A DNA stretch of 40,171 nucleotides from Methylococcaceae bacterium (lineage in GTDB: Bacteria > Pseudomonadota > Gammaproteobacteria > Methylococcales > Methylococcaceae). Under the pieces are notes generated by a model, which saw only the letters and a list, made by a program, of their open reading frames with translations, had not been told where the DNA came from and ran no database searches. Positions 1 through 40,171 of this stretch are shown in pieces. Within the stretch, counting starts at the first letter, position 1. Every line of letters starts with the position of its first letter. The stretch covers positions 1 through 40,171 of the forward strand of contig CADDZF010000011.1 in the NCBI GenBank assembly GCA_902812445.1, written 5' to 3'. The position numbers and the translations under genes were made by a program.

Positions 1-634
1 GCATACAGCAGGCATCGACGATCTTGTCGTCGAACTCGATTTCCGGATATTCCTGTGCGATGTCCCGTCCGATCTCCAGAAACAGACCGGAAGTGGCTTT
101 GAGGATGTTCGCCTTGTGGACTAAAGTCACTTTCTTGCGCCGTGCCCGCTTGGCGTATTCAAAGGCATACTCGATGATTCGTTGCGAGCCTTTCCGGGTT
201 ATGACCGCGATGCTCTCGGCGGCGATTTTCTCGCCGTCCACTTGAATGAAATGCTCGATGCCGGAATACAGCCCTTCGGTGTTTTCCCGGATCGTCACCA
301 TATTGACGTTGCGGTAAGGCGTGGCCGTGCCCTCGAATGAAATCGCCGGTCGGACATTGGCATATAGATTAAACGTTTTGCGTAAGCTCACGTTGACGCT
401 GCGATAACCTCCGCCTATTGGCGTGGTGAGCGGTCCTTTGAAACAAATCCGGTTGCGGCGGATCGAATCGAGGGTCTGTTCAGGCAACGGATTGGCGTGC
501 CTTTCGACGGCCGCCATGCCGGCAATCTGTCTGTCCCAGTCGACCTTGACGCCAGCCGCTTCGATGACGTTGAGGGCGGCATCGATGATGGCGGGGCCGA
601 TGCCATCGCCAGGGATGAGAGTAATTTTATGCAT
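1..634 (-). CDS. icd: Isocitrate dehydrogenase, NAD-type, N-terminal 211 residues (runs off the left edge)
   Basis: This gene starts at an ATG at 634 and is still open at base 1, so only the first 211 residues are visible. The protein belongs to the isocitrate/isopropylmalate dehydrogenase family, which oxidatively decarboxylates isocitrate to 2-oxoglutarate in the TCA cycle in the cytoplasm. The start LIPGDGIGPAI (residues 6-16) is the family N-terminal signature. SVNVSLRKTFNLYANVRP (about 79-96) holds the substrate-binding Ser and Arg residues. RENTEGLYSGIEH (about 116-128) contains the catalytic Tyr, and VHKANILKAT (about 172-181) contains the catalytic Lys. The short spacing and the phrase ISFEGTATPYRN resemble the NAD-dependent homologues rather than the E. 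coli NADP type. Cofactor preference is inferred, because the discriminating C-terminal part lies outside the window. Confidence 0.9.
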   Translation of the reverse strand, partial: MHKITLIPGDGIGPAIIDAALNVIEAAGVKVDWDRQIAGMAAVERHANPLPEQTLDSIRRNRICFKGPLTTPIGGGYRSVNVSLRKTFNLYANVRPAISFEGTATPYRNVNMVTIRENTEGLYSGIEHFIQVDGEKIAAESIAVITRKGSQRIIEYAFEYAKRARRKKVTLVHKANILKATSGLFLEIGRDIAQEYPEIEFDDKIVDACCM

Positions 635-725
635 ACAGACACCTTGAATGGGAAGTCATTGTCGAGCTCAGCCGCTATCCTAACGCCGCTGGGACGCAAC
701 CGCCATAGCAAATCCGTGCCGGGCG

Positions 726-1598
726 TTATTCATGTGGCGGCTTGATCGACGCGCTGTCGAACTGCGCAAACCACTGTCCCGCGCCAGCCGGCGAGGTCGG
801 ATCGTAATATAGGGAGCGCAGCTTGAGACAACCGGCAGGTCCCAGCTCCGGACCCGGCAGTACAGTGCGGAAATCGGCGCCGCCCAAGAGCTGATGGGTG
901 ATGGTCTGGAAAAGCCGCCCCAACTGCCCGTCTCTGACCATAGTGTCGAGCATACTAGGGCCCGCCAGCAGGTAGATGCTCCGATAGCCCAAATCGCCCA
1001 GCTTGCGGACCAGGGGCGCGCCCTCGACCATGCGGTCTCGTCCCGCCAATATCACGTCATAACCTTCACTGCGCCAATACTCCAACCGCGCAGGATCAGC
1101 GTTCCGTCCGGTCGCAATGTAACACGCCTGGCCATTTTCGCGGATGGACGGCGGCATCGGAAAATCCAGGCTGGCGCTGGCGATGACCACCGCCGGCTGC
1201 GGCGTGAGCCCCTCAGTTTTACGCCATTCGGCCAAATCCCGCGATTCAGCGTCCAGGCCGAGCTGCAAAACGTTGCCCAAATCCTTGTCGGCCAACGCGC
1301 GCAGGTAGCCGCCGTGCGTGATCAGACAATCGGCCTGCGCCTCCAGTTCGAGAAACAAGCGAAAGTCATGAGGCGAGGTCAGGCTCTTGGGTAGATACGT
1401 TTTGCCGGTGGCGGGATCTTCCAGCGCGATGCGCCCATCCAGGCTGGCCACGAAATTGGCGTAGACGAAAGGCGATTTGCGAGTACCCAAACGATGCAAG
1501 CGCTGCCCGAGATAGAGACCTTGCAAAGACACTTCTGCAAAAGGCGGCGGATAAAGACGGAGTATCGGTTCGGTCATGGCGTTCATGAATGGAAACAT
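726..1598 (-). CDS. RibD C-terminal-domain reductase (pyrimidine reductase family)
   Basis: A protein of about 290 residues that resembles the reductase half of RibD and dihydrofolate-reductase-like folds. Supporting motifs are FVYANFVASLDGRIA (about 44-58), typical of the RibD_C entry strand with the conserved Asn and Ser-Leu-Asp-Gly, and LAGPSMLDTMVRDGQ (about 216-230), matching the second cofactor-binding segment. There is no deaminase domain, so it is a stand-alone reductase. It may act on a riboflavin-pathway pyrimidine or on another NADPH-dependent substrate; the substrate cannot be read from the sequence. Alternative starts exist at the Met codons at residues 5 and 8, because no strong ribosome binding site precedes the first. 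It is preceded by a 195-base gap from the glucokinase gene on the same strand. Confidence 0.8.
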   Translation of the reverse strand: MFPFMNAMTEPILRLYPPPFAEVSLQGLYLGQRLHRLGTRKSPFVYANFVASLDGRIALEDPATGKTYLPKSLTSPHDFRLFLELEAQADCLITHGGYLRALADKDLGNVLQLGLDAESRDLAEWRKTEGLTPQPAVVIASASLDFPMPPSIRENGQACYIATGRNADPARLEYWRSEGYDVILAGRDRMVEGAPLVRKLGDLGYRSIYLLAGPSMLDTMVRDGQLGRLFQTITHQLLGGADFRTVLPGPELGPAGCLKLRSLYYDPTSPAGAGQWFAQFDSASIKPPHE

Positions 1599-1794
1599 GC
1601 CTGCGGCGTAAAGCAGGTAGACTTATTTAACTTCATGCGGGGCGGAAGATAAAGGCTGTCGTGCCGCCGGATGCGACAGTCGGTGGCCGCGATCCGCCCG
1701 TGGATTATCGCTCGCTCGCACGCCGTCGAGCGCTTCGATGCGCGTCCTGCTCTGCATATTTCTGGTCATTTTCTCGGCTAGCGGATCCTTCTAA

Positions 1795-2799
1795 CTAACC
1801 GCGCGCTGCTCCATCCGTCAACATAGATGCCGCGTGATGCGCCGCGCCGAGCAGCGCGGTGTGCGGATTCAAGGCTACTTTGACCGGCAGACCGCTAAGC
1901 AGGCCGCTAAACCGGCCTTTGTTGCGAAAGCCGAGCATGAACGCACCATCCTCCAGCGCCGGAAGAATTTTTGGCGCGATGCCGCCGCCTACGAGAACGC
2001 CGCCTCTGGCGAGACATTTGAGCGCCAGATTGCCGGCTTCAGCGCCATAAATGCGTGCGAACAGGCTCAGCGCCTCCTGGCAGAGCTTGTCTTGCCGTTC
2101 CAGACCATGCTGGCTGATCACCCGAGCCGGATCATCGACGCTGCACAGAAGCTCGCGTACCGCTAGACCTTCGGGTGCGTAATCACTGTCGCGTAAATAT
2201 CGATAAATATTGACCAGTCCGGCACCGGAGAGGATCCGTTCATAGCTGACATGGCCTCGGAATGCGTTGCGCAGGTAAACCAGCAAACCATCCTCCGCGG
2301 CATCATTCGGCGCGAAGTCGCTGTGACCTCCCTCCGTGGCGATCACATGATAGCGCTCGCGATCCCAATAGAGTACGGCTTCACCCAGCCCAGTGCCGGC
2401 GGCGATGACTGCCATATTGCCGATGCCGCCCGGCTGCGCTTCCGGATTCAGATGGGCAAATTCCTCCGGAGCGAGGCTCAGCATACCGAGCGCGGCGACC
2501 TCTAGATCGTTCAGCAAACTGACCGGGCAGGCGGTCAGTGCCGACAACCGCGCCTCCTCGACTGTCCACGGTAAATTGGTTACCTCGCCGCGACCCTCCG
2601 CGACCGGGCCCGCGATGCCGAAGCAAGCCGCGGCGATCGGCTTGGCCTGCTGGCGCAGGTACCCGGCGACGATTTCTTCCAGCGTATCGTATGCAGCGCT
2701 GGCATAACTGGTTTGCCGAATGCAGTACAACCCGGCAGGCGATAGCGCATACAGGCCGAGTATGGTTTTCGTTCCACCGATATCGCCCGCCAGTATCAT
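1795..2799 (-). CDS. glk: Glucokinase
   Basis: A 334-residue cytoplasmic sugar kinase of the bacterial glucokinase (Glk) family, which phosphorylates glucose to glucose 6-phosphate with ATP. The N-terminal GDIGGTKT (residues 5-12) is the ATP phosphate-binding motif. FGIAGPV (about 60-66) and GTGLGEAVL (about 135-143) are further nucleotide-binding segments, and EGGHSDFAP holds the sugar-contacting Glu and His. The length is close to the 320-340 usual for the family. It is the last of three closely spaced minus-strand genes (yjbQ, DUF411, glk), with 25 bases separating it from the DUF411 gene, so it is probably cotranscribed with them. No metabolic link to those two is evident. Confidence 0.93.
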   Translation of the reverse strand: MILAGDIGGTKTILGLYALSPAGLYCIRQTSYASAAYDTLEEIVAGYLRQQAKPIAAACFGIAGPVAEGRGEVTNLPWTVEEARLSALTACPVSLLNDLEVAALGMLSLAPEEFAHLNPEAQPGGIGNMAVIAAGTGLGEAVLYWDRERYHVIATEGGHSDFAPNDAAEDGLLVYLRNAFRGHVSYERILSGAGLVNIYRYLRDSDYAPEGLAVRELLCSVDDPARVISQHGLERQDKLCQEALSLFARIYGAEAGNLALKCLARGGVLVGGGIAPKILPALEDGAFMLGFRNKGRFSGLLSGLPVKVALNPHTALLGAAHHAASMLTDGAARG

Positions 2800-2824
2800 T
2801 CCGCGTCCTTAAGTAGCGAGAACC

Positions 2825-3301
2825 TCAGTAAGACAGATATTCGTTGAATTTTTCTGCCTTGCCTTTCCGGTCGAAGGCCAGTACCGTAAACGGATCTTTT
2901 CTGTCGCCCATCTCCATGCCCGGGCTACCAGTCGGCATGCCGGGTACGGCAATTCCGGCGACAGTCGACCTACTCTGCAGCAGCTTGCCGATATCGTCGG
3001 CTGGCACGTGACCTTCGATTACATAGCCGTTGATCACAGCGGTATGGCATGAAGCGAGACTTTCAGGTACGCCGAGCGCAAGCTTGGTTTCTGTCACCCT
3101 ATTGGTTGGTATCTCGGTGACAGAGAAATTGCGCTTTTTCAGATAGTCCATCCATTTGCCACAGCAGTCACACGTCGGACTGCGATAGACGGTAATCTTA
3201 AGCCGCCCGTCAGAGACCGCGGTCTCGTTCCGGACCCTCTCCTCGGCATGTGCCGATGTAGCCAGCAGGGCAACCAACACACTCATCGTCACGATTTTCA
3301 T
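2825..3301 (-). CDS. Secreted DUF411 metal-binding protein
   Basis: A 158-residue protein that starts with a signal peptide (about residues 1-19, ending in an AHA-type cleavage site), so it is expected in the periplasm. The DUF411 core is visible as CDCCGKWMDYL (Cys44, Cys46, Cys47), ASCHTAVINGYVIEGHVPADDI (Cys85, His86, His98) and the family-typical GMPTGSPGMEMG (about 121-132). The Cys/His/Met-rich pattern supports metal binding. Known members are often found next to copper resistance genes, but no copper gene lies nearby here. It sits 9 bases downstream of yjbQ and 25 bases upstream of glk on the same strand, consistent with one transcript. Confidence 0.88.
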   Translation of the reverse strand: MKIVTMSVLVALLATSAHAEERVRNETAVSDGRLKITVYRSPTCDCCGKWMDYLKKRNFSVTEIPTNRVTETKLALGVPESLASCHTAVINGYVIEGHVPADDIGKLLQSRSTVAGIAVPGMPTGSPGMEMGDRKDPFTVLAFDRKGKAEKFNEYLSY

Positions 3302-3310
3302 AAGCTAACC

Positions 3311-3742
3311 TCAACTGTGGCCATCATTCCCCTGCAGCGTCGCCACGATCGTGCGCGCGCCCCCGCGATCACGGTGCTCTCCCAGATATATTCCCTGCCA
3401 GGTGCCCAACAGCAGTCGGCCGTGAGCGATGGGGATCGTCAGGCTTGATCCCAGAAGGCAGCACTTGACATGAGCAGGCATATCATCGTCGCCTTCCTGA
3501 ATATGGGTAAAGTAAGCGGCGCCCTGCGGCACCGATTCATCGAAATAAGCCGCTAAATCTCGCCGCACGCCGGGATCGGCATTCTCGTTGATGACGAGGG
3601 AGGCCGAGGTATGCTGAATGAAAAAATGAGCCAGTCCGATACCTATGCCGGCGAGCTCAGACAAGTGGCCGAGAAGCTCATCGGTGATGAGGTGAAACCC
3701 ACGCGATCGCGCTCGCAGTACGATTTGCTTTTGTAACCACAT
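3311..3742 (-). CDS. yjbQ: YjbQ / UPF0047 family protein
   Basis: A 143-residue protein of the YjbQ (UPF0047) family, whose members have weak thiamine-phosphate-synthase activity in some studies; the physiological role is unsettled. Diagnostic segments are FIQHTSASLVINENADP (about 42-58), with the conserved His and Asn/Glu/Asn ligand set, and MPAHVKCCLLGSSLTIPIAHGRLLLGTWQGIYLGEHRD, covering the second conserved His and the GTWQGIYLGEHR signature. The length is typical of the family. It is the first gene of the yjbQ-DUF411-glk run, with its promoter expected in the 303-base region to the right. Confidence 0.92.
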   Translation of the reverse strand: MWLQKQIVLRARSRGFHLITDELLGHLSELAGIGIGLAHFFIQHTSASLVINENADPGVRRDLAAYFDESVPQGAAYFTHIQEGDDDMPAHVKCCLLGSSLTIPIAHGRLLLGTWQGIYLGEHRDRGGARTIVATLQGNDGHS

Positions 3743-4045
3743 TTCTCTCGCACCTCAAGGTTTAGGATCGCTTGCTTTACTACCCGTCAATCGACGAAAC
3801 TTAAGCAAGCTTTGCGCCTTCGCCGCTGGATATGACAAGCGCGTAAGCCTATATTGGCGGCGGTAAATTTGACCGCTTACGGTAAAGGTTACCTTATTTC
3901 TATCGCATCAACGTGCGGAATTATATCGAGAGATCGTTTGGGATAACGGCGAGCCTGGCTTTATCAGACGAGCCGAGCTGGCATGAGAACCCGCGATGTT
4001 CCAAAGACGACTTGAGTTTATCAGTACCTGAACGGGAGTTTAACG
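3743..4045. other. Divergent intergenic region between yjbQ and the PA2169-family gene
   Basis: This stretch separates two divergent transcription units, so promoters for both are expected in it. I see no gene. A region around 3868-3900 has repeated GGTAAA/TTTGACC half-sites that form an imperfect dyad, which could be an operator, but the match is weak. The plus-strand gene has a GGGAG ribosome binding site just before its ATG at 4046. Confidence 0.5.
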
Positions 4046-4504
4046 ATGTATGGCGAAAATGTGATTGCGACGCTGAATAGCCTCATTGAAAACTGTAAAG
4101 ACGGTGAGCACGGTTTTCGTACCTGTGCTGAGGACATCAGCAATTTGGAGCTCAAGAGCCTGTTCGAAAATCGCGCAGAAGGTTGTGCAAAAGGCGCGCG
4201 CGAATTGCAGGACGAAGTGCGCCGCTTGGGTGGCGAGCCTAAGGATGGCGGCAGCACGTCCGGCGCGCTACATCGCGTCTGGGTCGATATCAAGTCCGCC
4301 GTCACCGGAAAGGACGATGAAAGTATTTTGACCGAACTGGAACGCGGTGAAGACGTTGCCGTCAGCCGCTACCGCAGCGCACTGGAACAGGGCTTGCCGC
4401 CCGATATTCGCGCTCTGATCGAACGTCAGCTGCAGGGTGCCATCCGAAACCACGACGAAATTCGTAACTTGCGCGATCGTTATCGCCAAGGGCAAACGGT
4501 TTGA
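4046..4504 (+). CDS. PA2169-family four-helix-bundle protein (DUF2383)
   Basis: A 152-residue all-alpha protein. The pattern of the first 110 residues, with TLNSLIENCKDGEHGFRTCAEDI near the N-terminus followed by ELQDEVRRLGGEP and a long third helix, matches the PA2169 / DUF2383 four-helix-bundle family, which has a ferritin-like topology. The function is not established for the family. The conserved Glu and His residues of the first helix (Glu15, Glu21, His22) could bind metal, which is inference. The start ATG at 4046 has a GGGAG ribosome binding site. The stop codon overlaps the longest possible creA reading frame, and the two genes probably share a transcript. Confidence 0.82.
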   Translation: MYGENVIATLNSLIENCKDGEHGFRTCAEDISNLELKSLFENRAEGCAKGARELQDEVRRLGGEPKDGGSTSGALHRVWVDIKSAVTGKDDESILTELERGEDVAVSRYRSALEQGLPPDIRALIERQLQGAIRNHDEIRNLRDRYRQGQTV

Positions 4505-4518
4505 CCACCATAAACAGG

Positions 4519-4983
4519 ATGGCTATGGGTGCAAAATATGCGACAGCTTTATGCCTGATTTTGTCTCTGACCGCGCAGGCGGAGGAAATCGGCTGCGTCT
4601 CGACGACCTTCAGGTTCATCGGCGCTAACGACAAAGTTTGTGTCGAAGCGTTCGATGACCCGAAGGTGCCGGGCGTTTCCTGCCATATCAGTCAAGCGCG
4701 GACGGGCGGCGTTAAGGGCCCTTTGGGACTGGCCGAGGATCCGTCCCGCTTTGCGATCGCATGCCGCCAAGTTGGACCCATCGCTTTGCCCAACAACCTA
4801 CCCAAACAGGAGAGCGTCTTCAGTGAAGACACTTCGCTTTTCTTCAAAGAAACCACCGTCTTCCGCCTATACGATCAGAAAAGGAACACGCTGGTCTATA
4901 CCGCCATCAGCAGAAAGATTATCGAGGGATCGCCGATGAATTCCATTTCAACCGTACCGATCATGCGCTGGGATGGGCGCTAG
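4519..4983 (+). CDS. creA: CreA-family periplasmic protein
   Basis: A protein of about 154 residues with a signal peptide (MAMGAKYATALCLILSLTA, cleavage before QAEE). The mature part matches the CreA family: EIGCVSTTFRFIGANDKVCVEAFDDPKVPGVSCHIS, then GGVKGPLGLAEDPSRFAIACRQVGP, then the SVFSEDTSLFFKE stretch. Four conserved Cys residues suggest disulfides. The function of CreA is unknown. The reading frame opens with a TTG at 4501, but a start at 4519 or 4525 is more likely, because it gives a clean signal peptide and an AGGA ribosome binding site lies 5 bases before 4525. It follows the four-helix-bundle gene directly. Confidence 0.88.
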   Translation: MAMGAKYATALCLILSLTAQAEEIGCVSTTFRFIGANDKVCVEAFDDPKVPGVSCHISQARTGGVKGPLGLAEDPSRFAIACRQVGPIALPNNLPKQESVFSEDTSLFFKETTVFRLYDQKRNTLVYTAISRKIIEGSPMNSISTVPIMRWDGR

Positions 4984-5314
4984 CAGCGATGCGGAGGACG
5001 GCCCGGATGCATGGAGCAAGGCCCTGGCTGGATGCGATGCTGGCCGCTCGCAGGCCTGTCGCGTGATCACAAGGAGCTTGCTCGGTCGGCCTTGCTTCTC
5101 GATCGATTTGCTGTCACGGTGAGATCCGAGTCGCTTGGAGCAGCGCCTATAAACTCCGGCATGCGTGTCGCTCTCGTGGGGGCCCTGCCAGGTCAAAGTG
5201 TGGTTCGGCTTGCAAGTACCGTAACCCCTTAGCGACCAGCGCCTACCACCTCATCGATCCGACTGCCGAAACGCAAAAACTCGACTCCGCTCACGCTTTC
5301 GAACGCGTTTGCCA
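4984..5314. other. Intergenic region between convergent creA and typA
   Basis: This stretch lies between the ends of two convergent genes. I see no convincing coding frame, no recognisable RNA gene, and no strong hairpin followed by a T-run, although a terminator would be expected here. Confidence 0.4.
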
Positions 5315-7138
5315 TCAAGCCTCGTTAACCGCCCGGCTCGCCTTTTTCCGCTCGTGCTCCTGCAGCAGTTTCTTCCTGAGCCGGATGGTTTGCGGCATGA
5401 CTTCGACCAACTCATCATCGTCGATGAATTCGAGCGCCTGCTCCAGGCTGAGTCTGACAGCGGGCGTCAGCAGGATGTTTTCATCGCTCCCTGCGGCGCG
5501 GATATTAGTGAGCTGCTTGGCCTTGGTCGGATTGACTACCAGATCGTTGGAGCGGGAATGAATGCCGACGATCATGCCTGCATAGACTTCATTGCCGTGC
5601 TCCAGGAATAAACGCCCGCGCTCCTGCAGGTTGAACAAGGCAAAGGCCAGCGCCTTGCCCGCCGTATTGGAAATCAGTACGCCGTTGACGCGCTGGCCTA
5701 TATCGCCCTTCTTTACCGGCCCGTAATGGTCGAATACATGGTAGATAAGACCGGTACCGGACGTCGAGGTCATGAATTCGGTCTGAAAACCGATCAGCCC
5801 ACGTGACGGCATGATGTACTCCAGTCTGACGCGGCCCTTGCCATCCGGCACCATGTCCCGCATCTCGCCCCTGCGCTCGCCCAGTTTTTCCATAATCGAG
5901 CCCTGGTGTCCCTCTTCGACCTCGATGGTGAGGAACTCGTAAGGCTCGCAAAGTTCGCCATCAATCTCCTTGATGATCACTTCGGGTCTCGAAACGCCCA
6001 ACTCATAGCCTTCCCGCCGCATGTTTTCGATGAGGATGGAAAGGTGCAGCTCGCCACGTCCGGACACCTTGAACCGGTCCGGGTCGGCAGTGTCCTCCAC
6101 GCGCAAGGCCACGTTGTGTTTGAGCTCCCGCTGCAGCCGTTCGCGGATCTGGCGCGACGTGAGGAACTTCCCCTCCCGGCCTGCGAAAGGTGAATTATTG
6201 ACCTGGAACGTCATGCTGACGGTCGGCTCGTCGACGCTCAAGGGCGGCAGTGCCGCGGGACAATCGATAGCGCACAGCGTGTCGGAGATGTCGAGCGTCT
6301 CAACACCGGTAAACGCGATGATCGCCCCGGCCTCCGCATCAGGCACTTCAACCCGCTCCAGCCCATGGAAGCCGAAGATTTGGAGGATGCGCGCATTGCG
6401 CTGCTGTCCGTTGCGATTGACCACCACGACCGGTGAATTGGTCTTGATTTTGCCGCGCTGGATGCGGCCGATGCCGATGACGCCCACGTAGGAGCTGTAG
6501 TCGAGGCTACTCACTTGCATTTGAAAAGGTCCGTTCGGATCCACGCGCGGCGGGTGAACCTTGTCGACGATGGTTTGGAACAGCGGCGTCATGTCGCCGC
6601 TCGCGACTCCGGCATCCAGGCCGGCATAGCCGTTCAAGGCCGATGCGTAAATCACCGGAAAATCGAGTTGCTCTTCGGTAGCGCCGAGCCGGTCGAACAG
6701 GTCGAATGTCTGGTTGAGCACCCAGTGCGCACGCGCGCCGGGTCGGTCGATCTTGTTGATGACTACGATGGGATGCAGACCTAAGGCGAACGCTTTCTGA
6801 GTGACAAAGCGAGTCTGCGGCATCGGTCCGTCCACGGCATCGACCAGCAACAGCACCGAGTCCACCATTGACAGCACGCGCTCGACTTCACCACCAAAAT
6901 CGGCGTGTCCCGGCGTGTCGACGATGTTGATGTGGTAGGTATTCCAGTTGATGGCGGTATTCTTGGCCAGAATGGTGATGCCGCGCTCCTTTTCCAGCGC
7001 GTTGGAGTCCATGACCCGCTCTTCGACTTTTTCGTGGGCGGCAAAGGTGCCGGACTGCTGCAACAGTTTGTCGACTAGCGTAGTTTTGCCGTGGTCGACG
7101 TGGGCGATGATGGCGATATTGCGGAGCTTTTCTATCAT
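5315..7138 (-). CDS. typA: Ribosome-associated GTPase TypA/BipA
   Basis: A 607-residue translational GTPase that binds the ribosome and supports 50S assembly and stress or cold growth in characterised bacteria. All G motifs are present: [10 protein letters not shown] (G1, about 14-23), RGITI with the switch I Thr, [15 protein letters not shown] (G3), and NKIDRPGAR (G4). EF-Tu-like domain 2 and the EF-G-like domains III and V follow, then the TypA-specific C-terminal domain. The length is the usual 600-615. It is a single-gene unit between convergent creA and the downstream-facing glycosyltransferase gene, with 145 bases upstream. Confidence 0.97.
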
Positions 7139-7283
7139 ACGAGCGAGCTATCGTTGTTCCGTAAAAATGTCATAGATCCTGCGAGCGTGGATGCTTGCTG
7201 CTACGTGCCTTTAAGGTGAGCTTGTCATCCGGCTGGCTCGATCGATCGGACGATCGGCCCTATTCACGTCGAGATCAAGCGGT

Positions 7284-8000
7284 TTAACCGTCTTCCCGCT
7301 CTTCGAGGTGAGACCAGTAACCCCAGTCCTTCCCACGCCAGCGAGTAGGCATCAGATCGAAATACAGCAGCAGGCAGCGAACTATCGAGTGGGCCGTTTT
7401 ACGCCAGAGGCCGCGCTGAAGCCGTCGGTGATCGCTGGCGTAGACCTTGAGATCACCAGCGAAGGCGATGCGGTAACCTGCGCGCTTGATCCGCCACACT
7501 AGCTCCGAATCTTCGTTGCACACCAACTGCAAATCGAAGCCGCCCGCGCCGGCGATCGCCCGACGTTGCACTAGCATGTTCGAGCCGGTAGCTGCAGGAA
7601 TGCCGAACCGGTGGCATGCGCGCTGGCCAAAGGCAAAAACGTAATAATACCACGCATAGCGATCTTTGGAGAGCTTTGGACCATAAACTGCATCATACGC
7701 CGCATATTTCCTGAGCGCATCGAAATACCCGCGTGGAAAAACGACGTCCGCATCGGTAAACAGCAGCCAGTTGGTTTTTACCAGCTTCCAACCGATCTGC
7801 CGCGCCTCGGCGATCGAACTCTTCAGGTGCAGCACCCAAGTACGGGCTGGACGCAGCTCGAGAATCAACTTCGATGTTCCATCATCGCTTGCATCGACGA
7901 CGATGAGCGAGACTGAATCCGGCAGCGAATTGAGGAAGCGTGGGATATTCTTCTTTTCATTTCGCGTGGGTACGACGATCGTGATATCTTCGATTTTCAT
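7284..8000 (-). CDS. Family 2 glycosyltransferase
   Basis: A GT-A fold glycosyltransferase of 238 residues when started at the internal ATG at 8000. A longer frame begins at 8042, but its first 14 residues do not match the family. The start DITIVVPTRNEKKNIPRFL is the family nucleotide-sugar binding strand. VVDASDDGT is the second signature, and LLFTDADVVFP gives the DXD-type metal site (Asp83-Ala-Asp85). CNEDSELVWRIKRAG is the acceptor-side ED(x)E region. A hydrophobic stretch near the C-terminus may touch the membrane. The sugar and acceptor cannot be inferred. It is isolated between typA and the rhodanese gene. Confidence 0.85.
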   Translation of the reverse strand: MKIEDITIVVPTRNEKKNIPRFLNSLPDSVSLIVVDASDDGTSKLILELRPARTWVLHLKSSIAEARQIGWKLVKTNWLLFTDADVVFPRGYFDALRKYAAYDAVYGPKLSKDRYAWYYYVFAFGQRACHRFGIPAATGSNMLVQRRAIAGAGGFDLQLVCNEDSELVWRIKRAGYRIAFAGDLKVYASDHRRLQRGLWRKTAHSIVRCLLLYFDLMPTRWRGKDWGYWSHLEEREDG

Positions 8001-8112
8001 ACTGCAAATCCACTCAAGTCCGCTACCGGTTGAGCAAAGCAAATAGCAATATCACAGATGTATTGCAGTATGAGGAATACTAAGACCGCTCGGCGATCGG
8101 GCGAAGTCTATT

Positions 8113-8511
8113 TCAGCTCTGCTCCCACGGCAGCCCATGAAAGCGCCAGCCGCCCAGGGTATTGCGATGCTTTTCTGCATCCAGCGGACCTTCGAATCCT
8201 TCCTCGACATTAATAAGATGGGTGTAACCGGCTGCGGCGAGCGCCGCGGCGGCATCGAAGGAACGCTGTCCGCTCCGGCAGAGCAGGTAAACCGGTGTGC
8301 TCTTGTCTGGAATTGCCTCGCTCACGCGTGCGACAAAGTGGGCATTCACTTCCCAGAGGGGCGCTTCCTTCCAGGGAATATTGATAGCACCGGTCGGATG
8401 ACCGACATATGCGAATTCGACGCTCGCGCGTACGTCGAGCAACAATGCGCTCGGTGTCGCCTGCATCGACTCCCAGGCTTCCCTGGGCCTTAGCCTTTTT
8501 ATCTGTGACAT
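8113..8511 (-). CDS. Rhodanese-like sulfurtransferase domain protein
   Basis: A single-domain rhodanese of 132 residues with the start taken at 8511, where GGTGGA provides a ribosome binding site. The frame could be extended to 8661, but that part overlaps the upstream methyltransferase gene and looks non-homologous. LLLDVRASVEFAYVGHPTGAINIPW is the family CH2A region. YLLCRSGQRSFDAA contains the active-site loop with catalytic Cys78 followed by RSGQRS. The likely role is sulfur transfer or thiosulfate/cyanide chemistry in the cytoplasm. It lies 31 bases downstream of the methyltransferase gene, probably in the same transcript. Confidence 0.9.
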   Translation of the reverse strand: MSQIKRLRPREAWESMQATPSALLLDVRASVEFAYVGHPTGAINIPWKEAPLWEVNAHFVARVSEAIPDKSTPVYLLCRSGQRSFDAAAALAAAGYTHLINVEEGFEGPLDAEKHRNTLGGWRFHGLPWEQS

Positions 8512-8542
8512 AATCCACCCGTGATCCCGTTTTGGTAAAGTC

Positions 8543-9124
8543 TCAAACTCGCTGCCCCACCAGCATCGCCTGGTTACGAAAACCTTTGGATTGATCGCCG
8601 ATAACGCCTTCTTCCCGATACACACGCAGACGCAGAGCGGCGAACAGCGCCAAGAGTTCATTCTCCGCCAGCCGGTAAGCCGGATTCTTCGGTCCGCTCT
8701 CGGTTACCTTTTCGCGGGTAAAGGTCTGATAAAACAATAATCCGCCTGGCCGCAAAAGTTGCATGATAGGACCGGCCAGAGCACGTTCTAGGAAGCGGCA
8801 GACGACGATCACATCGAAGCTCTGCGGCGGTAACACCATGGCATTGACGTCTCGCACCTCCGCCCGCAGCGGGACTCCCATGCTCAGCGCCCGCGTTTTC
8901 AGCTTGTCGATCGCGACCGGCGAAATATCGAAGGCGTGCGTCGCAAGACCCTGACGCGCCAGCAACAACGCATTGCCACCGAGTCCACAGGCGAAATCGA
9001 GCGCCACGCCCATGGACGGCAGCAAATGCGCATTTTCAGAGAGCACGCGGGCAGGTTGCGGACACGCCTCATCATCTGTATAGGCCCTATCCCATTTTGT
9101 CCTATCATTCGAAGGTTCCGCCAT
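8543..9124 (-). CDS. Class I SAM-dependent methyltransferase (TehB-like)
   Basis: A 193-residue cytoplasmic methyltransferase. ALDFACGLGGNALLLARQG (about 41-59) is motif I, binding S-adenosylmethionine. THAFDISPVAIDKL is motif II with the acidic residue that binds the ribose. VRDVNAMVLPPQSFDVIVVCRFLER spans motifs III-IV, and LLRPGGLLFYQTF is the conserved post-motif strand. The overall pattern is TehB-like or thiopurine-methyltransferase-like, and the substrate is not known. It sits 50 bases beyond trkA and just ahead of the rhodanese gene on the same strand, so all may lie at the end of the long def-trkA run. Confidence 0.87.
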   Translation of the reverse strand: MAEPSNDRTKWDRAYTDDEACPQPARVLSENAHLLPSMGVALDFACGLGGNALLLARQGLATHAFDISPVAIDKLKTRALSMGVPLRAEVRDVNAMVLPPQSFDVIVVCRFLERALAGPIMQLLRPGGLLFYQTFTREKVTESGPKNPAYRLAENELLALFAALRLRVYREEGVIGDQSKGFRNQAMLVGQRV

Positions 9125-9174
9125 TGCTGTGTCCCGGTTGCCGTGGTCGACTCGACCGCCCGCTCGAGGAATCG

Positions 9175-10548
9175 CTATGCCGCGCGCGCTTCGACTTGAA
9201 ACATTCTTTCCACGATCGGAATGAGTTTTTTATCGAGCAAAAACATGATGACGTGGTCGCCTTCCTCTATGATGGTGTCGTGGTGCACCTGGATGACTTG
9301 CTCGCCACGTACCAGAGCACCCATCACCACGCCCGGTGGCATTTTGATGCGATCGATGCGTTGCCCCACCACCTTAGACGTTGCCCGATCCCCATGCGCG
9401 ATCGCCTCGATTGCCTCCGCCGCGCCGCGCCGCAAGGAATGAACCTGCACCACGTCACCACGCCTGACATGCCGGAGCAAGCTGCCTATCGTTGCCTGTT
9501 GTGGCAGGATGACCATATCCACTAGATTACTCTCCACCAAGTCGGCGTAGGCGCTGCGATTGATCAGACTGATGACGCGACGGGCGCCGAGCCGTTTGGC
9601 CAGCATGGCGGAGAGAATATTGGCTTCATCGTCGTTCGTGATGGCGCAGAATACGTCGGTGTTTTCAATGCTTTCGCTGATCAAAAGATCTTCATCCGAG
9701 GCATCGCCCTGCAGCACCACCGTATTGGTTAGCTCAGTGGCAATCTTCTTCGCCCGCTCGGGGTTTTTTTCGATAACTTTTACCTGAAAGCGGTACTCCA
9801 GCGCCTGTGCGACTCGTTTTCCGATATGCCCGCCGCCGGCGAACAGCAGTCGTTTATAGGGCTTGTCAAGCTTGCGCAACTCGGCGATGACGGCCTGGAT
9901 TTCCGCGCTGGAGGCGATGAAAAACACTTCATCGTCCGTCTCAATGATCATTTTGCCATGTGGAACGATCGACTGTCCCTTGCGAAAAATGGCGGTGATG
10001 CGTGCGTGCACGTTCGGCATGTGCTGGTGCAATTCCTTAATTTCCCGTCCGACCAAAGGACCTCCGGTGAGGGCTCGTACGGAGACCAGACGCACCCTGC
10101 CGTCGGCAAAATCCAGCACCTGAGAGGCGCCAGGATATTCCAGCAGGCGTTCGATGAATTTGGTGACGATTTGCTCGGGGCTGATCACGACATCGATGGG
10201 AATGGCATCGCTGGCAAAGATCTGTGGGTAATTGAGATATTCGATGGCGCGCACGCGGGCGATCTTTTTAGGTATTTTGAACAGCGTGCAGGCGATCTGG
10301 CAGGCTAGCATATTGGTCTCATCGTCGCTGGTCACTGCGATCAGCATGTCCGCATCCTCCGCGCCGGCTTTTTGCAGCACGATCGGATGGGCTGCGTTAC
10401 CCTGCACGGTCGCGATGTCGAAACGGTCCTGCAAATCGTTCAGCAGCGAGATTTCTTTGTCTACCACGACGATGTCATTCGATTCGCTTGCCAGGCTCGC
10501 CAGAACGCTGGTTCCCACTTGGCCGGCGCCGAGGATGATGATTTTCAT
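9175..10548 (-). CDS. trkA: Trk system potassium uptake protein TrkA
   Basis: A 457-residue peripheral membrane protein that gates the Trk potassium transporter. It has two RCK units in tandem. The first begins IIILGAGQVGTSVLASL, a Rossmann GxGxxG nucleotide-binding motif, followed by VTSDDETNMLACQIA and a TrkA_C domain. The second begins LLFAGGGHIGKRVAQALE, with the matching ITNDDEANILSAMLAKRLG and a second TrkA_C domain. The length matches E. coli TrkA (458). The ATG at 10548 is preceded by an AGGAAA ribosome binding site. It follows the ntrY-ntrX pair, a neighbourhood common in Betaproteobacteria. The transporter gene trkH is not in the window. Confidence 0.97.
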   Translation of the reverse strand: MKIIILGAGQVGTSVLASLASESNDIVVVDKEISLLNDLQDRFDIATVQGNAAHPIVLQKAGAEDADMLIAVTSDDETNMLACQIACTLFKIPKKIARVRAIEYLNYPQIFASDAIPIDVVISPEQIVTKFIERLLEYPGASQVLDFADGRVRLVSVRALTGGPLVGREIKELHQHMPNVHARITAIFRKGQSIVPHGKMIIETDDEVFFIASSAEIQAVIAELRKLDKPYKRLLFAGGGHIGKRVAQALEYRFQVKVIEKNPERAKKIATELTNTVVLQGDASDEDLLISESIENTDVFCAITNDDEANILSAMLAKRLGARRVISLINRSAYADLVESNLVDMVILPQQATIGSLLRHVRRGDVVQVHSLRRGAAEAIEAIAHGDRATSKVVGQRIDRIKMPPGVVMGALVRGEQVIQVHHDTIIEEGDHVIMFLLDKKLIPIVERMFQVEARAA

Positions 10549-10588
10549 GCTGCTATATTTCCTGTCGGTAGCGTGCGTTTCGCGCTCA

Positions 10589-11950
10589 TTAGCGCTTGTC
10601 CTTGAATTTAATACCCAGCAAGTTCAACTTCCGGTATAAGTGAGTGCGTTCAAGACCGATGGCAGACGATAGTTTCGCCACACTACCGGCGTATTTTTCC
10701 AGATGATACTCCAGGTAGGCCTTTTCAAATCGCTCGCGCGCTTCTTTCAGTGGCAGCTCGTAGAAGTCGTTTTGCTGACTTTTTATTTCGCCCAAAGCTT
10801 CCCCAAGCGAGGTCTTAACCTCATCCATCCCGATCTCGTCCCCGGTGCCCAGAATCAGCAGGCGCTGCACCAGGTTTTTGAGTTCCCGCACATTCCCGTG
10901 CCAGGCGTAATTGCGTAGAAAGTTCTGCACGGCGACGGGGAATCTCCTGAAGGAAAGTTTTTCCCGGCTGACGAAATAATCGACATAGAATCTCAGCAAC
11001 TCAGGAACATCCTCGTTATGTTCTCGTAATGGCGGAATCTTCAGGGTCACCACATTGAGCAGATAATAAAGGTCCTTGCGGAACGTTGCGGCCCGAACCT
11101 CATCCTCCAGCGATCTTCGCGTGGAGGCGATGATGCGGACATCGACGCTGACCTGCTCGCTGCCGCCCACACGCAGGAAGGCCCGCGATTCCAGCGCGCT
11201 CAACAAGCGCAGTTGAGATTCGTCATCCATGTCGGTCACTTCGTCCAGAAACAACGTGCCGCCGTGAGCCTGCTCGAATAAGCCGTAATGAATCCGGTTG
11301 CCGTCTTCCCGGCCGAAAAATTCGATGGCGGCATAATCGGGCGCGATGGCGCCGAGCCCCACGTCGATAAAAGGCCCATCCCGCCGCGAACTGTTGGCGT
11401 GCAGATAGCGCGCGAAGGTTTCCTTGCCGGAGCCGGGTTCACCGACGAAAAGGACGCTGGCGTCGTGCTGAGCCAAGCGCTTGACCTGCTCTTTCAAGCG
11501 TTCGATGGCGGCGCTTTTGCCGATCGGTTCGACAAAGGTGTCGACCCGCCGCCGCAAGCCGATATTTTCACGCCGGAGCCTGGCATTCTCCAACGCCCGT
11601 TCGACCGTCAGCAGCAACTTGGCCAGCGAGATGGGCTTTTCCAGAAAGTCATACGCGCCGAGGCGGGTGGCCTCCACCGCGGTCTCCACGGTCGCATGGC
11701 CTGACATCATGACGACCGGACAATCCAATTGATTGCCTTCCATCCATTCTTTCAGCAGCGTGATGCCGTCCGCATCAGGCATCCAGATATCCAGCAGTAT
11801 CAAATCAGGCCTGCGTTCGGCCCTCGCCTTGCGGGCCGCCGCAGCGTTTTCCGCGGTCGCCACCTGATATTCCTCGTCCTCGAGTATTTCCTGCAGCAGC
11901 TGGCGAATATCCGGCTCGTCGTCCACTACCAGCACATAGGCCTTTGTCAT
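10589..11950 (-). CDS. ntrX: NtrX-like response regulator, AAA+ domain without GAFTGA
   Basis: A 453-residue response regulator partnered with the adjacent NtrY kinase. The receiver has the acidic pocket VDDEPD and phosphoacceptor Asp54 in LILLDIWMPD. The AAA+ domain shows Walker A GEPGSGKE (about 170-177) and Walker B GTLFLDE (about 231-237). A Fis-type helix-turn-helix ends the protein (SAIGLERTHLYRKLNLLG). Where other sigma-54 activators carry GAFTGA, this protein reads FFGREDGNRIHYGLFEQA, so the sigma-54 contact loop is missing. It therefore probably does not activate sigma-54 RNA polymerase and may act at sigma-70 promoters. Its start overlaps the end of ntrY by 4 bases. Confidence 0.93.
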   Translation of the reverse strand: MTKAYVLVVDDEPDIRQLLQEILEDEEYQVATAENAAAARKARAERRPDLILLDIWMPDADGITLLKEWMEGNQLDCPVVMMSGHATVETAVEATRLGAYDFLEKPISLAKLLLTVERALENARLRRENIGLRRRVDTFVEPIGKSAAIERLKEQVKRLAQHDASVLFVGEPGSGKETFARYLHANSSRRDGPFIDVGLGAIAPDYAAIEFFGREDGNRIHYGLFEQAHGGTLFLDEVTDMDDESQLRLLSALESRAFLRVGGSEQVSVDVRIIASTRRSLEDEVRAATFRKDLYYLLNVVTLKIPPLREHNEDVPELLRFYVDYFVSREKLSFRRFPVAVQNFLRNYAWHGNVRELKNLVQRLLILGTGDEIGMDEVKTSLGEALGEIKSQQNDFYELPLKEARERFEKAYLEYHLEKYAGSVAKLSSAIGLERTHLYRKLNLLGIKFKDKR

Positions 11951-14169
11951 CCTTTTTGTCTCCTTTCTACTTTTGCCTGGGCGAGCGGATAATCCACCGT
12001 GGCGGGCAAGCGGATGATAAATCCGGCGCCTGTCTGCTGGCCGGTTTCGACCCAGATGGCGCCACCGTGCTCTTCAACGATTTTCTTGACGATGGCCAAC
12101 CCCAAGCCGGTTCCTTTTGCCTTGGTCGTCACGTAGGGCTCGAAAATGCGGTCGGCCTGGTCGGATGCAATGCCAGGTCCGTTGTCGCGTATCGCGATCT
12201 CGACAAAGGGGTGATTGCCTTCCAGCACAGGGCGAGCCCTGATGATCATCGTTGCCGTGACGTCGGACTTGATGGCCTCGCGCGCGTTCTTGATGAGATT
12301 GTGCAGCACTTGGCGGATGCGCACCGGATCGGCCAATACGGCGGGTAGCTGGCTATCCAGTGACAGCTCGAATGCGATGCCCGCCGAGGGCGGATACAGC
12401 GCAACCACCTGTTCGATCAGCGAGGTCAGATCGGTATGTTGCAGCTGGACGATCGAGGGCTTGGCGTACTCGGAGAACGCATTGACCATGGTTTTCATGG
12501 CTTCTACCTGCTGGATGATGGTCTGGATCGCGCGGCCTAGCACGGCCGCATCTTCATCGCTCAGGCTTTTAGCCAGCTTGTGCTTGAGTCGCTCGGCCGA
12601 TAGCTGTATCGGCGTCAGCGGATTTTTGATCTCGTGCGCAAGGCGCTGGGCGACTTCGCTCCAGGCCGCTTTCCGCTGTGCCTGAATCAGCGCCGTAACG
12701 TCGTCGAAAACCACCACGATGCCGACCCAATCGCCCTCTACGCTGAATAAAGGCGTTCCCCGGCATAATAATTCCTGCCGGCCGTTCGGGCCGTTGAATG
12801 GCAGTTCTTCCTGCCAGATAGCCTGGCCCTGAGCGACCTTCGCTGACACCATGTTCATCAGATCGGTCAGGCTGGGATTTAGATCGGCCAGCGCGGCGAT
12901 CGGCTTGGCGAGGCACGCGCCAAGTTCGGTATGCAATATGGTGTCCGCGGCGTGATTGGCAGTATGCAGACACATCCGGGCATCGAAACTCATCACGCCG
13001 GAGGACAGATTCGCCAGTACCGTTTCAAGATAAGCGCGCTGCCGCTCGACCTCCTGCCGCGAGCGCTGCGCGTCGTCACGCGCTTGCGCGATTTTTTCGG
13101 TCATGGCATTGAAAGACTCGACCAGGAATCCCAGCTCGTCCCGGCTCTTGACCGGCAGACGCTGCTCATAATAGCCTTCGGCGACTGCGCGCGTACCCTT
13201 CGCCAAGTAGCGAACCGGCGCCACAATCCGGCGGATACTGAGGAACGCCGCCCAGATTGCGGCCAGCAAACTCAGCAGTAAAACCAGCGAGAGGGTCAAG
13301 GCGAAACTTGTCTTCAATGACCCTCGCAGGTAATTCAGCTCCTTGTAGTGAGCATAAGCTGACTCGACCGTACCGGCGAGGCGGCTGATTTTTTCCGGGA
13401 TGGTATAAAGCGCCTGCAAGTAGAGCGCATCCTCAGCCGATATGGAAACCACGGCGCGCACCTGCAAGCCTTCATCGGGCGTGGGTTCGAGCCCCACATA
13501 GGATTTTCCTTGCTTGAGCTGCAACAGGATGCCTTCTCCGGGCAGGTCGGGAACGATAAAGCGAGGATTCACGCCGCTCGATGCGATAATGCGCGCTTGC
13601 CTGCCGAATACCGTGAGTTCGGCATCCTCCGAGCCTTCGCGCTGTTCCCCCAGCATGATGGCGGCCATCGGCTCCGAGAGATTTGCCAGACGGTCGGCCA
13701 GTTGCTCGGTTTGTTTCAACATCCGGCGCATGCGCTCGTCCAGGGCCGCCTGTCCCAGCTCGAGAGCGTCTTCCATGGCGCGGTCGATTTTCACGTCGAA
13801 CCAGCTATCGATGCTCCGCTGCAAAAACTGCATGGAGTAATAGAAGACGATGGACGCCGGCGTTAAGGTCAGCAGGACGAATACGAATACCATGCGCGCC
13901 GTCAGCCGGGAACCCGCCGTGCGTCTCCGCAGCTGCTTAAGCAGCGAGTAAAGGTTGGCAACGATCAAGCCGAGTAACAGCGCCGAGCCGACCGTGTTGA
14001 CCAGTAACAGCCAGGAGTACATCCTGCCCAGCTGGGAAGAATCCTGTGTCGCCGAGCTCATCAGATGAAGCGACAGTAAAATCGCCCCGAACAGCACCAC
14101 GATGGATGGCGTAAGCGGCGGTTTCAGCTTACGAATGTCCATCTGAACCATCCGCTGTTGAGATACCAT
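11947..14169 (-). CDS. ntrY: NtrY-like membrane sensor histidine kinase
   Basis: A 740-residue membrane kinase. Two or three N-terminal membrane segments (SIVVLFGAILLSLHLM, LLLVNTVGSALLLGLIVANL, MVFVFVLLTLTPASIVFYY) are followed by a sensory region and another membrane segment near residue 300. Then come a HAMP domain (IVAPVRYLAKGTRAVAEG), a PAS region, the phosphoacceptor H-box HEIKNPLTPIQLSAERL, and an ATPase with N-box NLIKNAREAI, G1 DNGPGIA and G2 GTGLGLAIVKKI. It is expected to phosphorylate the adjacent NtrX; the signal may be redox or nitrogen related as in other bacteria. The chosen start overlaps the DUF4390 gene by 46 bases, and starts at 14151 or 14142 are possible. Confidence 0.94.
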   Translation of the reverse strand: MVSQQRMVQMDIRKLKPPLTPSIVVLFGAILLSLHLMSSATQDSSQLGRMYSWLLLVNTVGSALLLGLIVANLYSLLKQLRRRTAGSRLTARMVFVFVLLTLTPASIVFYYSMQFLQRSIDSWFDVKIDRAMEDALELGQAALDERMRRMLKQTEQLADRLANLSEPMAAIMLGEQREGSEDAELTVFGRQARIIASSGVNPRFIVPDLPGEGILLQLKQGKSYVGLEPTPDEGLQVRAVVSISAEDALYLQALYTIPEKISRLAGTVESAYAHYKELNYLRGSLKTSFALTLSLVLLLSLLAAIWAAFLSIRRIVAPVRYLAKGTRAVAEGYYEQRLPVKSRDELGFLVESFNAMTEKIAQARDDAQRSRQEVERQRAYLETVLANLSSGVMSFDARMCLHTANHAADTILHTELGACLAKPIAALADLNPSLTDLMNMVSAKVAQGQAIWQEELPFNGPNGRQELLCRGTPLFSVEGDWVGIVVVFDDVTALIQAQRKAAWSEVAQRLAHEIKNPLTPIQLSAERLKHKLAKSLSDEDAAVLGRAIQTIIQQVEAMKTMVNAFSEYAKPSIVQLQHTDLTSLIEQVVALYPPSAGIAFELSLDSQLPAVLADPVRIRQVLHNLIKNAREAIKSDVTATMIIRARPVLEGNHPFVEIAIRDNGPGIASDQADRIFEPYVTTKAKGTGLGLAIVKKIVEEHGGAIWVETGQQTGAGFIIRLPATVDYPLAQAKVERRQKG

Positions 14170-14684
14170 TTCGGCGTAAGATAGGCGGTAGGCCGCAATG
14201 GCAGAGGCAGCGCCTCTATGTTGAGCTGCACCGACATTTTCGCCAGGTATCTCTGCCCGCTGGGCATACGGTCTGCCTTGAGCACGGGTAGGTCACGCAG
14301 CGCGCTCAGCGTTTCCAGCATCGCCTGAAAACTGACGAAGTTCTTTTGCGTTCCGCTTTTCTCGTCCACCAGTTGAAATAACTTTCCTAACGAATGATAT
14401 CGAATCTGGAGGCGCCACTTCGCCCTCGCCAAGGACTCATTCCACCAATAGGTACGCTCGCGTTCCACTTCGAACCTGACCACCAGCGTCAAAGGCACGC
14501 CGTTTTTCAGCGCATCGATGGCAGGTTCGCTAAAGCGGTAATCGATATCGGCATTCAAAACATAGTCGTCCTTCTTATGCAGCAACTCAGCGCGCAGCAC
14601 CTGGAAACCGTACTCGGCGGCGAGCGCATTCGCTGCCAGCAACAGCCCGGCGAGAGCCGTCCAAAGGACTGCATCACGCATCAT
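14124..14684 (-). CDS. DUF4390 family secreted protein
   Basis: A 186-residue protein with an N-terminal signal peptide (about residues 1-22, ending ANALA). The mature part contains LNADIDYRFSEPAIDALKNGVPLTLVVRFEVERERTYWW, which matches the DUF4390 family. That family is regularly encoded between rsmB and ntrY in Betaproteobacteria, as here. The function is unknown, and the location suggests a periplasmic accessory to the NtrY sensor, which is inference. Its start overlaps the rsmB stop by 4 bases and its end overlaps the annotated ntrY start. Confidence 0.87.
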   Translation of the reverse strand: MMRDAVLWTALAGLLLAANALAAEYGFQVLRAELLHKKDDYVLNADIDYRFSEPAIDALKNGVPLTLVVRFEVERERTYWWNESLARAKWRLQIRYHSLGKLFQLVDEKSGTQKNFVSFQAMLETLSALRDLPVLKADRMPSGQRYLAKMSVQLNIEALPLPLRPTAYLTPKWYLNSGWFRWTFVS

Positions 14685-15973
14685 GCCGGCCGTTTACCAA
14701 GCCGGGCATAATAAAAGCCATCCATGCCGGATTGTCCTGTCAATATCTGCCGCCCGTGGCTGACATGCCGGCCGAAACCTTCCACGATCGGGAGTTCATC
14801 GGCATCGGCGTGAGCCTCCAGAAAGCTCGCGATTTGCTCTTCGTTCTCTGACCGCAGCACGGAACAGGTGGCATAGAGCAGCTGCCCGCCCGTCGCCAGC
14901 AGCGTCCATGCCGATTCCAACATCGTCCGCTGCAGCAGGCACAGGCCCATTATGTCCTCCGGGCGCCTCAGCAGCTTGATATCGGGATGCCGCCGGATGA
15001 CGCCGGTCGCAGAACAAGGTGCATCCAGCAGGATGCGGTCGAACGGTTTACCGTCCCACCAGCTTGACGGCATCGTCATATCCGCCAACAATACATGCGT
15101 GCTCAGTCCGGCGCGCAAAAGGTTGCGGTTGAGCTTTTCCAGCCGCGCGGGTGCACTGTCCAGCGCAATCAATTCGCCGAGTCGCGGACAGATCTCCAGT
15201 AGATGCAGCGTTTTGCCGCCTGGCGCGGCGCAAGCATCCAGCACGCGCTGGCCGGGGTGGATATCCAGGAGCTGGCCGGCGAGTTGTGCGGCGACGTCCT
15301 GGACCGATACCCAAGCCGCGTGAAAACCGGGCAGGCGATCTACCGCCACCGCAGATTCCAGTATGATTGCGCTGTCACAGATGGGAGATGCGTGTGCCGG
15401 AATGCCGGCCCTTGCTAGCTGCAGCAGATAATCCTCCCGATCGCAGCGTAGCCGATTCACCCGGAGAGCCAGCGGCGGCGGTAGAGTGTTCTGCCGCAGG
15501 ATGTCTGCATAGTCATCCGGCCAGCTGGCTCGGATCAGCCGGATCAACCAGGCCGGGTGCGCAAACCTAGCAGGCTCATCGCGTTCCGCCAGGGCATCGA
15601 AATGCGAGCGGTCGCGCTGATAGTTCCTCAGGATGGCATTCAAAAGAGCTTTCGCCCAGGGCTTGGACTTCGCTGCCGCCACGGTTTCGCATACCGCGGC
15701 ATGAGGTTTGACGCGGGTATAGCCCAGCTGAAAGAGACCGATCAGCGCCAGCAGGTGAACGTCGAGCTGTTTGACTGGCTTGTGCAGCAGTTGCCCGAGA
15801 ATGAAATCCAGTCGCGGATACCAGCGCAGCACGCCATAGGTCAGCGTCTGCACAAACGCGCGATCCTTTTCGCTCGGTAGCTGCTTGAGTGTGCTCTCCA
15901 GCACTCCTGTAAGCGATTTTCCCCCGCCGACCACCTGCCTCAATACATCTGCCGCCCGCGCGCGCGTATTCAA
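14681..15973 (-). CDS. rsmB: 16S rRNA (cytosine-967-C5)-methyltransferase RsmB
   Basis: A 430-residue rRNA methyltransferase. An N-terminal NusB-like RNA-binding domain (RARAADVLRQVV to about residue 140) is followed by the catalytic domain: SAM motif DACAAPGGKTLHLLE, then LADMTMP, LLDAPCSATGVIRRHPDIK with the first conserved Cys, and LLYATCSVLRSENEEQI with the catalytic Cys of the m5C family. The reading frame extends 98 codons further upstream, but that part overlaps fmt out of frame and has no homology. I place the start at a TTG at 15973, overlapping the fmt TGA (TTGA). This gives 430 residues, against 429 in E. coli. Confidence 0.92.
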   Translation of the reverse strand: MNTRARAADVLRQVVGGGKSLTGVLESTLKQLPSEKDRAFVQTLTYGVLRWYPRLDFILGQLLHKPVKQLDVHLLALIGLFQLGYTRVKPHAAVCETVAAAKSKPWAKALLNAILRNYQRDRSHFDALAERDEPARFAHPAWLIRLIRASWPDDYADILRQNTLPPPLALRVNRLRCDREDYLLQLARAGIPAHASPICDSAIILESAVAVDRLPGFHAAWVSVQDVAAQLAGQLLDIHPGQRVLDACAAPGGKTLHLLEICPRLGELIALDSAPARLEKLNRNLLRAGLSTHVLLADMTMPSSWWDGKPFDRILLDAPCSATGVIRRHPDIKLLRRPEDIMGLCLLQRTMLESAWTLLATGGQLLYATCSVLRSENEEQIASFLEAHADADELPIVEGFGRHVSHGRQILTGQSGMDGFYYARLGKRPA

Positions 15974-16902
15974 GTTCGGCAACCGAAGTGTGCGTCTTCG
16001 ATAGGGTGCGCATTCAAGAATGCCTGCGCGGGCATGGGCTTGCCGCCAGGCAACTGAACTTCCAGCAGCCGGAGCACACCTGCGCCGGTGCTCACGTCCA
16101 TCGTCCGGGTGCTTTCCAATAGATCGCCCGGCGCACCGACAGCGGCTTGCTCCAGCGCCTGCGCTTTCCAGATGCGCAGCGTTTTGCCGTGATAGCACGT
16201 CTCTGCAACCGGCCATGGATTGAACGCACGCACCGCGCGCTCCAGTTCGGCTGCAGACCTGGTCCAATCCAGCACAGCCTCTTGTTTGTCGACTTTGTGC
16301 GCATAGGTCGCTGCCGTTTCGTCTTGCCGTTCGTGCTTGATGGTGCCTGTTGCAATGGCAGGCAGCGTTTCCATCAGTGCTGCCGCGCCCAGATGGGCGA
16401 GCCGATTCTGCAAATCGCCCGCGGTCGCCGAAGCGAAGATCGGGCAGCTTACTTTATATAACATAGGTCCCGCATCCAGCCGCGGCTCGACCTGGATGAT
16501 GGTGACTCCGGTCACGGTATCGCCGGCGAGTATGGCGCGCTGAATCGGGGCAGCTCCTCGCCAGCGCGGCAATAGTGATGCATGTATATTGATGCAGCCC
16601 AATGCAGGCGCCTGCAGCACGGCTTTCGGCAAAATCAATCCATAAGCCGCTATCACCATTAAATCTGCATTGAGCGCGTGCAGGCGTTCGAGTTCTTGCG
16701 GATTTTTTAGCGTTTCGGGCTGGTGTACCGGAGTACCTTGGCTTTGTGCCAGCACCTTGACCGGACTTGGCACAAGCTTACGGCCTCGGCCGGAAGGTCG
16801 GTCGGGCTGGCTATATACCGCACAGACGATATGCTCCGATGCTAACAGCGCCTTCAAGGTCGGAACAGCGAAATCCGGCGTTCCTGCAAATATGATTTTC
16901 AT
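15970..16902 (-). CDS. fmt: Methionyl-tRNA formyltransferase
   Basis: A 310-residue enzyme that formylates Met-tRNAfMet using 10-formyltetrahydrofolate. KIIFAGTPDFAVPTLKALL is the family N-terminus. GCINIHASLLPRWRGAAPIQRAILAGD carries the catalytic Asn and His and the SLLP formyl-folate loop, and the catalytic Asp lies in the next segment (RLDAGPML). The C-terminal OB-like domain follows. The length matches the usual 310-315. The gene lies 129 bases beyond def and overlaps rsmB by 4 bases. The def-fmt-rsmB order is a common translation-processing operon. Confidence 0.97.
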   Translation of the reverse strand: MKIIFAGTPDFAVPTLKALLASEHIVCAVYSQPDRPSGRGRKLVPSPVKVLAQSQGTPVHQPETLKNPQELERLHALNADLMVIAAYGLILPKAVLQAPALGCINIHASLLPRWRGAAPIQRAILAGDTVTGVTIIQVEPRLDAGPMLYKVSCPIFASATAGDLQNRLAHLGAAALMETLPAIATGTIKHERQDETAATYAHKVDKQEAVLDWTRSAAELERAVRAFNPWPVAETCYHGKTLRIWKAQALEQAAVGAPGDLLESTRTMDVSTGAGVLRLLEVQLPGGKPMPAQAFLNAHPIEDAHFGCRT

Positions 16903-17031
16903 CCGAACCGATCCGGTGGCGTAGGTCCAGAAGGCTATGTGGCGAGAGCTGAATAAGCTAAACCCGGCGATGAATGGCAGCCGGATGCCTTTATTCCAGC
17001 TCCATGAAACCGGATATTTAAGAAAATACCC

Positions 17032-17559
17032 TCAGCTCGCCGCTGCCTTGTGCGCGGTGCCCGCTTGTTTTTGCTCCTTGCTGATTCTCTTGCGGATACG
17101 CTGGCGCTTTAAAGGGGACAGATAATCCACGAACAGCTTGCCCTCAAGGTGGTCGATCTCATGTTGAATGCACACGGCTAAAAGCCCCTCAGTCATCAGC
17201 TCGAACTGCCCACCGTCCCGGTTCAGCGCGCGTACGCTAATCCGTTCAGCTCGGCTGACTTTTTCGAATACTCCCGGCACCGACAAGCAACCCTCTTCCA
17301 TCTCTTCCGCGCCGCTCTGTTCCAGAATTTCCGGATTGACCAGGCAGAGCGGCTCGTTCTTTTCTTCGGAAACATCGATGACGACGATTCTCTTCTGCAC
17401 ATTCACCTGAGTCGCAGCCAATCCCACCCCCGGAGCCGCGTACATCGTCTCGAGCATATCATCGATCAATCCTCTGACCGTATCGTCCACTGTTCTCACT
17501 GGCAGAGCCCGCTTGCGCAATCGACTATCAGGAAACTCGAGAATGGTTAACGTGGCCAT
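17032..17559 (-). CDS. def: Peptide deformylase
   Basis: A 175-residue metalloenzyme that removes the formyl group from nascent N-terminal methionine. All three signatures are present: [10 protein letters not shown] (motif 1), EGCLSVPG (motif 2, metal-binding Cys), and QHEIDHLEG (motif 3, the HExxH metal site with catalytic Glu; the usual Phe is Ile). It is the first gene of the minus-strand run def-fmt-rsmB-DUF4390-ntrY-ntrX-trkA and is divergent from the LysM gene. The 171-base gap between them should contain both promoters. Confidence 0.97.
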
Positions 17560-17730
17560 TGTTTATCCTCAATCACCCTTGACCTGCAGTGCAAATTCTA
17601 ACGTAATTCATCTAGACTTTGAATGCCATTTAGGGAGACCCGCCGATCGCCGAAAAGTTGCGCGGCTCAACGCGTGCTTCGACGACGCTGCATAGCTCCG
17701 ACCCCAGCCTTTCCATCTTTGACGACCACC

Positions 17731-18786
17731 ATGCGCACGATCAGCAGAGGAAACCACGTCAGGGTCTCTCGATTTCTTTCCGCGCTCCTGTTCCTCGTCT
17801 GCAGCCTTGCTGCCTCGGCCGCAGAAGTCGTTCTCAACTCCGATCGTCCTACCTACCATAGGGTGGTCAAGGGCGATACCTTATGGGCTATCGCCGGCCT
17901 GTTTCTACAGGAGCCCTGGAGATGGCCAGAAGTCTGGCAGCAAAATCCGCTCATCAAGAATCCTCATCTGATCTATCCTGGCGACGTCTTGGGCATGGAT
18001 GACGTCAACGGCAAACCGCGAATCTATATCAAGACGGCCTCGGATCTCAGGTTGAGCCCTCAAATCAGGAGCAGTCCGATCGCCCAAGCCATACCCGCCA
18101 TCCCGAGCGATGCCATCAAGCAATTCCTGACCAGTTCCCGTGTGGTCAGTCGGCAGCAGTTGCAGCAGGCGCCTTATGTCATCGATTTCGCCGGCGAACA
18201 CGTCATCGGCGGCGCCGGGGACCGCACCTATGTTCGCGCCATCGCCAGCACCACGCATCGCAGCTTCACGGTATATCGACCCGGCATAGCATATAAGGAC
18301 GGGGAGACAGGCGAAATACTGGGTTATCAAGCGCTTTATGTCGCCGATTCGCAGCTCGAGCGGCCAGGCGACCCGGCGATCCTGCAGCTCACCCGAGCCG
18401 TGCGTGAAACCCTCATTGGCGATCGCTTGCTGACGGCTGAAGCCGACAGCAGCCAGCTGTATTATTTGCCCCGGGCACCCGCCAAATTGATCAAAGGGCA
18501 TATCATTAGCCTGATCGATGGCGTTTCCCAGATCGGACAATATCAGGTCGTGGTGATCGATAGAGGCAGCTACGATGGTCTTGCAACCGGGCATGTACTG
18601 GCCATCTATCAGTCCGGCCGCATCACGCGCGATATCATAAGTGGAACAACGGGGCAAACTATCAAGCTGCCGAATGAAAAAGCTGGCGTACTCCTGGTAT
18701 TCCGGCCGTTCGAGCGCGTTAGTTACGGTTTGGTCATGGAGGCCAGCCGGGCGTTGCACGCGCTCGATATCGTTCAAACTCCTTGA
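17731..18786 (+). CDS. LysM domain protein, secreted
   Basis: A 351-residue protein when started at the ATG at 17731; the frame is open from 17623, but residues before the signal peptide are not homologous. RVSRFLSALLFLVCSLAASAAE is a signal peptide. One LysM peptidoglycan-binding domain follows (YHRVVKGDTLWAIAGLFL to NPHLIYPGDVLGM). The remaining 260 residues resemble the C-terminal region of LysM proteins encoded divergently from def in Betaproteobacteria; their function is unknown. It is expected to bind peptidoglycan in the periplasm. The TGA stop at 18784-18786 is followed in the same frame by the dprA sequence. Confidence 0.9.
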   Translation: MRTISRGNHVRVSRFLSALLFLVCSLAASAAEVVLNSDRPTYHRVVKGDTLWAIAGLFLQEPWRWPEVWQQNPLIKNPHLIYPGDVLGMDDVNGKPRIYIKTASDLRLSPQIRSSPIAQAIPAIPSDAIKQFLTSSRVVSRQQLQQAPYVIDFAGEHVIGGAGDRTYVRAIASTTHRSFTVYRPGIAYKDGETGEILGYQALYVADSQLERPGDPAILQLTRAVRETLIGDRLLTAEADSSQLYYLPRAPAKLIKGHIISLIDGVSQIGQYQVVVIDRGSYDGLATGHVLAIYQSGRITRDIISGTTGQTIKLPNEKAGVLLVFRPFERVSYGLVMEASRALHALDIVQTP

Positions 18787-18852
18787 CCGGAAGCCATCAT
18801 CATCGATTCCAGCGAACTCCGCTACTGGCTCGCTCTGCTACGCGCTCCGCGC

Positions 18853-19899
18853 GTGGGCTGTGTCCTGTTTAACAGGCTGCTGGACACGGTGGTTACTCCG
18901 AAGGCATTGTTTGCCGAATCAGCGGTTGTCTTGGCCAAACTGGCTCTTTCCGAACAAACCATTGCTTATGTCCAAAATCCCGATTGGCACACCGTCGATC
19001 AGGATCTAAAGTGGTTGCAACAACCTGATTGCCACTGCATTACCATTCGGGATGAGTCTTATCCCGTACTGCTGAAAGAAATCGCTGATCCGCCGCCGCT
19101 GCTCTTCATCCATGGCGATCCGGCCGCCCTGGCGGGCGTTCAGTTGGCTATCGTAGGCAGCCGCAACCCTTCTCCGAACGGATACCAGATCGCCTATGAT
19201 TTCGCCCGATTCTTGGCACAGGCGGGGCTTTTCATCACGAGCGGCCTGGCTATCGGCATCGACGCGGCCAGCCATCGCGGAGCGCTCGCTAGTCAAGGTA
19301 TTACCCTCGCGGTGGCCGGCACGGGCTTGGATAAGGTCTATCCCGCACACCACGCAAGCTTGGCTGACCTCATCGTCCAACGCCACGGCGCGCTCGTCTC
19401 CGAGCTTCCACTGGGCACCGTCCCGCGGGCCAATAACTTTCCGCGCCGCAATCGCCTGATCAGTGGTATGAGCGTGGGCACGCTGGTGGTGGAAGCAGCA
19501 CTACGCAGCGGTTCACTGATCACGGCCCGCTTGGCGCTCGAGCAGGGCCGGGAAGTGTTCGCGATACCTGGCGCCATCAATAATCCGCTCGCTCGCGGCT
19601 GCCATGCGTTGATCAAGCAAGGCGCCCAATTGGCCGAAAGCATCGACGATATCTTGAGCGAAGTCGGCCACTTGGCTGCGGCTACAGCCGCTAGAGAGCC
19701 GACGCTGGCCAACGCGTCCCCGATCGACAAAGATCACCAGGATTTATTGAAATATATTGCGTATGCCCCCACCTCAGTGGATACTCTAGTAAAAGAGTCG
19801 GGGTACGCTCCCGAAGCCATTTCGTCTATGCTGTTGATATTGGAGTTGCAAGGTTACGTATTTTCCATGGCAGGAGGATGTTATTGCCGCAAAAAGTAG
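18853..19899 (+). CDS. dprA: DNA processing protein DprA
   Basis: A DNA uptake and recombination mediator that binds single-stranded DNA and loads RecA during natural transformation. The Rossmann-like core shows LAIVGSRNPSPNGYQIAYDF and ITSGLAIGIDAASHRGAL, then NNFPRRNRLISGMS and SGSLITARLALEQGREVFAIPG. A C-terminal winged-helix domain follows. The GTG at 18853 gives 348 residues. However, a further 20 codons upstream in the same frame read SSELRYWLALLRAPR, which resembles the usual DprA N-terminal helix. They lack ATG, GTG or TTG back to the LysM stop, so the true start may be a rare codon such as ATC at 18796-18804 after a GGAAG ribosome binding site. Confidence 0.9.
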   Translation: MGCVLFNRLLDTVVTPKALFAESAVVLAKLALSEQTIAYVQNPDWHTVDQDLKWLQQPDCHCITIRDESYPVLLKEIADPPPLLFIHGDPAALAGVQLAIVGSRNPSPNGYQIAYDFARFLAQAGLFITSGLAIGIDAASHRGALASQGITLAVAGTGLDKVYPAHHASLADLIVQRHGALVSELPLGTVPRANNFPRRNRLISGMSVGTLVVEAALRSGSLITARLALEQGREVFAIPGAINNPLARGCHALIKQGAQLAESIDDILSEVGHLAAATAAREPTLANASPIDKDHQDLLKYIAYAPTSVDTLVKESGYAPEAISSMLLILELQGYVFSMAGGCYCRKK

Positions 19900-19950
19900 G
19901 GTTCGATAACGCAGAGTGACCCACCCGCCTGATCTCGCCGAGTAAATTAC

Positions 19951-20415
19951 ATGAAAGAAAACTTATTTGACGTCCTCATCTATCTTTTCGAAAACTATAT
20001 GGACGAGGAATCCGAGCTGGTGCCCGACCCTGACGCCATACGCACGGAGCTTCTCGAAGCCGGTTTTCCACAGGGCGACATAACGAAGGCCTTTGACTGG
20101 CTCGAGTCGCTGGCCGAACAGCAAACGATTAGGACAGCCTCGCCGACGTTCAGGATTTTTTCCGGCCAGGAGGCCGCGAAACTGGATGTGGAATGCCGCG
20201 GATTTTTGCTTTCCCTGGAGCAGATGGGGATATTGACGCCCGCCTGCAGAGAGCTGGTCATCGACCGGGTGATGGCACTCAATGAAGAGAATATCTCGCT
20301 GGAAAATCTTAAGTGGGTCGTGCTGATGGTCTTGTTCAGCCAGCCGGATGAGGAAATTGCGTTTGCTAAAATGGAACACTTGGTCTATGAGAGCTTTCCG
20401 GATTATTTACATTGA
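19951..20415 (+). CDS. smg: Smg / DUF494 family protein
   Basis: A 154-residue protein that matches the Smg (DUF494) family from its start MKENLFDVLIYLFENYMDEESELVPDPDAI through LLEAGFPQGDITKAFDWLESL to the C-terminal LKWVVLMVLFSQPDEE segment. The function is not established, though the gene is conserved next to dprA and topA in Betaproteobacteria and Gammaproteobacteria. Here it lies 51 bases after dprA and 149 bases before topA on the same strand. Confidence 0.95.
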   Translation: MKENLFDVLIYLFENYMDEESELVPDPDAIRTELLEAGFPQGDITKAFDWLESLAEQQTIRTASPTFRIFSGQEAAKLDVECRGFLLSLEQMGILTPACRELVIDRVMALNEENISLENLKWVVLMVLFSQPDEEIAFAKMEHLVYESFPDYLH

Positions 20416-20564
20416 TCGCCTCGGCAGACATCCCGGCGAACACCCTCCGGTTTACCGTTAATATTACACCGCGCCGATAGTCTCGGGCGATCTGCAGACT
20501 CTCCCGGCCCTAAGCGCTTACGCGAAGGGATCTTAAAATCACTCATTACCGACATGCCGCTTCA

Positions 20565-22892
20565 ATGAGCCATAACCTCGTTATCGTCGAATCGCCGGCA
20601 AAAGCCAAAACCATCGAAAAATACCTTGGGCCGGATTTTCACGTCTACGCTTCATACGGCCACGTGCGCGACCTCATCCCCAAGGAGGGCGCCGTGGATA
20701 CCGAGCATGATTTCGCTATGAAATATGAGGTTATCGAGAAGAGCCAGAAACACTTTCAGGCGATTGCCAAGGCCGCGCAAAAAGCGGATGCGCTCTACCT
20801 TGCCACCGACCCGGATCGCGAAGGGGAAGCGATTTCCTGGCATTTGTACGAAATGCTGAAGGATATTCTCAAGAAAAAACCCGTACACCGGGTGATATTC
20901 CACGAAATTACCAAACGCGCCATTAGCGAAGCCATGGCCAACCCGAAGCAACTGTCAGCCGATCTGATCAATGCCCAGCAGGCGCGGCGCGCGCTGGACT
21001 ACCTCGTTGGCTTTAAGCTTTCGCCTCTACTGTGGAAAAAGATTCGCCGAGGATTGTCCGCTGGGCGGGTGCAGAGTCCGGCATTGCGCATGCTGGTCGA
21101 GCGGGAAATCGAAATCGAGAATTTCAAATCCCAGGAATACTGGACCATCGAAGCGGCAGCCAGAGCGAATGCTCAGCCTTTTAAAGCCCGCCTGACTCAT
21201 TACGAGAACGTCAAGCTGGAGCAGTTCAGCGTTACCAACGAGGCGCAGGCGAACGGAATTCGCGACGCGCTATTGGCAAAAGCAAACGGCCAACTGCTGG
21301 TCTCAAAAGTCGAAAAGAAGCAAAAAAAACGCAATCCCGCTCCCCCTTTTACCACCTCAACACTCCAGCAGGAAGCCGCGCGCAAGCTGAATTTTTCGAC
21401 CAAGCGCACGATGGCCGTCGCGCAGCAACTTTACGAAGGCATCGCTCTCGGCGGCGAGACGGTAGGGCTTATCACTTATATGCGCTCGGATTCAGTCAAC
21501 CTCGCACAGGAGGCAGTCCGCGAGCTGCGTGACCTGATCAAGGAGCGCTTCGGCAATGATAATCTGCCAGCTCAGCCGCGCGCCTACAAAACCAAGAGCA
21601 AAAATGCTCAAGAGGCGCATGAGGCGATTCGCCCGACTTCCGCGAGTCGTCTGCCCGATGCGGTAAAGCCCTACTTGTCCGCTGATCAATACAGGCTTTA
21701 CAGCCTAATCTGGAAGCGTACCGTCGCCTGTCAAATGATTCACGCTACCATCGATACGGTTTCAGTGGACTTGACCTGCGGCGAGGAGAATCGTTTCCGC
21801 GCTTCCGGATCGACAGTTATCCATCCGGGTTTCATGGCGATCTACCTCGAAGGTAAAGACGACGCTCGGGAGAGCGATGGGGATGAGGCTCTATTGCCGC
21901 CGCTCAAGGAAGGCCAGGCGGTAGCCCTGGATGATATCATTCCGGGACAACATTATACCGAACCGCCACCACGCTATACCGAAGCCAGTCTGGTGAAATC
22001 GCTGGAAGAATATGGCATCGGGCGCCCTTCCACCTACGTGGCCATCATTTCTACATTGCAGCAGCGGGACTACGCCATCCTGGAAAACAAGCGCTTTTTC
22101 CCGACGGATGTCGGGCGCATCGTCAACAAATTTTTGACCGAGCATTTCAACCAGTACGTGGATTATCACTTTACCGCCAATCTGGAGGATGATCTTGATG
22201 CGGTCTCTCGCGGCGAGAAGAACTGGATTCCGTTGATGCACGAATTCTGGGGCCCTTTCAGCACCCTCATCGAAGAGAAGGATGAAAGTCTCAAGCGCAA
22301 GGACGTAACGCATGAGAGTCTGGACGAAGCATGCCCTGAATGCGGCGCCCAGCTCTCTATTCGGCTGGGCAGAAACGGGCGATTCGTAGGCTGCACCAAT
22401 TATCCGGAATGCAAATATACGCGCAACCTCAATCCGGAAACCAAGCAGGAAGAACAGGAAGTGGTCGCGGGCCGCACCTGTCCCAAGTGCACATCGCCAC
22501 TGATCATCAAGTCCGGGCGCTACGGGAGATTCATCGGCTGCAGCGCCTACCCCGGCTGCAAACACATCGAGCCGCTGGAAAAGCCAGTCGATACTGGCGT
22601 TCCCTGCCCACAGTGCAGGCAGGGAACGCTGATCAAGCGAAAATCCCGCTTCGGCAAGATATTCTACTCCTGCTCCACTTATCCGACCTGCAACTATGCA
22701 GTTTGGAACCCGCCAATCGATGAACCTTGCCCGGCCTGTGGCTGGCCTGTTCTGACGGTTAAAACGACCAAACGACGCGGCGTGGAGAAAGCCTGCCCGC
22801 AGAAGGAGTGCAAGTACACAGCGCCTTACGAGGGTGATCTGGCCGATACCGCAGGAGCGCCGGCGGATGCGAAATTATCTATAGCCTCTTAA
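20565..22892 (+). CDS. topA: DNA topoisomerase I
   Basis: A 775-residue type IA topoisomerase that relaxes negative supercoils. The TOPRIM domain begins NLVIVESPAKAKTIEKYLG and has the ATDPDREGEAISWHL metal-binding acidic cluster. The catalytic Tyr is in GLITYMRSDSVNLA. The C-terminal part holds four zinc-ribbon-like modules, each with paired Cys motifs: CPECGAQL, CPKCTSPL, CPQCRQGTL and CPACGWPVL. The sequence has no truncation. It follows smg, and a hairpin lies immediately downstream before tsaC. Confidence 0.98.
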   Translation: MSHNLVIVESPAKAKTIEKYLGPDFHVYASYGHVRDLIPKEGAVDTEHDFAMKYEVIEKSQKHFQAIAKAAQKADALYLATDPDREGEAISWHLYEMLKDILKKKPVHRVIFHEITKRAISEAMANPKQLSADLINAQQARRALDYLVGFKLSPLLWKKIRRGLSAGRVQSPALRMLVEREIEIENFKSQEYWTIEAAARANAQPFKARLTHYENVKLEQFSVTNEAQANGIRDALLAKANGQLLVSKVEKKQKKRNPAPPFTTSTLQQEAARKLNFSTKRTMAVAQQLYEGIALGGETVGLITYMRSDSVNLAQEAVRELRDLIKERFGNDNLPAQPRAYKTKSKNAQEAHEAIRPTSASRLPDAVKPYLSADQYRLYSLIWKRTVACQMIHATIDTVSVDLTCGEENRFRASGSTVIHPGFMAIYLEGKDDARESDGDEALLPPLKEGQAVALDDIIPGQHYTEPPPRYTEASLVKSLEEYGIGRPSTYVAIISTLQQRDYAILENKRFFPTDVGRIVNKFLTEHFNQYVDYHFTANLEDDLDAVSRGEKNWIPLMHEFWGPFSTLIEEKDESLKRKDVTHESLDEACPECGAQLSIRLGRNGRFVGCTNYPECKYTRNLNPETKQEEQEVVAGRTCPKCTSPLIIKSGRYGRFIGCSAYPGCKHIEPLEKPVDTGVPCPQCRQGTLIKRKSRFGKIFYSCSTYPTCNYAVWNPPIDEPCPACGWPVLTVKTTKRRGVEKACPQKECKYTAPYEGDLADTAGAPADAKLSIAS

Positions 22893-22904
22893 GCGATCAT
22901 AAAA

Positions 22905-22929
22905 CATCTGCACCTTACCCGTGCAGATG
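22905..22929. repeat. Inverted repeat between topA and tsaC
   Basis: A perfect 9-base dyad, CATCTGCAC and GTGCAGATG, separated by 7 bases. It lies just past the topA stop. It is not followed by a T-run on the plus strand, so it is not a classic terminator for topA, but it may stabilise or attenuate the transcript. A short TTTT follows it on the minus strand. Confidence 0.55.
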
Positions 22930-22955
22930 AGGCGAATACTTAGCAGAATTTAGCC

Positions 22956-23519
22956 GTGACTGCCGGCTGGATATCCGAATGGCAGCTCGAGCGTGCTGCC
23001 AAGCACCTGCGCCAAGGTGGTATCATTGCTTATCCGACGGAAGCCGTCTATGGACTCGGTTGCGATCCGATGAGTGCTGCTGCGGTCGACAGACTTCTGG
23101 CGCTGAAAAATCGTTCCGTCGCAAAAGGCCTTATCTTGATTGCTGCAGACTTTCAGCAAATCGAGCCGTTCATCGACGTTTCGGCCTGCAAACGGAAAAA
23201 CGAGATTATTGCGAGCTGGCCGGGGCCCACCACATGGGTGATTCCGGCAAGTCCGCATGTCCCCCGCTGGTTGTCCGGCCACCGCGCCACGATTGCCGTA
23301 AGAGTCACTCGGCATCCTCTAGCAGCAGCGCTTTGTCGCGCCTTCCAAGGCCCTATCGTTTCCACCAGTGCCAATAAGAGTGGCCGTGCTCCGGCAAAAA
23401 CCTTCCTTAGGGTCCGCAAACATTTCCCACCCCCTACGCTGATTGTAAAAGGCGATGCAGGAAACCATCTGAAAACCACCGCCATCTATGATGCTCTCAG
23501 CGGACGGCGGCTGCGCTAA
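22956..23519 (+). CDS. tsaC: Threonylcarbamoyl-AMP synthase TsaC (Sua5/YciO/YrdC family)
   Basis: A 187-residue enzyme that makes threonylcarbamoyl-AMP from threonine, bicarbonate and ATP for the t6A37 tRNA modification. The YrdC domain is complete: GGIIAYPTEAVYGLGCDP (about 21-38), LALKNRSVAKGLILIA, WPGPTTWVIPAS, and GPIVSTSANKSGRAPAKT. There is no Sua5 C-terminal domain, so it is the short TsaC type. The start is a GTG at 22956. It lies 63 bases after topA. Confidence 0.95.
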   Translation: MTAGWISEWQLERAAKHLRQGGIIAYPTEAVYGLGCDPMSAAAVDRLLALKNRSVAKGLILIAADFQQIEPFIDVSACKRKNEIIASWPGPTTWVIPASPHVPRWLSGHRATIAVRVTRHPLAAALCRAFQGPIVSTSANKSGRAPAKTFLRVRKHFPPPTLIVKGDAGNHLKTTAIYDALSGRRLR

Positions 23520-23641
23520 GTCAGTGCAGGCTGCGTAGGCCTGATTTTGACTTGACAGGCCATCGCCAACGCCCATACGATTCACTGATCGCGTTGATCC
23601 CAGAATAAGATAAACCCGCCCGCTGATGAGTCAGTTTTTTC

Positions 23642-24664
23642 ATGACGATCGCAATTTCGCCTCAAAGCAATCTGACGCTCGATAAAAGCGAGACGATAAG
23701 CTTTACCGGCATACGCAAGCTTGTCGAAGCAGAGAGCAAAGCTGTCGATCAGCTGATTCTGCGAGAACTGAGCTCGGATGTCGTTCTCATCAATCAAATC
23801 GGCAGGTATATCGTCAATAGTGGGGGCAAGCGATTACGGCCGGCGCTGCTACTGCTGGTTGCCAAAGCCTTGAGCTATGTTGGTCAACAGCACATTACGC
23901 TCGCCGCGGTTATCGAGTTCATTCATACGGCGACTTTACTGCACGATGACGTCGTTGATGAATCGTCTCTCAGACGAGGGCGCCACACGGTCAATACCGT
24001 CTGGGGCAATGCCGCCAGCGTACTGGTTGGCGACTACCTGTATTCGCGCTCGTTCGAGATGATGGTGAGCGTCAGAAATGTGCGAGTCATGGAAATCCTG
24101 GCCGCTACCACGACTGCGATCGCCGAGGGCGAAGTGCTGCAGTTACTCAACCGCAACAACCCAACCACGACGGAGCAGAGATACCTGGAAGTCATTTCGC
24201 GCAAGACCGCGATCCTGTTCAGTGCCGCCTCACAACTGGGCGCTGTACTAGCCCGTGCCCCACATGAGACGGAGCAAGCGCTCAGTCAGTTCGGCCTGCA
24301 TCTCGGAATGGCTTTCCAACTCATCGATGATGCGCTCGATTACAAAGCCGATCCGGAGAAGCTCGGCAAGAATCTGGGCGACGACCTGGCCGAAGGAAAA
24401 CCGACTCTGCCTTTAATTTATGCCCTCGGCCAGAGCGATGAGAGGCAGGCAACCTTGCTGCGCGCGGCCATTGAAAGCGGCAATCGCGATGCATTTAGAG
24501 ATGTATACGCCATCGTTGAATCCACCAATGCGATTGCGTATACTGAAAGAAGAGCTCGTGAAGAGGCACACAGAGCATATGAGTCGCTGGAGCAAGTGCC
24601 TTCCTCGGTCTACAAAGAGGCGTTGACCACGCTAGCGCTGTTTTCCGTAGAACGAAATCATTAA
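23642..24664 (+). CDS. ispB: Octaprenyl diphosphate synthase (trans-prenyltransferase)
   Basis: A 340-residue polyprenyl diphosphate synthase, supplying the ubiquinone side chain. SGGKRLRPALLLLVAKA is the first conserved region. HDDVVDESSLRRG is the first Asp-rich motif (DDxxD, metal and allylic substrate binding), and FQLIDDALDYKAD is the second. LGKNLGDDLAEGKPTLPLIYAL is the conserved C-terminal segment. The length is typical. An octaprenyl product is usual for Betaproteobacteria, but the chain length is inferred. Its stop is 27 bases before the tRNA-Pro gene. Confidence 0.95.
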   Translation: MTIAISPQSNLTLDKSETISFTGIRKLVEAESKAVDQLILRELSSDVVLINQIGRYIVNSGGKRLRPALLLLVAKALSYVGQQHITLAAVIEFIHTATLLHDDVVDESSLRRGRHTVNTVWGNAASVLVGDYLYSRSFEMMVSVRNVRVMEILAATTTAIAEGEVLQLLNRNNPTTTEQRYLEVISRKTAILFSAASQLGAVLARAPHETEQALSQFGLHLGMAFQLIDDALDYKADPEKLGKNLGDDLAEGKPTLPLIYALGQSDERQATLLRAAIESGNRDAFRDVYAIVESTNAIAYTERRAREEAHRAYESLEQVPSSVYKEALTTLALFSVERNH

Positions 24665-24691
24665 TCGATCGCGATTTACGTCCAGCTCAAA

Positions 24692-24768
<77 letters not shown>

Positions 24769-24874
24769 ATTGAATCCCGGTTGAACAATACGTTACAAAC
24801 CTCTTTTCCCGTTGTTTCACGGCCGATTTTCCCAAGGGGTAACCGTAACGTGAAACTCGTCCTCCATAGCCTTT

Positions 24875-25535
24875 TCACATCCCATCCAGCACAGCAACCG
24901 CTGCTCTGACGGTGGCCGGCACGAGATGCGCATACACCTGATCGGTAATGCGAATATCGCTGTGGCTGAGTACCGCTGAAACGGCCTCGATCGATACTCT
25001 TGCCTGTGCCAACCAGCTCCCACAGGTTCGCCTCAGGTCATGTGGATGCACGTCCTGGAGATTTGCCTTGCTGACCGCAGCTGCGAATGCTTTCCTGATG
25101 CTGGCGATCCTTTCCTCTCCCTTGGTGCAAAATACCCAGGGGCTGTCGGAACAGTATTTATCCCGGAAGCTTTGCCGAGCCAGTATGGACGACTGGGCTT
25201 CCCTGTTGAGAGGGACACTGCCGATCTTGCCGTTTTTCTGCTCGCCCGAGGTCAGGTAATCAGCCCTTCCTTGAGATCGATCTGTTTCCACTCCAGCCCG
25301 AGAATTTCGCCAGGACGCATGCCTGTGTAAATCCCCAGTTTAATGAGTCCACGAGGTACGGCGCCTTCAAGCGCCGGCTGGCTGCCGCAAGCAAGGCAGC
25401 AGCCTCCTCATTGCTCAGCCATCGTTCCCCGCGTCCTTGAGCTTGCGTCCATGCGCAGGATTGGGCAAATCCCAGTCCGACTCCACCCCAAGCAAACTCC
25501 GACGTGGTTCAATATCAGCAGACACCTGAGGTAAG
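24875..25535 (-). pseudogene. Tyrosine recombinase (phage-type integrase), frameshifted and truncated
   Basis: The catalytic domain is recognisable but spread over several frames. In reading order (minus strand): an N-terminal remnant DWDLPNPAHGRKLKDAGN, then WLSNEEAAALLAAASRRLKAPYLV, then LIKLGIYTGMRPGEILGLEWKQ (Arg I region), and finally one open frame (24875-25291) with LTSGEQKNGKIGSVPLN (Lys region), HPHDLRRTCGSWL (HxxR), LSHSDIRITDQVYAHL (His and nucleophile Tyr). At least three frame changes lie between about 25260 and 25440. The N-terminal arm-binding domain is missing, cut off by an IS3-like element at about 25535. The gene reads toward the tRNA-Pro, typical of an island integrase. 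It is very unlikely to be functional. Confidence 0.88.
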
Positions 25536-25566
25536 GAGTTGAGCTCTGCAACTGAGGTGAGAGACG

Positions 25567-25856
25567 ATGGCGGGAAAACTCTATACGAAGGAGTTCCAGC
25601 AGGACGCGGTGCGGCTGGTGACCGAGCACGGATCCACCCAGGCCGAAGCGAAGCGGGTCGCAACCTGAAGATCAACCCGAACAGGCTAGGGCGATGGATT
25701 CAGAAGTTCCGGGCCGATGAGAACGAAGCTTTTCGTGGCAATGGCAAACTGACAGGGGAGCAGGAAGAATCAGGGCGACTGCAAGAGGAGAACCGTAGGC
25801 TGAAGCAGGAGCGGGACATCCTGGTAAAGGCGGCGGCCGCGAAGGAAGTGGGCTGA
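25567..25856 (+). pseudogene. IS3-family transposase OrfA, frameshifted
   Basis: The first frame starts at an ATG at 25567 and reads MAGKLYTKEFQQDAVRLVTE, the usual OrfA helix-turn-helix start. It stops after 33 codons near 25668. The protein continues in another frame with INPNRLGRWIQKFRADENEAF and then a leucine-zipper-like coiled coil ([20 protein letters not shown]) to a TGA at 25854-25856. Together they make a complete OrfA of about 96 residues with one frameshift at about 25650-25660. Confidence 0.85.
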
Positions 25857-26185
25857 GGTATCCGTTCATTGATCGGGCAAAGAAGGCCTATTTCGTGAAA
25901 CGGCTGTGTCGTGTGCTGGGCGTGAGCCGGGCAGGCTATTACGCCTTTGTCCGGCGGCAGCGGGGCTTTCAGGTGGCAGCGCCAAACCGGCTGTGGGCGT
26001 CGGCTATCAGCTATATCTGGACCACCGAGGGATGGCGGTATTTGGCGGTGGTGATCGATCGGTACGCCCGCAAGGTCGTGGGAGTAGTCCCGGGGCAAGC
26101 GTCTCATCAGCGCCTTGGCGTGGGACGCGTTACGGATGGCACTATCGCGCCGGCAACCGCCCCATGGCCAACTGCTGCATCATAG
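25856..26185 (+). pseudogene. IS3-family transposase OrfB remnant with internal deletion
   Basis: The frame opens [18 protein letters not shown] directly at the OrfA stop, as expected for programmed frameshifting in IS3. [17 protein letters not shown] is the HTH_21 segment. It is then joined directly to [20 protein letters not shown], so about 80 residues that normally separate these parts are missing. The segment [20 protein letters not shown] is the integrase core, but the first catalytic Asp of the DDE triad (usually in TDITYI) is Ala here. A later frameshift and loss of the rest of the core follow. It cannot encode an active transposase. Confidence 0.85.
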
Positions 26186-26190
26186 CGACA

Positions 26191-26628
26191 ATCAGAATCT
26201 CCCTGTCCGATGTTCCCGGGCGGCTTGACTTTCACCGCGATCGACCTGCCGGGGAAGATAGGCCGCTGCGATGTGTTCCAGGTGGCCTGACCCGCACTCC
26301 GATCGATCCTGACTTGTGTCTTTCCCCGGACCTGTCGGTCACCCGGGAACACCTTGCGGTGAGGCAATGCCTTGCCGGTGCATGTGACTCGAGAAGGGCC
26401 TGACGCTCTGTCGCTTTACTGTCTTGTCCAGGCATTCGGTTCAGGCTAAGCCACCTTCCCGGTGGTTGAGAACCGGAGCGCTATCATGTCAGAGGAAAGG
26501 CCGTCGTAGTGGCTTTAGCCGGCTCGCCGGCACATTGAGGAAGCCTTTGCGCGAAACCGCCTCTATCTCGAGCAGTCCGCCAGCGAACTGCTCGAAATCC
26601 AGCCGCCCGGATTTCCCTGCCCAGAGCT
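26191..26628. other. Non-coding stretch after the IS remnant
   Basis: All reading frames here are short and none shows a recognisable protein. The stretch is probably rearranged accessory DNA. Confidence 0.35.
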
Positions 26629-26979
26629 TCACTGCCCGGTGGGCCGAAGCTCTGGCCGACTCGGTTCACGACACCCTGCTCGAGGCGGCGCGCTACCCGC
26701 CGCATCTGACGTAGGGGCGGGCTCGGCACCGCCTTCGGCTGTTTGGGAAGGAGACCCCGGAAAGCGCTCGGCCGCCCCGCCTGTAGGCGATAAACGGCCG
26801 ACGTAGGCGCCGGAAATGACAAGCTGGCGTTGTACGGTATCCAGGTTGGCGCTCAGGATGAGCGGAGCCGGCCCTTCCGCGCGCAGGGCGCCGCTCGGCC
26901 CCCCGGCGTCGGCAGTCTGCCCAGTACTTATCAACAGGGTTACCGCGAAAATACCACCATATCGTTTGTACATGACCAT
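26629..26979 (-). CDS. Short secreted protein of unknown function, possible IPT/TIG-like remnant
   Basis: A 116-residue frame with a GAGGAG ribosome binding site before the ATG at 26979, spaced much like that of the nearby peroxidase gene. Residues 1-24 look like a signal peptide (basic start, hydrophobic core, cleavage near ADA). The segment LILSANLDTVQRQLVISGAYVG resembles the first strands of IPT/TIG-type beta domains. The remaining 55 residues are low in structure and rich in Pro, Gly and Ala, as if the frame had shifted out of its original domain. I do not recognise a family with confidence. It may be a truncated pseudogene. Confidence 0.4.
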   Translation of the reverse strand: MVMYKRYGGIFAVTLLISTGQTADAGGPSGALRAEGPAPLILSANLDTVQRQLVISGAYVGRLSPTGGAAERFPGSPSQTAEGGAEPAPTSDAAGSAPPRAGCREPSRPELRPTGQ

Positions 26980-27476
26980 TTCTCCTCATCCAGCTAAAAA
27001 AGCAAGGTCTTGGCATCGGGAAGACCAGTCGTCGTCGCGGGCGATGCCTGCAGGGGGAAAACCCGGGAATCCCGAAGACTGGGGCTGGAACAAGCTGCTT
27101 GGATTCAGGCAAAAGCGTTTCCTATTCATGCGATTTACCCTCTGGTTTCACAAGATTGCGGGGTATCCGCGGCGATCAGTGCGCCACGGCATGAACGATG
27201 AGGTGAGTGTAGTGAACTAAACTGGCCAATCCTCATTCATTGATATCACAACGAGGGGCTCTCTGATCCTCATCGAGGAGGCCTTGCAGCGTCCCCTGAG
27301 GACAGAAGCTAAACCTCTCAGCGTTACCATTAGGAAACTCCGTGCCAAAGCGCGAAGTTTTCTAACTATTTCCACTGGATCAGCGAGATAGGAGATGCAA
27401 CCTGCCCCCGAAGCGCGGATGACCCCTGCGACACAACTTGACAGGGGGGAGGCGCAGGATTAAAGGAGCATGGGTT
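26980..27476. other. Intergenic region between the short secreted protein and the sigma-54 regulator
   Basis: No convincing gene is seen. A possible, weak -24/-12 element on the minus strand lies at 27001-27016 (ATGCCA, 5 bases, TTGCT), 20-35 bases before the secreted-protein start. It has TG in place of the conserved GG at -24. Confidence 0.35.
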
Positions 27477-27506
27477 GAAAAGCGGGCGAGTGGGCAAGAC
27501 GCCCGC
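27477..27506 (-). terminator. Rho-independent terminator of the response regulator gene
   Basis: On the minus strand, GCGGGCG and CGCCCGC form a 7-base GC stem with an 11-base loop, followed by TTTTC. It lies 38 bases past the regulator stop codon. A second dyad (GGGGTG / CACCCC, 27512-27536) lies between the stop codon and this hairpin. Confidence 0.7.
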
Positions 27507-27543
27507 GCGTCGGGGTGTCACCGATTGTCGCACCCCATGCCTT

Positions 27544-28983
27544 TTAAGTTTCCCCCATAGCGGGAGGAGCATCGTGCTTCAACCGGCTGAGGCGTTTGTT
27601 CAAGGCCTGCCGCGACAGGCCCAGCAGGCCGGCGTCCACGCCCTGGTTGCCCTCGGCACGCCGCAAGGCTTCCGCGATGAGGGCCGATTCGGCCTCGCGC
27701 AGGGTGGGAAGCGAGTCCGGGAACCAGACGGTGGCCGGAGTGGTTTCGGGCGGCATCTCGTTCTTGGCGAGAGAGGTGCTCGCTGCGATCGCGTCTTTGA
27801 AGCTTTGCAGCGAGAGCGTCCGGCCCTGGTGACGGGTGACCGCATCGAGGACCAGCGCTTCGAGCTCCCGCACGTTGCCGGGGAAAGGGTAGGTTCTGAG
27901 CAACGAATAAAGCGCGAGCGGCACGTTCGGCACCGGCTTGCCGAGTGCACGGGCGGCTTTCTCCAGGAAGTGATGGACCAACAGCGGCAGGTCCTCCGGG
28001 CGCTTGCGGAGCGGTGGCAGCTGGAGGTGATGAGTGCGCAGCCGATAGTAAAGGTCCTTGCGAAACGCCCCCTCTTCGACCCGCTGCACCACGTCGTAGT
28101 GGGTCGCGACGACCACCCGTGCCCGGTTCTGGCGCGGCTGGTCGGCACCGAGAGGATAATAGCTGCCGTCTTGCAGAAGGCGCAGCAGTTTCACCTGAGA
28201 GGCGGTAGTGAGATCGCCGATCTCGTCGAGAAACAGGGTGCCCTCCGCCGCCTGGGTGATCAGCCCTTCCCTCGGTCCGGTGGCCCCGGTGAAGGAGCCC
28301 TTGGCATGGCCGAACAAGGTGTCGGAGAACAGGGTATCGTCCAGCCCCGCCACATTGACCGCCATCAGCTCGCCCGGGCGTCTCGACAACCGATGCAGCG
28401 CCTTCGCGATGAGTTCCTTGCCGGCGCCGGTGTCGCCCGTGATCAAGACCGGCCAGGGAGAGGGAGCGATTGCCTCGATGTAGCGAAAGATGGCGAACAT
28501 CGGCTTGCTCTGCGTGACGATCTCCGCGAAGGCCTCAGGCTCATGGGATGTGTCAGCCAGGAAACGGTCCTTGAGGGACCGCACCTCATCCCGCAGGCTG
28601 CGTAGCTCTAATCCCTGCCGCACGGAGGACACCAAACGATTGTTCTCGACAGGTTTCACCAGATAGTCGATCGCACCTGCCTGCATACAGTGGACCGCGG
28701 TGTCGAGGTCATTGGTGGCCGTCATCACGATCACCGGGATATCCGGGTAGTCGGCCGCCACCCGCTCAAGGAGCGCCTGGCCCGAGAGATGCGGCATGCT
28801 GAGATCGAGCAGGACAAGGCTAACCGCCTGTTCCGCCAATAACGGCAAGACCGCCCGGCTGTCCTCCACGGTGAGGACGTGGGCGATCCCGGCGGTGCGC
28901 AGCAACAGGCCGACGCTGTGAAGCAGTTGCGGCTCATCGTCGACGACGAGGATGGGTAGCCGTGCCGTGACCGTCTGCACCAT
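27544..28983 (-). CDS. Sigma-54-dependent response regulator (NtrC family)
   Basis: A 479-residue three-domain activator. The receiver has VVDDEP (acidic pocket), phosphoacceptor Asp60 in LVLLDLSMPHLSG, and Lys110 in YLVKPV. The AAA+ domain has Walker A GDTGAGKE (about 183-190), a GSFTGA loop (229-234; a Ser variant of GAFTGA with the critical Phe and Thr kept), and Walker B GTLFLDE (about 248-254). The C-terminal Fis-type helix-turn-helix is LLGLSRQALNKRLSRLK. It is downstream of, and probably partnered with, the histidine kinase gene, separated by 214 bases. A strong sigma-54 promoter lies in the same locus at 33398, a plausible target. Confidence 0.95.
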   Translation of the reverse strand: MVQTVTARLPILVVDDEPQLLHSVGLLLRTAGIAHVLTVEDSRAVLPLLAEQAVSLVLLDLSMPHLSGQALLERVAADYPDIPVIVMTATNDLDTAVHCMQAGAIDYLVKPVENNRLVSSVRQGLELRSLRDEVRSLKDRFLADTSHEPEAFAEIVTQSKPMFAIFRYIEAIAPSPWPVLITGDTGAGKELIAKALHRLSRRPGELMAVNVAGLDDTLFSDTLFGHAKGSFTGATGPREGLITQAAEGTLFLDEIGDLTTASQVKLLRLLQDGSYYPLGADQPRQNRARVVVATHYDVVQRVEEGAFRKDLYYRLRTHHLQLPPLRKRPEDLPLLVHHFLEKAARALGKPVPNVPLALYSLLRTYPFPGNVRELEALVLDAVTRHQGRTLSLQSFKDAIAASTSLAKNEMPPETTPATVWFPDSLPTLREAESALIAEALRRAEGNQGVDAGLLGLSRQALNKRLSRLKHDAPPAMGET

Positions 28984-29131
28984 GGGTGTCCCTCTTTCAA
29001 GTACCTCTCATTTTGCGCCTTTCCCCTGCAAAGAAGGCAGGGATGAGGTAGAAGGCACACTTAGTCGTTGTGGTTTAATTGCCGCGAGGACGCTGGATCT
29101 CGAACCCTAGTCTAACCCTCCCAGGGCTGAA

Positions 29132-29148
29132 TTGACTTGTCAAGTCAA
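29132..29148. promoter_or_regulatory. Palindrome in the kinase-regulator gap, possible operator
   Basis: TTGACTTGTCAAGTCAA is a perfect 8-base inverted repeat around one central base. It sits about 50 bases past the kinase gene and 150 bases before the regulator gene. Such a dyad could bind a dimeric regulator controlling the regulator gene separately from the kinase. Not followed by a T-run, so it is unlikely to be a terminator. Confidence 0.45.
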
Positions 29149-29197
29149 CACGGTGCCAGATAAGGGATTGATCATGAGGTCATTCCTCGCTGGCGTT

Positions 29198-31273
29198 TCA
29201 GCCAGTCGTGGCCGCTTGCCGCAGGGTCACCACCGCGCGCGTGCCCTGGGCGGGGCTGGAGGCAAAGGTCAGGCCGCCCCCGTGGGCATGCACCAGAGAA
29301 GAACTGATGGCGAGGCCCAGGCCCGTCCCGCCGCTTGCCTGCTTGGTGGTAAAGAAAGGATCACACAGGCGTGCCAGGTGCTCCGGCGGGATGCCGATAC
29401 CTTCGTCCTCTACCGTGAGGACGACGCCGGGGACAGCGGGATCGAAACGGGTAGAGACCGTGACCCCTCGGCTCGGCTCGGGCAGCGCCTCGAGGGCATT
29501 GGTCACCAGATTAACGACGACTTGCTCGAGCTGCTGCGGGTCGCCGCGTACCGGCGGGAGCCCCGGGGCGAGGTCGATGCGGAACTGACTGGTTTTCTTC
29601 CGGATCAGGTAGGTGAGCAGGCGCAGGCCATGCTGTACCGCGTCATTGATATCAAACTCAGCCCGGAAACCAGGTGGGCTGGGCCGTGCAAAATCCCTCA
29701 GGTTATTGATGATCCGCTCGATGCGGAGAGCGCCTTCATGCATATCCTGCATGAGGACAGGGACAGCCTCCCGCATCTCCGCGTAGGGCAAGCCGGCAAG
29801 CGCAAACTCACCGTGCACCTGTTGATGGGCATCCAGGATTGCTACCGCGCCGGCCCAGGCTTCCCGCAGCAGGCGGACATTCGTCAGCACCAGCTGGTTG
29901 GGGTTATTGACCTCGTGCGCCACGCCGGAGATCAAGGTGCCGAGGGTAGTCATCTTGTTGGCCTGGATCAGTTGCAGCTCCTGCTGTCGGGTCTGCTGTT
30001 CCAGATGCTTGCGTGCCGTTATGTCACCGATAGAGCCGGCCATCCGGTAGATTCGGCCGTTTTCATCGCGTAGTCCCAAGCCCCGAATGAAGGCCCAACC
30101 CACCTCCTGGTTGGGTTTCATTATCCTGATCTCGCACTGGAAGAACTCGCTGTCGCCGCGCAGATGCGATCGCAGCGTCTCCCGGAAGCGTTGACGATCG
30201 TCCGGGTGTATGGCCGTTTGCCACGCATCCCCGGTGAATGTGGATGACGCGGGATCCAGGCCCAGTAGCCGGCAGGCGTGTTCCGACACGTGGACGCGGT
30301 CGGGTTCGACCAGCCAGTCCCACAGACCTTCGTTGGCGCCCTGCATCGCCAGCATGTAACGCTCCTCGCTCTCGCGGAGGGCCGCCTCCGTCCGGCGGCG
30401 CTCCTCTATCTCCTGCTCCAGGGCTTCGTTGGCCGCCCTCAGGTTCCGCGAGTTCGCCTGCAAGCGCCAGAACACGTAGCTGAGATAGCCGAGCAGCGCC
30501 ACCGCCGCAATATACAGCAGCAGGCGAAACAAGCGGGCACGTGCTTCGAGCTGGTGGTGGTAGCGTAGCAGCGTATGCTGCAGAACCCGCGCCTCGGCGG
30601 TCGTCGGTGCGGTGATGAGTTCGCGTATCAGCGCGTCCATTTGCGGCAGCGCGGCGACGATGTAGCGCCCATGCACGGCCAGACTTTGCAAGTCCTGGCG
30701 GAACTTCGGTGTCGTCGGCAGGCGGGCGAGCAACGCCTTGATCTCGTCGCCTACCGCATCTTCTGGCGTCTCCATGAAGCGCAGCAATGCATTCGTCAGG
30801 GTCCCGAGCTCGGCCACCAGGGCGCTGTGCCCGGCCTCGGCGGCCCGCCTGTGGAGACGATGCGAAATATAGATGACGTAGGCCAGAGAATTATGGAGCA
30901 AGGCGTTGTCGGATTTGAAGTACTCGAGCTGGGCCGTCTTTTGCCGCAGCGCCGTAGTGAGGGCTGTGAGGCTCTGATCTAGGTGTTTTCCGGCCTCCGC
31001 CGGAACGGTCGCGCTCTGCTGTTGCAGGGTTTTCACCGCGTCAGCCAGTTCCGCGCCGATCGACGCCAGGGTGTCGTAATGATTGAGGAGCCCCGCACGG
31101 GCGAGCAGCACATCGCGGTTGAGCTCGGCGTCATGGAGCTCGAACGCGTTAAGCGGCCGATACATGCGTTCGAGCAGCGCCGGATCGAGGCTCTTGCTCT
31201 GGAACCAGAAATAGGTGAGCAGTACCAGCAGACCGAAGACGATGGTCAGCCGTCTCAAACCTACGCCGGTCAC
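29198..31273 (-). CDS. DAHL-type membrane sensor histidine kinase with PAS domain
   Basis: A 691-residue kinase. One membrane segment at about 10-24 and another at about 248-268 flank a helical periplasmic region of about 220 residues that resembles the DAHL sensor domain. Then come a coiled coil (about 275-300), a PAS domain with PAC (about 303-423, ending IYRMAGSIGDITARK), the phosphoacceptor H-box VAHEVNNPNQL (His453), and an ATPase with N-box VNLVTNALEAL, G1 DEGIGIP and G2 GGTGLGLAIS. Its start overlaps the peroxidase stop by 4 bases, so the two are translationally coupled. The partner is very likely the sigma-54 response regulator downstream. The signal is unknown; the pairing suggests a periplasmic redox cue. 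Confidence 0.92.
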   Translation of the reverse strand: MTGVGLRRLTIVFGLLVLLTYFWFQSKSLDPALLERMYRPLNAFELHDAELNRDVLLARAGLLNHYDTLASIGAELADAVKTLQQQSATVPAEAGKHLDQSLTALTTALRQKTAQLEYFKSDNALLHNSLAYVIYISHRLHRRAAEAGHSALVAELGTLTNALLRFMETPEDAVGDEIKALLARLPTTPKFRQDLQSLAVHGRYIVAALPQMDALIRELITAPTTAEARVLQHTLLRYHHQLEARARLFRLLLYIAAVALLGYLSYVFWRLQANSRNLRAANEALEQEIEERRRTEAALRESEERYMLAMQGANEGLWDWLVEPDRVHVSEHACRLLGLDPASSTFTGDAWQTAIHPDDRQRFRETLRSHLRGDSEFFQCEIRIMKPNQEVGWAFIRGLGLRDENGRIYRMAGSIGDITARKHLEQQTRQQELQLIQANKMTTLGTLISGVAHEVNNPNQLVLTNVRLLREAWAGAVAILDAHQQVHGEFALAGLPYAEMREAVPVLMQDMHEGALRIERIINNLRDFARPSPPGFRAEFDINDAVQHGLRLLTYLIRKKTSQFRIDLAPGLPPVRGDPQQLEQVVVNLVTNALEALPEPSRGVTVSTRFDPAVPGVVLTVEDEGIGIPPEHLARLCDPFFTTKQASGGTGLGLAISSSLVHAHGGGLTFASSPAQGTRAVVTLRQAATTG

Positions 31274-32343
31274 GGCGACTCCTGGGCGGGCACGGTGAGC
31301 GGCCGACCCCGGAACTCGCCGGTCAGGGTATGCAGAAACCGCACGATCAGGTCGACATCTTGAGGGCTCAACCGGCGACCCAATTGCACCCGGGCCATGG
31401 TGGCCACCGCCTCCTTCAAGCTGCGTGTACGGCCATCGTGAAAATAGGGGGCAGTCAGGGCAACATTGCGAAGGCTCGGCACGCGAAATACCTCCCGGTC
31501 GCGGGCCACCCGGGTCACTTCGAAACGCCCAAGATCGGCTTGTTCGGCGGGACTCCGAGAGGTATCCGGGTCTTGAAAGATGCCGAACTTCTGAAACAAA
31601 TTACCACCCACATTGATTCCCTGATGGCAGGATGCGCAGCCGTAGCCTTTGAACAGCTCGTAACCCTCGAGCTCTTCTGCGCTGAGCGCTCGATGCTCTC
31701 CGCGAAGGTAGCGGTCGAAGCGAGCGTTGGGCGTGATCAACGACCGTTCGAAGGAAACCAGCGCATCCACGAGGTTTGCAGGACTTAAACCCTCGGGATA
31801 GAGTGCACGGAAGGCGGCTGCATAGTCCGGATCGGCGCCCAGCTTCGCTATCAGTTCCGGCCAGGTATTGTTCATCACCTGGGCGTTGAGCAGCACCCCT
31901 TCGGCTTGCACCTCCAGGCTTGGCACCCCACCATCCCAGTTGAAGGAGGCGTTGAACGCCACGTTGAAGACTGTGGGCACATTGCGCGCCAGGGCGATGC
32001 CCCGCGCGGTCATGGAACGAGACAAGCCATCATCGCCTCCCTCGGCCAGCTGATGGCAGGTTAGGCACGCCAGGGTATCGTCGCGTGACAATCGGACATC
32101 CTGAAACAGGCGTTCCCCCAGCGCAACCTTGGCCGGGTTCTCATCTGTGGTGAAAGGCAGAGGAGCAAAGGGTTGCTGGGTTTCTGGAGCGACCTCAGCC
32201 GATTGGGAGGCAGCCGTTGCAGGACCAAGCGGTGCGCTCGCTGCCCCAAGGTTTGCGATGAGACTCCAGCCGAGCACGAGGGCAACAGCGCGCCGGCTTT
32301 GGCGGGCGCTGAACCAGCGGTCTGGTAATGCCTTCTCAGTCAT
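31270..32343 (-). CDS. Diheme cytochrome c peroxidase (CcpA/MauG family)
   Basis: A 357-residue periplasmic diheme protein. A signal peptide spans about residues 17-38 (ending ASA). The two c-type heme sites are CLTCH (93-97) and CASCH (236-240). The spacing and segments such as GERLFQDVRLSRDDTLACLTCH, RNVPTVFNVAFNASFNWDGG and FRVPSLRNVALTAPYFHDGRTRSLKEAV match the CcpA/MauG superfamily, whose members reduce hydrogen peroxide or oxidise protein cofactors. It has a strong AAGGAGG ribosome binding site before the ATG at 32343. It overlaps the downstream histidine kinase by 4 bases. It could detoxify peroxide or supply a redox signal to the kinase; the second is inference. Confidence 0.93.
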   Translation of the reverse strand: MTEKALPDRWFSARQSRRAVALVLGWSLIANLGAASAPLGPATAASQSAEVAPETQQPFAPLPFTTDENPAKVALGERLFQDVRLSRDDTLACLTCHQLAEGGDDGLSRSMTARGIALARNVPTVFNVAFNASFNWDGGVPSLEVQAEGVLLNAQVMNNTWPELIAKLGADPDYAAAFRALYPEGLSPANLVDALVSFERSLITPNARFDRYLRGEHRALSAEELEGYELFKGYGCASCHQGINVGGNLFQKFGIFQDPDTSRSPAEQADLGRFEVTRVARDREVFRVPSLRNVALTAPYFHDGRTRSLKEAVATMARVQLGRRLSPQDVDLIVRFLHTLTGEFRGRPLTVPAQESP

Positions 32344-33306
32344 TTCTCCTCCTTAACCCGGGGTATTGGAGGGAGTTAAAAAAGTAGCCCCCTTGATACG
32401 GGGCGAGAGACATTGCCCCCTGGCGACATACTTAGCATTCGGAGTTTCGGGAAACTGCTCGATTCGTTCGCCTTCGCATCACTCCCCGTCGTGCAGCACT
32501 TGCCTATGCTTAACCGGCGTGGATGCTGCCTCGCCGATCGGGCCGCGGTATGCCCGGACATCGTGCTGCGTCAATGGTAACAGGAAAAATGAGCAACGGT
32601 CATGCAGGCTGACAAAAACCGTGTTTCCGCCGCGCTCGGCAAGAGGAAAATGGGACGGTTTGGCTTGAGCCAAAGCCGGGCGCCAGTTGAAAGCTCGACA
32701 TGGCGAAACCAATTACGAAGCGCAACAGGAAGGTCTTCACGACCTGGTAGAGGACGTGCAGAACAGGATAATACCGGCGGCGGGAGGGCACACAATGTAT
32801 ACCGATAACCTTGAGTATGTCGGGAACTGTGAAATCGTGGCATTTCAACTATATCGGCGGGTACACGGGTCTAACGGTTGGACCTCCGCAATTTGGGGTG
32901 GCGATCTTTTCCCGGTGGAAGGAAGTGATGTCGCGTGCAATACGGGAACAGAGTACACCCTCCACAATCCTTAACTGGCACTTGCGATTCGTTAGCGGAA
33001 AAGGCCGGGCCGCTGTGGCCCGGCCCTGACTATCATCGGCAAAATTAAACTTTCGTTCAGCGGCTAGAGCCTGTTATGAGGGCATAAGCCAAAAGGGTCG
33101 GTCAAATGGTTCAGACACGATTAGTCTCCTTCTTCGGCCTGCCTGCCCCTTTCGACGCGCCGCGCCGCTGCACGCTGCTGCGCTCAACCGGGCTTGAGCT
33201 TTCTCATCCAGCTTGGGCTTTGGCCGGGTCGGCTCGCCGGCAAGCGCGAGAAGAGCTTTTCGGAGCCGGGCAGCAAGCTGTTCAATAACCCTACTGTGCA
33301 TGTAGA
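32344..33306. other. Long intergenic region, left part
   Basis: No reading frame here has convincing homology. Frames of up to 95 codons on the plus strand (such as 32687-32974) and about 80 codons on the minus strand (33074-33319) exist but lack ribosome binding sites or recognisable motifs. A weak minus-strand -24/-12 element (CTGCAT, 5 bases, TTGCT) lies at 32592-32607, about 250 bases upstream of the peroxidase gene; its -24 part lacks the conserved GG. Confidence 0.4.
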
Positions 33307-33328
33307 TTTTACCGACCAATCGGTAAAA
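33307..33328. promoter_or_regulatory. 9-base inverted repeat, candidate enhancer site for the sigma-54 regulator
   Basis: TTTTACCGA and TCGGTAAAA form a perfect 9-base dyad with a 4-base spacer. Its centre lies about 106 bases upstream of the start site predicted from the sigma-54 promoter at 33398. That is the usual distance for an upstream activating sequence of a bacterial enhancer-binding protein. There is no T-run after it, so a terminator is less likely. Identity of the binding protein is inferred. Confidence 0.6.
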
Positions 33329-33397
33329 ACAACGTAAGGCAGGTACTTAGGATGCCTTCCCATGCAGTCGGTTAGCCATTCGCTTTGCGCCGTGACC

Positions 33398-33413
33398 GGG
33401 CACATTACTTGCT
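33398..33413 (+). promoter_or_regulatory. Sigma-54 (-24/-12) promoter of the di-iron protein genes
   Basis: GGGCACATTACTTGCT matches the consensus TGGCAC-N5-TTGCW at every position except the first, with exact spacing between the GG and GC pairs. The predicted start is about 33424, giving a leader of about 220 bases before the ATG at 33646. A sigma-54 response regulator with an intact contact loop is encoded in the same locus, and an inverted repeat lies at enhancer distance upstream. Confidence 0.75.
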
Positions 33414-33645
33414 CACTGTGCCAGACACATCTACCTGCGCCTACAATAGCCACCAGGCTGCACAGGTCAGATGACAGCAACAAGAAATTACACAGGGAAA
33501 CAGTTTTAAACCCACTGCGTGGCAGATGTCCCGTGCCAATGCTCGGAGGCGGTTGTTTGAGGTTTCCAAGTTGCATTGAGCACGACATGACGGGACTGCC
33601 CTACGCGGTGATCGATTTCGAGGGGTTCGCCGTTAAGGAGGCATT

Positions 33646-34809
33646 ATGACCTTAAATTTATTTGATGCAAAAGGGTGTGCGCTTGATCAGCAGCGGTTCA
33701 CCTGGAAGGAACTGGTACAACAGCCCATCAGCAAGCTGGATGACGATGCGTTCACGCGGGTTCGCATCATTCTCATGAATGGTCTCGAACTGGAAGCGCT
33801 CCGGTTCCAGCACGCCTGCGCACGTATGAATAAAGACCTGCAGCGGCCGCTGGCGAAAGTGAGGCGCATCGAGCAGCACCAGGCCACCATGATCAACTGG
33901 CTGATCTCGGCCGATCACTCCACCCTGGAGACCACCATCGGCTATGAGCAGGTGGCCATCGAGGTAACGGCTGCCGTGGCGCAGAACGAACCGGATGCTT
34001 ATCTCGCTCAAGTTTACCGTTTCGGTTTACTGGAAGATTTCGACCATCTTTACCGGTATTCGGCGCTGCTCGATCGGCTGGAGGGGAAGGATGCCAATAA
34101 TATCCTCCAGTGCTACACGGACATTCTTCCCGGCCGTCCGACGGTGGACGAGCATCGGGAACCCGCCGATGATCTACGCGATCACTATGACCGCAGCAAG
34201 GCGGCGCCGATCACCAAGCTGCACGCGCTGACCATCATGGCCGGCGAGCAGCAGACGCATAATTTCTACATGAACGTCGGACCGCTATACGCCGATCCCG
34301 TGGCCCGCCAGCTCTATGCCGAGATCGCATCCATCGAGGAGCAGCATGTCACTCAGTATGAGTCCATCATTGATCCCAATGAAACCTGGCTGGAAAAATG
34401 GCTGCTGCATGAAGCCGCTGAGGTCTACAACTATTACGGCTGCCTAGAGCAGGAAACGAATCCTCGCATCAAGGCGATCTGGGAGCGGTTCCTGGATTAT
34501 GAACTGGGCCATTTGCATCTGGTCAGGGAGCTTTTCAAAAAGCATGAGCGACGAGATCCGGCCGAGGTACTCCCGGAGACGCTTCCCGATCCCATTCCCT
34601 TCAGGAGCCAGCGCGAGTTCGTGCGCAGAGTGCTCAAACAGGAGGTCGACTTGCGGACCGACGGCACCCAGTTCGTCGACAAGGCGCAGGAATCGCCGGA
34701 GTCGCTCGAATACCGCAGGCATATCAACTCGGAAGGCTCGCCATCGCAGGCCGTGGCCGCAGGCTATCAGTGGTCTCCCGGCACCGAATTGAACCGCAAG
34801 ATTGCATGA
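33646..34809 (+). CDS. Double ferritin-like (di-iron) helical protein, unrecognised family
   Basis: A 387-residue soluble all-alpha protein with no signal peptide. I do not recognise a named family. Two sets of ferritin-like helices can be read. The first (about 40-145) has GLELEALRFQH (Glu48, Glu50, His56), IEQH (75-78), YEQVAIE and DFDH (131-134). The second (about 190-300) has EQQTH (201-205), EEQH (231-234), HEAAEVYNYYG (Glu256, Glu259) and ELGH (286-289). The second set has the complete Glu/ExxH pattern of a di-iron site, and the first is less complete. A textbook AAGGAGG ribosome binding site precedes the ATG at 33646. It lies 38 bases upstream of a second ferritin-like gene and downstream of a sigma-54 promoter. 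Confidence 0.8.
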   Translation: MTLNLFDAKGCALDQQRFTWKELVQQPISKLDDDAFTRVRIILMNGLELEALRFQHACARMNKDLQRPLAKVRRIEQHQATMINWLISADHSTLETTIGYEQVAIEVTAAVAQNEPDAYLAQVYRFGLLEDFDHLYRYSALLDRLEGKDANNILQCYTDILPGRPTVDEHREPADDLRDHYDRSKAAPITKLHALTIMAGEQQTHNFYMNVGPLYADPVARQLYAEIASIEEQHVTQYESIIDPNETWLEKWLLHEAAEVYNYYGCLEQETNPRIKAIWERFLDYELGHLHLVRELFKKHERRDPAEVLPETLPDPIPFRSQREFVRRVLKQEVDLRTDGTQFVDKAQESPESLEYRRHINSEGSPSQAVAAGYQWSPGTELNRKIA

Positions 34810-34847
34810 TCAACAACATCATCCGCCAATAAGGCAGGAGTGGAACC

Positions 34848-35582
34848 ATGGAAAAGCAAACCAGCCTGGGCATGAATCGAACCGGCATCGATATGTCTCC
34901 CATCGACAGCAAAAACATGATCGAGGAAGCCGAAAAAACGCTTCCCAGTTCAACCGGCGACGAAACGGCGATCTATTCCGTTCAGAACAGTTATATCAGC
35001 GCCGCCGCGCCGGTCGGTTCGGTGCCGATTCCGGGCACTTTGAAGGGAATGGCCACCTCGGCCATGGAAAAGCTCTCCGGAGACCGGCCGGAAGTGCTGA
35101 TCGACAGTCTGGGGGCGCGCTTGGCTTTCGAGCGAACCGGCACGCGGCTGTACGATTACCTCATTAGCAAATGCGAGACTATCGGCGTGGAAGGAGGAGT
35201 TTCTCTGGACACGCTCAAGCGTTTTAGGGAAGAGGAGGCACGGCACTTCAAGACGGTGGCAAAGGCGCTGACGTCGCTGGGCGCCGATCCGACCGCGCAG
35301 ACCCCCTGCGCAGACACCAGCGCAGTCGCCTCCTCAGGGTTGCTGCAAGTCTTGAGCGATCCCCGCACCTCGGTATCCCAGTGCCTCGAGGCGACTCTCA
35401 TCGCCGAGCTGACAGACAATGCCGGCTGGCAGCTGCTGATCCAGCTGGCCAATGGAATGGGGCTTGATGAGATGGTGGCAGACTTCCGCGCCGCGCTGGC
35501 AGAAGAGGATATTCACCTGCAGCATATGCGTCAGTGGCACGAGCAGGCGATTCTCAATCAAACCAGAGTGAAAGCGGCGTGA
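34848..35582 (+). CDS. Ferritin-like domain protein
   Basis: A 244-residue protein with an unstructured N-terminal 85 residues and a ferritin-like four-helix bundle. Candidate di-iron ligands are Glu95 (LAFERTGTRLYDYL), Glu130 and His133 (EEEARH), Glu181 or Glu187 (LEATLIAELTDNAGWQLL), and Glu220 and His223 (EEDIH). This is the standard E, ExxH, E, ExxH order. The iron or oxygen chemistry is not determined by sequence. A GGCAGGAG ribosome binding site precedes the ATG at 34848, and the gene is almost certainly cotranscribed with the double-bundle gene upstream. Confidence 0.83.
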   Translation: MEKQTSLGMNRTGIDMSPIDSKNMIEEAEKTLPSSTGDETAIYSVQNSYISAAAPVGSVPIPGTLKGMATSAMEKLSGDRPEVLIDSLGARLAFERTGTRLYDYLISKCETIGVEGGVSLDTLKRFREEEARHFKTVAKALTSLGADPTAQTPCADTSAVASSGLLQVLSDPRTSVSQCLEATLIAELTDNAGWQLLIQLANGMGLDEMVADFRAALAEEDIHLQHMRQWHEQAILNQTRVKAA

Positions 35583-35881
35583 AGTGGCGGTAGCATTCAT
35601 TAGAATGATATTATTGGCGATTGTTACAGCTGGAGCTGCCTCCGTGCAGCTCCGGCAGCCGTGAGCGCCCGTCAGCAAGACCCAAGAACCCAACGGAGCG
35701 AGCACCGATCGACATCCGACTGCCGTTTCGGGGGCATCGTGTCGTCAAGGCGTCCGTCGCTCAGCGCAGACTGCGCTTGAGAATAAGATCGCTAGAGTGG
35801 TCGTCGGTTAGGACCGGTCGCTTGAAGCCGATCACCTCGGCAGCTTAAGACCACAGCGCCGGTGAAGCCATTCGGGCCCGC
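35583..35881. other. Intergenic region with a hairpin after the ferritin-like genes
   Basis: No gene is visible. GGAGCTGC and GCAGCTCC at 35632-35639 and 35646-35653 form an 8-base stem with a 6-base loop about 50 bases past the ferritin-like gene. It lacks a T-run, so it may be a factor-dependent or processed transcript end. Confidence 0.45.
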
Positions 35882-37594
35882 ATGCCGCGCCTCGGTGGAG
35901 CGCAAACGCCGAGTCCACTTAACCGCCGCCCTATGACTGCCAGCTCGTACCCACCATCGAACCGCCTCGTGCAACGCCCTGAGGGCCTGAGCGGGTTGCG
36001 ATATCAGGATCATCTCCATGCAGAGCGTCGCACGGCGCTGCTCTTTGTCGCTGGGGCATTAGTGCTGAGACTGCCGGCGCTGCTCTATTCAGCCATCAAT
36101 TTTGACGAAAGTCTTTATCTCCTCATCGGCGAGCAGATGACCCAAGGGGTCCTGCCATTTACCGCAATCTGCGACCGTAAACCGTTTGGCCTGTTCGCCT
36201 TGTTCGCGCTGTTCGCCGCCATGCCGTTCGATGCCATCATCGCGAGCCGTTTGGGCGCCAGCATCGCGGTCGGGTTGACCGCCTATATGCTGTATCGCAT
36301 CGCCAATCTTCTGTTTGAGGATCAAGATCATGGCATCGGCTCAACGGCCGGCCTCGGCTATGTCGTCTTCAGTCTCGCGAACGGCGGCATCGCGTCGAAT
36401 TCCGAGGTGTTTCTCAATGCCTTCGCGGTGCTGGGCCTTCTGCTCGCGCTGCAGGCGATTCGCGGTAGCGAACGCCCCCGCCTTCGTCCCCTGCTCGCGG
36501 CCGGTCTGGTGCTCGGCCTCGGCATCCAGGTGAAACAGACGATTCTATTCGATATGCTGGCGTTCTTCGTCGGCTTTTATCTCCTCGCCACACCGCGTTT
36601 TGCAGAGCTCGGCTCCCGTCTTCGCGCCACCGCGCCGAGTCTTACGGCGTTGGCAGCCGTGGCCGCGCTACCGACGATCGCGGTGATGTTGCTCTATGCC
36701 CTTAGCGGACACTGGAGCGATTGGACGATGGCCAATCTCGGAGCCCAGCGCGGCTTCGTTGATGATCCAGGGCAGCCGCTCGAGTTCGATGCCGCCTTCC
36801 GGGCGAGCGTGGAGCAAGCCCCTTTGTGGTTCGGTGGCTTCATCGCTGCTGTCTGCTCGCGCCGACTCGCGCTTGGCGAGAAAGAGACGCGAGCGGTGTG
36901 GTTCCTGCTGGTCTGGACCGCCGCGATCCTCATCCTGCAGTTTTTCTTGCGAATCGCGGCTGATCACTACTTCCTTCAGTTTCTACCGCCGCTCTGCCTC
37001 CTGAACGGACTCCTGCTCGGGCGCGGCTTGCTCGCGAAGCTTGATGGACGAGGGGCGCGTACCGGCCTGCTTGTGACCATCGGCGTGCTGGCTCTCTTCG
37101 GGGTAGCGAAGAATCAGTTCGTCCACACGGTGTATGTACTCCGCGATCGGCTCCTGCACGGCGAGGTATGGGCCGCCGATACACCCCGGCGCATCGCGGC
37201 CGATCTGAAGCCGGTGTTGCGGCCGGGCGATGCGATCTACCAGATTGGCTTTATGCCCATCGTCTATCATCTGACGGGCGCGGAAATTCCGACCCGCTTC
37301 GCCTTCACCGGGCTCCCGCATGTGCGCTACGCGGGCCGCGATGGCTGTCCCTGGGTGCCGCAGGAGGTCGAGATGCGGCGCGTCCTCGACACGCGACCGC
37401 GTTTCATCGTCATCGAACAGGGCGGGTTCTATGCTGAGCTGGCGCCGCAGGTGAATACCATCCTGCAACGGCGTCTAGCGCGCGACTATCGCCTCCGGTG
37501 GAGCTACGAGATGCACTGGATCCATCGACTTTATCCCTTCGAGCGCTTTATCCAGCACGCAGCCGAGGGGGCCGAAGTGTATGAGCTCAAATAG
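35882..37594 (+). CDS. Membrane GT-C glycosyltransferase (ArnT/PMT-like)
   Basis: A protein of about 570 residues with roughly ten hydrophobic segments, the first near residue 50 (LLFVAGALVLRLPALLY). The first loop reads INFDESLYLLIGEQMTQGVLPFTAICDRKPFG, which matches the conserved Asp-Glu and lysine-proline region of GT-C enzymes that use polyprenyl-phosphate sugars. A soluble C-terminal domain of about 150 residues follows. It probably transfers a sugar from a lipid carrier to a periplasmic acceptor. A start at 35933 is also possible; neither start has a clear ribosome binding site. It is followed by a GT2-GtrA gene that could make the lipid-linked donor. Confidence 0.8.
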   Translation: MPRLGGAQTPSPLNRRPMTASSYPPSNRLVQRPEGLSGLRYQDHLHAERRTALLFVAGALVLRLPALLYSAINFDESLYLLIGEQMTQGVLPFTAICDRKPFGLFALFALFAAMPFDAIIASRLGASIAVGLTAYMLYRIANLLFEDQDHGIGSTAGLGYVVFSLANGGIASNSEVFLNAFAVLGLLLALQAIRGSERPRLRPLLAAGLVLGLGIQVKQTILFDMLAFFVGFYLLATPRFAELGSRLRATAPSLTALAAVAALPTIAVMLLYALSGHWSDWTMANLGAQRGFVDDPGQPLEFDAAFRASVEQAPLWFGGFIAAVCSRRLALGEKETRAVWFLLVWTAAILILQFFLRIAADHYFLQFLPPLCLLNGLLLGRGLLAKLDGRGARTGLLVTIGVLALFGVAKNQFVHTVYVLRDRLLHGEVWAADTPRRIAADLKPVLRPGDAIYQIGFMPIVYHLTGAEIPTRFAFTGLPHVRYAGRDGCPWVPQEVEMRRVLDTRPRFIVIEQGGFYAELAPQVNTILQRRLARDYRLRWSYEMHWIHRLYPFERFIQHAAEGAEVYELK

Positions 37595-37783
37595 GCCGTA
37601 CCGTGGCCGGCCGCCAGCTACGGGCGCCTTCGGCTGGGCAGGGAGCGGCAAGGGCTGCACCCGGCCGCTCACCGAGACATCTTCCGCTGTGCCGCAGGCT
37701 GTGCCCGCGCAGCAGTGCCGTCGGCAACGACAGCCTGAGCGAACATCAACGCGTACTTGAGCAGGATCAGGACCGCTATTGCC

Positions 37784-38968
37784 ATGAAAGCTTCCGAATA
37801 CGATGCGCACGCAACCGTCTCCTCGAGCGCCACATGCGATGTCCAAGAACACGCCTGGGCGGTGTCCGAGCCAGTGCCGAGCCCCGAACTGTCGATCATC
37901 GTGCCCACTTACAACGAGCGGGACAATGTCGTGGAACTGGTGAGGAAGCTGGATCAATGCCTCGCGGGAGTGTCCTGGGAAGTCATTTTTGTCGATGATG
38001 ATTCATCCGACGGCACGCTGGAGCGCATCCGCACCCTTAGCCGAGGCGACCGCCGCGTTCGTTTGATTCAGCGCATCGGCCGGCGAGGCCTATCCTCCGC
38101 CTGCGTCGAGGGGATGCTGGCCAGTACCGCGCCCTATCTCGCCGTCATCGATGGCGATTTGCAGCACGACGAGCGCCTGCTGCCTAGGATGTTGAGCCTG
38201 CTCAAACAGGGAGATCTGGATATTGTGGTGGGCAGCCGGTACGTCGCGCATGGCAGCCTCGGAGAATGGGACAAATCGCGCGCAGCCATTAGCCGTCTCG
38301 CCACGAAGCTGAGCCGCCTGGTCATTCCAGCAGACCTAACGGACCCCATGAGCGGGTTTTTCATGTTGCGTCGGGAGGTCCTAGCGGACAGGGTTCGCAA
38401 GCTCTCAACGATCGGCTTCAAAATACTGCTGGACTTGTTTGCCTCATCACCCCGCAAGCTCAACTTCAAGGAACTGCCATACCAGTTCAGAAATCGCCAT
38501 GCGGGCGAAAGCAAACTCGATTCGGTGGCCGGCTGGGACTATGTGATGCTGTTGCTCGACAAGCTGATTGGCCATATCGTTCCCGTCCGCTTCGTGGCCT
38601 TCGCGATCGTCGGCGGAATGGGCGTCCTGATCCACCTGCTCGTTCTCAGCGCGCTGTTTGAATGGCTCAAGCGCCCATTCGTGGAGAGCCAGGCCGTCGC
38701 GACGTATGTGGCAATGACTTTCAACTTCACCATCAACAACCTATTGACCTACCGCGACCGGCGTCTTGCGGGATGGCGGTGGCTGCGCGGCTGGATTTCC
38801 TTCACGCTCGTCTGCAGCATCGGCGCCCTCGCGAACGTTGGCATCGCTTCTTATCTGTATCAAAGAGATACCGGTTGGATACCGGCTGCGATCGCCGGAA
38901 TCCTCGTGGGCGTCGTATGGAATTACGCGGTGACGCGGACGTATACCTGGAGTAAGGAGGGGAAGTAA
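37784..38968 (+). CDS. Family 2 glycosyltransferase fused to a GtrA domain
   Basis: A 394-residue protein when started at the ATG at 37784 (a TTG nine codons upstream is possible). The N-terminal half is a DPM1-like GT2 domain: ELSIIVPTYNERDNVVELV, FVDDDSSDGTLERI, YLAVIDGDLQHDERLLPRM (with DGD and QHD), and the LTDPMSGFFMLRREV motif. The C-terminal 130 residues form a GtrA-type membrane domain with four membrane segments (starting VRFVAFAIVGGMGVLIHLL and containing TFNFTINNLLTYRDR). Such fusions make polyprenyl-phosphate sugars and may help move them across the membrane. The neighbouring GT-C gene is the likely user of the product. Confidence 0.9.
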   Translation: MKASEYDAHATVSSSATCDVQEHAWAVSEPVPSPELSIIVPTYNERDNVVELVRKLDQCLAGVSWEVIFVDDDSSDGTLERIRTLSRGDRRVRLIQRIGRRGLSSACVEGMLASTAPYLAVIDGDLQHDERLLPRMLSLLKQGDLDIVVGSRYVAHGSLGEWDKSRAAISRLATKLSRLVIPADLTDPMSGFFMLRREVLADRVRKLSTIGFKILLDLFASSPRKLNFKELPYQFRNRHAGESKLDSVAGWDYVMLLLDKLIGHIVPVRFVAFAIVGGMGVLIHLLVLSALFEWLKRPFVESQAVATYVAMTFNFTINNLLTYRDRRLAGWRWLRGWISFTLVCSIGALANVGIASYLYQRDTGWIPAAIAGILVGVVWNYAVTRTYTWSKEGK

Positions 38969-39129
38969 GTTTGTTTCCCGCCCACTGCGGCAAGGGCGCC
39001 GGGCGCGCTAGCTGCAGGACATATCTGGACGTCTCGACGCGTCGGTAAGTAGGGCTGTTACCAGGGTAGTTTTTTGTGCCCGACACAAACTATCGGCGGT
39101 GCGTTGGGCAATTCATTGGAGAATCGGCG

Positions 39130-39657
39130 ATGGCCACCATTTTCTCACATCCCGCCGTACCGCTGGCTCTGGCCAGCCTGTTCCCGAGCGGTGCTTTGCC
39201 GTCCGGCGTCCTGCTGATCGGTGTGGCTTGCTCGATCCTGCCGGACCTTGACGTGATCGGTTTCAGGTTAGGTATCGCCTATGGCGACGTGCTGGGACAC
39301 AGGGGCTTGAGCCATTCCATCTTTTTTGCCGCCGTCGTGGGCTTAGGGCTGTCTTTCTTCGTGCCGGAAAACCAGGCCGGCGCGCGCTGGATGATTTTTC
39401 TTTTTCTCTTTCTCTCTACTCTCTCCCACGGTGCTCTGGACGCGATGACCGATGGAGGGCTCGGAATTGCATTTTTCGCTCCTTTCAGTGACCGGCGCTA
39501 CTTCTTTCCCTGGCGCCCGATCGCCGTCTCGCCGATCGGCATCGGCGGGTTCTTCACGGCTGCGGGATGGCGGGCGATCGCGAGTGAGCTGCAATGGATT
39601 TGGCTTCCGGCAGTGTGTCTGGTAGGACTGCTGCACGGTTTCAAGGCGGGCCGCTAA
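39130..39657 (+). CDS. YdjM/DUF457-type membrane metal-dependent hydrolase
   Basis: A 175-residue membrane protein started at the ATG at 39130 after a GGAG-like ribosome binding site; the frame extends to 39076 without homology. Features are MATIFSHPAVPLALAS, CSILPDLDVIGFRLG, HRGLSHSIFFAAVVGLGL and STLSHGALDAMTDGGLGIAF. The conserved His, Asp-x-Asp and HRGxSHS pattern is that of the YdjM/DUF457 family of putative inner-membrane metal-dependent hydrolases. The substrate is unknown. It converges with a small minus-strand gene, with a terminator between them. Confidence 0.88.
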   Translation: MATIFSHPAVPLALASLFPSGALPSGVLLIGVACSILPDLDVIGFRLGIAYGDVLGHRGLSHSIFFAAVVGLGLSFFVPENQAGARWMIFLFLFLSTLSHGALDAMTDGGLGIAFFAPFSDRRYFFPWRPIAVSPIGIGGFFTAAGWRAIASELQWIWLPAVCLVGLLHGFKAGR

Positions 39658-39675
39658 GAGGGTTTGGCGAGCGGC

Positions 39676-39707
39676 AAAAAAGAGCCGGGTCGGAAAAGCG
39701 CCCGGCT
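39676..39707 (-). terminator. Rho-independent terminator of the small membrane protein gene
   Basis: On the minus strand, AGCCGGG and CCCGGCT form a 7-base stem with an 11-base loop, followed directly by CTTTTTT. It lies 17 bases past the stop of the 47-residue gene and may also end the convergent transcript. Confidence 0.82.
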
Positions 39708-39723
39708 GCTCGAGGATTGTGGC

Positions 39724-39867
39724 TTAAATCACCACGATGGCGAACAAGAGGACGAGAAACGTAGTGAAAAACAGGGCTGGCAGCGCGTCGATCCAGCTTT
39801 GCTCGGAGTTTTCCGAAGGCGCAGAAGATTCGGTGAAAGACTGAATGATTTGATCGAAAAGCTTCAT
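39724..39867 (-). CDS. 47-residue single-pass membrane miniprotein
   Basis: A short gene within a longer frame. Its ATG at 39867 is preceded by AAGGAG at 7 bases, a strong ribosome binding site, and a rho-independent terminator follows. The protein has a charged, Ser- and Glu-rich N-terminal half (KLFDQIIQSFTESSAPSENS) and a hydrophobic C-terminus (PALFFTTFLVLLFAIVVI) that should span the membrane. I do not recognise a family. The gene signals make it likely to be real despite its size. Confidence 0.65.
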   Translation of the reverse strand: MKLFDQIIQSFTESSAPSENSEQSWIDALPALFFTTFLVLLFAIVVI

Positions 39868-40171
39868 GAGGCATCTCCTTGACTGATAATGGACAGTTAT
39901 AAGCAATCGGGATGCCAAATATAAATCGCTTTTAAAACAGCAACCTAGCAAACGTGAAGTCCGGCCGGCAGCCATACCAATGGCGCATATCCACCGGCTC
40001 GCCCGTGAAAGCAACCATCGAGATGGCAGCAGATCGGCAACCGCAAGGTCAGCTCGCATCATGCCTTAAGGATAGGAATTTCACCGGGCTTGACCAAGAG
40101 GAGGCGTGGGCGGGCGGGCGTTGGACGGGGAAAGTGCATCGCCTAAAGAAGGGCGCGAGGGCCTGTTGCTG
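39868..40171. other. Right-end stretch
   Basis: This stretch contains the expected promoter region of the 47-residue membrane protein gene. I see no other gene, RNA or repeat up to the end of the window. Confidence 0.35.

Follow-up and report, generated by a model that had tools for sequence, protein, structure and literature searches.

What drives the expression of two adjacent ferritin-like genes, g1 and g2, in the genome of a methane-oxidising bacterium, a Methylococcaceae relative? The original prediction had placed a sigma-54 promoter before the pair and had proposed as its activator the neighbouring response regulator, encoded in the same locus with its kinase and a diheme peroxidase, the whole forming a redox- or peroxide-responsive module. 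We analyzed the whole 40,171-nt stretch (the window), the rest of the genome, and loci from related genomes. Kinship searches group this genome with the Methylococcaceae, the family being deduced from the named relative in L066. It is likely that positions 33302–33413 comprise a sigma-54 promoter and its enhancer for g1-g2, activated by a regulator encoded on another contig, the C2 bEBP, within a wider regulon. The features on which this reading is built are listed in Table 1.

Table 1 Features of the window and of related sites. Positions without a contig or locus prefix are those of the window.
Feature	Position	Strand	Remark
Neighbouring sigma-54 response regulator (GSFTGA)	27544..28983	-	Receiver, AAA+ and Fis domains
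Its predicted operator, CCTGTCAAGTTGTGTCGCAGG	27425..27445	-	Conserved in isolate 8 (L046)
Sigma-54-like site TGGCACGGAGTTTCCT, its own predicted target	27332..27347	-	Conserved in L046
Predicted-target regions of the CCP-HK-RR unit	window 27332-27445 and 26629-26979; L046:7927-8980; L049:3996-5112		
Predicted enhancer (UAS), tandem operators GTAGattTTAC-N10-GTAAaaaCAAC	33302..33333	+	
Sigma-54 (-24/-12) promoter element, predicted, GGGCACATTACTTGCT	33398..33413	+	Predicted transcription start near 33424
g1, ferritin-like protein, 387 aa	33646..34809	+	Eight long helices
g2, ferritin-like protein, 244 aa	34848..35582	+	Di-iron ligand set; distant symerythrin relative
C2 response-regulator bEBP	G000:C2, locus L226:4717-6087		Contig other than the window's
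Pattern match 1	33309		g1
Pattern match 2	C2:19013		Upstream of CsbD, DUF3096 and DUF3309 genes
Pattern match 3	C2:25205		Upstream of EF-hand protein, DUF4398, DUF4398-OmpA and response-regulator bEBP genes
Pattern match 4	C15:7584		Upstream of GT4 glycosyltransferase gene

The ferritin-like pair and the element before it

In 90 of 93 loci, as here, g1 is followed by g2; in the window, 38 nt separate the two genes. The g1 protein shows 68–83% identity across many Pseudomonadota and is conserved across phyla, though it matches no Pfam or NCBIfam family; no match was found among the sequences of solved structures either. Its predicted model (mean pLDDT 91) supports a ferritin-like fold. Ferritin-type chains align to residues 31–304 and 90–245 of this model with a Z of about 13, a value that the helical-bundle arrangement alone can reach, and g1 is probably one ferritin bundle inserted into another, apparently a nested duplication. 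Many of its Glu and His residues are invariant. The g2 model is also a ferritin-like helical bundle, and the protein carries on its four helices the E, ExxH, E, ExxH ligand set of ferritin-like di-iron proteins (E95, E130xxH133, E187, and E220xxH223, invariant in 29 sequences). An iron or peroxide chemistry may be presumed for the pair. Foldseek searches with both models gave no match below E 0.001.

Among known proteins, g2 resembles symerythrin/rubrerythrin-like proteins in the order of its ligands and in a weak profile match (E 2e-5), but differs from them by a long N-terminal extension and by its pairing with g1; its match to DUF892/ferritin is sub-threshold. The fold of both models is common to bacterioferritin/Dps and YciF-type (DUF892) stress ferritins, from which g1, known like g2 from models, is set apart by its eight helices, its apparent nested duplication, and the lack of a family model.

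The element before the pair was confirmed as a match to TGGCAC-N5-TTGCW with one mismatch (G for T at the first base) and exact spacing, and it does face the two-gene operon, the ATG of g1 lying 248 nt downstream. Its GG (-24) and GC (-12) cores are intact and 10 nt apart, as in sigma-54 promoters; rpoN is encoded in the genome. The sequence GGGCACATTACTTGCT has no second copy in the genome of 3.2 Mb. Taken by itself, however, the match is weak and does not exceed the chance level, as the window holds three one-mismatch matches against 1.49 expected (19 of 100 shuffles reach three) and the whole genome 113, against 86 for the reversed pattern.

So common a motif could be a chance match, with g1-g2 transcribed from another promoter. 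The leader would indeed be long, a weak sigma-70-like site (9/12) lies at 33418–33447, and no sigma-54 site was found upstream of g1 in the closest relatives (isolate 8, Methylocaldum-like, Methylobacter, and Nitrosospira). The sequence-closest orthologues alone suggested this reading, which the wider set of orthologues overturned. The count of sigma-70-like sites equals the shuffle mean, which argues against the alternative start. A chance match at 33398 is also at odds with the combined operator and promoter pattern described below, found four times in the genome and not at all in the control, and found again at g1 in other genera; we therefore consider it quite unlikely.

Predicted promoters and tandem operators among g1 orthologues

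We surveyed 92 g1 upstream regions of 400 nt with a sigma-54 matrix that we built ourselves on the published consensus as it is generally known, a site being a score of at least 12. Sites were found in 17 regions, about a fifth, where about 2 would be expected (1.9 from shuffles and random flanks), and the opposite strand of the same regions gave 6. Strong sites mostly lie 45–138 nt before the start codon, compared to 248 nt in the window. This comparative evidence supports a sigma-54 promoter for the di-iron gene pair. The proposed conservation of the promoter together with a five-gene set was borne out for the promoter, in those 17 of the 92 orthologues, and not for the gene set, which was recovered in none of the other loci examined: there, the regulator, kinase, and peroxidase trio is separate from g1-g2.

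As a separate observation, the Methylocaldum-like g1 upstreams (L005–L007), without a sigma-54 site, carry the perfect palindrome GTTTCGAAAACGAAAC, suggesting a different regulator there.

In the window, 64 nt lie between the predicted enhancer and the sigma-54 site below it; with its centre about 106 nt above the predicted start, the enhancer falls within the range of about 80–200 nt upstream expected of such sequences. The enhancer agrees with GTAA-N3-TTAC-N10-GTAA-N3-TTAC at 13 of 16 bases and contains a perfect palindrome, TTTTACCGACCAATCGGTAAAA, at 33307–33328. This operator was first spotted by eye and tested afterwards. Within 250 nt above the site, TTAC-N8..10-GTAA was present in 6 of 24 sigma-54-positive g1 upstreams and in none of the 68 others, where random flanks would predict 0.04; this tally is in part post hoc, because the 24 were picked by matrix score and position and include some lower-scoring sites. 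The six are those of the window, Marinobacter, Herbaspirillum, Noviherbaspirillum, Paucimonas, and a MAG, so that the combination of operator and promoter is found again at g1 of other genera. Six orthologous g1 upstreams match 13 to 15 of the 16 double-operator bases, and 0.4% of random 450-nt stretches reach 13. The operator was not recognisable in many sigma-54-positive g1 orthologues; the Cupriavidus promoters show, by eye, a possible variant, GCAA-N3-TTGC.

The predicted regulon and the candidate activators

The genome was then searched with the operator core and the promoter combined (TTAC-N8..10-GTAA, 66–96 nt, GGCR-N6-TTGC). Two of the four matches (Table 1) flank the bEBP locus on C2. 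The gene for a Cys-rich Csp-like (copper-storage-like) protein on C12 has a fifth site upstream, in which the spacing is longer. At each of the four sites other than that of g1, the double operator GTAA-N3-TTAC-N9/10-GTAA-N3-TTAC is perfect. A one-mismatch palindrome on C129 was rejected as a regulon site, as it falls within a gene. The element at 33398 stands above chance because of the orthologous promoters and because its operator pair is common to other promoters of the same genome.

The C2 bEBP has the receiver, AAA+, and Fis domains and the GSFTGA motif of NtrC-family two-component activators. Among 21 genomes with a sigma-54 site at g1, 19 had an orthologue of it (E<1e-103), vs 4 of the 20 without such a site (Fisher p=6e-6, uncorrected for phylogeny). 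The two exceptions are a genome whose g1 contig encodes a 60% C-terminal fragment and a MAG whose assignment is doubtful. The bEBP or a receiver-less form is present, and the g1 site absent, in G143, which has the bEBP itself, and four other genomes. Noviherbaspirillum sp. Root189 has a perfect double operator and a sigma-54 site upstream of the bEBP, and in Burkholderia pyrrocinia two such bEBPs adjoin the gene of a copper-binding four-helix protein.

Around these orthologues we also observed that the bEBP of Burkholderiales (L301–L307, L311, L312, and L300) has a second paralogue linked to it that lacks the receiver, and that an encapsulin and a DyP peroxidase are encoded near the B. pyrrocinia pair.

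In the mechanism that we propose, the C2 bEBP would bind both GTAA-N3-TTAC operators of the enhancer and, upon some inducing signal, would activate sigma-54 RNA polymerase at 33398, leading to transcription of g1-g2. It would also control its own operon, from the EF-hand protein to the bEBP itself, as well as the CsbD/DUF3096/DUF3309 group, the GT4 glycosyltransferase, and the Csp-like protein. Through such common control, g1-g2 would belong with these genes to a regulon for envelope and metal stress. Counting against this explanation are the imperfect g1 operator, the distance of the promoter from the start codon, the closest relatives without the site, the genomes with the bEBP but no g1 site, and the sigma-54-positive orthologues without a recognisable operator.

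The same imperfect operator could mean that the promoter is real but served by another of the roughly ten bEBPs with G[A/S]FTGA that the genome encodes. The pair of operator and promoter at g1 is, however, also found at the C2 bEBP's own operon, and across genomes this regulator tends to be present where the g1 promoter is, making another activator unlikely.

The neighbouring regulator at 27544–28983 is physically near g1-g2 and has the domains and motif of a sigma-54 activator. As originally claimed, the window has no other sigma-54-competent regulator, though the genome encodes about ten: the other receiver-AAA+ protein (10589–11950) lacks a GAFTGA-type motif and is thus probably not a sigma-54 activator. 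Yet the neighbouring regulator has its own predicted operator and sigma-54-like site, both kept in isolate 8, and the best match to the CCTGTCAAGTTGTGTCGCAGG-type operator between 32344 and 33645 reached 14/21, the background level. The CCP-HK-RR trio and g1-g2 lie apart in all other genomes examined, that of the closest relative included, and isolate 8 has a regulator of 87% identity but lacks the g1 sigma-54 site. Because of this separate conserved operator and promoter, and of the separation of the trio from g1-g2 elsewhere, the neighbouring regulator is probably not the activator on sequence grounds. That it acts at 33398 and couples the di-iron proteins to the diheme enzyme within a single redox module appears very unlikely, and the link drawn between this regulator and g1-g2 was not supported.

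The neighbouring locus offers observations of its own. The CCP-HK-RR trio, a MauG-like enzyme, a DAHL kinase, and a response regulator, is conserved as a unit among other Methylococcales and has a secreted protein as its predicted sigma-54 target. In Methylomonas-like genomes, this target ends in a PEP-CTERM-like tail, as judged by eye, and has a TGGCAC-N5-TCGCW site and an inverted pair of operators upstream; the predicted target in isolate 8 is unrelated by Pfam, and that in the window is a short, possibly decayed ORF. The protein encoded at 10589–11950 adjoins an NtrY-like kinase and is NtrX-like. Positions 24692–26200 hold a tRNA-Pro(CGG), the sole match of the Rfam search, followed by integrase-like and IS3-type transposase fragments (read by eye), a degraded mobile-element edge.

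Relation to known systems and meaning

Sigma-54 regulons under a two-component bEBP are of a known kind. With the NtrC, AtoC, and ZraR-type regulons, the C2 system shares a receiver-AAA+-Fis regulator with a linked histidine kinase, an enhancer some 100 nt upstream, promoters of the -24/-12 type, and predicted autoregulation; it differs by its tandem GTAA-N3-TTAC operator and its target set. The C2 bEBP scored below the NCBIfam cut-offs of all three equivalogs (AtoC 425/714 bits, NtrC 406/558.6, and ZraR 339/760). PrsK/PrsR (PEP-CTERM) belongs to the same family of sigma-54 two-component activators and recalls the tail of the neighbouring regulator's Methylomonas-type target, but both that regulator and the C2 bEBP fall under the PEP_resp_reg cut-off. 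The neighbouring CCP gene strongly matches the CCP_MauG domain but stays below both the MauG and MbnH cut-offs of NCBIfam (154/444 and 167/363 bits), and on present evidence it is outside the g1-g2 regulon.

The GTAA-N3-TTAC regulon is newly predicted here. The tandem operator with its target set was not found in the literature searched, which leaves subscription papers mostly uncovered, so that this negative is weak evidence of novelty. We give an even chance to an undescribed sigma-54 stress regulon of Beta- and Gammaproteobacteria, in which this bEBP family and tandem GTAA-N3-TTAC enhancers would govern copper storage, the nested-fold di-iron pair, and stress proteins of the envelope/CsbD type.

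The case of g1-g2 illustrates that the nearest regulator is not necessarily the acting one. The CsbD, DUF3309, DUF3096, DUF4398, and Csp-like proteins, like g1 and g2, occur widely and are little understood, and the predicted regulator, operator, and promoter would offer a direct route to what induces them. The regulon would also allow testing whether iron and copper sequestration belong to a single sigma-54-driven response.
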